In this document: positions 1 to 64,000 of the stretch, piece by piece
Layout of the letters: each line of letters opens with the position of its first letter
Position numbering within the stretch: the stretch's first letter is position 1
Translations under genes and position numbers: made by a program
Notes under the pieces: generated by a model
Seen by the model: the letters and a program-made list of their open reading frames with translations, nothing else
What the model was told of the DNA's origin: nothing
Databases searched by the model: none
Assembly (NCBI RefSeq): GCF_000518245.1
Contig: NZ_KI912403.1
Location: 320,600-384,599 of the forward strand
Direction: 5' to 3'
Source: Brachyspira alvinipulli ATCC 51933
GTDB taxonomy: Bacteria > Spirochaetota > Brachyspiria > Brachyspirales > Brachyspiraceae
DNA length: 64,000 bases

Positions 1-1503
1 GATTCTACAAGCATATCATATTTTATAAGACCAACTGGAGAGTTCTTTCTTTATAAGACATACATAATATTATTTGTATTTTTCTTAACATTTATATCCA
101 TAATATCAGATATGATTATAAATTATAACTATAAAAATAATATAATTATGGTCCTTTCAAATATATTAGCATTAATATTGATAATTAGATATATTTATGT
201 AGATAAAACATTAAATGGATTAGATTTTGACAGAATAGGTTTAGCTATTATAATATCTTCTTCTTTTAGATCTATAGCTATATTTGCATCATTTACTAAG
301 AATGCTCTTGATTCTATAAAGAAAGAGAGTTTATTAAATAACAGACTTCATTTAAATTTAAAAACATTAAACAATATAGATAGAATATCTGAAGCATTAA
401 ATACAATAGATAAAAATTTAATGGATACTTCTATGTTTGTATTTGAAATAGATAAAGAAAGTAAAGATGCTTATAATATTATTAATCATAAAATAGATGC
501 TATACTAGAAGCAAATGAAAATTTAGTAGATGCAAAAAACACAAAGAAAAACATAATAAAAGACGGATTAAAATATACAAATACAATTTTTACGTTCTTT
601 GATAAATATAAAAACCAAATGCAGGATCATTTTAGAATATTAAATCAAACCATTGCTAACATGAAAGAATCTGACTTTTCTAATGATCAGATTATATCAT
701 TAAATAATGATCTAAAAAACATAAAAATAGGATTAAAGGAAACTTCTGATAAATTCTTAAATAATATAATGGAATCAGCTAACCAATTTAGAGATGTAAA
801 TAATATAACAGATTCCATATATGAAACTATAGAATATATCAAATCCATAACTAATAAAACAAACCTATTATCAATAAATGCCGGAATTCAAGCATCTAAA
901 GCAGGTTTTTATGGTAAAAGTTTCTCAGTCGTAGCAAAGGAAATAGGTACTCTGTCATTTGAAATTTCTAAAGGTACAGAATCTATAGAAAAGATGCTTA
1001 CAGATATATTTGCTGGATTGGTAGTTATAGAAAACTCTTCTTTCTATATAAAAGACCGTTGTAAAATAATAGAAAGAGAAGTTAATAAAATGATAAAAGG
1101 TATTGATAAATACATAAACGATATAGAAACAAATATTAATACTGATTCTAAAAAACTTAGTCATTTTAAATCATTAGATCAATATAATGAAACTATGTCA
1201 AATATATTAGTAAATCAAAATTTAATAGTATTAGCTGTTAAAGAAAATATAGCTGCTATGCTTGAAGTTCAAAACAATTTGAACTCTAAAATAGATTATC
1301 AAAATCAGGATATATCTAAAATATTCAATAATTTTAATAATATGATAAAAGCGAAAAATGAATTAAATGATATAACTAAAAAGATAGGAAATTATTCATC
1401 ATTTTCACATACTGATATAGAAGCATTATCTAATATTATTAACACTCATAGAAAAAAAAGCAGCTTTACATTTGCACCTATAATTGCTTTATTAAAGAAA
1501 TAA
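1..1503 (+). CDS. Methyl-accepting chemotaxis-like membrane protein (5' partial)
   Basis: The reading frame is open from the first base, so the start lies outside the window. Hydrophobic segments lie at about window codons 21-37 and 50-65, with a third near 78-96. A long helical, coiled-coil-like region follows. Around nt 855-960 is a degenerate form of the chemoreceptor hairpin tip, NKTNLLSINAGIQASKAG followed by GKSFSVVAKEIGTLS, which matches the canonical QTNLLALNAAIEAARAG...GFAVVADEVRKLA pattern. It probably signals to CheA/CheW, but no periplasmic ligand domain is visible in this part and the hairpin departs from consensus (SINAG for ALNAA). It could be a soluble-input or non-chemotactic MCP-like protein. 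Stop TAA at 1501-1503 overlaps the next start. Confidence 0.75.
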   Translation, partial: DSTSISYFIRPTGEFFLYKTYIILFVFFLTFISIISDMIINYNYKNNIIMVLSNILALILIIRYIYVDKTLNGLDFDRIGLAIIISSSFRSIAIFASFTKNALDSIKKESLLNNRLHLNLKTLNNIDRISEALNTIDKNLMDTSMFVFEIDKESKDAYNIINHKIDAILEANENLVDAKNTKKNIIKDGLKYTNTIFTFFDKYKNQMQDHFRILNQTIANMKESDFSNDQIISLNNDLKNIKIGLKETSDKFLNNIMESANQFRDVNNITDSIYETIEYIKSITNKTNLLSINAGIQASKAGFYGKSFSVVAKEIGTLSFEISKGTESIEKMLTDIFAGLVVIENSSFYIKDRCKIIEREVNKMIKGIDKYINDIETNINTDSKKLSHFKSLDQYNETMSNILVNQNLIVLAVKENIAAMLEVQNNLNSKIDYQNQDISKIFNNFNNMIKAKNELNDITKKIGNYSSFSHTDIEALSNIINTHRKKSSFTFAPIIALLKK

Positions 1504-1961
1504 TGATGTTTACAACAGTTGATACTGTATTGATTATAATATTATCCATACTTTTTATATATGGTTTTTGTAAGGGTTTTATATCTATGACTATACCTAT
1601 TATAGCAATAGTTATAACTCTTATAGCAGCACCATTAATATATAATCATATGTCCAAATATTTTAATCATTCTCTCATACTAAAAATAATATCACTTATA
1701 GCTAGTTATTCTATTATAAGAATAATTCTATCAAAAATAGAAATAAATTTTAAAAAAATATTAAAAGCAATATTTTTAGATTGGGTTGATAGAGTTCTTG
1801 GAGCGATAGTATTATTATTTATATCATGTTTCATTATTGCAATAATAGTTTCTTTGCTTATATCATTAGATAGTAAATACAATGATATAATCAATCAATC
1901 AAAAATAGCAATATATATTTATAATATTTTTAGTAAAAGTAATTATAGTTTATTAGTTTAA
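1503..1961 (+). CDS. CvpA family membrane protein
   Basis: A 152-residue protein with four hydrophobic segments, at roughly residues 5-22, 26-45, 53-72 and 95-120. It has the N-terminal DTVLIIILSILFIYGFCKGF pattern typical of the CvpA/colicin V production family. These proteins sit in the inner membrane and have a poorly defined role in envelope stress and transport. The ATG overlaps the stop of the chemoreceptor gene by one base (TAATG), so the two are translationally coupled. A second ATG follows directly. The family assignment rests on topology and the N-terminal pattern only. Confidence 0.7.
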   Translation: MMFTTVDTVLIIILSILFIYGFCKGFISMTIPIIAIVITLIAAPLIYNHMSKYFNHSLILKIISLIASYSIIRIILSKIEINFKKILKAIFLDWVDRVLGAIVLLFISCFIIAIIVSLLISLDSKYNDIINQSKIAIYIYNIFSKSNYSLLV

Positions 1962-1967
1962 TTATAA

Positions 1968-1996
1968 TTGACAATAAAATCATTTTATTATATTAT
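1968..1996 (+). promoter_or_regulatory. Promoter for the yedF operon
   Basis: A TTGACA -35 (1968-1973), 17-bp spacer and TATTAT -10 (1991-1996). Predicted transcription starts near 2003, giving a leader of about 25 nt that contains the AAGGAAG ribosome binding site (2016-2022) before the ATG at 2028. This argues against any longer YedF start, because an upstream TTG at 1968 is the -35 box itself. Confidence 0.7.
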
Positions 1997-2027
1997 ATTA
2001 TTGCAAATTTTATTTAAGGAAGTAAAT

Positions 2028-2597
2028 ATGAAAACAATAGACGCTAGAGGCATACCTTGCCCAAAACCATTAATTCTAACTAAAACTGCAATAACAAATG
2101 CAGCATTAAATGAGGAAATAGAAGTATTAATAGATGATGATGTTGCATTTCATAATATAACTGATTTCCTAAAAAATAATGGTATTACTTATACTAATGA
2201 AGGTAAAAACTTTAAAATTACAAAAAATAAAGAATTATCTTTAACATCTAACAAAGAAAAGTCATCAGGACCTATAATTGCTGTTGTTGATAAAAAAGTT
2301 ATGGGACAAGGAAATGATGAGCTTGGAGAATTATTATTAAAATCATTTTTAGGAGCGTTAAAAGATTCTACGCCTAAACCTGAAGCATTATATTGCTATA
2401 ATGGAGGAGTTTATTTAGGCGTAGAAGAACCTTATAAAAAATTATTACAAGAATTAAGAGATGCTGGAATAAAAATATTTTTCTGCGGAACTTGTGTAAA
2501 ATTCTATGAATTAGAAGGAATAAAAGTAGAAGAACAAACAAATATGCTTGGCATTATAGAAGCTATGGCAAATGCATCTGCTGTAATAAGAGCATAA
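2028..2597 (+). CDS. yedF: Selenium metabolism sulfurtransferase-like protein YedF
   Basis: A 189-residue protein with two domains. Residues 1-70 form a TusA/SirA-type domain with the MKTIDARGIPCPKPLI signature; the CPxP cysteine is the sulfur- or selenium-carrying residue. The C-terminal half is DsrE/DsrF-like, beginning GPIIAVVDKKVMGQG and carrying a CGTC motif. This arrangement matches the YedF family, which co-occurs with selenium metabolism. ATG at 2028 was chosen because AAGGAAG lies 5 bases upstream and a consensus promoter lies just before it. It is the first gene of an operon with a cysteine-desulfurase-like enzyme and a DUF3343 protein, consistent with Se/S transfer between the three. 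Confidence 0.88.
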   Translation: MKTIDARGIPCPKPLILTKTAITNAALNEEIEVLIDDDVAFHNITDFLKNNGITYTNEGKNFKITKNKELSLTSNKEKSSGPIIAVVDKKVMGQGNDELGELLLKSFLGALKDSTPKPEALYCYNGGVYLGVEEPYKKLLQELRDAGIKIFFCGTCVKFYELEGIKVEEQTNMLGIIEAMANASAVIRA

Positions 2598-2609
2598 GTT
2601 TAATTTATT

Positions 2610-3740
2610 ATGGAACATAAAGATTATTATTTTGATAATTCCACAACTAGTTTTCCCAAACCTAAAGAGGTAGCTGATGCAATGTATGATTTCATAGTCA
2701 ATATTGGTGGGACATATGGTAGAGTCAATACTCAAAGGGGAAAAAAAACAACACAAAAAATAGAAGAATGTAGGGAAATATTAGCTAATAAATTTATTGG
2801 CACCAAAAATGATGCTAATGTAATATTCACCCCTGGTGCTACTAGATCTATAAACGATATACTTAATGGTCTTAATTTGCATGACTGTAAAATTCTTATA
2901 TCAACATTAGAACATAATGCAACATTAAGACCGGTTCATAAATTAAGTAAAAACAGAAATGTAGAATATAATATCATACCTTCTTTAGATGGAGGTACAA
3001 TAGACATTGAAGCACTTTCCAATATTATAAAAAAAGATAAAATATCATTAGTTATTATAAATATGGAAAGCAATATAAGCGGAGTTATACAGCCTATACA
3101 AAAAATAAAAGAAGCTATAGGTGAAATACCTCTGCTTGTAGATGCTACACAAGCATTAGGAGTACATGAAATAAAAGCTGATGAATGGAATGTGGATTTT
3201 ATTGCTTTTACTGGTCATAAAGGATTACTTGGTCCTACTGGTACTGGAGGATTTTATGTGAAAGATCCAACAAACTTACCAGCAGGATATTTCGGAGGCG
3301 GATTTGGAGATGGATATGAAACTCCTTACAGTGTACCTGAAATATATGAACCTGGAACCCCAAATACTGTAGGTATAATAGGACTTTTAGCAGCATTAAA
3401 AAATAGACCTGTTTGGAATATTACAATAGATGATTTAGTTGATACTATAAAACATATAGAAAATATGAATAAATATAAAGTTATATGGTCTAAAAATAAA
3501 GATACTCAAGGATTTGTATTTTCAATAACAACGGAAAATAACTCTATAAGTATGTCAGATTTAGCTCACAAATTGTATGATGATTATAATATAGAATGCA
3601 GATATGGTTTTCATTGTGCTTTTTTAGCTCATAATTTCTATAAAAATGAAAATGGAGCTATAAGATTTTCATTCTCACCATATACTACAAAAAAAGATTT
3701 AGAATATTTAAAAAATACATTAGGAAATAAATTATGGTAA
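2610..3740 (+). CDS. Class V aminotransferase, cysteine desulfurase family
   Basis: A 376-residue PLP enzyme of the small cysteine-desulfurase subfamily found next to yedF. It begins YYFDNSTTSFPKP (the typical Y.DNAATS.PKP start). It has FTPGATRSIN for cofactor binding, LVDATQALG with the Asp that holds the PLP ring, and FTGHKGLLGPTGTGG with the PLP lysine. Near the C terminus RYGFHCA carries the likely catalytic cysteine, followed by AH and IRFSFSPYTT. It would release sulfur or selenium from cysteine or selenocysteine. It starts 12 bp after yedF, and its last 7 bases overlap the next gene. The substrate, sulfur or selenium, cannot be told from sequence. Confidence 0.85.
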   Translation: MEHKDYYFDNSTTSFPKPKEVADAMYDFIVNIGGTYGRVNTQRGKKTTQKIEECREILANKFIGTKNDANVIFTPGATRSINDILNGLNLHDCKILISTLEHNATLRPVHKLSKNRNVEYNIIPSLDGGTIDIEALSNIIKKDKISLVIINMESNISGVIQPIQKIKEAIGEIPLLVDATQALGVHEIKADEWNVDFIAFTGHKGLLGPTGTGGFYVKDPTNLPAGYFGGGFGDGYETPYSVPEIYEPGTPNTVGIIGLLAALKNRPVWNITIDDLVDTIKHIENMNKYKVIWSKNKDTQGFVFSITTENNSISMSDLAHKLYDDYNIECRYGFHCAFLAHNFYKNENGAIRFSFSPYTTKKDLEYLKNTLGNKLW

Positions 3741-3955
3741 AAAGTTTTTGTTATTTACAAACACCTAGAGATTTAATAAAAGCAGAAAAAATATTATTAG
3801 ATGCTGGTATAGAAGTTGTTGTACGTCCTGCCCCTGAGCCTGTATTTGGAGTATGTAATATGGCCATAGATATAGAAGATAATGACAAAGCATATATAAT
3901 TTCATTACTTGAAGCTGCAGGTTTAGTTGTTGTTATAAAAGATATGGAAAACTAA
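3734..3955 (+). CDS. DUF3343 putative Se/S carrier protein
   Basis: A 73-residue protein starting inside the end of the desulfurase gene (7-bp overlap). The pattern KSFCYLQTPRDLIKAEKILL, then VVRPAPEPVFGVCNMAIDI, fits DUF3343, a family described as putative Se/S carriers. Two cysteines (Cys5 and the one in FGVCNM) are candidates for binding the chalcogen. Linkage to yedF and the desulfurase is the standard context for this family. A strong terminator starts 24 bp after the stop. Confidence 0.8.
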   Translation: MVKSFCYLQTPRDLIKAEKILLDAGIEVVVRPAPEPVFGVCNMAIDIEDNDKAYIISLLEAAGLVVVIKDMEN

Positions 3956-3979
3956 AAAATATTATACATAAAAAATAAT

Positions 3980-4013
3980 AACGGCTTATCTTTTAATAAA
4001 AAGATAAGCCGTT
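3980..4013. terminator. Bidirectional terminator
   Basis: Perfect 15-bp inverted repeat (3980-3994 and 3999-4013) around an AATA loop, with A/T-rich flanks on both sides. It sits between the convergent Se/S operon and the sialic acid operon and can serve both. Confidence 0.85.
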
Positions 4014-4029
4014 CTTTATGGAAAACTTT

Positions 4030-5202
4030 TTAGTTAGATATGGCAGTAATTGTACCAATATACATTTTATCTGTTCTAATACCAGGCTTAATCTCACCAT
4101 TTATAGAATAAATTTTATTTCCTATAAGCACTAAACCTTCTCCGCAAGGAGCATCAAAAGGAACCTCCCCTATTGTTCTCCAACTATTATATTCACAATT
4201 ATAAATTAATATATTGCTGTTCCAATTAAATTCATAAGGATCAGCACCGAAATATTTTGCTCTGAAATCAGCTAATACAGTACCTTGAAGATTTCCTAAA
4301 TTATAAACAGCATCATCATAAACAGCTTTATTGAATCCGCCTATAACAAGCATTTCTGTTTCATTAAGTTTAACAGATACAGCACCAAGTAAAGATATTG
4401 CTTCATTATTCAAAGCTACATCAGCAACTTTTTCCCAAGTATTTTTTTCAAAATCATATTTATATCCGTCAGTATAAGCTGTTAAATCTCCTCCGCTGAA
4501 TACATATATATTTCCATTCAATAATTGAGCAACGGCTTGAGTTCTGCTTGCCTCACCAGGTACAGGAGCTAATTCTTTAGTTTCTTTAGTATTCAAATCA
4601 TACTCACAAACTTTATTGCTTCCTTTACCTGCTTGTTTACCAGTGATAACATATAATTTACTATCTTTATAAACAGCCACACCATTTTGTAATGAGAAAG
4701 GCAAATCACCTATTTTTTCAACATTTAATTTATTATCTTTTAATGTTATAAATAATATATCATCATCAGCTTCAGGGTTAGAAGAACCGCCGATATAGTA
4801 TATTCCATTTTCAACAGTTATAGAAGCACCATAGCCTAATTCATTTTCCCAATTAATATGTTCTACTACTTCTAATACTCCGTTTTTATCTTCCAACATA
4901 TAAATATCAGAATAAGTTTTTTTCACTCCTCCATTAATAACAGGATCATTAGGAAAATTAGCACCTCCGCCTACAACTATATATTTACCGCCTAAAGAAC
5001 CATATAGAAGTCCAGCAGTTCCGATATTTTTATCCATACCTGTTTGAGCAGGTAAATGTCCTCCAACTTCCCAAACTATTTTCTTATTAACTTTGGAATC
5101 TAATACATTAACAGCATTATTACTGTTTGAAACAGAATTAGAACATCCGCAAATAAATACTATAAAAAAAGCAGTAAATAAAATTAAGCGTACTTTTTTC
5201 AT
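4030..5202 (-). CDS. nanM: N-acetylneuraminate epimerase-like lipoprotein (NanM type)
   Basis: A 390-residue protein beginning with a lipoprotein signal (MKKVRLILFTAFFIVFICGC, lipobox Cys at 20), so it is probably a lipid-anchored periplasmic or surface protein. The rest is a kelch-like beta-propeller with repeated GG-containing strands (IVVGGGANFPN, YYIGGSSNPE, YVFSGGDLTAY, LVIGGFNKAV). This fits the cyclically permuted mutarotase family that includes E. coli NanM, which converts alpha- to beta-sialic acid. The gene lies 21 bp downstream of an SSS symporter, which supports sialic acid use. E. coli NanM is soluble, so lipid anchoring is a local feature. No sialidase or nanA is visible here. 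Confidence 0.8.
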   Translation of the reverse strand: MKKVRLILFTAFFIVFICGCSNSVSNSNNAVNVLDSKVNKKIVWEVGGHLPAQTGMDKNIGTAGLLYGSLGGKYIVVGGGANFPNDPVINGGVKKTYSDIYMLEDKNGVLEVVEHINWENELGYGASITVENGIYYIGGSSNPEADDDILFITLKDNKLNVEKIGDLPFSLQNGVAVYKDSKLYVITGKQAGKGSNKVCEYDLNTKETKELAPVPGEASRTQAVAQLLNGNIYVFSGGDLTAYTDGYKYDFEKNTWEKVADVALNNEAISLLGAVSVKLNETEMLVIGGFNKAVYDDAVYNLGNLQGTVLADFRAKYFGADPYEFNWNSNILIYNCEYNSWRTIGEVPFDAPCGEGLVLIGNKIYSINGEIKPGIRTDKMYIGTITAISN

Positions 5203-5223
5203 ACATACATATCCTTACATTTA

Positions 5224-6753
5224 TTATTTGTTTTTTATAGTAGTAGAATAAGTTAATCCTTTTATTTTTTCTGCAGATGGTTTTCCAAAAGCAAAAGAAG
5301 CTAAGAAAGAAGCCAATACGCCTACACCTATGATTATGAATGAAATCATAAACTCAAAGATTTTTGGTTTAGCATAACCAGGTATAAATTTAGTAAGCAT
5401 ACCAGCAGGATCACTTATATAGAATGCTACTATTACAGATACTATAAATCCAACCCATACTGCTTTAGTTTCGACTTTATCAAAGAATATACCTACCAAG
5501 AATACAGCAGCTATAGGACCTCCTAAAAGACCTGTTATAGCTTGGAAATATAAGAACATATCACCTTGACCATTAAATATGAAGTAAATAGCAAGTAAAG
5601 TACTGAATATACCTACTATCCAGCTTGATAATCTAGCAAATTTTAATTTACTAGCATCTTCCATACCAGGTTTTAAATATTCTAATATATCAGCAGTCAT
5701 ACAAGTAGAAACAGAATTCAAACTAGATGATACAGTAGATTGAGCAGCAGCGAATATAGCAGCAATTACAAGTCCGGATATACCAACTGGTAAAGCATTT
5801 ACAACAAAGTAAGGAAGTATAGCATTACCATTAACGTTTTCTGGTAATGTAGTTTTGAAATGGAAGTAAATATATAAAGCAGAACCCATACCTATGAATA
5901 TTATTACACTTGTACAAAGTAAAGGAACATTCATAAATAAACTTTTTTTAGATTCATTTTCATCTTTATTTGTAGCATATCTTTGAACTATATCTTGGCT
6001 ACCTACATAAGAATAAATAGAGTTAACAAATCCACCAACTATCATAACCCAAATACTTGATTTAGCTAAATCTAATGAGAAGAAATCAGGGCTTATGATT
6101 TTTCCATCATCAGCCAAAAGTTTAAATCCTTGACCTATTCCTTCAGGTGCAGATGAGAAACCTACTATAATTACTAAGAAAGCACCTAAAAGAAGTACAA
6201 CTGTTTGTATAGCATCAGACCATAATACTGCCTCTATACCACCCATAGATGTATAAGCAACACAGAATATTGATACTATAACTGTTATTAAAACAGGGTT
6301 AAGATCAGGAAGTACTTGCTGTATTGCTAAAGTAGGAAGATAAATAACTATTGCCATTCTTACAACGTGGAAAAGTATGAATGTTAAACTACCAACAAGT
6401 CTGAAAGAATTATCAAATCTTTTTCCTAAATATTCATAAGCAGTAGTAACATTAACTCTTCTAAAGAATGGTACAAAAGTATAAGCAGCCCATAATACCA
6501 TTAAAATAATACCTAAAGGAGCCATACCAAGCAACCAGCTGTTATTATAAACAGAAGCAGGTATAGCAATAAATGAAATAGATGATAAAGCTGTAGCGTA
6601 AATACTCATAGCTGTTACCAAAGCAGGAACCCTTCCGCCGGCTTTGAAATAATCATCTGTTGATTTTGTTCTTCTAGCAAAGAACATACCGATTAAAAAC
6701 ATTACAATGAAATATAGTCCAATGACTACCCAGTCAAACCAATGCCAAGCCAT
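5224..6753 (-). CDS. Sodium:solute symporter, probable sialic acid transporter
   Basis: A 509-residue SSS-family permease with about 13 hydrophobic segments. It begins DWVVIGLYFIVMFLIGMFFA and has RRTKSTDDYFKAGGRVPALVTA, the conserved SSS signature after helix 1. Helix-breaking residues in TALSSISFIAIPA are consistent with the Na+ sites. The NanM-like neighbour makes Neu5Ac the most likely substrate, though SSS substrate cannot be read from sequence. The start has AGGAG at 6760-6764, six bases upstream. The promoter and an 18-bp palindrome lie directly upstream. Confidence 0.83.
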   Translation of the reverse strand: MAWHWFDWVVIGLYFIVMFLIGMFFARRTKSTDDYFKAGGRVPALVTAMSIYATALSSISFIAIPASVYNNSWLLGMAPLGIILMVLWAAYTFVPFFRRVNVTTAYEYLGKRFDNSFRLVGSLTFILFHVVRMAIVIYLPTLAIQQVLPDLNPVLITVIVSIFCVAYTSMGGIEAVLWSDAIQTVVLLLGAFLVIIVGFSSAPEGIGQGFKLLADDGKIISPDFFSLDLAKSSIWVMIVGGFVNSIYSYVGSQDIVQRYATNKDENESKKSLFMNVPLLCTSVIIFIGMGSALYIYFHFKTTLPENVNGNAILPYFVVNALPVGISGLVIAAIFAAAQSTVSSSLNSVSTCMTADILEYLKPGMEDASKLKFARLSSWIVGIFSTLLAIYFIFNGQGDMFLYFQAITGLLGGPIAAVFLVGIFFDKVETKAVWVGFIVSVIVAFYISDPAGMLTKFIPGYAKPKIFEFMISFIIIGVGVLASFLASFAFGKPSAEKIKGLTYSTTIKNK

Positions 6754-6773
6754 ATAGTTCTCCTAATATATGT

Positions 6774-6791
6774 ATTGTTCACGTGAACAAT
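6774..6791. promoter_or_regulatory. 18-bp perfect palindrome, probable operator
   Basis: ATTGTTCACGTGAACAAT is its own reverse complement. It begins 3 bp downstream of the -10 of the symporter promoter, so it covers the predicted transcription start. That position suits a repressor. The nearest candidate is the divergent Crp/Fnr-type regulator at 6957, but a regulator encoded elsewhere is equally possible. Confidence 0.65.
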
Positions 6792-6794
6792 TAT

Positions 6795-6823
6795 AGTATA
6801 GTAAAATAAAGTTACATTGTCAA
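6795..6823 (-). promoter_or_regulatory. Near-consensus promoter of the sialic acid operon
   Basis: Read on the minus strand: TTGACA (6818-6823), 17-bp spacer, TATACT (6795-6800). Transcription would start within the adjoining palindrome at about 6788. Confidence 0.8.
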
Positions 6824-6919
6824 TAAAAAATATAAAATTATAAGTACTTTATTTAAATAAAAAATAAAAATAATCTAATTAAAAATTCTTATATTTTATA
6901 TATTAAACATAAAAACTCA

Positions 6920-6947
6920 TTGATTTTTTAATAAAAATAGTTAGAAT
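6920..6947 (+). promoter_or_regulatory. Promoter of the Crp/Fnr-type regulator
   Basis: TTGATT (6920-6925), 16-bp spacer, TAGAAT (6942-6947), ending 9 nt before the ATG at 6957. There is no ribosome binding site before that ATG, so the transcript would be leaderless or nearly so. Confidence 0.45.
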
Positions 6948-6956
6948 AATAAAACT

Positions 6957-7616
6957 ATGGAAAAATATATAGATACTTTAATAAATTCAAATATTTTCAA
7001 TGAAATACCAAAAGAAGAAATCATAAATATATTAAATGATTTTAAATACAAAAAAAAATATTTTTCTAAGGGTAGCACTATAATAGATATTGGAGATAAA
7101 GTTCATAATATATACATAATAGCAAAAGGAAAGATAGAAATTTCAAAAGAATATGAAGATGCAAGAAAAAATATAGTTAATATTCTAACAGATGGAGATA
7201 TATTTGCTGAAGCATTTGCATTTTCAAGCAATAAAATATCATCAATACAAGCCATTTCTTTAGATTCATCAGATATAATAGAAATAGAAGCAATGAATAT
7301 ATTTAATTCAAAAAATAACTATATAAAAGATAAATTCATAGAAAATTTGCTAAGAGTAATTTCTGATAAAAATAAATTTTTAGCTTTTAAAAATGATATA
7401 TTAAGCCAAAAGAGTTTAAGAAATAAAATAATTATATACTTAAAATACATGTCTAATATTCAAAAATCATCAAATGTTGTAATACCATATAACAGAGATA
7501 AACTTGCTGAATTCATATCAGCGGATAGAAGCGCATTGTCAAGAGAATTAAACAGACTCTATAAAGAAAATATTATAAACTTAAACGGAAATAAAATAAG
7601 CATTATCAATATATAA
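6957..7616 (+). CDS. Crp/Fnr family transcriptional regulator
   Basis: A 219-residue regulator. Residues 1-120 form a cyclic-nucleotide-binding-like beta-roll (FSKGSTIIDIGDKVHNIYIIAKGKIEIS, then ILTDGDIFAEAFAF). A helical linker follows, then a winged helix whose recognition region is NRDKLAEFISADRSALSREL (about 173-192). The RxSxxR-type cAMP phosphate cassette of Crp is not seen, and no cysteine cluster for an Fnr iron-sulfur centre is present, so the effector is unknown. The gene is divergent from the sialic acid operon and may control it. It is followed after 34 bp by a TPR gene. Confidence 0.85.
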   Translation: MEKYIDTLINSNIFNEIPKEEIINILNDFKYKKKYFSKGSTIIDIGDKVHNIYIIAKGKIEISKEYEDARKNIVNILTDGDIFAEAFAFSSNKISSIQAISLDSSDIIEIEAMNIFNSKNNYIKDKFIENLLRVISDKNKFLAFKNDILSQKSLRNKIIIYLKYMSNIQKSSNVVIPYNRDKLAEFISADRSALSRELNRLYKENIINLNGNKISIINI

Positions 7617-7650
7617 TTTTTATTAAAACATAATTATCTAAGGAAATAAA

Positions 7651-8919
7651 ATGTCATACTTTGAAAAAGGTTTAGAATTATTCAGAGAAACTCAATTTGA
7701 AAAAGCAGCAGAATTATTTATTAAAGCTTTAGAAGAAGATAGTAATAATTCTGAAATATATAATTATTTAGGTATTTCTAAACAGGCTTTAGGATTTTTT
7801 GAAGAAGCAGTTAATTACTATAGCAATGGAATAAAAATAGATGAAAACTATGCAGAACTTTATTATAACAGAGCAGACTGCAAATGCAATTTAGGTCTTT
7901 ATGAAGAGGCTATAAAAGATTATGATAAAGTAATAGAATTAATGCCTAATCATTCAAAGGCTTATGATGATAGAGGATTTGCTAAAGGAAATTTAGGAGA
8001 CTATGAAGAAGCTATTAATGATATTGATAAAGCCATAATTTTAGACGGCAATAATATTGATGCATACATTGACAGAGCATTCATAAAATTAATGTCAGGA
8101 AAATATATTGAAGCTATAGATGATTATAAAAAAGTATTAGAATTAGATGATACTGAAATACATGCTTATAATGGTATAGGCGATGTAAAAAGAAATATGG
8201 GACTTTATGAAGAAGCTATTACTTACTATAATAAGGTTTTAGAACTTTCTCATGCAAATAGTTCTTATGCTTATAATAACATAGGAATTTGTAAAATAGG
8301 ACTTGGAATGTATAATGAAGCTATAATTGATATAAATAAGGCTTTAGAAATATACAATGAATATACAGATGCCTACAATAACAGAGCAATAGCAGAATAT
8401 CATTTAGAACTTTATAAAGAATCTATTGAAGACTGCAGCATAGCAATAAATTTATCTCCTCAATATTTTTACGCATATAACAATAGAGGAAATTCTAAAA
8501 GTGCATTAGGACTTTATGAAGAAGCTATTAAAGATTTTGATGCTGCAATAAATATAGAGCCTTCATATATTGAAGCATATTATAACAGAGGATTAGCAAA
8601 AAATAATATGGAACTTCATCAAGAGTCTATTAAAGATTATGACAAAACAATAGAGCTTGATAATACTTATATAAATGCTTATTACAATAAAGCGCTTTCA
8701 TATTATAATCTATCTAATTATGAAAAAGCAATAGAGAACTACGATAAAGTTATAGAATTAAATACAAAATCTGCTGATGCTTATAATAATAGAGGATTTG
8801 CAAAATATAAAATGGGACTATATAAAGAAGCTGTAAAAGATTATGATAAAGCTATTGAAATAGATCCTAATTATATAAAAGCAAAGTTAAATAAAGAAGA
8901 AGCATTAAAAGCATTTTAA
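7651..8919 (+). CDS. TPR repeat protein
   Basis: A 422-residue protein built almost entirely of about twelve 34-residue TPR motifs of the type A-YNNRG--K--LGLYEEAIKDYDKAIEL-P-. There is no signal peptide or membrane segment, so it is probably a cytoplasmic protein-binding scaffold. The ATG follows an AAGGAA site (7640-7645). The even spacing and similarity of the repeats indicate growth by internal duplication. Its partner is unknown. Such TPR proteins are common in spirochaetes. Confidence 0.88.
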   Translation: MSYFEKGLELFRETQFEKAAELFIKALEEDSNNSEIYNYLGISKQALGFFEEAVNYYSNGIKIDENYAELYYNRADCKCNLGLYEEAIKDYDKVIELMPNHSKAYDDRGFAKGNLGDYEEAINDIDKAIILDGNNIDAYIDRAFIKLMSGKYIEAIDDYKKVLELDDTEIHAYNGIGDVKRNMGLYEEAITYYNKVLELSHANSSYAYNNIGICKIGLGMYNEAIIDINKALEIYNEYTDAYNNRAIAEYHLELYKESIEDCSIAINLSPQYFYAYNNRGNSKSALGLYEEAIKDFDAAINIEPSYIEAYYNRGLAKNNMELHQESIKDYDKTIELDNTYINAYYNKALSYYNLSNYEKAIENYDKVIELNTKSADAYNNRGFAKYKMGLYKEAVKDYDKAIEIDPNYIKAKLNKEEALKAF

Positions 8920-8929
8920 TATATCAATA

Positions 8930-9370
8930 TTATTTATTCATAAAGTGTAAATGCTTTTTTCTCTTTCTAACTTCATCAACTATTTTTTTTAATGTTATCT
9001 TAGACATAGACTTTTCAAAATCAAGTCTTACAGAATTAAATTCCTCTCCTAAAACATCGAACATAGCACATCCAACAGGGCAAACATGATTAGGCTCATG
9101 AAAATTAAAAAGTCCCCTCTCCTCTTCTGTAAATACTGCTTCATATATGGATAATAAAGTTATATCTTTTTCATCTTTTATTAATCTGCTGCCCTTTTTA
9201 TCTGTTTCTATAATTCCAGCGTCTTGCAATTTAAGTAGAATTCTTCTTATAACAGCTGGATTTGTTTTCACACTCTTTGCTAGTAAATGAGATGTAGTGC
9301 CTTCATTTTCAAAAAATGCTATACATAATACTATATGGGTAGCAACTGATAATTTTGTATTAATCTTCAT
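8930..9370 (-). CDS. Rrf2 family transcriptional regulator
   Basis: A 146-residue protein starting MKINTKLSVATHIVLCIAF. The winged helix contains TTSHLLAKSVKTNPAVIRRI followed by LLKLQDAGIIETDKKGSRLIK, typical of Rrf2/YwnA-type regulators. Only two cysteines occur in the effector region (CPVGC), instead of the three of iron-sulfur-binding IscR/NsrR, so it may sense redox or electrophiles through a Cys pair; this is inference. The start at 9370 was preferred to an upstream ATG at 9424 because the family begins here and the promoter lies between the two. No ribosome binding site is visible. Confidence 0.83.
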   Translation of the reverse strand: MKINTKLSVATHIVLCIAFFENEGTTSHLLAKSVKTNPAVIRRILLKLQDAGIIETDKKGSRLIKDEKDITLLSIYEAVFTEEERGLFNFHEPNHVCPVGCAMFDVLGEEFNSVRLDFEKSMSKITLKKIVDEVRKRKKHLHFMNK

Positions 9371-9377
9371 GCTGTAT

Positions 9378-9406
9378 ATGATAAAATAAAAAATAATTAT
9401 AGTCAA
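9378..9406 (-). promoter_or_regulatory. Promoter of the Rrf2 gene, apparently leaderless
   Basis: Minus strand: TTGACT (9401-9406), 17-bp spacer, TATCAT (9378-9383). The ATG begins 7 nt after the -10, where transcription would start. Confidence 0.55.
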
Positions 9407-9494
9407 TAATTGAATATAAGGCATAGTATATTTTTATTAATATAACAAAAACATATTGTAACAACTTTGGTAACAATTTTTCTACATTTTATTC

Positions 9495-9523
9495 TTGATA
9501 TATATATTGGCAAAGTATATATT
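9495..9523 (+). promoter_or_regulatory. Possible promoter of the beta-propeller lipoprotein
   Basis: TTGATA (9495-9500), 17-bp spacer, TATATT (9518-9523). It is followed by AAGGAG (9539-9544) and the ATG at 9552. A weaker match than the other promoters listed. Confidence 0.4.
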
Positions 9524-9551
9524 ATTGCAAATAATTTTAAGGAGATTCAAA

Positions 9552-10493
9552 ATGAATAAAATTTTTAATGTCATAGCCTTATTTACTTTTATTTTTATAG
9601 TATCATGTTCAAATAATGCAAATAAAGATACAGCATCAACTACTAATACTACTGATACTAATGCAGTAAAACAAGCTGTTGCAATAAATGTTGAAGGAGC
9701 AGCTGCACCAGAAAGTATAAAATTTAGAAATGGTAAATTATATATTGCTAATTTAGGAGACCCTAATACTCCTAAAGATGGTTTTATAATCGTTGCTAAT
9801 GAGGACGGAACAGGTGTTGAAAAATTATTTGAAGGAGAATTAGACAGCCCAAAAGGTTTCTCTTTCTTAACTGATGATATTATTATCATACCAGATCAAG
9901 TTAATGACAGCTCTATGGTAGGAAACTTAGTATTAGCTAACATAAAAGATAAAAAAATCATTACTAAACTTCCAATAGAAGGATCTAAATTCTTAAATGA
10001 TACAGTAGTTATAGATCCTACAACTGTAGCTTTAACTGATACAGGAGCTTCTACAGTTCATTTCATAAAAGTAGATAACAATTCAGCTTTATCAATAACT
10101 TCTTCAGTTACAAATGTAGTTGGTGCTAATGGTATATTCTTAGATAACGGTGTTTTATATATAGCTGGAAGCACATTTGGAGGAGATGCTAACGGAGGAG
10201 ACATTTATACATTAAATATAGATGGTACTGGTTTAACTAAATGGACAGCTTCAAGATTAGGAGCTGGTGCTTTAGACGGTATAGCTATAGCTAATGGTAA
10301 ATTATATGTTTCTGATTGGGGAGAAAACGGTGCTAACAATAATGCTTGCATATATGTATTTGATTTGAATACCAAAGAACAATTAGAAAAAATTGAAGGA
10401 GAATTAAGCGGAGTTGCTGATATAGATTTAGTTAATAATGTTATATATATACCAGAACTTTCTACTAGCTTAATCAAAAAAGTACAATTATAA
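9552..10493 (+). CDS. Beta-propeller (NHL/SMP-30-like) lipoprotein
   Basis: A 313-residue protein with signal MNKIFNVIALFTFIFIVSC and a lipobox Cys at 19, followed by a Thr/Asn/Asp-rich spacer that would extend it from the membrane. The rest consists of repeated beta-strand blades: IKFRNGKLYIANLGDPNTP, GIFLDNGVLYIAGSTFGG, GIAIANGKLYVSDWGENG and IDLVNNVIYIPELST. The N-G-x-LY-[IV] motifs resemble NHL/SMP-30-like propellers. The function is unknown; it may bind a ligand or protein at the envelope. The start follows AAGGAG by 7 bases. A hairpin terminator follows the gene. Confidence 0.78.
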   Translation: MNKIFNVIALFTFIFIVSCSNNANKDTASTTNTTDTNAVKQAVAINVEGAAAPESIKFRNGKLYIANLGDPNTPKDGFIIVANEDGTGVEKLFEGELDSPKGFSFLTDDIIIIPDQVNDSSMVGNLVLANIKDKKIITKLPIEGSKFLNDTVVIDPTTVALTDTGASTVHFIKVDNNSALSITSSVTNVVGANGIFLDNGVLYIAGSTFGGDANGGDIYTLNIDGTGLTKWTASRLGAGALDGIAIANGKLYVSDWGENGANNNACIYVFDLNTKEQLEKIEGELSGVADIDLVNNVIYIPELSTSLIKKVQL

Positions 10494-10525
10494 TTTTTTC
10501 ATTCATAGTACATAATTAATTTCCT

Positions 10526-10558
10526 AAGCATCTCTTATATTTATTATAGGAGGTGCTT
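10526..10558 (+). terminator. Rho-independent terminator
   Basis: 14-bp stem with two G-U pairs (10526-10539 with 10545-10558), a 5-base loop and a following T run. Confidence 0.7.
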
Positions 10559-10693
10559 TTTATTTTAATTATTATGAAAAAATTTTGTATATATTTTTAT
10601 TGTTAATGTTATAATGATATTATATGCAGTTGTATATATTTAGAAAGTATAAAAAATAAAACAGTTTCAAAATATTATTTAAGAGGCTTTATA

Positions 10694-12427
10694 ATGAAAA
10701 AAATATATTTCTTTCTTGTTTGTATAATAATTGGAATATTATCAAATTCATGCTACGATAAGATAACACATAAGATAAAAGTTTATCATAACGGTGACAT
10801 ACTTACAATGAAAGGAGATGAGCCTACTTACGCTAAAGCTATTGAAATAAGAGATAATACTATAATGAAAGTAGTATACACAGATGAAGATGAAAAAAGT
10901 TTATTAAATAATGCTTATGCTGAGGTAATAGATTTAGATGGAAAAACTTTAATGCCGTCTTTTATAGATTCGCACAGCCATATAATAAGATTTGCACAAT
11001 CACTTACAACTGTAGATTTAACTGGATCAACTAATTTATTAGAAATTGCTGAAAAGATTACAAATTATATACAGGTAAATAAATTAAAAGATGATTCTTG
11101 GGTAATAGGATTCGGATATGATAATAATTTATTGCCTGGTAAAAAAAATCCAAACAGAGATGATTTAGATAAAATTTCTACTACACATCCAATATTTATA
11201 ACACATGCTTCAGGGCATGTAGGGGCAATGAACTCAAAAGCATTAGAAGAATTTGGGGTTGATGAAAATACTCCAGATATAGAAGGAGGTGTTATAGAAA
11301 GATATCCTAACAGCAAAAAACCTACTGGATATATGGAAGAAACAGCTTTTATGCATTATGCTCAAAGTATAAATTTTGCAATCACAGATGAAGATTTAAT
11401 GAATTTTATTAATCAGGCAGAAAATGTATATTTAGGATACGGTATTACAACAGCACAGGATGCCTTAATTTCAACAGCAGAATTTCCTCTTATAAACAAT
11501 ATGGTAACAAATAGTAGATTTAATATAGATATCATTGCTTTTATAGATTTGAAGAACTCAGAATCTATTGTTGAAACTAATAAAGAAATGGTTGGAAAAT
11601 ATGTTAACAGATTTAAAATAGGAGGATACAAAATATTTTTAGATGGTTCTCCTCAGGCAAAAACAGCTTGGTTGGATCAGCCTTATATAAGCGGTCCTGC
11701 AAGATATAGAGGATATGGTATATACGATGATGCAGCTGTAGAAAAATATGTTGAAAAAGCATTAGACGATGAATTGCAGCTTCAAGCACATTGCAACGGA
11801 GATGCAGCAGCAGAACAATACATTAATGCTTTCAGCAATGTTATGAATAGAAGAAATACTACCAACAATTACAGGGCTGTATTAGTACATAGCCAGATAA
11901 TACAAGAAGAACAATATAAATCTATGGCAGATCTCAATATAATACCTTCAATATTTGTAGCACATGTATATTATTGGGGTGATACACATTTAGAAAATTT
12001 AGGAATGGAAAGAGCTTCTCAAATAAGTGCTTCAAAAACAGCATTAAATAATAATTTAGCTTTCACATATCATCAAGACACACCTGTTATAAAACCTAAT
12101 ATGATTGAAACAGTATGGTGTGCTGTTAATAGAATAACTAAAGATGGAGTATTATTAGGTGAAAATCAAAAGGTTACACCTTATGAAGCATTAAAAGCTA
12201 TTACTATAAATGCCGCATATCAAAATAAAGAAGAGTATTTAAAAGGAACTATAGAAGAAGGCAAATTGGCAGATTTGGTAGTACTTAGTGATAATCCTAT
12301 AAAATGCGATCCTATGAATATAAAGGATATTGAAGTTATTGAAACTATAAAAGAAGGAAAAACTCTTTATTCAAGAAGCAAAATAAATACAAGATTTAAT
12401 AATGTAAGTCTTAGTTTTAATAAATAA
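10694..12427 (+). CDS. Amidohydrolase (YtcJ-like) lipoprotein
   Basis: A 577-residue metal-dependent hydrolase of the amidohydrolase-3/YtcJ type. A lipoprotein signal (ending ILSNSC, Cys about 20) puts it outside the inner membrane, unusual for this mostly cytoplasmic family. Metal-binding and catalytic motifs are visible: PSFIDSHSHIIRFA early on, FITHASGHVGAMNS, LQLQAHCNGDAA, LVHSQI and FTYHQDTPVI. The C-terminal strand (GKLADLVVLSDNPI) closes the composite beta-sandwich seen in the family. The substrate is unknown; relatives act on amides or formamides. It starts 7 bases after an AAGAGG site. Confidence 0.85.
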   Translation: MKKIYFFLVCIIIGILSNSCYDKITHKIKVYHNGDILTMKGDEPTYAKAIEIRDNTIMKVVYTDEDEKSLLNNAYAEVIDLDGKTLMPSFIDSHSHIIRFAQSLTTVDLTGSTNLLEIAEKITNYIQVNKLKDDSWVIGFGYDNNLLPGKKNPNRDDLDKISTTHPIFITHASGHVGAMNSKALEEFGVDENTPDIEGGVIERYPNSKKPTGYMEETAFMHYAQSINFAITDEDLMNFINQAENVYLGYGITTAQDALISTAEFPLINNMVTNSRFNIDIIAFIDLKNSESIVETNKEMVGKYVNRFKIGGYKIFLDGSPQAKTAWLDQPYISGPARYRGYGIYDDAAVEKYVEKALDDELQLQAHCNGDAAAEQYINAFSNVMNRRNTTNNYRAVLVHSQIIQEEQYKSMADLNIIPSIFVAHVYYWGDTHLENLGMERASQISASKTALNNNLAFTYHQDTPVIKPNMIETVWCAVNRITKDGVLLGENQKVTPYEALKAITINAAYQNKEEYLKGTIEEGKLADLVVLSDNPIKCDPMNIKDIEVIETIKEGKTLYSRSKINTRFNNVSLSFNK

Positions 12428-12433
12428 AATATA

Positions 12434-12462
12434 TTTACAAATACATACAAATGTGATATAAT
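12434..12462 (+). promoter_or_regulatory. Promoter before the diadenylate cyclase gene
   Basis: TTTACA (12434-12439), 17-bp spacer, TATAAT (12457-12462), 10 nt before the ATG at 12473. The leader would be only about 3 nt. It lies just after the amidohydrolase stop. Confidence 0.6.
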
Positions 12463-12472
12463 ATATAGGTAT

Positions 12473-13252
12473 ATGCTTTATAATATTAATAATTTTATAT
12501 CTACAACAAATTGGAGATATCTTTCTTATGGTATTGATATAATATTAGTTGCAATATTATTTTATATAATATATATGCTTATGTATAATACAAGAGCATA
12601 TAGCATAGCCATTGGATTTATAATATTATTTTTCATCACTTTAATAGCAAAAATATTCGGACTTGCAACATTATCATGGATATTTGATAAATTCTTTCAA
12701 GTTGGACTTATTGCTATAGTAGTGCTTTTCCAAGCAGAAATAAAGCATGGACTTAGAATATTGGGAGGACGTGCCTTTTTAAAAAAATCCTTTAGATATG
12801 ATGAAGATCAAATACAAAAGATTTTGAGTGCAACATTTAACTTATCGTATAAAGGATATGGAGCCTTAATAGTATTTCAAAGAAACATATCATTGCATTC
12901 TTTAGTTGATAAAGCCGTTAAGCTTAATGCTGATATATCTATAGAACTTATAGAATCTATATTTTTTAAGAATAATCCAATACATGACGGAGCGGCTATT
13001 ATTATGGAAAATAGAATAGTAGCAGCGAGTGCATATTTGCCTCTCACAGAAATAGAACCTAAAATAAAAAATAGAAGACTTGGTACAAGACATAGAGCCG
13101 CACTTGGTGTATCCGAACAAACTGATGCTGTTGTAGTTGTAGTTTCAGAAGAGACACAATGCGTATCTATAGTGCATAATGGCATATTAGAATATAATTT
13201 AAGCAGAGAAGAATTGGATAAAAGACTTGGAGAACTTTTAGAAATAAAATGA
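12473..13252 (+). CDS. cdaA: Diadenylate cyclase CdaA
   Basis: A 259-residue membrane enzyme that joins two ATP molecules into cyclic di-AMP. Three N-terminal hydrophobic helices (about residues 17-36, 42-58 and 66-82) precede the DisA_N catalytic domain. The domain shows the two diagnostic motifs: DGAAI (D172) and RHRAALG (R206-H207-R208). The length is usual for CdaA/DacA. It overlaps the next gene, a YbbR-domain protein, by 4 bp, which is the conserved cdaA-cdaR arrangement. Expected roles are control of potassium and osmotic balance and of the cell wall. Confidence 0.93.
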   Translation: MLYNINNFISTTNWRYLSYGIDIILVAILFYIIYMLMYNTRAYSIAIGFIILFFITLIAKIFGLATLSWIFDKFFQVGLIAIVVLFQAEIKHGLRILGGRAFLKKSFRYDEDQIQKILSATFNLSYKGYGALIVFQRNISLHSLVDKAVKLNADISIELIESIFFKNNPIHDGAAIIMENRIVAASAYLPLTEIEPKIKNRRLGTRHRAALGVSEQTDAVVVVVSEETQCVSIVHNGILEYNLSREELDKRLGELLEIK

Positions 13253-14238
13253 GTAACAAGAAAAAGCTAAATATTAAAAAATTTAATTATAAAAAGGCGT
13301 TAAATTATATAACGAACAGATTTTGGATTAAATTATTATGTCTTGCTATGTCTTTCTTATTATTTTTATTTGTAAGATATCAAAAAGAATATACCAAAGA
13401 TTATGTTACTAAAATAGAAATAAAAAATATACCTCCAAAATTATTGATAGCTAATGATGTTCAGGAAAATACTACAATAACTTTGAAAGGATTTAAAGAT
13501 AATGTTTATGAACTTCCAACAGCATTTAGTACTTATATAGATCTCACAAATGCATCTATAGGAAGCAACATGTATGAAGTGTATTTAGTTGGAGATATAG
13601 ATTATACAAAAATGAATATTACTGTAAATCCAAGTAAAATACCTGTTATATTAGATGAATTAGCATATAAAACTGTTCCAATAGAACCTTCAACTACAGG
13701 TATAACTTCATTAGGATTAGATATTGATAATATTATAATAAATCCATCAAATACAATTATATCAGGTCCTAAAACATTAATATCTGCTATAGATAGTGTA
13801 AAAACATATAATATAGATTTAAATGATAAATATTTGGATTATTCTACAATATCAAGAGTAAATGTACCTAAAAATATTAAATCTGATGTATCAAGAGTTA
13901 ATGTAAGCATTATTTTTAATAAAGATGTAGAAGTAGTAGAGTTTAATAATATCATTGTGAGCTTTGATAATTTGGACAGCAGATTCACAGTAAACTCTGC
14001 AGAAGGATTTATAGTAAATAAAGTTGTGTTAGAAGCAAATAAAAGTTTCCTTACTAATGTATCAGCCGATGATATATTATTATCATTAGATTTAAAAGAT
14101 ATAACCAATACTGGTAAATACTCTAACATATCAGTTGAAGCTAATATACCTATGAATACAAAATTAATAAAAATAGAACCCTCATATTTTGACATAGAAA
14201 TATCAGCTAAAAGTAACAGTAATACTACAAATAAATAG
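13249..14238 (+). CDS. cdaR: YbbR-domain protein, CdaA regulator
   Basis: A 329-residue protein with one N-terminal membrane helix (FWIKLLCLAMSFLLFLFV, about 25-42) followed by tandem YbbR-like beta domains. Each domain contains the PxxVxxxGP-type element, for example NIIINPSNTIISGPKTLISA. It would sit outside the inner membrane and bind CdaA. ATGA overlap with cdaA gives translational coupling. Standard CdaR has three to four YbbR domains; here I count about three. Confidence 0.85.
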   Translation: MSNKKKLNIKKFNYKKALNYITNRFWIKLLCLAMSFLLFLFVRYQKEYTKDYVTKIEIKNIPPKLLIANDVQENTTITLKGFKDNVYELPTAFSTYIDLTNASIGSNMYEVYLVGDIDYTKMNITVNPSKIPVILDELAYKTVPIEPSTTGITSLGLDIDNIIINPSNTIISGPKTLISAIDSVKTYNIDLNDKYLDYSTISRVNVPKNIKSDVSRVNVSIIFNKDVEVVEFNNIIVSFDNLDSRFTVNSAEGFIVNKVVLEANKSFLTNVSADDILLSLDLKDITNTGKYSNISVEANIPMNTKLIKIEPSYFDIEISAKSNSNTTNK

Positions 14239-14253
14239 GTAAATCAATAATTA

Positions 14254-14616
14254 ATGAAAAAATTAAGATACGGGGATATAATAATATTTCTATTTATAAT
14301 AATATTCTCATTTTTTTACGCTAAAAAAATAATAACAGGAAAAAGCAATAAAGTCATTATAGATACTTATGAAAAATCTTTCAGATATGATTTAAATACA
14401 GACAGAGAAATAAAAATAAATGGATTATTAGGAGAATCTAAAATAGTTATAAGCAATAATCAAATTATGTTTGAAGAATCCCCTTGCAGAGATAAATTAT
14501 GTATTAAAGCAGGAGTGTTAAAAAATGCTCCTATAATATGCATGCCTAATGGTATAATTATAAGATTTGAAAAAAATGTTGAGAATAATTTAGAAATAGA
14601 TTCTATTGTTCAATAG
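14254..14616 (+). CDS. NusG domain II-containing protein
   Basis: A 120-residue protein with one N-terminal helix (IIIFLFIIIFSFFYAKKI) and an extracytoplasmic domain containing SPCRDKLCIKAG and then PIICMPNGIIIRFE. This matches the stand-alone NusG-domain-II family. The family commonly sits beside a HepI/Gx-type transporter gene, as here (8 bp apart). The function is unknown; the two cysteines may form a disulfide or bind a ligand. It probably continues the cdaA-cdaR operon (15-bp gap). Confidence 0.8.
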   Translation: MKKLRYGDIIIFLFIIIFSFFYAKKIITGKSNKVIIDTYEKSFRYDLNTDREIKINGLLGESKIVISNNQIMFEESPCRDKLCIKAGVLKNAPIICMPNGIIIRFEKNVENNLEIDSIVQ

Positions 14617-14624
14617 GGATAATT

Positions 14625-15137
14625 ATGGTATTTTTTGAAAGTATTAAATCACATACAGGAAAAAGAAGAATTTATGATATAATATTTTTTGCTTTTATAT
14701 CATCATTTATCGCTGCAGTTGAAAATATGTTTCCAAGACCTATACCATATTTTAGAATAGGTTTTTCATTTATAGTTATATTAATGGTTATAGATGTATT
14801 TAAATTTAGAGAATTACTGCTTTTAATACTGATAAAAAATGTATCTGTAGCTATAGTTTTTGCATATATATTAACTCCCCCATTCTATTTAGGTCTATGC
14901 GGAGGTATAATGTCCGTTATCATAATGAAGCTGATGAGTTATTTAAAAAATACATTCTCAATTTTTGGTATAAGTTTAGCCGGAGCTTTAGTAAGCAATC
15001 TATCTCAGGCATTTTTATCAAAATATTTATTTAATCTGCCGGATATTAGATTTTTGATAGTTCCAGTATTTATACTATCACTTATAACAGGAAGTGTAGT
15101 AGGTGTTATAACAATGATATTATATAACAATGAATAA
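14625..15137 (+). CDS. Gx transporter / HepI-like membrane protein
   Basis: A 170-residue, five- to six-helix membrane protein. VENMFPRPIPYFRIGFSF and the glycine-rich YLGLCGGIMSVIIM and GISLAGALVSNLSQAF segments match the Gx-transporter family, once called heptaprenyl diphosphate synthase component I. It follows the NusG-II protein as in many Firmicutes. Its substrate is not known; the old synthase name is misleading. It converges on the next gene with only 2 bp between stops and no terminator between them. Confidence 0.78.
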   Translation: MVFFESIKSHTGKRRIYDIIFFAFISSFIAAVENMFPRPIPYFRIGFSFIVILMVIDVFKFRELLLLILIKNVSVAIVFAYILTPPFYLGLCGGIMSVIIMKLMSYLKNTFSIFGISLAGALVSNLSQAFLSKYLFNLPDIRFLIVPVFILSLITGSVVGVITMILYNNE

Positions 15138-15139
15138 AA

Positions 15140-16882
15140 TTATTTATTTATTAAAGTGTGAAAATACTTTTTGCCTCTTAATATATCCTCCGATAATATT
15201 CTTTGAGCTTCATTTTGCCTATATGATAAACTCTCCTTATCTACTTCAATTTTTACTATCTTACCATTATCATTTGTATAAAAAGAATTGTAAAATCTTA
15301 TAATATTATCTGTTTTATCCTTATAAAGGAGTGATATTATAGAGTTTGTATAATCTATTTTTGCATTAGCAGCAATAAACATAGGTATATTTTCTGGAGG
15401 AAAACCATCCTCTTCAAATTTATAAATACCATTTGTACCATTCCATATTAATATAGGGGAAATCGTATATGTAGTGAAAAAATCTTTTTTTATATTTTGA
15501 TCTATATTTGAATTATGTATTATATTTTTTAAATATGGATATAAATGATCATGTTTAAATATTATAAGAGCATCTGGATATTTTTCTAATATTACATCTC
15601 TAGTATCTATTATATCTTTTGCTGATAATGCTGAATTTTCCATCGTTTCTACAAGAACAGGTATGTCTTTTTTACTTATTTTATCCATAAGCCTTTTATT
15701 ATTCTCATATACATCTAAATCATTTTCAACATGACTTCCAGCATGCCCCATAAATGTAAAGCCAGACAAAAATATAGGCTTATCACTTTCATTTGTTTTT
15801 ATATAATTTTTTATATTTGTAAGTCCCAAATTGAATACAACATCATCCATTCCAATATTAGGAAATAATGCATCAAGATAATATGTAACACCTGATTCCT
15901 CTAATGCTATTGTATGATATCCATTTTCTTTCATCAAATATGGTAAAGTTGAATATATTGGTGTTTTTTGTTTTTTTGGAAATAATGGAGAACTTCCTAT
16001 CAAACCGGATGTTCTTGCAAATAAACTGCCGTAACTGTCATTAGGTCCTACTTTTGTAGAATTGCTTGCCCATTCTCTATATTCTTTAGAAAAAGGATCT
16101 TTATCCATAAGAGGTAAAAAATGCTCATAATCATAAAAAGATTCCATAAATATAACAAATACATTTCTTTTTATCTTATTATCATAAGGAACTATCAATT
16201 TTGATATATCTCTTATACTTTCTGCTTCTTTCAATAAATTAAATGCCGCCTCTACATTATCTTTATTTGCAGTTATTTTTATTGATTTATCATAAGATAT
16301 TCTATAGCTTATAGTATTTATGATACCATATCTATTTGCTATATCTATATAATCAGCATATATTGATTTTATAGCAACAGGTCTAAAAAATGATATATAA
16401 GTTACAGCTGCAACTATTAAAGTCATTATAATAGCTTTCTTTATATTTATTTTGTATATTCTATAAAGTCTATATATAAAATATACAGCATAAGCCAATA
16501 GAAGACCAAAATAAAGTGTTGTTGCTGATATTGTAATTATTTGCATATATAAAGGTAATACCTCTATTAAAGAAGGATACATATCAGGCATATCTGTAAA
16601 AAATAATGGTTTAGCTTCTATTGTTATTCCAAGAGGCTCTATAGTAAAAAAAGAAAATACAACAACTACTATAAATAAATATGATGTTATTTTATTTTTA
16701 TTGGAAAGTATATATGATATCAAAGAAAATATATAAGCATAAATAATATCTATTATATTAAAATCAACTTTATTTACTGAAAACATAGGAAACAATAATT
16801 GAGTTATTAAATAGTATAATATTAGAATTATTAAAAAAGAAACTATATAAAAACTATTATTTTTTAATGCTAAATTTTTCAT
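15140..16882 (-). CDS. LTA synthase-like membrane sulfatase-family enzyme
   Basis: A 580-residue protein with five hydrophobic helices in the first 170 residues and a periplasmic alkaline-phosphatase-superfamily domain. Likely metal and catalytic sites are FVIFMESFYDYEHF, SLFARTSGLIGSSPLFP (nucleophile Thr in ART), FMGHAGSHVEND and FKHDHLYPYL. The layout is that of lipoteichoic acid synthase and related phosphoglycerol or phosphoethanolamine transferases. Because the organism appears diderm, the target is more likely a periplasmic glycan, lipid or glycolipid than true LTA. It is transcribed alone. Confidence 0.8.
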   Translation of the reverse strand: MKNLALKNNSFYIVSFLIILILYYLITQLLFPMFSVNKVDFNIIDIIYAYIFSLISYILSNKNKITSYLFIVVVVFSFFTIEPLGITIEAKPLFFTDMPDMYPSLIEVLPLYMQIITISATTLYFGLLLAYAVYFIYRLYRIYKINIKKAIIMTLIVAAVTYISFFRPVAIKSIYADYIDIANRYGIINTISYRISYDKSIKITANKDNVEAAFNLLKEAESIRDISKLIVPYDNKIKRNVFVIFMESFYDYEHFLPLMDKDPFSKEYREWASNSTKVGPNDSYGSLFARTSGLIGSSPLFPKKQKTPIYSTLPYLMKENGYHTIALEESGVTYYLDALFPNIGMDDVVFNLGLTNIKNYIKTNESDKPIFLSGFTFMGHAGSHVENDLDVYENNKRLMDKISKKDIPVLVETMENSALSAKDIIDTRDVILEKYPDALIIFKHDHLYPYLKNIIHNSNIDQNIKKDFFTTYTISPILIWNGTNGIYKFEEDGFPPENIPMFIAANAKIDYTNSIISLLYKDKTDNIIRFYNSFYTNDNGKIVKIEVDKESLSYRQNEAQRILSEDILRGKKYFHTLINK

Positions 16883-17014
16883 ATATTTATCCGTTTAAAA
16901 ATATAAATAATATATTCTAAAAATTATATAATATAATTTATTTTCTACAAATAATTTTTAATAAAAAAATGTTTCATTTGTAAAAAATATATATTTTTAT
17001 GTAAATTTAATATG

Positions 17015-17043
17015 TTGTATAATATGTTAACACATGTTATTAT
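17015..17043 (+). promoter_or_regulatory. Promoter of the duplicated outer-membrane gene block
   Basis: TTGTAT (17015-17020), 17-bp spacer, TATTAT (17038-17043), with AAGGTC before the ATG at 17071. The four genes downstream are closely spaced on the same strand and have no terminator until 20339. Confidence 0.55.
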
Positions 17044-17070
17044 ATTCAATAAACAAATATAAGGTCAAAA

Positions 17071-17850
17071 ATGAAATCAGTAAAAATACTAATTATATTA
17101 CTAGTTGTAAGTTCAACATCATTTGCTAAAAGCGGATTAGAACTAGGTATTTTTGTGCCGTTAGGAATGAGCATAGGAATACATTACTTTAATAAACCTC
17201 CTTCAAATTTTACTAAACAGCAAACTAATAACTATAATACTTACATAAGCAATAATACAAGAACTTCACATATAGGTTTTGAAGCTGGGGTATTATTTCA
17301 GGCAGGATACAGATTAGAGCTTAATAGAGATATAAGTTTTAGTTTTATGGGAGAATTTGGATACAACAGAGATACATTTAATTACAGACTTAAAGATGAC
17401 AATACAAACTCTTTAGCTCTAAAAATGCAGCATTATAAATATTATAGTTTTGACAGTATAGTTATTGGAGTATTGCCTAAATTCAATTATAAAAGATTTT
17501 CTATAGGTATAGGAGCAGGAATGAAAATTTTTGTTCACGGTACCATTAATGATTCGTACTATAATAAATTATTAGGCTATAGTGATGAAACTATAAAAAT
17601 AATTAATACCAAAAACTACAAAGACTATTTTTCAAGTAATATAATACCATATCTAAAATTAACATTGGATTATGCAGTATATACATCCCGTAAATTTGAT
17701 TTTGTTATAGGCGGATATATTAGCTATGACTTTGCTTTGAAATATAATGATAAAAGTAAAGGCAACAATCAGCTTAACAATCCTATAGAAAATATATCCA
17801 GTCTTGATATAGGTTTGCAGCTTGGTACTAAAATAAGGCCAATGAATTAG
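17071..17850 (+). CDS. Secreted outer-membrane beta-barrel-like protein, copy 1
   Basis: A 259-residue protein with a cleavable signal (MKSVKILIILLVVSSTSFA) and a body of alternating hydrophobic strands ending IGLQLGTKIRPMN. Strands such as FEAGVLFQAGYRLELNRDIS, FSIGIGAGMKIFV and IGGYISYDFAL suggest an eight- to ten-strand outer membrane barrel. I recognise no named family. It is paralogous along its length to the gene that follows 34 bp later, sharing KSGLE[LI]GIFVPLG and the NRD[IF]SFS element. It likely heads an operon with the lipoproteins downstream. Confidence 0.7.
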   Translation: MKSVKILIILLVVSSTSFAKSGLELGIFVPLGMSIGIHYFNKPPSNFTKQQTNNYNTYISNNTRTSHIGFEAGVLFQAGYRLELNRDISFSFMGEFGYNRDTFNYRLKDDNTNSLALKMQHYKYYSFDSIVIGVLPKFNYKRFSIGIGAGMKIFVHGTINDSYYNKLLGYSDETIKIINTKNYKDYFSSNIIPYLKLTLDYAVYTSRKFDFVIGGYISYDFALKYNDKSKGNNQLNNPIENISSLDIGLQLGTKIRPMN

Positions 17851-17884
17851 AAAATATAAAATAAGGTTATAAACAGAGAAAATT

Positions 17885-18661
17885 ATGAAAAAATTATTAA
17901 ATATATTTATAATAGTATTATTAGCATCTGGAACTTTATTTGCTAAAAGCGGTTTAGAAATCGGTATATTTGTACCGTTAGGAATTGGAGTTGGAATTAA
18001 TCAATATGCTTTAACAAATAATAATGCTACTCAGCAGCAGCAAGAAAACTTTAATGCAGCTGTTAAACAGGCCAATAAAAACTCAGGTGTTGGTTTTGAT
18101 GCTGGGGTTTTATTTCATATAGGATATAGATTTGACATAAACAGAGATTTCAGTTTCAGCCTGCTTGGTGAAATAGGATATACTCATGATGAATTTGTAT
18201 TTTATAGAAAAAGCGGTGATAAGATTTATAAAAATGATTTTAACTATATGTTTGAAAGTCTTGCCTTTGGTATTTATCCAAAATTAAATTGGAAAAAATT
18301 TTCATTTGGAATTAATGCTGGTATCAAAGTACCTTTATATGCTAGAATAATATCATCATATATGAATTATAATACATTATATATCAATAGAAATATAGAA
18401 CATTATAATGCATCACAAATGGAAAAAATATTCAGCAACCCTATTATAATACCTTATCTAAAATTTTCAGTAGAATACTCTATTTATACTGATAAAAAAT
18501 TTGCTATTGCTCTAGGCGGTTATATAGGAGGAGACTTCGGAATGACATTAAAAAATCCTACACTTAATAATAATCAGGCTCTTGCCAAAATGACAAAACA
18601 AACAATATCCAGCTTTGATATTGGTTTTCAAGCAGGTATTAAGATACTGCCTTCTAATTAA
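17885..18661 (+). CDS. Secreted outer-membrane beta-barrel-like protein, copy 2
   Basis: A 258-residue paralogue of the previous gene with its own signal peptide (MKKLLNIFIIVLLASGTLFA). Shared landmarks are KSGLEIGIFVPLGIGVGI, GFDAGVLFHIGYRFDINRDF, FGIYPKLNWKKFSFGINAG and a C terminus IGFQAGIKILPSN. The copies are aligned from end to end, so this is a tandem gene duplication; the loops differ most, as expected for surface-exposed segments of a barrel. Twenty bp separate it from the metzincin lipoprotein gene. The function is unknown. Confidence 0.7.
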   Translation: MKKLLNIFIIVLLASGTLFAKSGLEIGIFVPLGIGVGINQYALTNNNATQQQQENFNAAVKQANKNSGVGFDAGVLFHIGYRFDINRDFSFSLLGEIGYTHDEFVFYRKSGDKIYKNDFNYMFESLAFGIYPKLNWKKFSFGINAGIKVPLYARIISSYMNYNTLYINRNIEHYNASQMEKIFSNPIIIPYLKFSVEYSIYTDKKFAIALGGYIGGDFGMTLKNPTLNNNQALAKMTKQTISSFDIGFQAGIKILPSN

Positions 18662-18681
18662 ATTATATTGGAGAAATATTA

Positions 18682-19482
18682 ATGATAAAAAAATTATTTA
18701 TACTTAATTTATTATTGTTATTTATGTTTGGCTGTAATAATAACATGTTAAAACCTGATGATTACAGCAAAGAAACTATTAATAAAAAATATCCTTATTG
18801 GCAGGTAGGAGTTGCTAACTTTCAAATAGCTAATAATTTAACATCTTATGCTACAATAACAGTTGAAGAAAAACGTTTTATATTAAGATGTATGGCACTT
18901 ATTAGAACAGCTTTAAATTCTGATGAATTTCCAGCTGCAGTAAAAGCTAAAGGAAATCTAACAGCAGCAGCAAATTACTCTTATGGAAATTTTAGTATTA
19001 AGGCTGGAGAAGCATACAATCCTGATAAATTAACAGAAGTAGTACGTACATTAAAATATAACTTCACCTATGAAAAACTAAAAACAGGAGGAGCAGGTTT
19101 AGGTACTGTAGGTGTATCAAGATATGCAAGATATTGCGGAGGTCAGCCGGCAGATCAAATACCAACAGCAGATTGGGTAGGATTTGAAAATGATAACTGG
19201 ATAAAATGGTCAGGGGATAGCCCATATGGATATGCTTCTTTTTCAGGATTAATGTTTCATGAACATATGCATAATATTGGATTTACTCATAACGATGTTA
19301 ATAAAGATAGTAATGTACCTTACGGACTTCAAGATGTTGTGCAACAATTAATTGAAAGAATATTATATAAAGATTTGAAGGATAAATATGCAAGAGAATT
19401 AGATGAACTTACAGCTTACTATTACACTGAATATAAAAATTTATTAAGAGAAGATAGTATTTTCGATCCTAATATAAAATAA
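18682..19482 (+). CDS. Metzincin-motif lipoprotein, copy 1
   Basis: A 266-residue lipoprotein (signal MIKKLFILNLLLLFMFGC, lipobox Cys 18). It contains the full HEXXHXXGXXH zinc motif as HEHMHNIGFTH (H193, E194, H197, H203), preceded by SGLMF. That is the metzincin signature, so it is probably a surface or periplasmic zinc endopeptidase. The Met-turn normally found after the motif is not obvious; instead VPYGLQDVVQQL is shared with copy 2. The SD site is GGAG at 18669-18672. The family is not recognised and the substrate is unknown. It lies in a cluster of duplicated secreted genes. Confidence 0.75.
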   Translation: MIKKLFILNLLLLFMFGCNNNMLKPDDYSKETINKKYPYWQVGVANFQIANNLTSYATITVEEKRFILRCMALIRTALNSDEFPAAVKAKGNLTAAANYSYGNFSIKAGEAYNPDKLTEVVRTLKYNFTYEKLKTGGAGLGTVGVSRYARYCGGQPADQIPTADWVGFENDNWIKWSGDSPYGYASFSGLMFHEHMHNIGFTHNDVNKDSNVPYGLQDVVQQLIERILYKDLKDKYARELDELTAYYYTEYKNLLREDSIFDPNIK

Positions 19483-19494
19483 AAGTTGGTTATT

Positions 19495-20325
19495 ATGATA
19501 AAAAAATTATTTACACTTAATTTATTATTGTTATTTATATTGGGATGCAATAATAATGTATTAAAGCCTGATGATTTCAGTAAAGAAACTATAAACAAAA
19601 AATATCCATATTGGCAGGTTGGTATAGATAGTTTTGAGATAGATAGCAATGTAGATAAATATACTGCTATCACAGTAGATGAAAAAAAATATATGTTAGT
19701 ATGTATGGCTCTTATTAGAATGGCTGTTAACACTGAGGAGTTTGTAAACCGTGTAAAGGCAGCTGATTCTCAATTAGGCTCTTCTGTAAATGACAGCTAT
19801 AATGGACACAATCTTAAAATAGGAGACAAATATGATGCTCAAAGAGTTATCGATTGTGTTCGTTCTCTCAAATATGATTTTGGATATAAAAAAAGAGTAG
19901 GAGTTCCTGCAGGTACTGGAGTTGGACCAGTAGGTAAATCAAGATATCTTCGTTATGGACTTCAGCCAGAAAATGAAATACCTATAGGTGAATGGATAGG
20001 GTTCAGCACAGGTAATTGGGGCAGTTTAAATGATGTTTTATTTGGTGACTATTTTACTTATATGCAAAGTCAAAAATATGCTAATACAGCAGGTTTAATG
20101 TTTCATGAACATATGCATAATATAGGTTTTCACCATGTAGGACAATATGCTGTTCCTTATACTCTTCAGAATGTAGTAACTGGAATTTTAAATGAAATAT
20201 TGTGGAAAGATTCAAACATGAGAAATAAATATTCAAAACAGATTAATGAACTTATAGCTTATTATCTTACTGAATATAAAGATTTATTGAATGAAGATAG
20301 TATTTTCGATCCTAGCTTAAAATAA
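19495..20325 (+). CDS. Metzincin-motif lipoprotein, copy 2
   Basis: A 276-residue paralogue of the preceding gene. Signal MIKKLFTLNLLLLFILGC and mature start NNNVLKPDDFSKETINKKYP are almost the same as in copy 1. The zinc motif is HEHMHNIGFHH (H204, E205, H208, H214), followed by VPYTLQNVV. It carries a longer loop before the motif (SLNDVLFGDYFTYMQSQKY). ATG 19495 was chosen over the in-frame TTG at 19486 because it restores exact alignment of the signal peptides. Both copies end in the same NEDSIFDP-type tail. Likely a secreted metalloprotease pair with different specificity. Confidence 0.75.
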   Translation: MIKKLFTLNLLLLFILGCNNNVLKPDDFSKETINKKYPYWQVGIDSFEIDSNVDKYTAITVDEKKYMLVCMALIRMAVNTEEFVNRVKAADSQLGSSVNDSYNGHNLKIGDKYDAQRVIDCVRSLKYDFGYKKRVGVPAGTGVGPVGKSRYLRYGLQPENEIPIGEWIGFSTGNWGSLNDVLFGDYFTYMQSQKYANTAGLMFHEHMHNIGFHHVGQYAVPYTLQNVVTGILNEILWKDSNMRNKYSKQINELIAYYLTEYKDLLNEDSIFDPSLK

Positions 20326-20338
20326 TTATAAAAAATGA

Positions 20339-20367
20339 AAGGGCTAGTAAATCGATCACCAGCCCTT
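20339..20367. terminator. Terminator between convergent genes
   Basis: 10-bp stem with one mismatch (20339-20348 with 20358-20367) around a 9-base loop. It lies between the metzincin block and the convergent PepSY-like gene. Confidence 0.65.
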
Positions 20368-20386
20368 ACTTAATTAAGCTTTTCTA

Positions 20387-20824
20387 TCAATCTAATTTAT
20401 CACCTATTACTTTTCCATTATTATCAACATAAACTTCTCTGTTATTACCTAATTTTAATTTGTAGCTAAGATATTCTTTACTAATTTCTAATACAGCAAC
20501 ACCTTTGTATTTTGCTTCAACAGCTTGCATTATATTTGCAGGTATAAATGTTGTAGGTAATGGTTTATTATTAGCAGATACATCAGTCCAATTTCCATCC
20601 TTATCAAAATCAATTTCTACACCGCTTTGTAATTCAGCCATAAAACTATTTCTGTCTTGTTCAGCATATACTATAGGATCATTAGCAAAATTAGCTTTGA
20701 TAAAATCCTGTGCAGTTTTTGGAAGCTGATTTGCTTGTATAGGTATGTCAGCTCCAAATACAGTAGCGATAGATAACATCATTACAGATGCTACTAAAAT
20801 GATTTGTTTTAATTGTTTTTTCAT
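20387..20824 (-). CDS. Secreted PepSY-like protein, copy 1
   Basis: A 145-residue secreted protein (signal MKKQLKQIILVASVMMLSIATVFG, cleaved before ADIP). The mature part fits the PepSY-like family (formerly described as beta-lactamase-inhibitor-like): IQANQLPKTAQDFIKANF, then GVEIDFDKDGNWTDV, then EVYVDNNGKVIGDKLD. Two copies of the same fold unit are visible within the chain. The start at 20824 was chosen because AAGGAG lies 8 bases upstream; an upstream ATG at 20872 lies between the promoter elements. A near-identical paralogue is 0.3 kb away. The role is unknown, probably binding or inhibition in the periplasm. Confidence 0.82.
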   Translation of the reverse strand: MKKQLKQIILVASVMMLSIATVFGADIPIQANQLPKTAQDFIKANFANDPIVYAEQDRNSFMAELQSGVEIDFDKDGNWTDVSANNKPLPTTFIPANIMQAVEAKYKGVAVLEISKEYLSYKLKLGNNREVYVDNNGKVIGDKLD

Positions 20825-20860
20825 AAAAAATGCTCCTTGTTGTTTAATTGTTATATTTAT

Positions 20861-20889
20861 AATATAATACATAAAAATAGATTTGTCAA
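20861..20889 (-). promoter_or_regulatory. Promoter of PepSY-like copy 1
   Basis: Minus strand: TTGACA (20884-20889), 17-bp spacer, TATATT (20861-20866). This leaves a leader of about 30 nt containing AAGGAG. The remaining intergenic DNA up to 21066 is plain AT-rich sequence. Confidence 0.7.
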
Positions 20890-21066
20890 TATTTTTTACC
20901 TAAATTTTATAAAAAAATTACATTTTTATAGAAAAAGTAAAATATAGGTAAATTATTCTATTATAATTGTAAATAAAATATTATATTATAATACATTTTT
21001 TACTATTATTTTACTAAATATACAATAGTTTTACAAAAATCAAGGAGTTAATATTTAAAAATAAAA

Positions 21067-21099
21067 AAGCTAGTATGAATAAATAGTTCATACTAGCTT
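21067..21099. terminator. Terminator of PepSY-like copy 2
   Basis: Perfect 13-bp stem (21067-21079 with 21087-21099), 7-base loop. The minus-strand side is followed by a run of six T, which fits termination of the gene at 21119-21553. Confidence 0.85.
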
Positions 21100-21118
21100 T
21101 ATATTAAGTAAAATTTTA

Positions 21119-21553
21119 TTAATCTAATTTTTCTCCCATTAGGTTGCCATTATTATCAACATAAACTTCCATTCTATTAGCTAATTTTAATTGATAGCTA
21201 TTATATTCTTTGCTTATTTCCATTATAGCAACTTGAGGATATTTTCCTTGTACTGCTTTCAAAACATTAGCTGGTATAAAACCAGTAGGTAAAGGCATTT
21301 TAGAACTTACATCTGTCCAATTACCGCTTCTGTCAAAATCAATTTCTACTCCACTCTGTAATTCTACTTTAAAACTATTTCTATCCTGTTCAGCATAAAC
21401 TATTTGATCAGACGGGAAATTAGTTTTCACAAAACTTTGAGCATTTTGAGGTAATTGATTTGCTTGTATAGGCATATCAGCTGCAAATACATTTGAAATA
21501 GATAATACTGTTAAAGAAATAATTAAAATAAAAATTTTCATACTGTTTCTCAT
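21119..21553 (-). CDS. Secreted PepSY-like protein, copy 2
   Basis: A 144-residue paralogue of the gene at 20387-20824. Signal MRNSMKIFILIISLTVLSIS is followed by NVFA and mature ADMPIQANQLPQNAQSFVKTNF. The blocks IVYAEQDRNSFKVELQSGVE and EVYVDNNGNLMGEKLD are almost unchanged between copies. The start has AAGGAG six bases upstream. Each copy has its own terminator, so they are expressed separately although adjacent. Function unknown. Confidence 0.82.
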   Translation of the reverse strand: MRNSMKIFILIISLTVLSISNVFAADMPIQANQLPQNAQSFVKTNFPSDQIVYAEQDRNSFKVELQSGVEIDFDRSGNWTDVSSKMPLPTGFIPANVLKAVQGKYPQVAIMEISKEYNSYQLKLANRMEVYVDNNGNLMGEKLD

Positions 21554-21734
21554 TAGTAGCTCCTTTATCCTTTATACTAATAAAACAAAATAAAAATCTC
21601 TAATGTAAAAAATATATAAATAATTGTTTATTTTTTTTAATTTTTAAGATAGAATATTTCGACAAAATAATGTATTTGACTTTTTTTAAAAAAATACTAA
21701 ATTAAATAATAAATGATATAAAAATGGAGGGTAC

Positions 21735-21974
21735 ATGGAACATAATATTATAGACGGATATAGAAAAATAGAAGGAAATTATCCAACTTATAGAGAATAT
21801 TTAATACATTTTTATTGCAAAGATTGTTCTAATTTTTGGGCAGTTGATGATAAAGAGATAAATATATCAGAAGATGATGATATAACACAAATTGATGATA
21901 TTATAGAAGACTCTGTATCTCATTGCCCTATATGCGGTTCTACAAATATAACAAGAAGCAACAATAATAGGTAA
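21735..21974 (+). CDS. Small zinc-ribbon protein
   Basis: A 79-residue protein with two CxxC pairs (FYCKDCSNFW and HCPICGSTN) separated by an acidic stretch (NISEDDDITQIDDIIED). This should bind one zinc ion. A GGAGG site lies 5 bases before the ATG. No known family is recognised. The size and ribbon suggest a nucleic-acid or protein adaptor. It is transcribed alone and converges on an ankyrin gene 9 bp away. Confidence 0.7.
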   Translation: MEHNIIDGYRKIEGNYPTYREYLIHFYCKDCSNFWAVDDKEINISEDDDITQIDDIIEDSVSHCPICGSTNITRSNNNR

Positions 21975-21983
21975 TATGTAATT

Positions 21984-22496
21984 TTAATTAGGAGAGATGG
22001 TAGTATCTTTATTATCATCTCTTTTATTTTTTATAAATTCAATCATTTCTTTAGAATCTATATCCGATGCTATACTTAAAGCGTCTTTATCATCTTCATT
22101 TTTTATGTATAAATTAGCACCTTTTTCTATTAATAACTTTGATGCTTTTACATTATTGTTTTTCAATGCTATAATTAATGCACTATCTCCCCTAACATCA
22201 ATATCATTAATATTGGCACCATTTCTTATCAAATAATCTATAGTATCAATGGCACCATCTTCTGCTGCATACATTAATGGGGTTTTATTACTAAAATCTT
22301 TAGAATTAATATTGACCCCAGATTCTAAAAGCCTTTTTATTTTTGGTAAATCTCCATATAAACATGCTATATGTATACTTTCCTCAGAATTATCTATTTT
22401 TATATGTCTAGCAGCTTTTTTTAATATAGGCCATAATATCACAATAGAAACTATTACTATTATAATTATAGTATTAATACTCATATTTTTATCCAA
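21984..22496 (-). CDS. Membrane-anchored ankyrin repeat protein
   Basis: A 170-residue protein with one N-terminal membrane helix (about residues 7-24) and about three and a half ankyrin repeats. Examples are ESIHIACLYGDLPKIKRLLE, KTPLMYAAEDGAIDTIDYLI and DSALIIALKNNNVKASKLLI. It should present a protein-binding surface at the membrane. It belongs to the same single-helix-plus-ankyrin class as the genes at 34360 and 49821. No strong ribosome binding site precedes the ATG. Confidence 0.8.
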   Translation of the reverse strand: MDKNMSINTIIIIVIVSIVILWPILKKAARHIKIDNSEESIHIACLYGDLPKIKRLLESGVNINSKDFSNKTPLMYAAEDGAIDTIDYLIRNGANINDIDVRGDSALIIALKNNNVKASKLLIEKGANLYIKNEDDKDALSIASDIDSKEMIEFIKNKRDDNKDTTISPN

Positions 22497-22571
22497 TCAT
22501 AAAAAATATAATAATATTTATTATATCATATAACAATAAAAAACCATTACCAGTAAAACAGGCATAATATA

Positions 22572-24011
22572 TCATTTTTTAAATGAAATTATCTTATCTA
22601 CCTCATTTTTTGTATCTATAATAATATCTTTTCCCTTTAATTGCATAGCTCCTGAAAATATAACATAAGGTATATTTAGTGCTTTCAATAAAATAGCAGC
22701 ATGAGACATAGGGCTTCCATTTATAGATATTACACCTTTAATATTCTGTTCAATCTCTGTTACAATAGAAGCGTATATATTATCAACTATTAATATAGTA
22801 TTTTCTTCTTTAGGCAAATCTAATCTTATATCTAATAAATATTTCAATACTTGATAAAGAATATCTTCTATATCATATTTTCTCTCTTTTATATATCCAT
22901 CATCCAAAGCATCAAAACTTTTAAATATATTTTTCATAACCTTATTATAAGAATATGCCGCTGAATATTTTTTATTTTCTATTAAATCGTAAACTTCTTT
23001 TAAGACATAATCATCAAACAACATAGATATGTAAGTTTCAAATATTAAATATTCATTATTTTGTAAATTCTTATCTTCTATTATGCTTTTTTGTTCTAAC
23101 AAATCTTTTTTAACATTATTAATAGCAAGTATAAACTTTTCTTTCTCAGCTTTAGGATCTTTTATATATTCTTTTTTTATATTTACTCCAAAATACACAT
23201 ACAATGCAGTTCCAGCAGCATAACCATCAGAAACTACTATTAAATTACTATCTATATTTTTTATTTTTACTGTTTTATTTCTAGTTTCAAATTTACCATT
23301 AACCAAATATTCAAATCTTTCCAATACTTGTTCAGCATCAGGACCTTTTGCATATATTTCCATTACATCGCCATATTCTATATTAAGCAATGTAACTTTT
23401 GTTATACTATCAGCAGATACTGGAGCTTTATGCTTAGTTTTATTTGATATGTATACTAAACTTTTAGAATTGGCTATTATATTAATAAACATAAATACCG
23501 GTCTTGCATGGAAACCATTTTCAAGTAAAATCTTATATTCACCTTTTACATAATCTTTAAACTCTATATCATTTGAAACTTCGCCAGTATTATAATCTAA
23601 TTTATCTTTTACATAAAATATTTTAGGAGTTAAACTTTCTATAGCCTCAGATACAACTTCATCTAATGATTTATTAAGAGATGATTGTATTGCCGCATTA
23701 ATACCGCCTTCTATAAATGGTGCCGATGTCATTCTTACATTAACTGATTTTTCTTCATCAAGCATAGATATTGCAAGTTCTGAACTTATAAGTGAACTTC
23801 CTAAATCGCAAAATATTAAAACTCCATCATCTGAATATACGCTCTCTATGGCATTAAAAACATCTATTGAATCTGTACCCATTTCGCTGTGATTATCACC
23901 AGTTCCTCCAGAAAAAGCCATTTTTACATTTGTATTTGTTACTTTCCTTATATAATCAACTGCTGTTTTAGCAAGTTCATAACTATGTGAAACAAATATT
24001 AAACTAACCAC
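22572..24011 (-). CDS. dhaM: DhaM, three-domain PTS phosphoryl donor of dihydroxyacetone kinase
   Basis: A 479-residue protein with three PTS modules. An EIIA-Man-like domain has its phosphorylated His at 9 (FVSHSYELAK). An HPr domain has GFHARPV with His168. An enzyme I N-terminal-like domain has GSPMSHAAILLKAL with His437. This is the long E. coli-type DhaM. It passes phosphate from PEP to ADP bound on DhaL. All three histidines are kept. It is the last gene of dhaKLM, 22 bp after dhaL. No glycerol dehydrogenase is present in the window. Confidence 0.92.
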   Translation of the reverse strand: MVSLIFVSHSYELAKTAVDYIRKVTNTNVKMAFSGGTGDNHSEMGTDSIDVFNAIESVYSDDGVLIFCDLGSSLISSELAISMLDEEKSVNVRMTSAPFIEGGINAAIQSSLNKSLDEVVSEAIESLTPKIFYVKDKLDYNTGEVSNDIEFKDYVKGEYKILLENGFHARPVFMFINIIANSKSLVYISNKTKHKAPVSADSITKVTLLNIEYGDVMEIYAKGPDAEQVLERFEYLVNGKFETRNKTVKIKNIDSNLIVVSDGYAAGTALYVYFGVNIKKEYIKDPKAEKEKFILAINNVKKDLLEQKSIIEDKNLQNNEYLIFETYISMLFDDYVLKEVYDLIENKKYSAAYSYNKVMKNIFKSFDALDDGYIKERKYDIEDILYQVLKYLLDIRLDLPKEENTILIVDNIYASIVTEIEQNIKGVISINGSPMSHAAILLKALNIPYVIFSGAMQLKGKDIIIDTKNEVDKIISFKK

Positions 24012-24033
24012 ATTAATTCCTTTTTATTAATTT

Positions 24034-24675
24034 TTATAAAACATTTATTAATTCTTTTATTAACATATAAGAAGATGTTGCTCCTGGATCTTGATGCCCT
24101 ATGCTTCTATCCCCTAAATAACTAGCTCTACCCTTAGTTGCAAGCATATCTATAGTAGATTTCATAGCATTTTCTGAAATATTCAAAATATTATTTTTAA
24201 ACTCTTCTAAATTTTCATTTGTTATATCATTATTTTTTGATGCAAATTCTTTTATAGCTTCCAATGTAGGATAAAAAGTATCAAGCATAGTTTTTTCACC
24301 AGCTTTTGATTTTCCCAATGCTGCTATGGCATTTGTACCTTTATTAAATATTTCTAATATATCTGACAAAGATAACTCTTCTTTATTGGAAGAAACAATA
24401 CTAGCATTAAGAAAAAAAGTACCATATAAAGGACCTGAAGAACCACCTACATTTTTTATAAGCAAGGTTGCCGTTTGTTTAAATATAGACGATATACTAA
24501 CATTTTCATCTAAAGAATTAATCATATCTCTTACGAAATTAAATCCCCTATTCATATTTATTCCATGATCAGCATCCCCTATATCAGAATCCAACTTTGT
24601 TAAATAATCTTTATTTTCTTCATAAACATATGACAAATTCATAAGCCATTCTTTTATTTTAGCCTTAGTATACAT
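24034..24675 (-). CDS. dhaL: DhaL, ADP-binding subunit of dihydroxyacetone kinase
   Basis: A 213-residue protein with the magnesium/ADP-binding motif LDSDIGDADHGINMNRGF and the phosphate loop GGSSGPLYGTFF. A late SYLGDRSIGHQDPGATS matches the DhaL C-terminal signature. DhaL carries ADP as a fixed cofactor that is rephosphorylated by DhaM and used by DhaK. It lies 4 bp after dhaK, so the two are tightly coupled. Confidence 0.93.
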   Translation of the reverse strand: MYTKAKIKEWLMNLSYVYEENKDYLTKLDSDIGDADHGINMNRGFNFVRDMINSLDENVSISSIFKQTATLLIKNVGGSSGPLYGTFFLNASIVSSNKEELSLSDILEIFNKGTNAIAALGKSKAGEKTMLDTFYPTLEAIKEFASKNNDITNENLEEFKNNILNISENAMKSTIDMLATKGRASYLGDRSIGHQDPGATSSYMLIKELINVL

Positions 24676-24679
24676 AATA

Positions 24680-25675
24680 TTACATTCCCCATCTTAAAGC
24701 TGCCGTATGTACTGGATAATCCCACAACTTTAATATTTCATCATTAGCTTTAATTAAACTAATAGAAACACCAGCCATATCTATAGAGGTAACATAATTA
24801 CCAACAAGATTTCTTACTATTTTTAATCCTTTTTTTACAGCAATTTCTTCAACTGCATTATAAAAAAGATAAAGCTCCATTAGAGGGGTAGCCCCCATAC
24901 CATTAACCATACAAATAAGTTCATCATTGTTTTTATAAGGTATATCTGAACATATAGAATCCATCATAATATCTGCAATCTCATCAGCAGTTTTTATTTT
25001 CATTCTCTCTCTTCCAGGTTCTCCATGTATTCCGATACCCATTTCTATTTCATCGTCAGATATATCAAATGTAGGTTTACCAACTGCAGGTACTGTACAT
25101 GAAGTTAAAGCCATACCCATAGAACGTGCATTATCTTTACAATAATCAACATATTCCAAAACTTTATCTATATTATCACCGCGTTCAGCAGAAGCTCCGC
25201 ATATTTTTTCAAAAAATACAGTAGCTCCAACTCCTCTTCTTCCTGTAGTATATAAACTGTCTTTAACCGAAACATCATCTTCTATAATAACACTTCTTAC
25301 ATCAATATCATCTGCTTTGCAAAGCTCCTCAGCCATTTGAAAATTCATAACATCACCGGTATAGTTTTTAACTAAAAATACCACACCATTACCGCTATTA
25401 ACAGTCTTTGCTGCCTCTTCCATCTGATCTGGAGTAGGAGAAGTAAATACAGCTCCTGGACAAGCAGCATCCAACATACCATACCCTACAAATCCTCCAT
25501 GCAATGGCTCATGCCCGGAACCTCCTCCAGATACTAAAGCAACTTTTTTATTTTTATTAATCCTTGTAATAAAAATAGGATCATAACACACATTGATAAT
25601 GTTATTATGGGCTTTATGCATACCTTTAAGTTCTTCTAATATGATATTATCTATATTATTTATAATCTTTTTCAT
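24680..25675 (-). CDS. dhaK: DhaK, dihydroxyacetone-binding subunit
   Basis: A 331-residue subunit that binds dihydroxyacetone covalently through a histidine. The hemiaminal His is in MGIGIHGEPGRE (His217), and the glycine-rich SGGGSGHEPLHGGFVG is near residue 50. Start 25675 was preferred over the in-frame ATG at 25690 because an AGG element lies 7 bases upstream and family members begin MKKIIN. With dhaL and dhaM it forms a PEP-dependent kinase making dihydroxyacetone phosphate. The promoter lies about 60-85 bp upstream. Confidence 0.92.
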   Translation of the reverse strand: MKKIINNIDNIILEELKGMHKAHNNIINVCYDPIFITRINKNKKVALVSGGGSGHEPLHGGFVGYGMLDAACPGAVFTSPTPDQMEEAAKTVNSGNGVVFLVKNYTGDVMNFQMAEELCKADDIDVRSVIIEDDVSVKDSLYTTGRRGVGATVFFEKICGASAERGDNIDKVLEYVDYCKDNARSMGMALTSCTVPAVGKPTFDISDDEIEMGIGIHGEPGRERMKIKTADEIADIMMDSICSDIPYKNNDELICMVNGMGATPLMELYLFYNAVEEIAVKKGLKIVRNLVGNYVTSIDMAGVSISLIKANDEILKLWDYPVHTAALRWGM

Positions 25676-25733
25676 ATATGGCCTACACATTATGGATATT
25701 AGTTAAATACATTAAAAATATAAACTAATATAA

Positions 25734-25761
25734 AGTATAATAGAAATAGATGTTTTTTCAA
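25734..25761 (-). promoter_or_regulatory. Promoter of the dhaKLM operon
   Basis: Minus strand: TTGAAA (25756-25761), 16-bp spacer, TATACT (25734-25739). No activator or repressor gene lies next to it. Confidence 0.6.
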
Positions 25762-25835
25762 GGCATTCTTTAAGAATTTGTATAAATGTAAATAAAAATT
25801 TATGATTATAATAAATATAAATTTTATAAATTTAC

Positions 25836-25863
25836 TTGCAATTATTGAATAATAGAGTATTAT
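25836..25863 (+). promoter_or_regulatory. Promoter of the HEAT-repeat protein gene
   Basis: TTGCAA (25836-25841), 16-bp spacer, TATTAT (25858-25863). An in-frame TTG at 25836 is part of the -35, which rules it out as a start codon. Confidence 0.55.
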
Positions 25864-25895
25864 TAGTAGAACTTAATATATTAAGGGGTTGTATA

Positions 25896-26618
25896 ATGCT
25901 CAAGAAAATATTTATTGTAACATTAATGTTTGCATTTTCTTTAACATCAGTTTTTGCTCAAGAAACTACTACTACAGAAACAACAACTACTACTCAAGGT
26001 ACTAAACCAAGAGAAGAGCTTTCTCAAAATTTTGTAGATGCTTTAGCAAATCAAGATGAAAAACTTTTGATCTCTGCTATAGAAAGCGGTAGTCCTCAAG
26101 TAAAAGCTTTATGTTTCAAAGCTTTAAGTGAAAAGGGTGCTAGTTCTGAAAATTTATTAAACGCAATTAATAGATATGTAAGTTATGGTTTAGATAGCAC
26201 TTCTCCACAAAATTCTGATTCTATGGTTCGTTACCAAGCTTTACAAGCTGCTAAAGCTGCTAAATCAGAAAATTCTGTTAGATATATTTCTCAAATGTTA
26301 TATGCTGAACAAGAAACTTCTAACATTATAGCTGCTGCTCAGGCATTAGGTGAAATAGGAAGCGTTCAAGGTGTAGCTCCTTTACTTTACCAATTAAGAT
26401 TAGCTAAAACTCAAGGTATAGTATATGAAGTTGCTGTAGCTTTAGGTAAAATAGGCGATCAGGCTGCTTTAAGTGATTTAATAGATTTAGCTCAAAATGA
26501 ACAATATTATATTGCTGTTAGACAAGCTGCAATTGATGCTATTAAAAATATTAAACCTTCTTCTTCTAATGGAGGCGGTGAAACTACTACTACTGAAACT
26601 GATACAGCTGCTCAATAA
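25896..26618 (+). CDS. Secreted HEAT-repeat protein
   Basis: A 240-residue protein with a cleavable signal (MLKKIFIVTLMFAFSLTSVFA). A Thr/Glu-rich low-complexity stretch comes next (residues 22-33), then HEAT-like helical repeats, for example QALGEIGSVQGVAPLLYQLR and VALGKIGDQAALSDLIDLAQ. The C-terminal tail is again Thr/Glu-rich, so the repeats are framed by matching flexible ends. It probably acts as a periplasmic or surface protein-binding solenoid. AAGGGG lies 8 bases before the ATG. A strong terminator follows. Confidence 0.78.
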   Translation: MLKKIFIVTLMFAFSLTSVFAQETTTTETTTTTQGTKPREELSQNFVDALANQDEKLLISAIESGSPQVKALCFKALSEKGASSENLLNAINRYVSYGLDSTSPQNSDSMVRYQALQAAKAAKSENSVRYISQMLYAEQETSNIIAAAQALGEIGSVQGVAPLLYQLRLAKTQGIVYEVAVALGKIGDQAALSDLIDLAQNEQYYIAVRQAAIDAIKNIKPSSSNGGGETTTTETDTAAQ

Positions 26619-26640
26619 GAATATTATTAAAATTAAAAAT

Positions 26641-26672
26641 AAAAAACCTATCATTAATTTGATAGGTTTTTT
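26641..26672 (+). terminator. Rho-independent terminator
   Basis: 13-bp stem (26641-26653 with 26660-26672), 6-base loop, long T run. Confidence 0.88.
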
Positions 26673-26738
26673 TTTATTTTTATCATTTTTTTTATTTATA
26701 TAAAATTATTATTTTGCGATAATATAGCAATTAGGTGT

Positions 26739-26779
26739 ATACTATAACTTGATAAAATTAAAATTCCTTGTTATAGTAT
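26739..26779 (+). promoter_or_regulatory. ABC operon promoter flanked by 10-bp inverted repeat
   Basis: TTGATA (26749-26754), 17-bp spacer, TATAGT (26772-26777). A perfect 10-bp inverted repeat (26739-26748 and 26770-26779) has one arm abutting the -35 and the other covering the -10, a layout suited to a dimeric repressor or a looped hairpin. Confidence 0.5.
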
Positions 26780-26813
26780 TATCCAATTTTATAATGATAA
26801 TTAAGGATTATTG

Positions 26814-27830
26814 ATGATAAAAGTTGATAATATAGTTAAATATTATGGTGAACATTTGGCATTGAAAGGAGTTTCCTATACTATCAATAAAGGTGAAGTA
26901 GTAGGATTTTTAGGTCCAAATGGTGCTGGAAAAAGCACAATGATGCGTATTATAACTGGATATCTTCCTGCAACTAGTGGGTATGTTTATTTAGATGATT
27001 ATGAGGTTTATGACAATCCTATAGAAATAAAAAAGAGAATAGGATATATGCCTGAAAATGTTTCTTTATATACAGAAATGACTGTTATAGATTATTTAAG
27101 GTTTTGTGCTAAATTAAAAGGAATACCAACTAAACATGTAAAAACAGCATTAGAAAATACAATAGAAATAACAGGATTAACTAAGTATAGAAATAGAATA
27201 ATAGGTCATTTATCTAAAGGTTATAAACAGCGTACAGGAATAGCACAAGCAATAATACATGATCCGGATGTTTTAATACTAGATGAACCTACTAGCGGAC
27301 TTGACCCTAATCAATTAATAGAAGTAAGATCATTAATTAAAAGTTTAGGCGGAACAAGAACTGTTATACTTTCTACACATATATTGAGCGAAGTAGAAGA
27401 TACTTGCGAAAGAGCATTGATTATAGACAGCGGAGAGTTAATAGCTGAAGACACAATAGAAGGGTTAAAAATGGCTATGGATAGAGAAATATTAGGAGGA
27501 AATATAGAACTTAAAGTAGCTAGCAGATACGAAGACGCACTTCTATGTGTTAGAGAAGTTAATGGGGTTATACAAGCAGAAAGTAATTCTTATGGTGATA
27601 TTATAATAGAATGTGAAAGAGGCAATGATTCAAGAGCAGCAATAGTAAAACATTTAGTTAATAATAATTTTGATGTTTTAGAGATAAGAGCTAAAGAGAG
27701 ATCATTGGAAGAAGTATTCATTTACTTTACTGATAAAAAGAAAAATGAAGACTTTGATAAATCAAAATATATAAAAGATGATATTATAAATAATAAAACA
27801 GAAGTAACTGAAGAAAAGAATGATTTATAA
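26814..27830 (+). CDS. ABC transporter ATP-binding protein (GldA-like)
   Basis: A 338-residue ATPase with Walker A GPNGAGKST, Q-loop region MPENVSLY, signature LSKGYKQR, Walker B VLILDEPTSGLD and switch histidine STHILSEVED. A C-terminal extension of about 110 residues after the nucleotide-binding domain is typical of the GldA/NatA export class. ATG 26814 is chosen over TTG 26811 because AAGGA lies 6 bases upstream. Its partner permease follows 22 bp downstream. The substrate is unknown; in other groups related pairs serve gliding or envelope export. Confidence 0.87.
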   Translation: MIKVDNIVKYYGEHLALKGVSYTINKGEVVGFLGPNGAGKSTMMRIITGYLPATSGYVYLDDYEVYDNPIEIKKRIGYMPENVSLYTEMTVIDYLRFCAKLKGIPTKHVKTALENTIEITGLTKYRNRIIGHLSKGYKQRTGIAQAIIHDPDVLILDEPTSGLDPNQLIEVRSLIKSLGGTRTVILSTHILSEVEDTCERALIIDSGELIAEDTIEGLKMAMDREILGGNIELKVASRYEDALLCVREVNGVIQAESNSYGDIIIECERGNDSRAAIVKHLVNNNFDVLEIRAKERSLEEVFIYFTDKKKNEDFDKSKYIKDDIINNKTEVTEEKNDL

Positions 27831-27852
27831 ATAACAATTAAAGAGGTTAATA

Positions 27853-28560
27853 ATGAGAAACATATATGTTATATTTTCAAGAGAGATTCAATCCTTTTAT
27901 GTATCGCCTTTATACTATATATTAGGATTTATATATTTAGCATTAACAGGCTATTTTTTTACTATAGAGGTTTATTATAGCAGATTAGCTGTTATGGAAA
28001 ACACAATGTATAATATTGGTTTCTTTACAATATTATTTCTTTCAATTCTTTGTATGAAATTAATAGCCGAAGAGAGAGCATCAGGTACTTTTGAGCTTAT
28101 AATGACTGCCCCTATAACTTCATTACAATATGTTATAGGAAAGTATTTATCTGTATTAGTAGTATATGCTTCTCTTCTCGTTATGACATTTGTTTATCCT
28201 ATACTTCTTATGATATTTGGAAAACCTGATATAGGAGTAATATTTAGCGGTTATTTAGGTTTATTCCTTCTTGGAACTGCTATACTTGGACTTGGATTAA
28301 TTGCTACAAGCATATCTAAAAGTCAATTAGTAGCTGCTATTTTAGGTGTATCTATGGGAGTATTTGCCTACATAATAAACTGGCTTAGCGAAATGTTTAC
28401 AGGAGCAAGTAAATTATTAAATGCCATTTCTATAACAACATACTTTTCTGATTTTACTAAAGGTATGGTAGATATACAAAATGTTATATTCTTTCTTATT
28501 TGGGCTGTTGCTTGCATATCTATTTCAACTATGTTTGTAGAATCTTATAAATGGCAGTAA
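27853..28560 (+). CDS. ABC-2 type permease (GldF-like)
   Basis: A 235-residue protein with six hydrophobic helices. It begins IYVIFSREIQSFYVSPLYYI and contains MKLIAEERASGTFELIMTAPI, the cytoplasmic coupling motif of ABC-2 permeases. It pairs with the upstream ATPase to form an exporter. The usual third Gld gene (GldG) is missing; an ankyrin gene follows instead. Confidence 0.83.
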   Translation: MRNIYVIFSREIQSFYVSPLYYILGFIYLALTGYFFTIEVYYSRLAVMENTMYNIGFFTILFLSILCMKLIAEERASGTFELIMTAPITSLQYVIGKYLSVLVVYASLLVMTFVYPILLMIFGKPDIGVIFSGYLGLFLLGTAILGLGLIATSISKSQLVAAILGVSMGVFAYIINWLSEMFTGASKLLNAISITTYFSDFTKGMVDIQNVIFFLIWAVACISISTMFVESYKWQ

Positions 28561-28580
28561 CAAATAAAGGTTTATAATAA

Positions 28581-29156
28581 GTGCATAAAATACTAGAATA
28601 TACCCAAAATAATGATTTTGATAATGTAAAAAAATGTTTGGAAGAGGATAGCACTTTGGCTGACAGCAGGGATGAAAATTCAAGATTTACATTATTAATG
28701 ATTTGTTCTAAAAAAGGGTATTTTGATATAGCAAAAATTTTAGTAGAAAGCGGTGCAAATATTAATGCAAGAAGTAAAACAGGTATTACTGCATTAATGT
28801 TTGCCTGTGCTGAAAAACAAGTTCGTATTGCAAAATATTTAATAGACTCTGGTGCTGATGTAAATTTAAGAGACAGACCTTTATTTTCTGCTTTGCTTTA
28901 TGCTTCACTTACAAAAGAACATGAGATAATAAAAGCATTAATACAAGCAGGAGCTGATGTTAATGCTAAAAACTTTAAGTTAGTAACACCTTTAATGTTT
29001 GCCTCTGGAATAAACGATATAGAAACAATAAAATTATTAATAGAAAATGGTGCGGATATAGAATATAAAAATAAAGATGGAGAAAGAGCTTTAGAATTCG
29101 CTATTCGTAAAGAACAAAAAGAAGCAGTAGATTATTTAAAAACTATTTCTAAATAA
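28581..29156 (+). CDS. Cytoplasmic ankyrin repeat protein
   Basis: A 191-residue protein made of about five ankyrin repeats (RFTLLMICSKKGYFDIAKIL, GITALMFACAEKQVRIAKYL, LFSALLYASLTKEHEIIKAL, KLVTPLMFASGINDIETIKL). It has no signal or membrane helix. The start is GTG with AAAGG about 10 bases upstream. It is the third gene of the ABC exporter operon (20-bp gap), so it may regulate or localise that transporter; this is an inference from position. Confidence 0.82.
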   Translation: MHKILEYTQNNDFDNVKKCLEEDSTLADSRDENSRFTLLMICSKKGYFDIAKILVESGANINARSKTGITALMFACAEKQVRIAKYLIDSGADVNLRDRPLFSALLYASLTKEHEIIKALIQAGADVNAKNFKLVTPLMFASGINDIETIKLLIENGADIEYKNKDGERALEFAIRKEQKEAVDYLKTISK

Positions 29157-29532
29157 CTTTGTATTTTTAAAAATACAAATAAAAGAAATAATTATACTTT
29201 CTAATATTAAAATAATAGTAAATATCACAGTTCCAAGATATATTTGATTATCCTTATCTATAAACGCCGTTAAATCTACTCCGTAAGTATTTATATCATA
29301 TAAAAGCATAATAAAGAAATAAGCACTAATTAATATATTTATAGATACAAATAGAATAATATGAACTTTATCCAATAGTTTTCGGTCTATATGAAAGTAT
29401 TTAATTAAAAAAATTTTTATTATTTTTATAAAGTAATAAAGAATAATAAATAATAAATAATAATAAACTTATTAAACTTTGAGCTATTAATATTGGGCTA
29501 AACATTATTATTTCAAATATTCTTACCATCAT
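29136..29532 (-). pseudogene. Frameshifted small membrane protein
   Basis: Two frames join into one plausible membrane protein of about 130 residues. The first, from ATG at 29532, reads MMVRIFEIIMFSPILIAQSL and continues to YKNN before running out. The second gives KYFHIDRKLLDKVHIILFVS and two more hydrophobic helices, ending at 29136. The switch lies at or near the A7 run at 29407-29413 (T7 in the gene), and loss of one base there would join them. The 3' end overlaps the ankyrin gene by 21 bp. It could be a true pseudogene, a slippage-controlled gene or a sequencing error. Confidence 0.55.
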
Positions 29533-29538
29533 AATTTT

Positions 29539-29566
29539 ATTATACTATACATATGTACTTTGTCAA
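29539..29566 (-). promoter_or_regulatory. Consensus promoter 6 nt before the frameshifted gene
   Basis: Minus strand: TTGACA (29561-29566), 16-bp spacer, TATAAT (29539-29544). The ATG at 29532 lies 6 nt after the -10 and has no ribosome binding site, so a leaderless message is predicted. Confidence 0.7.
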
Positions 29567-29636
29567 TTATAAAAATATTTAACATAATTATTTATAATCT
29601 GTTATATATGTTTGTAAATTTGTTACGGATATTGTT

Positions 29637-30410
29637 ATGGAAAAATATTTGATTTTCATATTTATAATATTAAGTAGTATATCATATACACAATATAATA
29701 TAGCAAATAAATATGATATTAGTAAAGAAGAAGACAGACTTTTTATATATTCAGAGAATGGTAATTATGAGGGAGTTAAAGAATTATTAAAAAATGGAAT
29801 AGATGTTAATATATTAGATAGCGATAAAATATCTCCTTTAATGCTTGCTTCATTCAATGGACATGAAGATATAGTGAATTTACTCATAAAAAATGGTGCT
29901 GATATTAATATTTCAAATAATTTTGGATATAACGCTATTATGGCAGCAGTATCTCAGGGACATTTTAATATTTTTAATATTTTATTAAAAAACGGTGCTG
30001 ATATTAACAATATTAATAATGATGGAAATAACATCTTGATAGAAGCTTGTTTTTCTAAAAATATAAATATTATAAAAAAAATAATAGATTTAGGCATAGA
30101 TATAGATCATCAAAATAATATGGGATACAGTGCCTTAATACAGGCTGTAATAAATGGATATGATGATGCTGTCAATGTTTTACTTGACAATTATGCTGAT
30201 ATAAATATAAAAAGTAATGATGGAAAAAATGCTTTGATGTTTGCTATTATTAGAGAGAATATTAATATAATTGATATTTTACTTAAACATAGTCCTAATA
30301 TTAATGTATATGATAATAATTCAAACAGTGTTTTAGATTATGCATATGACACTAATAATGAAAAAATTATTAATATGATTACAGAATATTACGAGAATAA
30401 TAATTTTTAA
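29637..30410 (+). CDS. Secreted ankyrin repeat protein
   Basis: A 257-residue protein with a hydrophobic N terminus (MEKYLIFIFIILSSISYTQ) that may be a signal peptide. About six ankyrin repeats follow, each with the pattern SPLMLASFNGHEDIVNLLIKNGADIN. No strong ribosome binding site precedes the ATG. If exported it would be a periplasmic or surface interaction protein. The repeats are regular and intact. A hairpin after the gene (30455-30487) is the probable terminator. Confidence 0.8.
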   Translation: MEKYLIFIFIILSSISYTQYNIANKYDISKEEDRLFIYSENGNYEGVKELLKNGIDVNILDSDKISPLMLASFNGHEDIVNLLIKNGADINISNNFGYNAIMAAVSQGHFNIFNILLKNGADINNINNDGNNILIEACFSKNINIIKKIIDLGIDIDHQNNMGYSALIQAVINGYDDAVNVLLDNYADINIKSNDGKNALMFAIIRENINIIDILLKHSPNINVYDNNSNSVLDYAYDTNNEKIINMITEYYENNNF

Positions 30411-30454
30411 AAAATTCTATTTAGTTATCATAATTTATTTTTTTTATTAATTTC

Positions 30455-30487
30455 AATCCGATAAATAATCTACCAAATATCGGGATT
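30455..30487 (+). terminator. Terminator-like hairpin abutting the next start codon
   Basis: Stem of nine pairs with one bulged G (30455-30463 with 30478-30487), 14-base loop, then a T run 30486-30491. The ATG of the next gene is at 30493, immediately after the T run. Confidence 0.55.
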
Positions 30488-30492
30488 TTTTA

Positions 30493-32085
30493 ATGGAACA
30501 AGAGCAGAATTTTATAAAAAATGATGAAAATTATGAAGCCCCAAATGAAAAATCCTCATCAAAAAGTATTATGTTAATCTTATTGCTGTTCATATCTATA
30601 GTAGCAGGAATATGCTATTGGATTTATAACAGAAATAGTTCATATTATAATAATTACATTACAAATGTTTATAGTAACTCTGCCTATACATTAAGCAACT
30701 TTCAGATAAGCAATAAAAATGATATTTTAAACAGGTATAATATAAAAAAGAATTTAGATTATCTTATGGATATAAAATATGATGAGTATATAGCTCCTCA
30801 TGTTAATAACTTCAATTCAATAATAAATAACAATCCATTATTAAATTTAGATACAAGAACATTAATTATTATATTTGCAGGAACTATATTAACAATTTTA
30901 GCTTCCATATTTTTATTCAGAGGAAAAGAATTAGAACCATCAGAAGGAAATACAGAAAATATTGAAATAGAAAACAACAAAAAAGGAGATACAAAATCAA
31001 AAGAATTTAATGATATAAACTCAAATGATATTATAGAAAACAATGATAATAAAATAATAAATACAAATTATGACGGTGATAAGGTTGTTCTTAATAATTA
31101 TTATAAATACAATAAAAATGGAGATAATGTCCTTTGGAATGTTGTAAAAAAAGACAAAAATAAAATAAATGAAGAAAATGATATAAAAAAATTATCTATT
31201 ATGGCATTAAGAGAAATAGAATCAGGAAATGATGAAAAAGCAATTAATTTGTATACAAAAATCCTAGATATAGATAATGAAAATGTGCATGTTCTAAAAA
31301 ACAGAGCATTGGTTCAAAGCAAAAAGTATCAAGAAACTTCTGATAACAAATATTTTGATTCTGCTTTAAAAGACTATAATCAAATTATCAATATTAATAC
31401 ACTTCAAGAAGAAGATAATACAGATGCTCTTAAAGACAGGGCTGTACTTTATACAAAAAAATATCATTATACTTCAGATGAAGAATATTTTAATTTAGCT
31501 TTAAATGACTATAATAAGGTTATAGAAAATAATGATAATACAGATGATTTAAGTACATTACTTATATATTCAGATCTATATAATGAAAAATACAAAAATA
31601 CACATGATAAAAAATATTTTGATATGTCTTTAGATAATTACAACAAAGCCTTAAATATAGATAAGAATAATACATCTATCTACATAAATAGAGGATGGTT
31701 ATATTTAATTGATTATCAAATTTCTAATGATATAAAAAGTTTAAATAATGCTAAAAAAGATATTGAATACGGACTTAATATAGAAAAGAATAATTTTTAT
31801 CTATTAAATAACAATGGTATAGCATCTCTTTACAAATATAAATTAGAAAAACAAGTAAAACTTTTAAAAGAATCAGAATTTAATTTTTTAAATTCAATAA
31901 AAAATAATAAATCTATTTCTGTACTTGCAGAAAGCTATTATTATTTATCACTAGTTTATGAAGAGTATTCAAAACTATCAACCATTACAGCAGAAAAAAT
32001 GAAAGAATACACAGAAAAATCTAAACATTATTTAGATGAAGCTGTAAAGTTAGGTTATAAAGATGCTGTAAAAACTGCAAATTAA
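30493..32085 (+). CDS. Membrane protein with TPR-like repeats
   Basis: A 530-residue protein. It has a membrane helix at about residues 25-44 (IMLILLLFISIVAGICYWIY), a second helix at about 122-140 and an acidic Asn-rich linker. TPR-like repeats run from about residue 235 to the end, several with the insertion K-Y-x-x-[TS]-x-[DN]-x-x-Y-F. This insertion recurs in at least four repeats, so they arose by local duplication. No ribosome binding site is seen, only a terminator-like hairpin. The function is unknown, probably protein assembly at the membrane. Confidence 0.75.
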   Translation: MEQEQNFIKNDENYEAPNEKSSSKSIMLILLLFISIVAGICYWIYNRNSSYYNNYITNVYSNSAYTLSNFQISNKNDILNRYNIKKNLDYLMDIKYDEYIAPHVNNFNSIINNNPLLNLDTRTLIIIFAGTILTILASIFLFRGKELEPSEGNTENIEIENNKKGDTKSKEFNDINSNDIIENNDNKIINTNYDGDKVVLNNYYKYNKNGDNVLWNVVKKDKNKINEENDIKKLSIMALREIESGNDEKAINLYTKILDIDNENVHVLKNRALVQSKKYQETSDNKYFDSALKDYNQIININTLQEEDNTDALKDRAVLYTKKYHYTSDEEYFNLALNDYNKVIENNDNTDDLSTLLIYSDLYNEKYKNTHDKKYFDMSLDNYNKALNIDKNNTSIYINRGWLYLIDYQISNDIKSLNNAKKDIEYGLNIEKNNFYLLNNNGIASLYKYKLEKQVKLLKESEFNFLNSIKNNKSISVLAESYYYLSLVYEEYSKLSTITAEKMKEYTEKSKHYLDEAVKLGYKDAVKTAN

Positions 32086-32107
32086 ATAAAAATAAATTGG
32101 AGAAATT

Positions 32108-33307
32108 ATGACTGTAGAAGAGTTTTGCAGTAAATATACTGTAAATAGAGAAAATACAAATTCAGAAAAATGGGAAACTATTAAAGATAAAAGATTTAAT
32201 GCTTCAGGACTTACTCCTATGTGGGTAGCAGATATGGAATTTAAAGCTCCGGATGAAATATTAAATGCATTGCATGAAAGAGTATCTCATGGAGTATTTG
32301 GATACACAGTTATTTGGGACAGCTATTTTGAAGCTTTCTTTAATTGGCAGAAAAACAGATACAATATATTTTTACAAGAAGATTGGATTTTCTTCTCTAC
32401 GGGTTTGGTTACGGCTTTATATTGGCTTGTAAATGCTTTTACAAATAAAAATGATAGTGTAATAATACTTACGCCTGTTTATTATCCTTTTTCAAATGCA
32501 GTTAAAGATAATGAAAGAAAATTAATAACTGTTGATTTAAAAAATGATAATGGAATATTCTATATAGATTTTGATATGCTTGAAAAAAAGATTATAGAAA
32601 ATAAACCTAAACTTTTTATTTTCTGCAATCCGCATAATCCTGTAGGAAGAGTTTGGACTGATGAAGAAATAGATAAAACTTTTGATATATGCAAACGCCA
32701 TAATGTTTATATAGTTTCTGATGAAATACATCAGGATATTAATTTAGGTATTAAACCTTTTCTATCTGCCCTATCCATAAAAAATAAAGATAAATATATT
32801 GACAGATTAATAGTATTAACTTCACCTTCTAAAACATTTAATTTAGCATGCCTTTTAAACTCTCATATAATAATACCAAATGAAGATATGAGAAATACAT
32901 ATACAAAATACATAAATACAATAAATAAAACAGAGCTTAGTTTAATGGGTATGATAGCAGCTGAGGCAGGATATAGATATGGAAGTGATTGGCTTGATGG
33001 TTTATTAAAAGTTATTAAAAGAAATTATGAATATATAAGAGATGAATTCAAAAAAGAAGTACCAGAAATAGTAACTTCCCCTCTTGAAGGAACATATTTG
33101 CCGTTTTTTGATTTAAGAAATATAATCAATAAAAACAGAGTGAAGGAGTTTATACAGGATGACTGTAAAATAGCTGTAGACTTTGGAGAGTGGTTTGGAG
33201 ATAATTTTAAAGGTTTTATAAGAGTTAATATAGCAACAGATTTTAAATATATAGAACATTTTGTAAAGCAAACTGTTTGGCATTTAAAAAACAAAAGCTA
33301 TAAATAA
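32108..33307 (+). CDS. MalY/PatB-type C-S lyase aminotransferase
   Basis: A 399-residue PLP enzyme of the aminotransferase I/II fold. It shows LTPMWVADMEFKAPDEI, FCNPHNPVGRVW, VSDEIHQDINL and the PLP lysine in SPSKTFNLACL. These are typical of MalY/PatB cystathionine beta-lyases, which split cystathionine or cysteine to pyruvate, ammonia and a thiol or H2S. The C-terminal RVNIATDFKYIEHFV binds the substrate carboxylate. GGAG lies 6 bases before the ATG. No methionine genes adjoin it, so the in vivo role (catabolic or biosynthetic) is open. Confidence 0.88.
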   Translation: MTVEEFCSKYTVNRENTNSEKWETIKDKRFNASGLTPMWVADMEFKAPDEILNALHERVSHGVFGYTVIWDSYFEAFFNWQKNRYNIFLQEDWIFFSTGLVTALYWLVNAFTNKNDSVIILTPVYYPFSNAVKDNERKLITVDLKNDNGIFYIDFDMLEKKIIENKPKLFIFCNPHNPVGRVWTDEEIDKTFDICKRHNVYIVSDEIHQDINLGIKPFLSALSIKNKDKYIDRLIVLTSPSKTFNLACLLNSHIIIPNEDMRNTYTKYINTINKTELSLMGMIAAEAGYRYGSDWLDGLLKVIKRNYEYIRDEFKKEVPEIVTSPLEGTYLPFFDLRNIINKNRVKEFIQDDCKIAVDFGEWFGDNFKGFIRVNIATDFKYIEHFVKQTVWHLKNKSYK

Positions 33308-33308
33308 T

Positions 33309-34250
33309 TCATTCACCGCTTACTCTGCTGCATATACCTTCTAGTATTATATTATAATCTTTTGTATTTTCTATATTAAGAAGATGTCCTGCATTTTCTA
33401 CAATAAATAAATCTTTATCCGGTGCTGTTATAGTTTCAAAATATTTTTTTACTAATACAGTAGGAACCTGCCAATCATTAGCTCCGCATATAAAAAATAT
33501 AGGTATATCAAAGTTTTTAAAACTGCTTGTATCATAGTCTATCAAATAATTTATTATATTCTTATTCAATTTTAATGTAGAATTAAAAACATCTTTAAAT
33601 GAAAAAACAGGGCTTTTATGAATAATAGCTGAAAGTTTATCATTACCTTCATAGTATCCGGCTAATTTATATTTTGCCTGAACTTCTCTAAAATCTTTAA
33701 ACATCTTAAAAACATTATCTTTATTTATACAATATGGATAATCATGCAGTTTATTTAATTTATCAATATATTTTTTATTTCCGCTTTTTTTAACAATATC
33801 AAAACAATAATCAAAACCTATCTTCTCCCCTACCCTAAAACTCACAACCTGTCCCATTCCTATATATGCAGAAACATAATTTTTATATTTCTTTATAAAC
33901 TCCATTCCTAGAACACTACCCCATGAATGCCCTAATATTATAATATGCTTAGTATTATATTTAATTCTTACATAATCAATAGTTTCTTTCAAATCATTTA
34001 TAAGCGTTTCTAATGTTATACTATCCGGTAATGATTTGTTTTTTATTTGAGTTTTTCCTGCACCTCTTTGATCATAATAAATTAAATTATAATTCTGAGT
34101 ATTTGAATGCATTTTATATAAAAAATAACTTTCGGTTTCTCCAGGTCCTCCATGAAGAAATATCAATGATGTATTAGATTTCTTTGGGTAATGTATAAAA
34201 TACTGCTTTATGTTATTTATATCAACATATTCTTCAAAAAACTCATCCAT
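33309..34250 (-). CDS. Alpha/beta hydrolase, prolyl aminopeptidase-like
   Basis: A 313-residue hydrolase with the oxyanion motif LHGGPGETESY, YYDQRGAGKT and nucleophile elbow LGHSWGS (Ser109). The acid is in FICGANDWQVPT and the catalytic His in VENAGHLLNIE. The HGGPG and DQRGAGKS pattern is characteristic of the proline iminopeptidase family, which removes N-terminal residues from peptides. It converges on the lyase gene with one base between stops. There is no signal peptide, so it is cytoplasmic. Confidence 0.85.
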   Translation of the reverse strand: MDEFFEEYVDINNIKQYFIHYPKKSNTSLIFLHGGPGETESYFLYKMHSNTQNYNLIYYDQRGAGKTQIKNKSLPDSITLETLINDLKETIDYVRIKYNTKHIIILGHSWGSVLGMEFIKKYKNYVSAYIGMGQVVSFRVGEKIGFDYCFDIVKKSGNKKYIDKLNKLHDYPYCINKDNVFKMFKDFREVQAKYKLAGYYEGNDKLSAIIHKSPVFSFKDVFNSTLKLNKNIINYLIDYDTSSFKNFDIPIFFICGANDWQVPTVLVKKYFETITAPDKDLFIVENAGHLLNIENTKDYNIILEGICSRVSGE

Positions 34251-34281
34251 TTATTATGATCCTATTATTTTATATATTAAT

Positions 34282-34310
34282 TATATAATATAAATAATAA
34301 TTACTGTCAA
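34282..34310 (-). promoter_or_regulatory. Promoter of the alpha/beta hydrolase gene
   Basis: Minus strand: TTGACA (34305-34310), 17-bp spacer, TATATA (34282-34287), with AGGATC before the ATG. Confidence 0.65.
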
Positions 34311-34359
34311 CAATTTTTATAGTAATACTAAAAATATGTATTTAATATTTAATTAAATT

Positions 34360-35082
34360 TTATTTTTTAATGTATTTTTTAGCATTTTCTAAAATATTCA
34401 CAATATCATTATAGCCTTTTGATCTTGCCATATCTAAAGCTGTTCTATCTCTATAATCTTTGGCATTAATATTCGCACCTTTAGAAATTAAAAGTTTTAT
34501 AATTTCAAGATTGCCATTTTGTGCTGCATACATTAAAGGTGTTTGATATTGATAATCTCTTGAATTTACATCGGCTCCATTTTCTAATAAAAATTCTGCA
34601 GATTCTAAATTATTAAAAATCAAAGCATGCATCAAAGCATTAATACCATAAGCATCTTTATCATTAATATCAACATACCTCATCAACTCCTTTATTCTTT
34701 CAATATCGCCTTTTTCAGCAGCTTTAAAAAACCTATCTTTTGCTAATGCTCTATCTAAAGAATTATGTACTTCTTTATCTTTTTTTACAATTTTATTTCT
34801 TTTCACTTTACTTACATATTTAATATAATTGCTGGCAGTAAATACAAAACTAAATGATAATATCAAAACAAACAGTATAATAAATACTTTATAATTCTTT
34901 TTTAAAAGAAATATTACAGAGTTTAGTATAAGTAATAAAGCTATGATATTAATAGTATAAAATAAACTATTTCTATTATAAAATATCATCATTGAAAAAG
35001 AATAAATAATAATATTGACAGATGCAACAATGATAATAACTGCAAATATATTTATTATAGCTTTTAATCTATTACTCACCAT
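34360..35082 (-). CDS. Membrane ankyrin repeat protein
   Basis: A 240-residue protein with three N-terminal hydrophobic helices (about residues 9-30, 38-58 and 67-85). A basic linker and about four ankyrin repeats follow (RFFKAAEKGDIERIKELM, GINALMHALIFNNLESAEFL, QTPLMYAAQNGNLEIIKLLI, RTALDMARSKGYNDIVNIL). It is 21 bp downstream of the first intact member of the unknown array family, on the same strand, and may be co-transcribed with it. The N-terminal topology resembles that of the PBP-like protein at 46792. Confidence 0.8.
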   Translation of the reverse strand: MVSNRLKAIINIFAVIIIVASVNIIIYSFSMMIFYNRNSLFYTINIIALLLILNSVIFLLKKNYKVFIILFVLILSFSFVFTASNYIKYVSKVKRNKIVKKDKEVHNSLDRALAKDRFFKAAEKGDIERIKELMRYVDINDKDAYGINALMHALIFNNLESAEFLLENGADVNSRDYQYQTPLMYAAQNGNLEIIKLLISKGANINAKDYRDRTALDMARSKGYNDIVNILENAKKYIKK

Positions 35083-35103
35083 TGATTTATTATAAACTAA
35101 AAA

Positions 35104-36204
35104 TCAATTAAATAAATAATCCAAATAATGCTCCTTATTTATATACTCTTTTATATTATTATAATCAATATTTATATACTCTTTTATATTATTATAATCA
35201 ATCAATATTTTTTCATATCCATCATTTTTCATTACTATAACCCCAATATCAGTAATAAGAAATATTAAACTATTTATATCATTATAAAAATTATTTGGAG
35301 CATTATATTTTTTTAATAATTTTTCAGTATCGTTCACTAAATCTTTCAAATAAGGAGTAACTAATTTTTGATTATTCAAATCATAAATAAGAGAAACATT
35401 ATTTATAATAATTTCTTTACTGTTTTCTATTTTAGTAAGTCTTTTATATATACAAATAGTTTTTTCATCACAGTATAATATATTAAAAGCATATAAATAT
35501 TTAATTTGAATAAAATATTTTCTTAATTCAGAAACAGAATTTTTTTTCAAAAATGAATTAATTTCATCTGAAAGCTCATTTTCTTTTTTATACTGAAAAT
35601 CTTTTGAAAAACTAGATTCACCGTTAATATCAGAATTTATTTTTTCTTTATTATCTATAAATACATAATAAAAATTAAATAAATAACTAAGAATTACGCT
35701 TAATTCTCCATAGTTTTTTAAATATCCAAATTTGTATATATTAAATTTTTTTATATTTATTTTAGGTTCATCTATTAATTCAAAAACTCCTTCTATTTTT
35801 TTGGAATTAATATCCATAACATATTCAATCTTTGAAAGATTTTCAGTTTTTAAATTTATCTCTGAAATATTTTTTCTTTTTAAGCTTATAAATTCTTCTT
35901 CAGTATAATAATTAAAAATTTCTATTTTACTGCTGTTTCCTGCAATTTTATAAATACCAAAAAAATCTGCATTATTTATAAAAATTTTACCAGTATACAA
36001 ATAATGAATACCTTCATCAATATTTTCAAATTTATTGCAGTAAATGTATATATTATTAATCTTATCTTTAAGTATGGTAAAAATTATATCCTTTATATAA
36101 AAATAAGGACGATATTTATTTTTCATTAATAATTTAAAAATAATAATTAAAATAATAATAGAAATAATCAAAACAAAATATTCGTTATATAATATACTTT
36201 TCAT
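35104..36204 (-). CDS. Array family P, copy 6: membrane-anchored protein of unknown function
   Basis: A 366-residue member of a family I cannot assign. One membrane helix (residues 10-26) precedes ILKDKINNIYIYCNKF. Later family landmarks are GKIFINNADFF, SKIEYVMDINSKKIEGVFEL, NKEKINSDINGESSFS, ILYCDEKTICIYKR, YLKDLVNDTEKLLKKY and LIFLITDIGVIVM. It is shorter than copies 2-4 because the middle segment is reduced. Near the C terminus an 11-residue unit (IDYNNIKEYIN) is exactly doubled by a 33-bp tandem repeat. A short C-terminal LDYLFN matches the other members. No known domain is evident. Confidence 0.7.
   Translation of the reverse strand: MKSILYNEYFVLIISIIILIIIFKLLMKNKYRPYFYIKDIIFTILKDKINNIYIYCNKFENIDEGIHYLYTGKIFINNADFFGIYKIAGNSSKIEIFNYYTEEEFISLKRKNISEINLKTENLSKIEYVMDINSKKIEGVFELIDEPKINIKKFNIYKFGYLKNYGELSVILSYLFNFYYVFIDNKEKINSDINGESSFSKDFQYKKENELSDEINSFLKKNSVSELRKYFIQIKYLYAFNILYCDEKTICIYKRLTKIENSKEIIINNVSLIYDLNNQKLVTPYLKDLVNDTEKLLKKYNAPNNFYNDINSLIFLITDIGVIVMKNDGYEKILIDYNNIKEYINIDYNNIKEYINKEHYLDYLFN
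35138..35203. repeat. 33-bp tandem duplication inside array copy 6
   Basis: Two consecutive 33-bp units (35138-35170 and 35171-35203) differing only in their last base. The duplication stays in frame and doubles 11 residues near the C terminus. Other family members have a single unit. Confidence 0.9.
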
Positions 36205-36322
36205 CTATTAAACCTCATTTGCTATTATAATGTATCAAGTCTACAAAAGTTATAAGTCCTATAAACTTTATTGAAAATAAGTGATAAAAATAATTTCTGA
36301 AAATAAAATTAATTAATATAAT

Positions 36323-36585
36323 TTATTCTTTATTGTAATGGTATTTGCAAGAAGTGATGATTAAATTATCATTTTCTATATGATAAACTAATCTATGCTC
36401 TAAATTAATTCGTCTGGAATATATATCTTTTTTATCATATTTTAATTTTTCAGGCTTACCTATACCAGAATATGGATCTCTAATAATATCTTTAATAAGT
36501 TCATTAATCTTCTTTACAATCAATTTATCATTAGATACCAGAACATATATTCCTGCCAAGCTCTTTCATTAAAAACTATTTTCAT
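36323..36585 (-). pseudogene. YoeB/Txe-type toxin gene with one-base frameshift
   Basis: From ATG 36585 the frame gives MKIVFNERAWQEYMFW, the conserved YoeB start, and then stops within six codons. The next frame continues SNDKLIVKKINELIKDI, DPYSGIGKPEKLK, RRINLEHRLVY and CKYHYNKE, the YoeB body with its catalytic Glu, Arg and terminal His-Tyr. Adding one base around 36538 (after TGG) restores a full toxin of about 87 residues. The downstream frame has only TTG as a start and lacks the N terminus. The ATG overlaps the antitoxin stop. It may be an inactivated toxin or a sequencing error. Confidence 0.75.
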
Positions 36586-36755
36586 TTTTCAAACTCTTCA
36601 AGTTCTTCTAAAGTCTTAACTATAACTTTTCCATTAGCTTCCATATTAATGGCTTCATCAAGATATTGCTGTTCTTTTATCATATTAATAATTTTTGTTA
36701 GATTTTCTTCTGGCATATTATCTATAATATTTATCAATTCTTCTTTTACTGTCAT
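36582..36755 (-). CDS. Short antitoxin partner of the YoeB-like toxin
   Basis: A 57-residue protein starting MTVKEELINIIDNMPEENL and ending KTLEELEEFEK. AAGGA lies 6 bases upstream of the ATG, and its stop overlaps the toxin ATG by 4 bp, the normal antitoxin-toxin layout. The acidic, helical composition fits a type II antitoxin, but it does not look like classical YefM, so the subfamily is not named. Intact, in contrast to its toxin. Confidence 0.65.
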   Translation of the reverse strand: MTVKEELINIIDNMPEENLTKIINMIKEQQYLDEAINMEANGKVIVKTLEELEEFEK

Positions 36756-36841
36756 AATTCTTCCTTAACAATTACTCATTAATAGTATAAATAATAATTA
36801 AAACAAAATCAAATTTTTAATTATTATTTATACAATATAAA

Positions 36842-38120
36842 TTAATTAAATAAATAAGCCAAATAATGATCTTTTTTTATATAATCTTTGATATTCTTAT
36901 AATCAATAAATATTTTTTCATATCCTTTTTCTTTCATTACTATAATAAATGAGTCAGTTATACCAAAAATTAAATTATCTATATTAGAATAAAAATCACT
37001 AGGGGTATTATATTTTTTTAATAATGCTTCAGGATCATTTACTAAGTCTTTAAGATAAGGGCTTATTAATTTTTGACTTTCCAACTCAAATGTCATAAAC
37101 ATATTATCTATTTCAGAAAGTTTTAGATCTTCCAGCTTTGAAACTCTTTTATATAAAGATATTGTTTTATCATCATAGTATAATATATTAAAACTTTTAA
37201 ACTCTTTAAGTTCATTATAATAATCATCATAATTATCAATATAATTTAATATACTCTCATCCATTAATGATTTCCAATGTCTGTTTTTAGACTCTTTTAC
37301 ATACGATTCAACTATATCCTTATTTTCATTTATTTTATCTTTCAAAAACTCATCTGAAAACTCTCTAACTCCATTAATAGATGAATTTATTTTTTCCTTT
37401 CCATTTATAAAAAGATAATCAAAATTAAATACATTGCCAGAGAATATTCTCTCAGAACTGAATAAAATACTTTTGTCATTATACAAACCCAATATGTCTG
37501 TATTATGCAGTCTTATTATTTCTGCTTCATCTTCTCTTATAATTTCAAAAGTTCCTTCTATTTTTACAGGCTCTCTTAAAGTTTTTTTATATTATCACCA
37601 ACATAGTCAACGATACTGTCATAAGGCTTAAACTCAATAACATACTCAATTTCTGATTTTGATGTATCATCTAATTTTGTCTTGAATTTTATTTCAGCAA
37701 AAGTTTCAGGCTCATATCCATAAGATCTATTACCCTCTGATGAGTGTTTATTAATTAAAATTGGATTATCTTTATCATAATAATTATTAACTCCTATTCT
37801 TTCAGATGAAAAGTAAACATCATTTATAATAAAGCCATTATCATTATTTATATATACTCTTCCTAGATATGGAAATACATTATCTTTAGGCAAGTATAAA
37901 TCATTATAATCATCATTTTTTTGTGTTCATAAGCATAAACATATATATTGTTAACTTTATCTTTAAGCATGAAAAAATTATTTTTATAAAATTTTACAGG
38001 ATTTTTCTTAGCCTTATTTTTAGGTATATTAATAATTATTATGACAGCAGCTACTAAAATCACTACTGCCAGCAAAATTATTATATCTTTATCTATAAAT
38101 TTAGTTATTAAATTTTTCAT
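36842..38120 (-). pseudogene. Array family P, copy 5: broken by two A7 slips
   Basis: Three frames together encode one family-P protein of about 426 residues. Segment 1 (38120 to about 37920) holds the membrane helix and NNFFMLKDKVNNIYVYAYEH. Segment 2 (about 37915-37585) holds YLGRVYINNDNGFIIND and SEIEYVIEFKPYD. Segment 3 (to 36842) holds VKIEGTFEIIRED, NGKEKINSSINGV, ILYYDDKTISLYKR and YLKDLVNDPEALLKKY. The joins lie at T7 on the plus strand (37916-37922 and 37582-37588). In both cases A8 instead of A7 on the gene strand restores the frame. The rest is not degraded, so decay is recent, the gene is slippage-controlled, or the sequence has homopolymer errors. Confidence 0.75.
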
Positions 38121-38168
38121 TGTTTCTATGTTCTCCTATTATTGTTATGTTCGCCTACGCCTATAATA

Positions 38169-38192
38169 AGCTAGTGAGTAAACTCACTAGCT
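38169..38192. repeat. Dispersed hairpin element A, copy 1
   Basis: Perfect 11-bp stem (AGCTAGTGAGT / ACTCACTAGCT) with a 2-base AA centre, followed by ggcttcggctcactt. The same unit occurs at 43378-43401. Both sit just before a family-P coding start and next to a TGTTATGTTCGCC motif. Confidence 0.85.
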
Positions 38193-38240
38193 GGCTTCGG
38201 CTCACTTATTAATTGTTATACTAGTATTGCCTGAAAGTAC

Positions 38241-38279
38241 CTCTATACTGACTTTGTCCGCATTTTGCGAAGTATAGAG
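38241..38279. repeat. Dispersed hairpin element B, copy 1
   Basis: 9-bp arms CTCTATACT (38241-38249) and AGTATAGAG (38271-38279) around gactttgtccgcattttgcg. It recurs at 40179-40219 with a nearly identical interior. Confidence 0.8.
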
Positions 38280-38693
38280 AATGGCTCTGCGCGCTTTTAT
38301 TATTGTTATGTTCTCCCACACGAAGTGCTATATTTTAACTTAAACTAATAGTTTATACCTAAACAAATATATTTTGTCAATTTTATTTTTTATATTGTTA
38401 TTGTTTTCGTGGACTAGCCCCCGAACCACCACTTCTTTTGTTGCCACAGGCGAAGCCCGCCTACGGCAAGAAGCAAGAAGGCTATATTTGGGCTTTAATT
38501 CAACAAATTATCTTACATGTAAGACAATTTTAGTATGATTTAATACTAATTTTATCCTTGCACTTTTTGCAACTTTTTGCGGCGGGAAAAAGTTGAATAA
38601 AAAATTAACAAACTTAAAATTTTAAGTGTATATTCGCATTTTATATTTTACACTATGCACTCCGCATTATATAAAAATTAATTATAAAAGCAA

Positions 38694-40136
38694 TTATTGC
38701 CTATCAAAAAAACTAAATAAAGAATGACTTCTATTTAAATAATTTTTTAAATCAGCTGAAGAAATAAATATTCTATTTGCAATTTTTTCATGTGCATTTT
38801 CTAAATCATAATCCTCATCGCTAAGAATTAGATTTGTGTATTCAGGCATTACTATAATTCCCGTATCTGTTAAAAGAAATATTAAACTATATATATTGTC
38901 ATAAAAATAGTCAGGAACTACATATTTAGACAATAATTCTTTACTATCAGCAACTAAATCTCTTAAATAAGAACTTATACTTTTTTCTCCGTTTAATTCA
39001 AATATAAAAGAATGATTCTTTACTGCAGCTTCATTTCTTCTTTCATCTGCTTTTACAGTTCTTTTATATATACATATTAATTCGTCATCATAGTATAATA
39101 TATCAAAGCATCTAAAGTCTTTAAGTTTCTTATAATATATAATACCAATTTCATCAGCATAATAGCCTTTATTTTGGTCATAATGATGGAATTTTTCTAT
39201 AATAAGCTCTTTATTTTTTAATTCTTCTTCAAGTTCTCTTCCTTTTTCTTCTTTAAAATTTTCATCAAAATTGTAAGCTCCGCTGATAGCTGAATTTATT
39301 CTTTCTTTTCCTCTAATAAAAGGATAATTGAAATTAAATAAATAATTAGTGAGCATTTTTCTTACTTCATCCATACCTAAGTAAGATGAATCTAATACCT
39401 TTGTAAAAGTAGTCTGTTCTACTGGAATATAAAAATCTTTTATTTCTATTTCAGGCTTTCTAATAACTTCAAAAACTCCTTCTACTTTTCCTCCTTCAAT
39501 ATCCATAGTATATTCAATTTCTGATGTTCTTTCATAATCGAATTCTCTTTTGAATTTTATCTTTAATAAAATTTCTCTAACTTCTTCTTTTGAACTCCAA
39601 TTATCAAACTTAAATTCTCTCTTCCATAAAAAATCATATGTTAGTTCATCATATTTAAATTGCTGTTTTTCTAGTCTTTCAAAATATTCCATATCATAAT
39701 TGCGGTAAACATTAATTTCATTATTATTTAATTCATTAGTTTCGCGAATTACTAATTTATCTCCTGTATTTATAAAGATTTGTCCTGTAAAAGAAGCAAA
39801 ATATTGACGTGCAAATTGATCGAAGTCTATCTCTAATAAATTATCAAGTTTCAACTTATGTTTTTTGTACCAGTAATTATAATTATTATCATCTTTATAT
39901 TTATAGCAATTAATATATATATTATTTACTCTATCTTTCAGCATAAAAAAACTTTTTTCATATACAGATATTTTGTTTTTAGCATACCATTTCTTTGCTT
40001 CCTTTTCAATTTTAAATAAAAAATACACATAAATTACTCCTGCTACAAAAAGAATCTGTAAAGTATAATTAACAAGTATAAACTTTAATGTTTCTATATT
40101 ATCCATTATAATAAATACTATAATATATAATATCAT
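38694..40136 (-). CDS. Array family P, copy 4: membrane-anchored protein of unknown function
   Basis: A 480-residue protein. A hydrophobic N terminus with two segments (about residues 2-9 and 24-43) precedes KSFFMLKDRVNNIYINCYKY. Family landmarks follow in order: FTGQIFINTGDKLVIRETNE, TSEIEYTMDIEGGKVEGVFE, FNYPFIRGKERINSAISGAY, ILYYDDELICIYKRTV, SSYLRDLVADSKELLS, LIFLLTDTGIIVMPEY and LKNYLNRSHSLFSFF. I recognise no domain. It is closest to copies 2 and 3, with which it shares the same length and the GAYNFDE block. Its role is unknown; the globular part most likely faces the cytoplasm or periplasm from a single anchor. Confidence 0.72.
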   Translation of the reverse strand: MILYIIVFIIMDNIETLKFILVNYTLQILFVAGVIYVYFLFKIEKEAKKWYAKNKISVYEKSFFMLKDRVNNIYINCYKYKDDNNYNYWYKKHKLKLDNLLEIDFDQFARQYFASFTGQIFINTGDKLVIRETNELNNNEINVYRNYDMEYFERLEKQQFKYDELTYDFLWKREFKFDNWSSKEEVREILLKIKFKREFDYERTSEIEYTMDIEGGKVEGVFEVIRKPEIEIKDFYIPVEQTTFTKVLDSSYLGMDEVRKMLTNYLFNFNYPFIRGKERINSAISGAYNFDENFKEEKGRELEEELKNKELIIEKFHHYDQNKGYYADEIGIIYYKKLKDFRCFDILYYDDELICIYKRTVKADERRNEAAVKNHSFIFELNGEKSISSYLRDLVADSKELLSKYVVPDYFYDNIYSLIFLLTDTGIIVMPEYTNLILSDEDYDLENAHEKIANRIFISSADLKNYLNRSHSLFSFFDRQ

Positions 40137-40178
40137 AAATACTCCTTATTATTACTATGCTTGCATCGCCTAAAAATA

Positions 40179-40219
40179 CCTCTATACTGACTTTGTCCGC
40201 ATTCTGTGAAGTATAGAGG
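40179..40219. repeat. Dispersed hairpin element B, copy 2
   Basis: 10-bp arms CCTCTATACT (40179-40188) and AGTATAGAGG (40210-40219), interior as in copy 1 with two base changes. It is located between array copies 4 and 3, followed by ggctctgctcgctttt as in copy 1. Confidence 0.8.
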
Positions 40220-40334
40220 TGGCTCTGCTCGCTTTTCGCCGCCACCATATAATACTTACTTTGTGCTTATTTGTTATGTTCCTCTTTTATTGTTCTTATA
40301 TAACTTAACTACAAATATATATAAAAATTAATTA

Positions 40335-41744
40335 TCAAACTAATTCTTTTCTATTAAAAAAATTAAATAAATAATGAGTTTCATTTAAATAATTTTTTAA
40401 ATCATTTGATGAAATGAATATTCTTTCTGCAGTTTCTATATTTGGGTTTTCTAAACACTCATCTCCATTATCAAGCTTCATATTTGGATATTCAGGCATA
40501 ACTATAATACCTGTATCTGTTAAAAGAAATATTAATTTATTTATATTATTATAAAAATTATCAGTAAGTTCATAATTAGATAATAATTCTTTACTATCAA
40601 CAACTAAATCTCTTAAATAAGAACTTATACTTTTTTCACTCTCCAATTCAAATATAAGAGAATGATTTTTTACAATAAGTTCATTAGTTTCTTCATCTAC
40701 TTCTACAGTTCTTTTGTATATGCATATTAATTCATCATCATAGTATAATATATCAAGACATCTAAAGTCTTTAATTTTCATATAATATGCAATACCAGTT
40801 TCTTCTAAAATACCAGAAAATTTATCTAAAATAATATCTTTATTTTTCAATTTCTCTTCAAGCTCTTTTCCTTTTTCTTCTTTGAATCTTTCATCAAAAT
40901 TGTAAGCTCCGCTGATAGCCATATTTATTTTTTCTTTTCCTCTAATAAAAGGATAATTGAAATTAAATAAATAATTTGTCATCATTTTTTCTATTTCACA
41001 AGAAGCAGGTATGGCTTGCTGTTCAATCGGAAGATGAAATTGTTTTATTTCTATTTCAGGTTTTCTAATAACTTCAAAAACCCCTTCTATTCTTTTGTTC
41101 TTAATATCTATAGTATATTCAATTTTAGATGTTTTTTCATAATCTAATTCTTTTCTGAATGTTGCTATTGTCAATTTTTTTCTATTGTCTGCTTTTGGCC
41201 AAAATTTACGAAAACGACGGAATATTTTTGGCTCACTAAGAGAGCGTTTTTTTTCATGTTGGTTTAGAAACATTTTATTGAAATATACAGTATCATAATG
41301 ATGGTAAACTATAATTTTTTCACTAAGTAATTCAGTAGTTTCATTAATTATTAATTTATCTTCATCATTTAGAAAAAATTGACCTGTAAAAGTATCGAAA
41401 TATTGATGTGCCAAGATATCAAAATGGAATATAGCTTTGAATTTTAATACCAGCTTAAGTTTTCGGAGGTATTTATCATACATCTTTTCATTTATAGTAT
41501 CATAGTTATATTTATAGCAATTAATATATATATTATTTATTTTATCTTTCAGCATAAAAAAATTTTTTTCATGTATCCATAATTTATTTTTAGGGTACCA
41601 TATATTTACACTTATAAGCGAATATAACATATAAATAGCACCTATAACGTAATAACCAACAATAGCAGTAAGAATAACAATAGCAATAGCATATATTACA
41701 TTATTAGTTATAACATTAAATATAGATATTATATTTTCTATCAT
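40335..41744 (-). CDS. Array family P, copy 3: membrane-anchored protein of unknown function
   Basis: A 469-residue paralogue of copies 2 and 4. Hydrophobic segments at about residues 17-41 precede KNFFMLKDKINNIYINCYKY. Then come FTGQFFLNDEDKLIINETTE, SKIEYTIDIKNKRIEGVFEV, RGKEKINMAISGAYNFDERF, ILYYDDELICIYKRTVE, ISSYLRDLVVDSKELLSNY, LIFLLTDTGIIVMPEY and YLNETHYLFNFF. A basic segment (KRSLSEPKIFRRFRKFWPK) interrupts the middle. The C-terminal half is almost the same as copy 2, indicating recent duplication or gene conversion. No known domain. Confidence 0.72.
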   Translation of the reverse strand: MIENIISIFNVITNNVIYAIAIVILTAIVGYYVIGAIYMLYSLISVNIWYPKNKLWIHEKNFFMLKDKINNIYINCYKYNYDTINEKMYDKYLRKLKLVLKFKAIFHFDILAHQYFDTFTGQFFLNDEDKLIINETTELLSEKIIVYHHYDTVYFNKMFLNQHEKKRSLSEPKIFRRFRKFWPKADNRKKLTIATFRKELDYEKTSKIEYTIDIKNKRIEGVFEVIRKPEIEIKQFHLPIEQQAIPASCEIEKMMTNYLFNFNYPFIRGKEKINMAISGAYNFDERFKEEKGKELEEKLKNKDIILDKFSGILEETGIAYYMKIKDFRCLDILYYDDELICIYKRTVEVDEETNELIVKNHSLIFELESEKSISSYLRDLVVDSKELLSNYELTDNFYNNINKLIFLLTDTGIIVMPEYPNMKLDNGDECLENPNIETAERIFISSNDLKNYLNETHYLFNFFNRKELV

Positions 41745-41752
41745 AAAAACTC

Positions 41753-41835
41753 CTGTTGTTGTTAGGAATAAACTCGCTTAATATAAGCTGACAACTAAAG
41801 TTGAGAGCTGCTAGTTTATTTGCTTTAAAAATTAT
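41753..41835. repeat. Single diverged copy of the 103-bp repeat unit
   Basis: The sequence aataaactcgcttaatataa gctgacaactaaagttg (given in two parts) matches the core of the 103-bp unit at 43433-43720. It lies directly upstream of array copy 3, as the tandem units lie upstream of copy 2. The rest of the 163-bp gap between copies 3 and 2 is AT-rich without recognised features. Confidence 0.75.
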
Positions 41836-41907
41836 AATTTGTAATACTAATAAAAATATAAAAAAATTATGTTTTATTATCATTAAAATACAAAATATAA
41901 AAATTAA

Positions 41908-43335
41908 TTATCTCCTACTAAAAAAATTAAATAAATAATGACTTTTATTTAGATAATTTTTTAAATGCTCTGTAGGTATAAATATTCTTTCTGCAATTTC
42001 TTCATATTCATCTGCAGAATCATTAACATCTAGATCAGGATATTCAGGCATTACTATAATTCCTGTATCTGTTAAAAGAAATATTAATTTATTCATATTA
42101 TTATAAAAATTATCAGTAAGTTCATAATTAGATAATAATTCTTTACTATCAGAAACCAAATCTCTTAAATAAGAACTTATACTTTTTTCACTCTCCAATT
42201 CAAATATAAGAGAATTATTCTTTACCATAGCTTCTTTACTTTCTGCATCTGCTTCTACAGTTCTTTTGTATACGCATATTACTTCATCATCATAGTATGA
42301 TATATCAAGGCATCTAAAGTCTTTAAATTTCCTATAATATATAAGACCAATATAATCTAAAGGACAGAATATATCAAAAAGAGCATTTTTATGGTTCAAT
42401 TTCTCTTCAAGTTCTTTTCCTTTTTCTTGTTTGAATCTTTCATCAAAATTATAAGCTCCGCTGATAGCCATATTTATTTTTTCTTTTCCTTTAATAAAAG
42501 GATAATTGAAATTAAATAAATAATTAGTAAGCATTTTCTTTGTTTCATCAACTCCCAAACCATCATATTTGTAAGACAGTTTATCAGGAAAACTCATCTG
42601 TTCAATTGGAATATAAAATTGTTTTACTTCTATTTCAGGCTTTATAACTTCAAAAACTCCTTCTATTTTTTTATTTTCAATATCCATAGTATATTCAATT
42701 TTAGATGTTCTTTCATAATCTAATTCTTTTCTGAATGTTATAGTTGTAAGTTTATCTCTTACATCTTCTTTTGAATACCAACCCTCAAATTTAGGTTTAT
42801 CATTTGGATTAAATTCATAATATTGAAAAGGGGTTTCTATTTTGTATTGTCTGTAATATAAATCCTTAAAATATTTTTTGTCATAATCATGATAAACCGG
42901 CATTTCATCTATGTATAATTTACTAGTTTCACGAATAATTAATTCATCGCCGTTATTTATAAATATTTGACTTGGGAAACGGTCAAAATATTCATTTGCA
43001 AAACCGTCAAATTGTCTTTTGATTCTACTTTCATCTTCTGCCCAATTATTGTTTAATGATAGTATATCCTCCATTTTAGAATGGTGATCGTTAAACCATT
43101 TGGCATAAGCATTATCTTTATATCTATAGCAATTAATATATATATTATTTATTTTATCTTTAAGCATAAAAAAATCTTTTCCATCTACTATTATTTTATT
43201 TTGAGAATACCATTTTTTTGAACGCTTTCTTATATACATAAAAATAATATAAAAAATAACAATAAAAACTAAACCTATAATAAATTTAGTATTTTCATTT
43301 TGATTCAAGAGAAAATCAAATATATTATCTGTCAT
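41908..43335 (-). CDS. Array family P, copy 2: membrane-anchored protein of unknown function
   Basis: A 475-residue paralogue. One helix (residues 18-34) and a basic patch (RKRSKKW) precede KDFFMLKDKINNIYINCYRY. The remaining blocks match copy 3: FPSQIFINNGDELIIRETSK, SKIEYTMDIENKKIEGVFEV, KGKEKINMAISGAYNFDERF, ISYYDDEVICVYKRTVE, ISSYLRDLVSDSKELLSNY and LIFLLTDTGIIVMPEY. The positive charges after the helix suggest that the globular part is cytoplasmic (positive-inside rule; inference). It has a predicted 500-nt leader with tandem hairpin repeats, which may control its expression. Function unknown. Confidence 0.72.
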   Translation of the reverse strand: MTDNIFDFLLNQNENTKFIIGLVFIVIFYIIFMYIRKRSKKWYSQNKIIVDGKDFFMLKDKINNIYINCYRYKDNAYAKWFNDHHSKMEDILSLNNNWAEDESRIKRQFDGFANEYFDRFPSQIFINNGDELIIRETSKLYIDEMPVYHDYDKKYFKDLYYRQYKIETPFQYYEFNPNDKPKFEGWYSKEDVRDKLTTITFRKELDYERTSKIEYTMDIENKKIEGVFEVIKPEIEVKQFYIPIEQMSFPDKLSYKYDGLGVDETKKMLTNYLFNFNYPFIKGKEKINMAISGAYNFDERFKQEKGKELEEKLNHKNALFDIFCPLDYIGLIYYRKFKDFRCLDISYYDDEVICVYKRTVEADAESKEAMVKNNSLIFELESEKSISSYLRDLVSDSKELLSNYELTDNFYNNMNKLIFLLTDTGIIVMPEYPDLDVNDSADEYEEIAERIFIPTEHLKNYLNKSHYLFNFFSRR

Positions 43336-43377
43336 AATAAACTCCTATTGTTGTTATGTTCGCCTCAGCTTAATATA

Positions 43378-43401
43378 AGCTAGTGAGTAAACTCACTAGC
43401 T
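43378..43401. repeat. Dispersed hairpin element A, copy 2
   Basis: Same 11-bp stem and AA centre as at 38169-38192, with the same ggcttcggctcactt tail. It lies between the 103-bp repeats and array copy 2. Confidence 0.85.
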
Positions 43402-43432
43402 GGCTTCGGCTCACTTGTTTTACTTGTTATGA

Positions 43433-43720
43433 TTGCTAGCAATAAACTCGCTTAATATTAGCTGACAACTAAAGTTGCCAGCTGCTAATTTATTGCTTTA
43501 AAAATTATTTTTGTTGCTATGTTCGCCTTTTATTGTTGCTAGCAATAAACTCGCTTAATATTAGCTGACAACTAAAGTTGCCAGCTGCTAATTTATTGCT
43601 TTAAAAATTATTTTTGTTGCTATGTTCGCCTTTTATTGTTGCTAGCAATAAACTCACTCAATATGAGCTGACAACTAAAATTGCCAGCTGCCCGTTTATT
43701 GCTTTAAAAATTATTTTTTA
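43433..43720. repeat. 103-bp tandem repeat, two full copies and one partial copy
   Basis: Units begin at 43433, 43536 and 43639, a period of exactly 103 bp. The third ends near 43720 and is more diverged. Each unit has nested inverted repeats: outer arms AGCAATAAAC and a TTTATTGCT partner, inner arms AGCTGACAACT and AGTTGCCAGCT. It can therefore fold into a long RNA stem. The remaining DNA from 43721 to 44027 holds a small reading frame and a promoter, listed separately, and otherwise AT-rich sequence. Confidence 0.9.
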
Positions 43721-43821
43721 TTTTTATACTCGCATTTTATTATTTTTTTTTGCGATATGCATATAAATCCATTATTAAAAAAATAATAAAGTGAATAAAA
43801 TTTTAAAATACAATTTTTCAT
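43711..43821 (-). CDS. Possible 36-residue small protein or leader peptide
   Basis: ATG at 43821 preceded by AGGAAG at 4 bases, about 20 nt after a consensus -10. The peptide starts MKNCILKFYSLYYFF, is mostly hydrophobic and then basic (ending CEYKNKK). It stops at the edge of the 103-bp repeats. It could be a leader peptide for array copy 2, an independent small membrane peptide, or a chance frame. No homologue is recognised. Confidence 0.35.
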   Translation of the reverse strand: MKNCILKFYSLYYFFNNGFICISQKKIIKCEYKNKK

Positions 43822-43841
43822 ATAACTTCCTATAGTATGGT

Positions 43842-43869
43842 ATTATAAAAAAATATTTGATTATGTCAA
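43842..43869 (-). promoter_or_regulatory. Consensus promoter with a 500-nt leader to array copy 2
   Basis: Minus strand: TTGACA (43864-43869), 16-bp spacer, TATAAT (43842-43847). Transcription would start near 43835 and run through the small frame, the 103-bp repeats and hairpin A before the copy 2 start at 43335. Confidence 0.7.
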
Positions 43870-44027
43870 TACATACGTAATTTTTTAAATTTACCGGTTT
43901 TTTTTATTATTTTTTTGCAAATTTACAATACGGCAAACTGTAGTATTAAATCATGCAAATTATATATTATATAAATAAGTCAATTGAAACTACACTTTAA
44001 AAAACAAATTTAACTAAAAAATTTCAA

Positions 44028-45890
44028 TTAATTAAACAAATAAGATAAATAATGATCTTTCTTAATATGATCTTTTATATCGTCTAAAGGGATAAATATT
44101 TTTTTATGTCCTTTATCATTCATCAATATAATACCAGCCTCTGTTATAAGGAAAAGTAAATTATCTATATTATTATAAAAATTAGAATTATGTTTTTTTA
44201 ATATTTCATCAGCATTATTAACAAAATCTTTAAAATAAGGACTTATTAATTTTTCATTATCTAAATCAATTATGAGCGATATATTATTTATTATAAGATT
44301 ATTATCAGATTCTATTTTAGAAAATCTTTTGTATACGCATATTGTTTTATCATCAAAATAAACTATATTATCAGCATTATAAAAATCTTTAAGTTTGTCA
44401 TAATATTTAATTTTTATATCATTAAATAAAACTTTATCATGTTTCTTTAAAATCTGTTCAACATTTATCTTCAATTCGTTTTGTTTCTGAGAATATGGTT
44501 TATTATCTCCGTTTATATATGAATTAATTTTATCATTGTTTTTTATATTGAAATGATATAGATCAAATAAATAGCGAAGAATATTTATCAAATGATTAGA
44601 TTTTGCTATCTTTTTAAATATTAATTTTAAATATTCTACCTTAATATCAGGATTTCTATTTACTTCAAAAACTCCATTCATAATTTTAGAATCAGATACT
44701 TCCATAATATAATTAATTTCATTTTTATCACTATTTATAAAATCATAAAGAGAACAATCAAATTTTATGATAGCTTTTTCATTTCTTTCTATAATAATAT
44801 CATACCAGCTAAAATATTCTTTATCATTTTTTTTATTATCATTAAAATCATAAATAGAAATATAATTATCCATAAAATTACTGAGTATATTATAATACCC
44901 TTTTATCTTATCATTATTTATAAATATATTTCCAAAACAACCACTAATTACAGATAATAGTCTGCCATAATAACCATAACAGTAAATATACATATTATTT
45001 ACTTTATCTTTAAAAGTTATAAACGTTACTGTCTTTTGATAAATATCAGGAATATATCTTTTTTTATATGCTTTAATAAAAATAATAATAATGGCTATAA
45101 GAATAGCTATAAGAATTAAATATTTACCAAATACCAATTTAAAATAATATAAAAAATTATCAGTTTTAGCTCCGTTTAAAACCAATATAGCTGCTATATC
45201 TTTATTACCTTTATCAAGTGCTATTTCAAGCCCTTTGTCTAAATCCATTTTGAATTTATTTCCAAAGAATAAAAATTTCTTTTTTAATAGACTTTTTAAG
45301 ATAAACTCATTTTCTTTATTAACAGCTAATAAAAACTCATCATTTATATCATCATCGTTTTTATAATGTTTCAAAATAATTTCAACAACATCATAAGCAT
45401 AATTATCTACAGCACTGTAAAGAGCTGTTTTACCATTAATAGATTTTTGATAAACATCAGCATTATTTTCAAGTAAGAACTCTATTATATCAGGTTTGCC
45501 ATTATATTTTGAATAAGTATAAAGCAAAGTATATCCGTCATATACTCCGTTTATATCATACTTTTGTATAAACTTCTTAACAGCTTCTAAATTCCCATAA
45601 CCTTCTGCAGCATTTTGATATCCATATTCTAAACTATCTATTCCTATAACATTATATTTTTTATAAAATTCTATTTTTTCTTTTAATACTTTTTCTGCTG
45701 CCTCTTTAAACAAGTTTTCCATATATTCTTTAGGTTCTTTTGCCATTTCTTTTAATTCATCTTCATTTGTAAACATTTTATCAAAAAGATTTTTATAGTA
45801 ATTAGTATCATATTCCTCTGAGTACAAAAAGAAAGATGTAAATGTTAATAAAACAAAAGAAACAATTATTCTGCAGATATTTTTTTTCAT
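44028..45890 (-). CDS. Array family P, copy 1: ankyrin-family P fusion, membrane-anchored
   Basis: A 620-residue protein with a signal peptide (MKKNICRIIVSFVLLTFTSF then FLYSEE). An ankyrin-like region runs from about 75 to 245 (TLLYTYSKYNGKPDIIEFLL, KTALYSAVDNYAYDVVEIIL, LEIALDKGNKDIAAILVLNG). A membrane helix follows (about 253-275), then a family-P domain: TVTFITFKDKVNNMYIYCYG, GNIFINNDKIKGYY, NGDNKPYSQ, IVYFDDKTICVYKRFS, ISPYFKDFVNNADEILKK and LLFLITEAGIILM. With this topology the ankyrin part would be periplasmic and the P domain cytoplasmic (inference). The ATG follows GGGAGAG. Function unknown. Confidence 0.75.
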   Translation of the reverse strand: MKKNICRIIVSFVLLTFTSFFLYSEEYDTNYYKNLFDKMFTNEDELKEMAKEPKEYMENLFKEAAEKVLKEKIEFYKKYNVIGIDSLEYGYQNAAEGYGNLEAVKKFIQKYDINGVYDGYTLLYTYSKYNGKPDIIEFLLENNADVYQKSINGKTALYSAVDNYAYDVVEIILKHYKNDDDINDEFLLAVNKENEFILKSLLKKKFLFFGNKFKMDLDKGLEIALDKGNKDIAAILVLNGAKTDNFLYYFKLVFGKYLILIAILIAIIIIFIKAYKKRYIPDIYQKTVTFITFKDKVNNMYIYCYGYYGRLLSVISGCFGNIFINNDKIKGYYNILSNFMDNYISIYDFNDNKKNDKEYFSWYDIIIERNEKAIIKFDCSLYDFINSDKNEINYIMEVSDSKIMNGVFEVNRNPDIKVEYLKLIFKKIAKSNHLINILRYLFDLYHFNIKNNDKINSYINGDNKPYSQKQNELKINVEQILKKHDKVLFNDIKIKYYDKLKDFYNADNIVYFDDKTICVYKRFSKIESDNNLIINNISLIIDLDNEKLISPYFKDFVNNADEILKKHNSNFYNNIDNLLFLITEAGIILMNDKGHKKIFIPLDDIKDHIKKDHYLSYLFN

Positions 45891-45915
45891 AAACTCTCCC
45901 TCTATTTAACAAATA

Positions 45916-45944
45916 ATAATATATTACTATGATAAGCACGTCAA
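45916..45944 (-). promoter_or_regulatory. Promoter of array copy 1
   Basis: Minus strand: TTGACG (45939-45944), 17-bp spacer, TATTAT (45916-45921). It lies back to back with the promoter of the formate/nitrite channel gene. Confidence 0.65.
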
Positions 45945-45959
45945 GTATATGAGAATTAT

Positions 45960-45988
45960 TTGACAAAATGATTCTTTTATTATACTAT
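45960..45988 (+). promoter_or_regulatory. Promoter of the formate/nitrite channel gene
   Basis: TTGACA (45960-45965) followed by overlapping -10 candidates TATACT (45981-45986, 15-bp spacer) and TACTAT (45983-45988, 17-bp spacer). Confidence 0.6.
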
Positions 45989-46025
45989 TTTTTGTATAAA
46001 TATAAAATCCTTTTTAGGGGTTATT

Positions 46026-46802
46026 ATGTTCAAAGATGAGTTAAATTCTGTATGCAATGCCTCATTAACAAAAATAAATCTATTAAAAAATAATATACTA
46101 GGCTACTTTACAGCCTCAATGCTTGCCGGAATATATGTCGGTCTTGGAATAATGCTTATATTCACCATAGGAGGCTTGCTTGCAGATTTCAGCGGAACTA
46201 AAATAATAATGGGAGCTTCTTTCGGAATAGCATTAAGTTTAGTTGTGATTGCCGGAGCAGAATTATTTACAGGAAACAATCTTGTAATGATAATTGGATT
46301 ATTAAATAAAAAAGTTACATTTTCTGATACAATAAAAATTTGGATAGTAAGCTATTTAGGTAATTTATTAGGTTCTATAATTTTAGGTTTACTATTTTAT
46401 TTAACAGGACTTTCTACAGGAGCTATTGGGGAGTTCATAGTAAAATCAACTTTAACAAAAATGACTTTATCACCCCAGGCATTATTATTTAGGGGAATAT
46501 TATGTAATACATTAGTATGCATTGCTGTATGGTGCAGTTTCAAATGCAAATCAGAAAGCGGAAAATTAATAATTATATTTTGGTGTTTATTTGCATTTAT
46601 AACAAGCGGTTATGAGCATAGCATAGCAAATATGAGTTTAATGACTGTAGGATTATTAACCCCGTCAGAACTTAATGTTAGTATTTCAGGATATTTTTAT
46701 AATTTATTTTTTGTTACTATAGGAAACATGATAGGAGGCATATTTTTAGTTGCCATTCCTTATCATCTTATAGCAAGAGATAAAAAAAATATTAATTTAT
46801 AG
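46026..46802 (+). CDS. Formate/nitrite transporter family channel
   Basis: A 258-residue protein with six membrane helices. FNT-type signatures are FTASMLAGIYVGLGIMLIFT near residue 30, GAELFTGNN (residues 77-85, with the conserved ELFTGN of FocA/NirC) and CNTLVCIAVW in helix 5. The family exchanges formate, nitrite or hydrosulfide. The particular substrate is not clear; an anaerobe would most plausibly use it for formate. AGGGG precedes the ATG by 6 bases. The last 11 bases overlap the convergent next gene. Confidence 0.88.
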   Translation: MFKDELNSVCNASLTKINLLKNNILGYFTASMLAGIYVGLGIMLIFTIGGLLADFSGTKIIMGASFGIALSLVVIAGAELFTGNNLVMIIGLLNKKVTFSDTIKIWIVSYLGNLLGSIILGLLFYLTGLSTGAIGEFIVKSTLTKMTLSPQALLFRGILCNTLVCIAVWCSFKCKSESGKLIIIFWCLFAFITSGYEHSIANMSLMTVGLLTPSELNVSISGYFYNLFFVTIGNMIGGIFLVAIPYHLIARDKKNINL

Positions 46803-48087
46803 GAGTATATCCGGTTTCTTCGATTAAATACTGACCTTGTTCTGATAATATAAAATCTATTAGTTTTTGAACATTAGGATTTTCTTCCAAAGCTCTTTTA
46901 GTTGTTATAGTATAAAAATCATTAGCTAATTTGTATGTTCCATTTTTTATATTTTCTCTGTTTGGCTCTATATTATCAATAGATATAGTTTTTATTTCAT
47001 TATTCTTTACCATTTCTGTTGCATAAAATAAAAATGAATAACCTATAGCATTTTTTCTATTTCTATACTCACTTACTATATCTATTACCTCAAACATTCC
47101 TCCTATTGTTGTTTCTGTATCAGGTGCCATTATATCATTCTCAGCATTCATTGAAGCCATAAATCTTATAAATGCACTTTGACTTCCGCTATATTTATTT
47201 CTCTGATAGGCTTTTATTTTCATGTTATCTCCGCCTAATATTTTCCAATTATTTATTTTTCCTGTGTATATGTATTTTATATTTTCTTTTGAAAGATTAT
47301 ATATTTTATTTTGAGAGTTTACAAAAAATACAAATGCCTCCTTTCCTATTGGCGTTAATATAAGCTCCCTATTATTTGTTCTAGCTTCTTCTATTTCTTC
47401 ATCTGAAGGTGCAGCACAAAATATTAAATCAACCTTATCATAAATAAGATTAATATAAGCATCATGTGTTTTTGAACATAAAACATAAGCTGTATCATAA
47501 CTGCTGTTTGTTGCTCTGCCATAATTAGTTTCCATTACTCCATCAGTATTAGTTTCTATATATTCTTTAAACGGTACATATTCTAAAAACATATTAGTAT
47601 ATTCATTATTTGTAAATGTTAGCTTATAGACTGCATTTGCAAATGATGAATAAAGAGGAAATAAGGCAGTAGCTCCGTCTAATCTTGGAAAATTATTTGT
47701 TATTATTAAACTTGGTTCATTTGTGAGTTTCGCTATTTTTGAATTAGTATCATTTCTAATATCATCAAAAGGATAATATAAATAAAGTCCTATATCATTA
47801 CTAACTCTTGTAATTTTCTTTTCATAATTATTATAAAGAATGATAGAAAATATACTTATAAATAAAACTATTGCAGTAGATGAAAATATAATGATAAATC
47901 TTCTATAGCTCTTTTTTATAAATAGCATAATAGAATTTACTATGAAAACTATAGAAGCTATAATTATAATATATGCAATATTCTGTTTAAAAAGTATCAT
48001 TATTAAAGAAATTAAAATTGATAAAATAGAAATAGGTATTAAAATAATAGCAAGTACACCCATACCTGCTTCTAATTTTTTATTCAC
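46792..48087 (-). CDS. Membrane-anchored phosphate-binding-protein-like (PBP) protein
   Basis: A 431-residue protein with three N-terminal hydrophobic helices (about residues 11-33, 36-55 and 64-87). A PstS-like substrate-binding fold follows: RLDGATALFPLYSSFANAVY, LIFCAAPSDEEIE, PIGKEAFVFFVNSQNK, IYTGKINNWKILGGD, RNKYSGSQSAFIRFM and IGYSFLFYATEM. This resembles PBP_like_2/PstS proteins that bind phosphate or other anions. No PstABC genes lie nearby, so it may be a sensor or an orphan receptor and not part of a transporter. No signal peptidase site is apparent. Confidence 0.78.
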   Translation of the reverse strand: MNKKLEAGMGVLAIILIPISILSILISLIMILFKQNIAYIIIIASIVFIVNSIMLFIKKSYRRFIIIFSSTAIVLFISIFSIILYNNYEKKITRVSNDIGLYLYYPFDDIRNDTNSKIAKLTNEPSLIITNNFPRLDGATALFPLYSSFANAVYKLTFTNNEYTNMFLEYVPFKEYIETNTDGVMETNYGRATNSSYDTAYVLCSKTHDAYINLIYDKVDLIFCAAPSDEEIEEARTNNRELILTPIGKEAFVFFVNSQNKIYNLSKENIKYIYTGKINNWKILGGDNMKIKAYQRNKYSGSQSAFIRFMASMNAENDIMAPDTETTIGGMFEVIDIVSEYRNRKNAIGYSFLFYATEMVKNNEIKTISIDNIEPNRENIKNGTYKLANDFYTITTKRALEENPNVQKLIDFILSEQGQYLIEETGYTPIN

Positions 48088-48183
48088 AATGTTTTCCTAA
48101 GTAATTTTTTAATCACAATTTATAATATAATAAATAAAAATAATTATCAATATACATTTATAATAAGTGTTATATTTATATAA

Positions 48184-48378
48184 TTAGAAATATTTTATAT
48201 TGCTATTCAAATTTGAAATATTATTAATAAAACATTTTATTATATTATTCGTATAACATAATAATTCAATTTCTGATATCATAGAAGTAAATATGTCATA
48301 TATGTTTTAAAATACAAATTTACCATTTAAGAAATATACAATTCTATTAGTATCAACTAATATATTATTTCCATTCAT
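48184..48378 (-). pseudogene. Decayed VapC/PIN-domain toxin remnant
   Basis: One frame from ATG 48378 begins MNGNNILVDTNRIVYFLNGK, the PIN N terminus with the metal-binding Asp in VDTN. It meets an in-frame TAA after 23 codons. The frame then continues YDIFTSMISEIELLCYTNN, the second PIN motif (ISEIELL), and stops at 48184. The C-terminal half of a normal 130-residue VapC is absent. No antitoxin is recognisable upstream. A dead toxin gene. Confidence 0.7.
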
Positions 48379-48399
48379 TTATTATTTATTTTTGAAATT

Positions 48400-48562
48400 C
48401 TAATGGATATTATTTAAACCACAGTTAAAATTATTTAAATCATTTTTAATAATTTTATTTTGTTTACCTAATAATAAATCATAAAAATCTATTATCTGTT
48501 TTTTGATTTCTTATCCATACAGACAAATCCAAAATTTCCATGAGAATTTCCTATAAAATAAG
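48400..48562 (-). pseudogene. Decayed 3' gene fragment after dnaN
   Basis: One frame reads YFIGNSHGNFGFVCMDKKSK and the next frame continues IIDFYDLLLGKQNKIIKNDL to a stop at 48400. A one-base slip near an A6 run (about 48488) joins them. The joined text is coherent protein-like sequence without a start codon of its own, so it looks like the C-terminal end of a lost gene. The pattern is loosely like the tail of SMI1/KNR4 proteins, but I would not assign it. Confidence 0.45.
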
Positions 48563-49690
48563 TTACTCCTCACCTATACTCATAGGCATAATAATATAAT
48601 AATAATCCTCTCTTTCTATCTCTTTTACCATAGTAGGACTAGAATCTTTATTAACCATAAAAGTAACTATTTCAGAATCTATTTGTTTAATAACATCTTG
48701 AATATAAGTATAATTATATGCAATTGAATGCTCTTCTCCTGAGTATTTTATATCAATCTCTTCTAAAGACTCACCCATTTCTTGGTTTATACCTTTTACT
48801 TTTAATGACTCTTCAGAAACAGTTAATATCATTCTCTTTGAACGCACATCATTTATCATAGGAACAACACGTCTTATGGCATCAAGTAAATCATTTTTGT
48901 TTACTCTAAAACTGTAAGCAAACTCTTTAGGTATAACCTGTCTGAAGTTAGGATATTTTCCTTCTATAAGACTAGATACGAAATCATATTTACCAACTTG
49001 GAAATAAACCTGCTGACCATCAACACCCATTTTTACTTGCTCTACCTCATCATAGTTAGCAGTTACTAATATTTCATTTAATACCTTAGGCTCTATAATT
49101 ATTGAAAAAGAACCGCTTTCTACTCCTTCAAATTCTCTTTCTATTACAGCCATTCTTCTGCCGTCAGTAGCAACAGCAAGAAATTTAGAATCAGTTTTCT
49201 CAAAACAAATACCTCTTAGAGCAGGCTTAAAAGGCTCTTTAGCTATTGAGCTAATAGTTTTATTAATCATTGTAACCAATTCTTTTGTAGGAAGCATTAT
49301 ATAATTAATATCTCCATTACTCTCAGGATAAGCAGGAAAATCATCAGTTTTCATACCAATAATTAAGTGTTTTGTTTTTCCATTTTCAGATTCTATATTT
49401 ATTTTTTCATTTTCTTCAACATTTATAGTTATAAGTCCATCAGGCATCTCTTTCAATATTGAACTTATTTTTTTTGCATAAACAGCAACAGAACCCTCGC
49501 CTTCGCAGTCATCAAGTATTATTCTGCTTCTAGCCCAAACTGATCCATCAGTAGCAGTTAATGTAAGCATATTGCCTGCAAGATGAAAAAGTACATTACT
49601 TTCTATATTATAAATTACTTTACCTTCAACAACATTTTCTGTAACACCTATAGATTTTACTATATCCTTTTTTAAACATCTAAATCTCAT
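48563..49690 (-). CDS. dnaN: DNA polymerase III beta subunit (sliding clamp)
   Basis: A 375-residue protein of the usual clamp length. It has the three-domain beat with LTLTATDGSVWARSRI in domain 1, LRGICFEKTDSKFLAVATDGRRMAVIER in domain 2 and ends YYIIMPMSI. It forms the ring that tethers the replicative polymerase to DNA. AGGAAG lies before the ATG. Neither dnaA nor recF is adjacent, and no cluster of DnaA boxes is seen, so this is not the usual oriC arrangement. Confidence 0.94.
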   Translation of the reverse strand: MRFRCLKKDIVKSIGVTENVVEGKVIYNIESNVLFHLAGNMLTLTATDGSVWARSRIILDDCEGEGSVAVYAKKISSILKEMPDGLITINVEENEKINIESENGKTKHLIIGMKTDDFPAYPESNGDINYIMLPTKELVTMINKTISSIAKEPFKPALRGICFEKTDSKFLAVATDGRRMAVIEREFEGVESGSFSIIIEPKVLNEILVTANYDEVEQVKMGVDGQQVYFQVGKYDFVSSLIEGKYPNFRQVIPKEFAYSFRVNKNDLLDAIRRVVPMINDVRSKRMILTVSEESLKVKGINQEMGESLEEIDIKYSGEEHSIAYNYTYIQDVIKQIDSEIVTFMVNKDSSPTMVKEIEREDYYYIIMPMSIGEE

Positions 49691-49820
49691 TGCTTCCTCT
49701 TAATTTATGTATTTTTATATTAATCTTTAATTTGCAATAATTATAATAGTAGATTTTAATTTTAACATTAAAAAGTATTTTTTACAATATTTTTTTATAT
49801 TAATGCAGCTGCTAAAAATA

Positions 49821-50393
49821 TCATAGATTCGATAAATATTCGTATATATCTTTATATCCTTCATACTGTGCTATATCTAAAGGAGTAAGAGAATAATCGT
49901 CTTTAATGTTAGTTTTTGCTCCTAATTCTATAAGAGCAGCAACAGCATCATATTTATTATAATAAACTGCCCAATGAAGTGCTGTTCTGCCATTATTATC
50001 TGTCTCATCTATATTATCAGTATGGTTTGCTATTTCTTTTATTATTTCTTTATCACCGTTAAACACAGCATACATTAAAAGGGTTTTACTATCATTATCT
50101 CTAATCTTATAATCTATGTTATTCCTATTATCTCTAATAAGTTTTTTTATATCATTGATAGTTAATTTTCTATCTTCATTCAAAAAAGATTTCATTATAA
50201 CAGTAAGTCCGGCATCATCAACTTTATTTATATCATTTGTAAAATTTAATTGTTCATTATATTTCTTTTCATAAGTAATATGTAATATCACAATTAATGT
50301 AATGAATATAATAAATACCAATATGAATATATTATTTGAATTTTTTTCTTTTGTCGATATTTTTTTTATTGTATTAGATTTCTTTTTTTTCAT
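49821..50393 (-). CDS. Membrane-anchored ankyrin repeat protein
   Basis: About 190 residues beginning MKKKKSNTIKKIS (an in-frame ATG at 50411 could add six residues). A single membrane helix lies at about residues 21-41. Ankyrin repeats follow in the C-terminal part (SKTLLMYAVFNGDKEIIKEI, RTALHWAVYYNKYDAVAALI, LTPLDIAQYEGYKDIYEYL). The lysine-rich start and helix suggest that the repeats lie outside the inner membrane or, if the helix is a signal, are released. No ribosome binding site is evident at either start. Confidence 0.75.
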   Translation of the reverse strand: MKKKKSNTIKKISTKEKNSNNIFILVFIIFITLIVILHITYEKKYNEQLNFTNDINKVDDAGLTVIMKSFLNEDRKLTINDIKKLIRDNRNNIDYKIRDNDSKTLLMYAVFNGDKEIIKEIANHTDNIDETDNNGRTALHWAVYYNKYDAVAALIELGAKTNIKDDYSLTPLDIAQYEGYKDIYEYLSNL

Positions 50394-50538
50394 ACATATA
50401 TACTCATACAAAATATATTTTATATTATAACTTTAATGTAATTAAAAACAATAAAATACACTTGAAAAAATTATTTTTTATCCTATACTCAATATAGTAG
50501 TATTCTAAACAGTAATATACAATTAAAGGAGATATAAA

Positions 50539-50838
50539 ATGGAATTATTGGCTCATATTTTAGCAACTGAAACAGATGAGGAATTTATTAAAAAGCTGTT
50601 AAGCGAACTCTTTACTAAGGATGAGCAAGATATGATACAGCAAAGGCTCAGGATAGTCACCTTACTCAGGAGAAAAATGCCGCAATATGAAATAGCGAAA
50701 CATCTTAATGCAAGTCTTTGTTCTATAACAAGGGGTGCTAAAGAACTAAAAAAAGATGACAGTGCTTTAGCTATAATAGTAGACAAATATTTAATACATG
50801 ATAAAAACTTTCAAGAATCATTATCCAAATCACAGTAA
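50539..50838 (+). CDS. TrpR-like regulator (YerC/YecD type)
   Basis: A 99-residue all-helical protein with the Trp-repressor fold signature: LFTKDEQDMIQQRLRIVTLL, then MPQYEIAKHLNASLCSITRG, the helix-turn-helix. AAAGGAG lies before the ATG. The family includes TrpR and uncharacterised YerC proteins. No tryptophan genes occur nearby, so its target and ligand are unknown. Its last 9 bases overlap the convergent hemW gene. Confidence 0.82.
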   Translation: MELLAHILATETDEEFIKKLLSELFTKDEQDMIQQRLRIVTLLRRKMPQYEIAKHLNASLCSITRGAKELKKDDSALAIIVDKYLIHDKNFQESLSKSQ

Positions 50839-51957
50839 CAACAAACTAATCTCATCAATATAATTAAAATAATACTTTTTTATAGATAAATACTCATTGG
50901 ATATATTAAAATATTCATTGTTATTATTTACTATTTTTTGGTATTTTAAATAAAAGTTTTCATTAAACATGCAATTATATTTATTTATATTTATTCCTTT
51001 TACTGTTCTAAGTGAAAGGAATATAAATTCTTTTTTTCTAGTATCTTCATCTAAAAATTCTTTATCTTTTACTGGAAGTTTATAATTATATAAAAAATTA
51101 AAATAATCTTTAAGTATTTTAACATTTTCATATCTTGTATTATCATAACATCCAACAGCAGACACTCCCAAACCCAAATAATCTTTTAATAACCAATAAT
51201 TACTATTATGAATAGATTGAAAACCTATTAATGAAAAATTTGAAACCTCATATCTAATTAATCCCAAATTTTCCAATGTATCAGAAGCCTTTTTATAATA
51301 TATTACAGATTCTTCATCGCTTGGAAGTATATCCAACCATTTTTTTTTCAATGATTCTGTAAGTTCCAAATAATAAAGAGAGGCATGTTTTACTTTAGGA
51401 AGCAAGTCATAAGAGAATAATATATCATCTTTAATTTGATTTTCTGTATTAAGAGGCAATCCGCATATAAAATCAAGAGAAATATTTTTTAAAGATGATT
51501 TATTTATTAATCTAAGTGCATTTATAATATCTCTTTTTTCAGTATGCCTATTTATAATAGATAAGCTTTTTTCATTGAATGTTTGAATTCCAAATGAAAG
51601 CCTTATATTAGAAACCGATTCTAAAAAACTAATATATTCTTTGTTAATATCATTAATATTGCTCTCTATAGTTATTTCTTTAATATTTTTAATCCCGTTA
51701 TGACTATAAATTATATTTAATACATTATCCAATAAATATTTTAATAAATCAGCACCTAATACAGAAGGAGTCCCACCCCCCAAATATATAGTCTCAATTT
51801 TTTGATTATAATTTTTTATTCTCAATTTAAATTCTATAATCAATGCCTCTATATATTTTTTATATATATCTTCACTGTTCATGTTAACAATAGAATAGAA
51901 ATTACAATAGCTGCATTTATATGTACAAAAAGGAATATGTATATAAAGTCCCGACAT
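50830..51957 (-). CDS. hemW: Radical SAM protein HemW (heme chaperone-like)
   Basis: A 375-residue radical SAM enzyme with the cluster motif CTYKCSYCNFYS near the N terminus, preceded by SGLYIHIPF. It also has YLGGGTPSVL, RLSFGIQTFNEKSL, SLDFICGLPLNTE and YEVSNFS, all typical of HemW (formerly annotated as coproporphyrinogen oxidase HemN). HemW is thought to be a heme chaperone and not an oxidase. It lacks the extra residues of true HemN. It lies 4 bp downstream of the sigma factor gene and is likely co-transcribed. Confidence 0.88.
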   Translation of the reverse strand: MSGLYIHIPFCTYKCSYCNFYSIVNMNSEDIYKKYIEALIIEFKLRIKNYNQKIETIYLGGGTPSVLGADLLKYLLDNVLNIIYSHNGIKNIKEITIESNINDINKEYISFLESVSNIRLSFGIQTFNEKSLSIINRHTEKRDIINALRLINKSSLKNISLDFICGLPLNTENQIKDDILFSYDLLPKVKHASLYYLELTESLKKKWLDILPSDEESVIYYKKASDTLENLGLIRYEVSNFSLIGFQSIHNSNYWLLKDYLGLGVSAVGCYDNTRYENVKILKDYFNFLYNYKLPVKDKEFLDEDTRKKEFIFLSLRTVKGININKYNCMFNENFYLKYQKIVNNNNEYFNISNEYLSIKKYYFNYIDEISLLLL

Positions 51958-51961
51958 TAAA

Positions 51962-52816
51962 CTATTTTAAGAAATCTTTTAAAGAATTATATTTTTGAGA
52001 ATGCATCTTTCTTAACGCCTTTTTTTCTATCTGCCTAATTCTCTCTTTTGTAAATGAAAACATTTCACCTACTTCTTTTAAAGTTTTTCTTTCTTGATCT
52101 ATACCATATCTAGCATTTATTATCTGTTTTTCTATATCTGAAAGATTTTCAATAGCAACTTTTAATTCTTCCATAAGCTCTTTGTTTGTGATTATATCTT
52201 CTACAGTTTTGGAAGTTTTATCTTCTATTGTATCTATAAGTCTATCTTTCATGCCTTCATAATTATATTCGCCTTCGAGAGAAATATGATCTGTACTCAT
52301 AGACATAATATGAAGTATATCATTAGGATCTTTTTTTAAGATTGCCGCAAGCTCATTAACATCAGGAGTATATCCGCTTTTATAATAATATTGATGTACA
52401 GCACGCTCTAAATCAACCAAATCCATAGCTTTATTTAAAGGAAATCTTATTAATCTTGATTTTTCATTTATAGCTCTTAATATACTTTGTCTAATCCAAT
52501 ATACTGCATAAGAAATAAAATGATATCCTTTATCTGGGTCAAATCTGTCTGCTGCTATAATAAGACCTAAATTACCTTCGCTAATTAAATCCTCTAATAA
52601 AAGCCCGCTGTTTTTATATTGTTTAGCAATAGTTATAACAAATCTTAAATTACTTCTAATAAGTTTTGAACGAGCTTCAGCATCACCTTCTTTAAGTCTT
52701 TTTGTTAATTCTATTTCCTCTTCACGAGTTAACAATTTTTCTTTTTTGGCATCTGCAAAATATAAGGATATATTATTTTGTTCCTCTGTATTTGATTTTA
52801 AACTGCTATCTGCCAT
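51962..52816 (-). CDS. RNA polymerase sigma factor, sigma-70 family
   Basis: A 284-residue sigma factor without region 1.1. Region 1.2/2 starts ISLYFADAKKEKLLTREEEI. Regions 2.3-2.4 read GYHFISYAVYWIRQSILRAI and 4.2 reads LKEVGEMFSFTKERIRQIEK with a basic helix. The size and order fit a group 2 or RpoS/SigA-like factor able to use -10/-35 promoters of the TTGACA/TATAAT type seen in this window. It is not clear whether it is the main sigma factor. It lies downstream of the receiver-LpxC gene and 4 bp before hemW. Confidence 0.9.
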   Translation of the reverse strand: MADSSLKSNTEEQNNISLYFADAKKEKLLTREEEIELTKRLKEGDAEARSKLIRSNLRFVITIAKQYKNSGLLLEDLISEGNLGLIIAADRFDPDKGYHFISYAVYWIRQSILRAINEKSRLIRFPLNKAMDLVDLERAVHQYYYKSGYTPDVNELAAILKKDPNDILHIMSMSTDHISLEGEYNYEGMKDRLIDTIEDKTSKTVEDIITNKELMEELKVAIENLSDIEKQIINARYGIDQERKTLKEVGEMFSFTKERIRQIEKKALRKMHSQKYNSLKDFLK

Positions 52817-52898
52817 AATATTATACCCTTAAAAACAACAATTTATAGTGTATTATTTTAACTCTTTTTATATATAAAATCAACATATCATAGAATGT

Positions 52899-54191
52899 TT
52901 ATAAATATCTATTGGCAAGATCATGCACAACAGAATGATTAAATGAATGAGACGATTTATTAGCTATTATTTTAGCTTTTATTGGTCTCGATAATATATA
53001 TAAATCTCCTATTATGTCTAAGATTTTATGTCTTACAAACTCATTATCAAAATGTAATTTAGTATTTATTACTTTTCCATCACATAATAATATATGACTT
53101 CCTATCATTCCGCTGCCTGCCATGCCCATCTTTTGAGCATAATCTATGTTATCTATGGTATTAAATGATCTAGCCCTTCCAACTTCTTCCATAAATTGAT
53201 CAAAGTTTTCAAATTTATATGTATATTGCTGAACTCCTATAGAACCAGCAAAATCAATACGCAAAGTTACTTCAAGTCCATCATAAGGAGAAAGTATAAT
53301 ATAAGTCTCATTATCATTAACATTACCATAAGTTAAAGTTTCATCTATAACTATTGGTTCTATATAATCATCCTGTTCAACAAAACCAGCATCTTTTAAA
53401 GCTTCGCAAAAAACTAAGGCAGAACCATCAACATTAGGCACTTCACCATCACATTTAACCAACAAATTTGTTATTCCCATCATATGTAATGCAGCCAAAA
53501 AATGCTCAGTTGTTTTTATATATCTATTTCTAGATATCAAAGCAGTAGAATTAACCGCCCCTGATTTATCTTTTGATAAAATATTATCATGAGAAAGTTT
53601 TATATGTGTATTGGTATTGATATCAACAAATACTATACCAGTATTTACCTCTGCTGGAACAAGAGTTAAAGCAGTTTTTCTTCCTTCCATTAAAGCAAAA
53701 CCACTTACAACAACACTTTTAGCTATTGTTCTTTGAGGTACTTTATATCTACATTCATGCTTTTTATTTGAACAAACATTATTATTACTTTCTTCAGAAA
53801 CATTAATATTATTATTTTCTTTAAAAACCTCATCACAGCTGGATAATAATTTTGAAATACTGATAGGTTTTTCTAAAAAATCATAAGCTCCTATTTTTGT
53901 AGCTCTAACTGCTGTTTCGACACCAGCATGTCCACTCATCATAATAACTGTTATAGATGGAAATTTTTCTTTAATATTAGATAATATATCGAGACCATCA
54001 ACATCAGGAAGCCATACATCTAAAAATACTAAATTTATATTAGTATCATCTAAAATTTTTAATGCTTCATTATAGTTTTTAGCTATATATACATCATAAC
54101 CTTCATCTTCTAAAATACTTTGACAAGTACTAAGAATATCCTCTTCATCATCTATAATTAATATATTCTGTTTAGTTTTTACATTCTGCAT
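52899..54191 (-). CDS. Response regulator receiver fused to LpxC deacetylase
   Basis: A 430-residue two-part protein. Residues 8-120 are a full receiver domain: acidic DDEED, phospho-acceptor Asp58 in VFLDVWLPD, Ser86 in MMSGHAG and Lys108 in LEKPIS. After a linker of about 30 Asn/Ser-rich residues comes LpxC (about 150-430). Active-site residues correspond to E. coli E78/H79 (E229/H230 in TTEHFLAAL), H238/D242 (H388/D392 in VRHKILDIIGDL) and H265 (H415 in SSHSFNH). LpxC commits lipid A synthesis. Phosphorylation may tune the enzyme. The start was chosen for the GGAAGA site upstream. No kinase is adjacent. Confidence 0.9.
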   Translation of the reverse strand: MQNVKTKQNILIIDDEEDILSTCQSILEDEGYDVYIAKNYNEALKILDDTNINLVFLDVWLPDVDGLDILSNIKEKFPSITVIMMSGHAGVETAVRATKIGAYDFLEKPISISKLLSSCDEVFKENNNINVSEESNNNVCSNKKHECRYKVPQRTIAKSVVVSGFALMEGRKTALTLVPAEVNTGIVFVDINTNTHIKLSHDNILSKDKSGAVNSTALISRNRYIKTTEHFLAALHMMGITNLLVKCDGEVPNVDGSALVFCEALKDAGFVEQDDYIEPIVIDETLTYGNVNDNETYIILSPYDGLEVTLRIDFAGSIGVQQYTYKFENFDQFMEEVGRARSFNTIDNIDYAQKMGMAGSGMIGSHILLCDGKVINTKLHFDNEFVRHKILDIIGDLYILSRPIKAKIIANKSSHSFNHSVVHDLANRYL

Positions 54192-54437
54192 ATTAACAAT
54201 TCTTCCATTTATATAAATATAGTATATTAACAATATAAAATCAATACTAAATTTTATTTATTATCGATAAATATGTGTAATTTTCCTAAAAATATTATTT
54301 TAACATATATATAACCTTACAAATAAACAAATAGTTAATAAAATTATAAATTAATATATAAAAAACATTGTGTTTTTTATACTATAATTGTACAATATAG
54401 CATATTCAATATATAATTATTTTTTGAGGATATAAAG

Positions 54438-56531
54438 GTGAAAGATTTACTTATAGAAATATTGGTTGAAGAGATACCTGCAGATTTTGCTTATCCTGCA
54501 AGTATAAGTTTTAAAAAGATTATGGAAAATACATTAAAAAACAATGGTGTAAATTTCAAATCTATAGCATCATATACCACTCCAAGAAGATTATCTATTC
54601 TTGTTGAAGATGTGGAAGAAAAATCTAAAGATGAAATTATAGAATTCAGAGGTCCACTTTTTGAAAGTGCTGTAAAAGATGGTATTCCTACAAAAGCAGG
54701 GGAAGGCTTCTTAAAATCACATAATATTGATGCCAATTTAATAAAAAATATAGATGAAAATGAATCTTTTGACAAACCATATCTAAAAGATGTAAATGGA
54801 AAAAAATATATCTTTGTTAAAAAAGAAAAAAAAGGTATAGAAACAAAAAAATTATTTGAAGAAAATCTTGAGGATATAGTTTCTAATATAGATTTTAAAA
54901 AGAAAATGAGATGGGCTGATAAAGATTTTGCTTTTGTACGTCCTATTAGAAATGTGCTTGCTTTATTTGGAAATGAAATTATAAAAACTACTGTTGCTGG
55001 AATAGAAACTAATAATAAAGTAACAGGACATAGATTATTATCTCCTGAATTTGTAGAAATAAAAAATCCTAAAGATTATGAAAAAACATTACTTGAAAAA
55101 CATGTAGTAGTTTCAAGAGAGAAAAGATTAGAAAATATAATAAATCAGTTAGAAAGTATTGAAAAAGAACATGGATATGAAGCTGTTTCTAAGAAAAAAG
55201 TATCAGAAATAGTTGTAGATTTGGTAGAAGAAGCATATCTTCTTACAGCTGAATTTGATTCTAAATTCTTAGAAGTCCCTAAAGAAGTTCTAACAAGTGA
55301 AATGATAGAACATCAAAAGTATTTCCCATTATGCAAAAAAGATGGTTCCCTTACTAACCTATTTGTAATAACAGCTAATCAGCCTAAAACTCCTCAGATA
55401 ATAGCTGGTAATATAAGAGTGTTAACAGCTAGATTATCAGACGGAAGATTCTTGTATCAGGAAGATATTAAAAAAGGCATGGATGAGATGAATGAAAGAC
55501 TCGAAATGCTTATGTTTAGAAAAGAACTTGGAAGTGTTTCTGATAAAGTAAAAAGACTTGAGAAAAATTCTGAACTTTTAGTAAAACTCTTAGGTTATGA
55601 AAAGTATAAAGAGAATATACTTAAAGCAATTAAGTATATGAAATCAGATTTAGTAAGTAACATGGTTTATAACTTCCCAGAACTTCAAGGTATTATGGGC
55701 GGATATTTTGCTAAATCTATGAATCTTAATGATGATATCGCATTAGCTATTAACGAACAATACAGACCTTTATTTGCAACTGATGATATACCTTCAAATG
55801 ATATTGGTAAAGCTATAGCTATACTTGATAAAATGGATAATATTGTTGCTGGTTTCTATGTTGGAGATATACCTACAGGTTCTCAAGACCCTAACGCTTT
55901 AAGAAGACAGGCACTTGGTATTATCAATATACTTACAAAATCTAAAAAGCATGTTAATCTAAAAAAATTAATAGAAGATGCTATCAATTCTATGCCTAAA
56001 GATGCAAGAAACAACAAAAGTGAAGATTTAGTTAATGATATATTTGAATTCTTTAAATCACGTTTTGAAAATGATGTTGATTTTGCTAAAGATTCTATAG
56101 CTGGAGTTTTATCTACAGGAATAGATGATATGTATGATGCTTACTTAAAAATAGAAGCCATTGATGCATTTAGAAAGAAAAATGAAGAGTTATTCTCTAA
56201 TCTTCTAGCAGTATTCAAAAGAATTAAGAATATGATTAAATCAGCTAAAGATGTTAATTTAGATGAATCTCTATTAAAAGAAGAGGCAGAAAAATCTCTT
56301 TATAACATATATAAAGAAAAATTAAATGAAGTTAATAAACTTATGGAAAATAGAGAATATGAAAAAACATTCGCTCTATTAGCAAGTTTATATGAACCAT
56401 TAGATAAATTCTTTAAAGATATTATGGTTAATGTAGATGATGAAAAAATCAAAAATAACCGTATAGCTTTACTTTCTTCTGTAGATAAGATTTTTAAGAA
56501 TATGCTTGATTTCTCTAGTTTGGTAAAATAA
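54438..56531 (+). CDS. glyS: Glycyl-tRNA synthetase beta subunit
   Basis: A 697-residue protein of usual length starting MKDLLIEILVEEIPADFAYP, the hallmark of GlyS. Further landmarks are YTTPRRLSILVEDV, KKMRWADKDFAFVRPIRNVL, GHRLLSPEF, LTSEMIEHQKYFPLC and GSQDPNALRRQALGII. It pairs with the alpha subunit GlyQ to charge tRNA-Gly. glyQ is not in the window, so the two subunits are encoded apart. The start is GTG with GAGGA 7 bases upstream. A strong terminator follows. Confidence 0.95.
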   Translation: MKDLLIEILVEEIPADFAYPASISFKKIMENTLKNNGVNFKSIASYTTPRRLSILVEDVEEKSKDEIIEFRGPLFESAVKDGIPTKAGEGFLKSHNIDANLIKNIDENESFDKPYLKDVNGKKYIFVKKEKKGIETKKLFEENLEDIVSNIDFKKKMRWADKDFAFVRPIRNVLALFGNEIIKTTVAGIETNNKVTGHRLLSPEFVEIKNPKDYEKTLLEKHVVVSREKRLENIINQLESIEKEHGYEAVSKKKVSEIVVDLVEEAYLLTAEFDSKFLEVPKEVLTSEMIEHQKYFPLCKKDGSLTNLFVITANQPKTPQIIAGNIRVLTARLSDGRFLYQEDIKKGMDEMNERLEMLMFRKELGSVSDKVKRLEKNSELLVKLLGYEKYKENILKAIKYMKSDLVSNMVYNFPELQGIMGGYFAKSMNLNDDIALAINEQYRPLFATDDIPSNDIGKAIAILDKMDNIVAGFYVGDIPTGSQDPNALRRQALGIINILTKSKKHVNLKKLIEDAINSMPKDARNNKSEDLVNDIFEFFKSRFENDVDFAKDSIAGVLSTGIDDMYDAYLKIEAIDAFRKKNEELFSNLLAVFKRIKNMIKSAKDVNLDESLLKEEAEKSLYNIYKEKLNEVNKLMENREYEKTFALLASLYEPLDKFFKDIMVNVDDEKIKNNRIALLSSVDKIFKNMLDFSSLVK

Positions 56532-56547
56532 TATAAATTATAATAGT

Positions 56548-56583
56548 AATGAGGCTTTATTAATAAAATAATAAAGCCTCATT
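56548..56583 (+). terminator. Terminator of glyS
   Basis: 15-bp stem (56548-56562 with 56569-56583), 6-base loop, then a T run. Confidence 0.9.
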
Positions 56584-56726
56584 TTTTATATCAAAAATTA
56601 AATTGATCATTCTAAATTATTGTAATTTTAGCTAAATTTAACATTTGTTTCAAAATGAACAATATGTTTGATTTATATAACAAAATAAATCTTATCAAAT
56701 ATGAAATCAATAAAAAACAAAAAATA

Positions 56727-56754
56727 AATAAATTTTACAATTGTAAAATTTATT
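56727..56754. promoter_or_regulatory. 28-bp perfect palindrome upstream of a lipoprotein gene
   Basis: The 14-base half AATAAATTTTACAA is followed directly by its reverse complement, centred between 56740 and 56741. The core TACAATTGTA fits the TACAnnTGTA pattern bound by CopY/BlaI-type repressors. It lies 52 bp before the ATG of the lipoprotein at 56807, about where a -35 would be. Confidence 0.55.
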
Positions 56755-56806
56755 ACATATACTTATATTATATAACAAATATATTATAATTTTTAAGGAG
56801 AACAAA

Positions 56807-57556
56807 ATGAAAAAAGTACTTTTAATCACTTTAATTGTGTCTGCTTTTGTATTTTCATGCGGTAAAACAGATACTGCTGCATCATCGACAACAGATACAG
56901 TAACAAATGAAGCTGGAACTATGAATATAGATTTCCAAGCAGTATTTGGAGAAAAAGCTAATGATGATAACAATTTAACACAAAATTCATATTTGAAAGT
57001 GTCAGGTACTTATGGAAATATCGATGCAAAAGTTGATGCTGCTACAGGAGCTTCTACTCCAGCAGGAGCTACTAAATCTTGGGATGCATACAGATACCAA
57101 AACGGTCAATTTGCTGACAATAAAATAGAACGCGGATTTGGATTCTTTGTATTATACGGCGTGTCACCAGCAAAAACTTACAACTTTGACGGAATGGTTA
57201 CAGGAACTTCTCAAAAAATCTTAGACGGAACTAACGGACCTATGGTTACAGGTACAGGAGTTACTAAAGATGAAACAGGAGTAATCACTATAAGATATGC
57301 TCATGCAGGAGGACCTACTGTTTATCCTTGGGTTTATGAATTAAAATCTGATACTAATGGTATATTTAAAATAGGATATGGTTTAGAAAATAATAAAATG
57401 AGTACTTCTCAAATTTCTAATGACACAGATTTTACTAATATACAAATGACAACTGATAAAGCTAAAGACGGCATATCTTATTGGCAAGGTGATTTACAAG
57501 GTACTTTTGAAAATGATACTTTAACAATAAAAGGTACATTACAAGAAGTTAAATAA
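56807..57556 (+). CDS. Lipoprotein of unknown function
   Basis: A 249-residue lipoprotein (signal MKKVLLITLIVSAFVFSC, lipobox Cys 18) with a Thr/Ser/Ala/Asp-rich spacer. A beta-rich body follows, for example YLKVSGTYGNIDAKVDAATG, RGFGFFVLYGVSPAKTYNF and WQGDLQGTFENDTLTIKGTL. No domain is recognised. AAGGAG lies before the ATG. Codon use looks adapted to strong expression, as for an abundant surface protein. The 28-bp palindrome upstream suggests specific regulation. A terminator follows. Confidence 0.75.
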   Translation: MKKVLLITLIVSAFVFSCGKTDTAASSTTDTVTNEAGTMNIDFQAVFGEKANDDNNLTQNSYLKVSGTYGNIDAKVDAATGASTPAGATKSWDAYRYQNGQFADNKIERGFGFFVLYGVSPAKTYNFDGMVTGTSQKILDGTNGPMVTGTGVTKDETGVITIRYAHAGGPTVYPWVYELKSDTNGIFKIGYGLENNKMSTSQISNDTDFTNIQMTTDKAKDGISYWQGDLQGTFENDTLTIKGTLQEVK

Positions 57557-57569
57557 AATAAAAAAATAA

Positions 57570-57593
57570 AGGGCTTTATTTTGATAAAGCCCT
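57570..57593. terminator. Terminator between convergent genes
   Basis: 10-bp perfect stem (57570-57579 with 57584-57593) around TTTG, with A/T tracts on both sides. Confidence 0.8.
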
Positions 57594-57606
57594 ATTATTT
57601 ATATAA

Positions 57607-58086
57607 TTATAATTGTTTTGTAAACATTATACCATCGCAATAACTTCCATCCTTTAATCTGTATCCATTCTTTATAACACCAGCCTCAGTAATTCCTAAA
57701 GAACGATATAATTTAAGTGCTCCTTCATTCAATGAAACAACCCCATTATACTGCAATACTTTAAAGCCAAGGTCTTTACATCTTTTAAAAGAATCAAGTA
57801 CAAGCTCTCTTCCTATACCCTTTCCTCTCATATCAGCTCTTACACCATAAGTTGTATTGCATATATGAGAACGTCTTCCATAACCATTAGGGTGAATAAG
57901 ATAATAACCTAAAACTGTATCACCATCCACAGCACATATAACATCTATTTCTTTTTTGAAAAAGGAATATGCCTCATCAAGTTTTAATGGATATTCATCA
58001 GGATAAGCAAGAGCAGATTCAACTATTTCATTCCAAATCTTAACAATTTGCTCTACATCTTTTTCCTCATAAGAACGTATAATCAT
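57607..58086 (-). CDS. GNAT family N-acetyltransferase
   Basis: A 159-residue acetyltransferase with the acetyl-CoA loop VRADMRGKGIGRELVLDSF (motif A, R/Q-x-x-G-x-G/A) and the C-terminal NEGALKLYRSLGI typical of GNAT. It moves an acetyl group to an amine that cannot be predicted. GGAGG lies 8 bases before the ATG. No operon partner. The 147-bp gap upstream holds the inverted repeat ATGCAT...ATGCAT (58143-58160) and nothing else recognised. Confidence 0.85.
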   Translation of the reverse strand: MIIRSYEEKDVEQIVKIWNEIVESALAYPDEYPLKLDEAYSFFKKEIDVICAVDGDTVLGYYLIHPNGYGRRSHICNTTYGVRADMRGKGIGRELVLDSFKRCKDLGFKVLQYNGVVSLNEGALKLYRSLGITEAGVIKNGYRLKDGSYCDGIMFTKQL

Positions 58087-58233
58087 TTAAATACCTCCAA
58101 AAATATTAAAATTTAAAATATTGTAATGTATAATAAAATATGATGCATGAAACTATGCATTAATTTGATTGAAAAATATTATAAAAAATCAGTATATTTA
58201 TAAAAATGTATAATCATACAAAACCAAGCAACA

Positions 58234-59043
58234 CTAAAATTTTAAATGCTTCCAAGCTTCATAAAAATGATGAACAGGACCATGTCCTTTACCTACACTG
58301 TCAATTTTAGCTGCCTCTAAAGCATTAAATAGATATACTTTTCCCAATTTTGATGCTTCCAAAGGTGTTTTACCATGAGCAATATAACTGCATATAGCAG
58401 CAGAAAGAGTACATCCTGTTCCATGAGTATTTTTTGTATCTATTCTCACTGCATCTAAGAACTCTTTATAATCTTTACTCATAAATAAATCTCTTGAAAG
58501 ATCTCCTTCTAAATGTCCGCCTTTAAGCATTACATTTTTTGCTCCCATATTAAGTATATCATTGGCAGCATATATCATATCATCATCTGTTTTTATTTTT
58601 TTTAATGTCAAATCTTCCGCTTCCGGTATATTAGGAGTAATAATAGTTGATATTGGAATTATATATTTTTTCAAGCTATTAACAGCCTCTTCTAAAAGTA
58701 ATCTGTCTCCGCTTTTTGCAACCATTACAGGATCAACTATTATTGGTATATTTTTAGCATTCTCATTTAAAAATTTAGCAACTAATTTTATTATATCGCT
58801 ATTAAAAAGCATTCCAATCTTTATAGCATCAGGTATAATATCATCAAATATACAATAAAGCTGTTCTTCTATTGCCTTTATATCTATTTCATAACAGCTT
58901 TTTACACCCTGAGTATTCTGCACAGGTAAAGCAGTTAACACACTCATACCATAACAGCCCAAAGCAGAAAAAGTTTTTAAATCTGCTTGTATACCTGCTC
59001 CACCGGAACCATCGAATCCTGCTATAGTTAAAGCTTTTATCAT
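58234..59043 (-). CDS. thiD: HMP/HMP-phosphate kinase ThiD
   Basis: A 269-residue ribokinase-fold enzyme: LTIAGFDGSGGAGIQADLKT at the start, VDPVMVAKSGDRLL for nucleotide and Mg binding, ITPNIPEAEDL, and the catalytic NTHGTGCTLSAAI near the C terminus. It phosphorylates the thiamine pyrimidine precursor twice. AAGGA lies 8 bases before the ATG. No other thi genes and no TPP riboswitch motif are seen near it; the upstream neighbour (11 bp) is a receiver-PilZ protein. It may serve vitamin salvage. Confidence 0.92.
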   Translation of the reverse strand: MIKALTIAGFDGSGGAGIQADLKTFSALGCYGMSVLTALPVQNTQGVKSCYEIDIKAIEEQLYCIFDDIIPDAIKIGMLFNSDIIKLVAKFLNENAKNIPIIVDPVMVAKSGDRLLLEEAVNSLKKYIIPISTIITPNIPEAEDLTLKKIKTDDDMIYAANDILNMGAKNVMLKGGHLEGDLSRDLFMSKDYKEFLDAVRIDTKNTHGTGCTLSAAICSYIAHGKTPLEASKLGKVYLFNALEAAKIDSVGKGHGPVHHFYEAWKHLKF

Positions 59044-59054
59044 TGCAGTATCCT

Positions 59055-59762
59055 TTATTTTAATTTTTCCATATATTTATCATATATAAATTTACATATT
59101 AATCTTGAATTAAATGCTGATAAATCTGCGTATTCTCCAGTATATTCATTTCCTACTTTTTCAAGTATATTAATAGAAAAAGTAATCTTATAAGAACCTA
59201 TGGACATTGATGCGTTTTTAATTACATGTCCAATCTCAATATCTGCCTCTTGAGGCGGCATAATAAACTTTAATCCTATAGGCGACATTTCAACTATCAT
59301 ACCATGAAGTATTTGTCTTACTCCATCATGTCTGAATACAATCTTAAAATTATCTAAATCATTTATAACTATATGCTTTAATTTCTTCGGCTTTATATTA
59401 GCTTTCTCTAATAGCATATTAAACCTATTCAAAAAATCTTTTTCATTAAATGGTTTTAATAAAAATCCTGAAACCCCTATACGCATCATATTAGAAATAA
59501 ATTCTTTACTAGGCTCTAGAACATGTATTATTACATGGACACCATCATACCTATCATCCACATAAATTTTTTCAAGTATATCTAATATTTCTGCATCATC
59601 CTCATTAGCCTCTATAATAGCTACAGGAAATGGTCTTTTTCCAAACATTGGAAGAATATTTTTTTTATCTTTTACTTCAACTACCTCATAACCTGCTGTT
59701 ATTAAAATACTGATAAAACTATCTCTTATCTGTGAAGATGAATCATAAACTAATACTCTCAT
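59055..59762 (-). CDS. Atypical receiver domain with PilZ-like domain
   Basis: A 235-residue protein. Residues 1-120 have a receiver fold (MRVLVYDSSSQIRDSF, LLKPF with the Lys), but the usual Asp pair is reduced to Asp7 and the phosphorylated Asp is replaced by Glu51 (VAIIEANED). It is therefore unlikely to be phosphorylated and may be locked in an active-like state. Residues 140-230 look like a PilZ domain (FRHDGVRQILHGMIVEMSPI), although the RxxxR motif for c-di-GMP is not clear. It is likely co-transcribed with thiD downstream. Possible role in motility or c-di-GMP output. Confidence 0.7.
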   Translation of the reverse strand: MRVLVYDSSSQIRDSFISILITAGYEVVEVKDKKNILPMFGKRPFPVAIIEANEDDAEILDILEKIYVDDRYDGVHVIIHVLEPSKEFISNMMRIGVSGFLLKPFNEKDFLNRFNMLLEKANIKPKKLKHIVINDLDNFKIVFRHDGVRQILHGMIVEMSPIGLKFIMPPQEADIEIGHVIKNASMSIGSYKITFSINILEKVGNEYTGEYADLSAFNSRLICKFIYDKYMEKLK

Positions 59763-59889
59763 AAAATTATACCTAGAATTAATTATAATATTTAGTAATA
59801 TTATAATATAGAAACAATTAAAATCAATAATATATAAAATTTTAATATTCCTAAACTTATACTTCTAATAAAAATAATATTAAAAAAAG

Positions 59890-59917
59890 TTGTTTTTTTT
59901 CTTTAATTATATATAAT
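59890..59917 (+). promoter_or_regulatory. Promoter of the GH13 gene, apparently leaderless
   Basis: TTGTTT (59890-59895), 16-bp spacer, TATAAT (59912-59917). The ATG at 59924 is 6 nt after the -10 with no ribosome binding site. Confidence 0.6.
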
Positions 59918-59923
59918 TAAAGA

Positions 59924-61345
59924 ATGAAGATTTCAGGATATAATTTATTTCCTCCGCTGCTTGGACATATAAAAAATTGGTACAGCCATATTGATAGAAT
60001 AAAAAATATGGGCTTTGAATGGATTTATATAAACCCTATCACATATACAGGTTTCAGCGGAAGTTTATATGCCACTAAATACTATTATCAATATAATCCA
60101 GCCTTTTTTACAAGTTCTAATCAAATTGAAGCAGAAAATGAATTAAAAGAATTTATAAAATACTGCAATGATAATAATATAAAAATTATGATGGATCTTT
60201 TAATTAATCATTCTTCTAAAGACTGCAGCCTTGTTCAAGAACATTTTGAATGGTATAAAACTAAAGACGGAGTATTGCAATCGCCTGGAGCTTGGGATAA
60301 TGGAAAATGGATTGAATGGGGAGATTTGGCCAGTTTTAATAATAATGCAGATCCTAGCAAAGAAGAAGAAAAAGAAAATAGTACCGATAATGATAAAGAA
60401 GATGAGGAAGATATTATAATAGAAAAAATAATTAATCCTATATGGTTTTATTGGAATGATCTTATAAAACATAATTTAGATTTGGGATTCAGCGGCTTCA
60501 GATGCGATGCTGCTTATAAAGTGCCTAAAGAATTATGGAAATATTTAATAGATAATGCTAAAAAAATCAATAATGAAGCAATATTCTTTGCTGAAAGTTT
60601 AGGATGCTCTATAAAAGATACTAAAAACCTTATAAATGCCGGATTCGATTATATAGCAAGCAGTGCTAAATGGTGGGATTATGAAGGAGAATGGTTTATA
60701 GAGCAATATGATTTAGCTAGAAAAAGAACCAAACAAATAGCATTTCCTAGTAATCATGATACAAGAAGGCTTATAGAAGAATATGACGGCAATATATGGA
60801 GATTGAAACAAACATTCCTATTCACTGCAATAGTATGCGATATGTGGATGATAACCACTGGCGATGAATACGGTTTTATAAATAGATGCGATGTTGTGGG
60901 CGGAAATGAAAAAGACTATGAAAATATTAATTATGATTTGACTGAATATATAAAAAATATGACTAGTTATGTAAAAAATAATAATATACTTGCTAATTGC
61001 GGAAAAATAGTATCTTTGGATATAGAAGAAAATAAAAAATTAGAAGAATTAAAAAAAGAATGCGAAAATAATCAATCTCAAGAATGCCATAATGATAATG
61101 AAAAAGAAAACGATAATAAAAAGGATCCTTTTAGGAAATTTTACAAATATAGTTTAGATGGTAATGATAAACTTTTAATTATAGTAAATATAACCGATAA
61201 AAAAGAAAAATTGGATACTTCAAAATATGAAATAAGGAGCGATATATCTTTAGACAATAGAGTAGAAGATATAACAGAAACTATTGAAATATTACCTTAC
61301 CAATTAAAAATATTTACAACTAGAGAAAGAGCATATTGGGTGTAG
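59924..61345 (+). CDS. GH13 alpha-amylase-family enzyme, GlgE-like motifs
   Basis: A 473-residue enzyme with all four GH13 regions: DLLINHSS (91-98), GFRCDAAYK with nucleophile Asp195, FAESLG with acid/base Glu224 and SNHDTRR with transition-state Asp279. The early [20 protein letters not shown] resembles maltosyltransferase GlgE, but the large N- and C-terminal GlgE domains are missing. Two acidic low-complexity inserts (about 145-168 and 370-398) are unusual. It acts on alpha-1,4-glucan or oligosaccharide, hydrolysis or transfer not decided. No signal peptide. It lies 28 bp before a histidine kinase gene. Confidence 0.8.
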
Positions 61346-61373
61346 AAAGCAGATAGTTACAAGGTGTTTTATT

Positions 61374-63776
61374 ATGGAAAAGAGAAAATCTATAGACAGT
61401 TTTTTTTTAGATCTATCTATGGGGCTACTTTGGGCAGAAAATACTAATGAAATAGATAGAGTTGTAGATTTGTTTTTAGAAAAAACTTGTCAATATTACG
61501 GTTTCGACTGCGGAGAAGTGTATTTCCCTAAAGGAGATTATCTAATTTTAAGAGGGGTATATGGTATTGACAGATACTATGTATGTAAAGTAGATTTTCC
61601 AATAGAAGCCAGTCATTGTAAAGAAATATTATATGAACAGCAAATATATATAGGAGCAAATATTAATCATACTGATATGGAAGTATTTTCAAATTATTCA
61701 TCGATATTTGTACTTCCTATATTTTTTTATGCTAAGCCTATAGGTGTAGTAGCTTTTAGAAATAAAGAAAATAAAATAGATTTTTACAACAGCATAGTAG
61801 ATGAAGTAAAAAATGTTATAGGTCATTTTGCTGTATATGCTAATAATGTACTTCAAAATGTAACATATCAGGAAAGAGATAAACAATTAAAATTGCTTAG
61901 AGAATTGTATATAAAATTAAGCGATGTTGATTATTTTGAGGACAATTTAACTCAATTAGCATATGATATAGCAAACATATTTACAGCAAGTAAGGCATTT
62001 ATAAGACTTAGAGATGAAAATGATAATTTGTATACTAGGTCAAGTTATGGTTTTCCGGATGATTTTGACTATTCTATTTTTGATGATAAAAAATATATAT
62101 ATCAATATCTAGATAATAATATTTATTATATAAACAATGCCTCAACACATGAAGACTATAGAAGATTTAAGGGAATAATAAACAGATCTATATTATTTAA
62201 TAGTATACCCGTCAAAAGAGGATGTATAGGCTATATAGCCGTCATAGATAAAATACCTGATGCGGTAAATCCATTAGGAGATTTTGATAATAATGATTTG
62301 AATTTATTTAACCCGCTTTTCACAAATATATCAAGCAGAATGTCAGAACATTACAATCTTATAGAATTAAGCAAAGCAAATGAAAAAAACACCAAACATA
62401 TGTCGCGTTTAAATACATTATACGACATAAGCAACATTTTATTAGAGCGTTCTAAAACTGAAGATATATTATTTTTACTTCTTACAATAGCAACAATAGG
62501 AGATGTATTTGCTTTTAATAGGGCATTTGCATTTCTTTATGACAAAGAATTTAATGTATTTAGAGGGCGTATGTGTGTTGCTCCAAAAAATGCAGATGAC
62601 GCAGGAATGATATGGAGAAATATGCAAAATATGGATAAGTATGCCCTTAGAGAAAAATTAATGCTTTCATTTGATAAAAGAAGTTTAGAAGATTCATGGG
62701 ATTTAAATCAGAAATTTTTAAATACTGTTATACCTAATAATAAAAACTGCAAATTATTTTTTGATGTATTTAATAATAAAAACAATATAAATGTAAAAGA
62801 TATAGATAGCAGCAGCGAAGAAATAAATCAAATAAAAAAATATACCGATATATTTGGCGACCATCCATTTGCAATAATACCAATAATGAATTCTATAAAT
62901 TGTATTGGAATGGTAGTGGTAGATAATCCATATAATGGAAAACCAATACCTGAAGACGATTTGGACTACCTAAGAATGTTTGGAAGGCAGGCTGCCGTAG
63001 CATTAGAATATTCTTCTCTTTATAATGAAATAGAAAAAAATAATAATGCACTTAAAGCAGCACAAAAAAGTTTATTAGATGTAAAAAGTTTAGCTATAAT
63101 AGGAGAAATGAGTTCATCTATGGCTCATAATTTAAGAAATTTCATAGTTCCTATAGCAGGATTTGCCAACAGACTTGTAAAGGTAAGCAAAGATGAAACT
63201 ATAAAAAATTATGCTCAGATAATTGCAAATGAGGTTGAAAATTTAGAAAATTATCTAAGAAGAAACTTATCATTTGCTAAAAGCATTAATTTAGAATTGG
63301 ATAATATCAATATTGAAGATATGATAAAATATTTAACTATTTTAGCAAAAGAATACATAAAAAAGAGCGGCAAAAATATAAAATTCTATGCTGTGAAAGT
63401 TACAAAAGAAAATATAGTAAAGTGGGATTATGGCAAAATGAATGATGTTATATCCAATCTTATAATTAATGCTATAGATGCTATAAATGACAGCGAAGAA
63501 GATTCTATTATCAGTGTTATATTTAATGATAATGCATATAAAGAATCTATGATAGATATAATAGTTGAAAATACCAATTCATACATAGAACCTGAATTGG
63601 CTGATAAAATATTCACTCCGTTTTTTACAACAAAAAGCCATGGTGTAGGAATAGGTTTAGCAATATCCAAAAGGATAGTAGAAGCACATGGCGGAAGTAT
63701 GATGGTAAAAAGTGTAAATAGCTGTTTTAAGGTAACAACATTTTTTGTTTCTATACCAATAAGTTTAAATAATTAA
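61374..63776 (+). CDS. GAF-domain sensor histidine kinase
   Basis: An 800-residue soluble kinase. About three GAF-like sensory domains fill residues 12-165, 175-335 and 350-555 (the first with [11 protein letters not shown], the third with [15 protein letters not shown]). A DHp helix pair carries the phospho-His (about 585) in [11 protein letters not shown]. The ATPase domain has an N-box ([15 protein letters not shown]), a G1 region ([20 protein letters not shown]) and a terminal [10 protein letters not shown]. No membrane helix is seen, so it senses cytoplasmic signals. No response regulator gene is adjacent; partners may be elsewhere in the genome. Confidence 0.88.
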
Positions 63777-63814
63777 TCATCATTTTCCGACAATTATTGG
63801 GGAGAGTTTTTATT

Positions 63815-64000
63815 ATGGCAAAAATAAGCGAAGCTGCTAAAGCAGAATGTACAAGGATGCAAAATAAATATAAAGATTTGCTTGCTGGTACTGAAGAGCT
63901 TTTAGCAAAAGTTGAAAAAGATTTATTATCTATAGAAGATCCGTTTGAAGCATCAAGAAAAAAAATCGATGCTGCCATACTTTATATTAGAGCATCTTCT
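63815..64000 (+). CDS. Unknown protein, 3' partial
   Basis: The first 62 residues only, starting MAKISEAAKAECTRMQNKYK and running off the window. GGGGAGAG lies before the ATG. The visible part is charged and helical (LLAKVEKDLLSIEDPF). The product is not recognisable. It follows the histidine kinase gene by 38 bp and may be in the same operon. Confidence 0.55.
   Translation, partial: MAKISEAAKAECTRMQNKYKDLLAGTEELLAKVEKDLLSIEDPFEASRKKIDAAILYIRASS

What the first reader, a model, noticed from the sequence alone, without database searches (positions are those of the whole stretch)
52899..54191. Lipid A gatekeeper LpxC fused to an intact phosphorylation domain
All receiver residues (Asp58, Ser86, Lys108) and all LpxC catalytic and zinc residues (E229, H230, H388, D392, H415) are present. 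LpxC is normally a single-domain enzyme controlled by proteolysis. A receiver fusion suggests direct two-component control of the committed step of lipid A synthesis.
Basis: partly seen in the sequence, partly recalled or inferred. Interest (0 to 1): 0.7.

Follow-up and report, generated by a model that had tools for sequence, protein, structure and literature searches.

The report
Phosphorylation-switch domain fused to LpxC
In Brachyspira, and in scattered bacteria of several other phyla, the enzyme that commits cells to making endotoxin (lipid A) is built as one protein with a signalling domain that should be switched by phosphorylation, which suggests a so far undescribed direct way of controlling the outer membrane's main lipid.

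Summary
Window 54191..52899 (-) is one 430-aa ORF: an intact NtrX-type receiver (D14/D15/D58/S86/K108), a ~30-aa disordered linker, and an LpxC domain with all zinc and catalytic residues. It is the genome's only LpxC, and the architecture is present throughout the genus. Some members still carry a whole NtrX response regulator (REC + AAA+, sometimes a Fis helix) joined to LpxC. Elsewhere an unfused lpxC stands beside an ntrY-ntrX pair, so the fusion most likely joined a regulator to its target gene's product. Receiver phospho-site residues are invariant in 42/42 members. The likely kinase is an orphan NtrY-like sensor (G000:C17). NtrY homologues usually sit beside an NtrX in spirochaetes without the fusion, and never do in the 13 fusion-bearing ones. 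[quoted passage not shown] Phosphorylation, kinase identity and the sign of control remain untested. I found no publication describing it.

The parts
52899..54191 (-). REC-LpxC fusion gene (430 aa plus stop), the only LpxC gene of the genome
53832..54167 (-). receiver (REC) domain, aa 9-120, NtrX type
   Evidence: PF00072 1.5e-29; NF051870 NtrX model is the best response-regulator hit, aa 8-122; REC tree groups it with NtrX receivers, SH-aLRT 91
54018..54020 (-). codon of the predicted phospho-acceptor Asp58
   Evidence: invariant in 42/42 fused proteins
53934..53936 (-). codon of Ser86 (conserved Thr/Ser of the receiver)
   Evidence: S in 41, T in 1 of 42
53868..53870 (-). codon of Lys108 of the receiver
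   Evidence: invariant in 42/42
53742..53831 (-). linker, aa 121-150, end of an extended alpha5 helix followed by a disordered stretch
   Evidence: AF2 pLDDT under 50 at aa 134-145; dN/dS near neutral in several pairs; length 27-57 aa across two-domain homologues
52902..53741 (-). LpxC deacetylase domain, aa 151-430
   Evidence: PF03331 1.1e-68, TIGR00325 above cut-off, Foldseek to PDB LpxC, best E 5.3e-30
53502..53507 (-). codons of Glu229-His230 (E. coli E78, H79)
   Evidence: alignment; invariant
53016..53030 (-). codons of His388-Lys389 to Asp392 (E. coli H238, K239, D242)
   Evidence: alignment; invariant
52947..52949 (-). codon of His415 (E. coli H265)
   Evidence: alignment; invariant
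51962..52816 (-). neighbour: sigma-70 family factor, 284 aa, 82 bp downstream in the same direction; this order is kept in the Brachyspira loci examined

Best explanation
REC-LpxC is a response regulator whose output is an enzyme. A membrane NtrY-like histidine kinase (in this genome the orphan at G000:C17:18666-20438) phosphorylates Asp58; phosphorylation changes the receiver's surface (dimerisation or docking), and through the flexible linker this changes the activity of the attached LpxC, setting lipid A output without transcription. It arose when the NtrX-type regulator of an lpxC-ntrY-ntrX locus became fused to LpxC; the sigma-54 AAA+ and Fis parts then decayed and were lost in most lineages, including Brachyspira. 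Shown: the fusion, intact residues on both sides, purifying selection, monophyly, NtrX/NtrY origin, sole copy. Inferred: phosphorylation, this kinase as partner, direct (not localisation or stability) control, and its sign. If forced, I expect inhibition by the resting receiver relieved by phosphorylation, as in CheB, but with low confidence.
For: Receiver catalytic residues invariant in 42/42 and LpxC catalytic residues invariant wherever covered (41/41), across several phyla. One clade of fused LpxC, SH-aLRT 100, 40 of 125 rows. NtrX origin: L056 matches the NtrX model almost end to end (aa 24-440, 247 bits) and then LpxC; L058, L060 and L072 are REC + sigma-54 AAA + LpxC by Pfam; the GAFTGA loop is absent in all six such proteins but present in 10 of 11 separate NtrX proteins. 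Kinase: an NtrY-like HK lies directly upstream of the fused gene in 8 of 26 non-spirochaete loci, and lpxC-HK-NtrX clusters exist in unfused loci L091, L103, L112 and L125; HKs beside fused and unfused lpxC form one clade (97). In spirochaetes an NtrY-like HK has an adjacent REC+AAA regulator in 9 of 12 genomes without the fusion and in 0 of 13 with it. The genome has one sigma-54 activator, already paired with an NtrB-like HK. Published precedent: DVU2934's single target is lpxC (PMC3333781); an ntrYX deletion raises lpxC mRNA 8.8-fold and LPS about two-fold in R. sphaeroides (PMC7240162); LpxC activity is controlled allosterically elsewhere (PMC13333357). The window genome's LpxB is present; the single hit of a LapB marker model is RadA-like.
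Against: No experiment on any member. AF2 gives confident domains but a disordered linker and pTM 0.70, so no fixed REC-LpxC interface is predicted. Kinase partnership rests on orphan status and type: support for the NtrY-type grouping of the orphan HK is modest (82), and BLAST alone does not separate it from the NtrB-like HK. The 13 versus 12 contrast is phylogenetically non-independent (11 of 13 are one order). The Brachyspirales LpxC has Met at the E. coli His19 position and Ser at the Thr191 position, so its catalysis may be altered. Some genomes keep a second, canonical LpxC.
Confidence: 0.63

Rival explanations
1. The receiver controls where or how long LpxC exists rather than its turnover number: phosphorylation tethers LpxC to the kinase at the membrane or to a partner, or exposes it to a protease.
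For: Disordered linker and no predicted fixed interface; LpxC of other bacteria is controlled by abundance and membrane recruitment (PMC12444477); the C-terminal tail that carries the E. coli FtsH degron is missing, since the protein ends about five residues after the part aligned with E. coli-type chains.
Against: No degradation tag or adaptor found; a tether alone would not need an intact phosphorylation site in 42/42 members, although phospho-dependent docking would.
Confidence: 0.2
2. The receiver works mainly as a phosphate sink or as feedback on the kinase or other regulators, and LpxC activity is constitutive.
For: The kinase is encoded far from lpxC in this genome, and a pseudo-receiver gene next to it shows other receiver-like partners exist.
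Against: No other NtrX-type receiver in the genome; single fused clade with stable covalent linkage across phyla.
Confidence: 0.07
3. The phosphodonor is a different kinase or acetyl phosphate; the orphan NtrY-like HK is not the partner.
For: Not adjacent in any spirochaete examined; other HKs (L132, L135, L139) exist.
Against: L132 and L133 have their own adjacent regulators; NtrX-type receiver plus NtrY-type HK is the expected match, and such HKs are adjacent to the fused gene in 8 loci elsewhere.
Confidence: 0.2
4. In Brachyspira the LpxC half has drifted to another deacetylation (Met at E. coli His19, Ser at Thr191), or the fusion has lost lipid A function.
For: Clade-specific substitutions; nearest outside relatives L074 and L079 coexist with a canonical LpxC.
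Against: Only LpxC of the genome; LpxB present; Brachyspira hyodysenteriae has LOS and lpxA/B/D (PMC2650404, PMC3087551); zinc and catalytic residues kept; TIGR00325 equivalog cut-off passed.
Confidence: 0.08

Closest known systems
LpxC (UDP-3-O-acyl-N-acetylglucosamine deacetylase; PF03331, TIGR00325)
   Same: Whole LpxC fold, zinc ligands and catalytic residues; 30-33% identity to solved LpxCs
   Different: N-terminal receiver and linker; forms its own clade; lacks the C-terminal degron-bearing tail; Met at His19 and Ser at Thr191 in Brachyspirales
NtrX response regulator with NtrY kinase
   Same: Receiver is NtrX type; some members still have AAA+ and Fis parts; NtrY-like kinases adjacent or orphan in the genome
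   Different: In Brachyspira no AAA+ or HTH; output is an enzyme rather than DNA binding; AAA+ of the long forms lacks GAFTGA
CheB and other enzymatic-output response regulators (RpfG, PleD, PorX)
   Same: REC joined by a linker to an enzyme whose activity is expected to follow receiver phosphorylation (family knowledge, from memory)
   Different: Output is a soluble lipid A biosynthetic deacetylase; no such output seen in the census papers and LpxC reviews I could search
DVU2934/DVU2931 control of lpxC in Desulfovibrio; NtrYX control of lpxC in alphaproteobacteria
   Same: A two-component system acts on lpxC (PMC3333781, PMC7240162)
   Different: There the action is on transcription, by separate proteins
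LpxC-FabZ fusion of Bacteroidetes, Chlorobi and Verrucomicrobia
   Same: LpxC covalently joined to another domain (PMC3087551)
   Different: Partner is a metabolic enzyme at the C terminus, not a receiver

Membership tests
LpxC deacetylase (PF03331 / TIGR00325) | full-length match above the curated cut-off | tested here: met
   232 bits vs 27; 193.1 vs 187.25
LpxC deacetylase (PF03331 / TIGR00325) | zinc ligands H79/H238/D242 and catalytic E78, K239, D246, H265 | tested here: met
LpxC deacetylase (PF03331 / TIGR00325) | His19 and Thr191 of E. coli LpxC (common in the family; I do not treat them as required for membership) | tested here: not met
   Met168 and Ser342 here; His and Thr in 27 of the other fused members; conservative for Thr/Ser
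LpxC deacetylase (PF03331 / TIGR00325) | deacetylase activity on UDP-3-O-acyl-GlcNAc | not testable with these tools
   -
Two-component response regulator | receiver with acid pair, phospho-Asp, Thr/Ser and Lys | tested here: met
Two-component response regulator | phosphorylation by a cognate histidine kinase | not testable with these tools
   candidate orphan NtrY-like HK found
NtrX (NF051870) | REC + sigma-54-type AAA+ + Fis HTH | tested here: not met
   window protein matches only aa 8-122, 115 bits vs cut-off 600; relative L056 matches aa 24-440 at 247 bits, also below the cut-off
LpxC-FabZ bifunctional enzyme (NF009667) | C-terminal FabZ domain | tested here: not met
   match covers the LpxC part only, 172 vs cut-off 465
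E. coli-type FtsH/LapB-regulated LpxC | C-terminal degron tail and LapB adaptor | tested here: not met
   protein ends just after the conserved core; the LapB zinc-ribbon model hits only a RadA-like protein

The most novel reading that the evidence does not exclude
Probability: 0.58. Interest if true: 0.85.

Novelty: new variant of a known kind. Interest (0 to 1): 0.73.

Why it matters
LpxC is the control point of lipid A synthesis and an antibiotic target. How its activity, as opposed to its amount, is controlled is described in a 2026 review as an emerging question, with an unknown allosteric mechanism (PMC13333357). A receiver covalently attached to LpxC is a natural allosteric switch that can be turned on and off in a tube. 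The family also shows a chain of intermediates (separate genes, whole regulator plus enzyme, receiver plus enzyme) that lets the evolution of a signalling enzyme be traced.

Tried and rejected
Assembly or gene-call artefact: rejected (whole genus, several phyla, selection on both domains, no internal start). Pseudo-receiver: rejected (all residues kept). Spirochaete-only trait: rejected. A second LpxC in the genome: none. Sigma-54 transcription factor function of the long forms: unlikely, GAFTGA absent in all six. BLAST similarity alone to name the kinase: inconclusive, so a tree and gene neighbourhood were used. LapB marker search: the hit is RadA-like, so no LapB found by this marker. The promoter scan was uninformative in this AT-rich DNA. 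Literature searches for a REC-LpxC fusion found none; the library holds open papers only.

Full report
What is there. The finding's coordinates hold a 430-aa ORF on the minus strand (54191..52899), with ATG start, a GGAAGA motif 9 nt upstream and no interruption. The first 120 residues are a receiver (PF00072, 1.5e-29) and residues 153-426 an LpxC domain (PF03331, 1.1e-68; TIGR00325 above its equivalog cut-off). Alignment to solved LpxCs places E229/H230/H388/K389/D392/D396/H415 on E. coli E78/H79/H238/K239/D242/D246/H265; the E. coli numbers are from my knowledge of the family. The AlphaFold2 model has two confident domains (mean pLDDT 90) joined by a disordered stretch at aa 134-145, and pTM 0.70, so their relative position is not fixed; the LpxC half matches PDB LpxCs. 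No ATG, GTG or TTG lies in frame at aa 100-167.

It is not chance or an artefact. The fused frame occurs in all intact same-genus genomes, in two further genera of the family, and in two genomes of the wider order. A named uncultured Brachyspira (L077) is 87% identical over the whole protein, so the window is from Brachyspira. Within the genus REC (dN/dS about 0.07-0.24) and LpxC (0.04-0.09) are under purifying selection, while the linker is much less constrained (0.3-1.3). The gene is the only LpxC of its genome.

It is a wide family. A scan of named genomes with LpxC domains of six fused proteins, followed by an architecture check, found REC+LpxC ORFs in MAGs and genomes labelled Acidobacteriota (Holophagae, Thermoanaerobaculia, Terriglobia), Deltaproteobacteria/Thermodesulfobacteriota (including Desulfopila and Desulfomonile), Nitrospinota and Nitrospirae/Thermodesulfovibrionia. 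Full-length matches occur in 9 of 297 sampled genomes of the phylum of L052, an acidobacterium, one with an in-frame stop. In the phylum of the Desulfopila genome, 66 of 297 match at E 1e-120: 53 are REC-LpxC, and 13 have 630-820-aa frames expected to be the long form, of which only L058 was verified. In 16 of 20 donor genomes the fused protein is the sole LpxC hit; three others also have a canonical LpxC and one a partial second hit. In a tree of 125 LpxC domains all 40 fused ones form one clade (SH-aLRT 100, stem 0.49), apart from the ordinary spirochaete LpxCs; the relatives nearest to Brachyspirales outside the phylum are L074 (Nitrospirae MAG) and L079 (Desulfopila). One origin with later transfer into the Brachyspirales ancestor is the simplest reading (inference).

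Where it came from. Six fused proteins are about 700 aa long. By Pfam, those scanned are REC + sigma-54-type AAA+ + LpxC, with a Fis helix in L056; L056 matches NCBIfam's NtrX model over aa 24-440 and then LpxC. All six lack the GAFTGA loop that touches sigma-54, which 10 of 11 separate NtrX proteins keep. Receivers of fused proteins group with NtrX receivers and not with NtrC-type or other receivers (SH-aLRT 91; few columns, poorly resolved inside). In other genomes with an unfused LpxC, the gene order is lpxC - NtrY-like kinase - NtrX-like regulator (L091, L103, L112, L125), while an NtrY-like kinase precedes the fused gene in 8 loci; these kinases form one clade (97). The likely path is therefore: regulator gene beside lpxC, then whole regulator fused to LpxC, then loss of the transcription-factor parts.

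The kinase. The genome holds 12 HATPase-type hits, which include CheA, gyrase, MutL and HtpG homologues. Of the transmitter kinases, L132 stands beside an OmpR-type regulator and L133 beside the single sigma-54 regulator. L134 (C17:18666-20438, 591 aa, HAMP + HisKA + HATPase, H-box AHEIKNPLMPI) is an orphan of NtrY type (grouping support 82). In 13 spirochaete genomes with REC-LpxC the NtrY-like kinase has no neighbouring NtrX; in 9 of 12 without the fusion it has. Fisher probability by hand is about 1e-4, but 11 of the 13 are one order, so independent events are few. Exceptions without the fusion and without a neighbouring regulator: G042, G052, G084.

How it most likely works. The receiver's five functional residues are invariant in 42 of 42 proteins (Ser86 replaced once by Thr) and LpxC's catalytic residues in all 41 that cover them, while linker length and sequence vary. 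That pattern is expected if phosphorylation matters and the linker only tethers. With no DNA-binding part in Brachyspira, the output can only be LpxC itself or something LpxC is brought to. Direct activity control has precedents of other kinds: LapB inhibits and MurA stimulates LpxC (PMC13333357). Two-component control of lpxC transcription is known (PMC3333781; PMC7240162; review PMC12444477). I give about 0.63 to direct phospho-control of activity by a kinase, most likely L134. The sign is not predictable; CheB-like relief of inhibition is a guess. Rivals are control of location or stability, a different phosphodonor, and altered LpxC chemistry. The last is raised by Met168 (E. coli His19, the envA1 site as I recall it, not verified) and Ser342 (Thr191) in Brachyspirales; LOS in B. 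hyodysenteriae (PMC2650404) and LpxB in this genome argue against loss of lipid A synthesis.

Known or new. Enzymatic-output response regulators are a known kind; LpxC as output, and a covalent receiver on LpxC, were not found in the papers searched, including two recent reviews of LpxC control, which contain neither 'receiver' nor 'response regulator'. Public databases may well show this domain architecture automatically; I could not check that. I class it as a new variant of a known kind, with high interest because it makes allosteric control of LpxC directly testable.

Noticed in passing
G000:C17:20443-20808 (-) (L194:144-509); homologues beside the kinase in L164-L170: A 121-aa pseudo-receiver gene converges on the orphan NtrY-like kinase; PF00072 weak (4.2e-4), phospho-Asp replaced by Asn; kept in the Brachyspira genomes examined and in a second genus of the family. 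Possibly a kinase modulator.
   Followed up: partly
window 52899-54191, codons of Met168 and Ser342: Brachyspirales REC-LpxCs have Met at E. coli His19 and Ser at Thr191; L074 and L079 have Leu at the His19 position.
   Followed up: partly
window 51962-52816 (-) and 50830-51957 (-): Gene order REC-lpxC, 284-aa sigma-70 factor, hemW is conserved in Brachyspira loci.
   Followed up: no
window 59055-59762 (-): 235-aa protein with a weak receiver (PF00072 2e-7) and a C-terminal part of unknown identity.
   Followed up: no
window about 62-64 kb (+) (L139): GAF-like sensor histidine kinase, no adjacent regulator checked.
   Followed up: no
G175:C30, G198:C122, G186:C51, G137:C28, G192:C9 (one spirochaete family, f31): Weak, divergent second LpxC-like genes (40-68 bits), possibly a paralogous deacetylase.
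   Followed up: no
G692:C530 (phylum of L052): REC-LpxC gene with one in-frame TAA, perhaps a sequencing error or decay.
   Followed up: no
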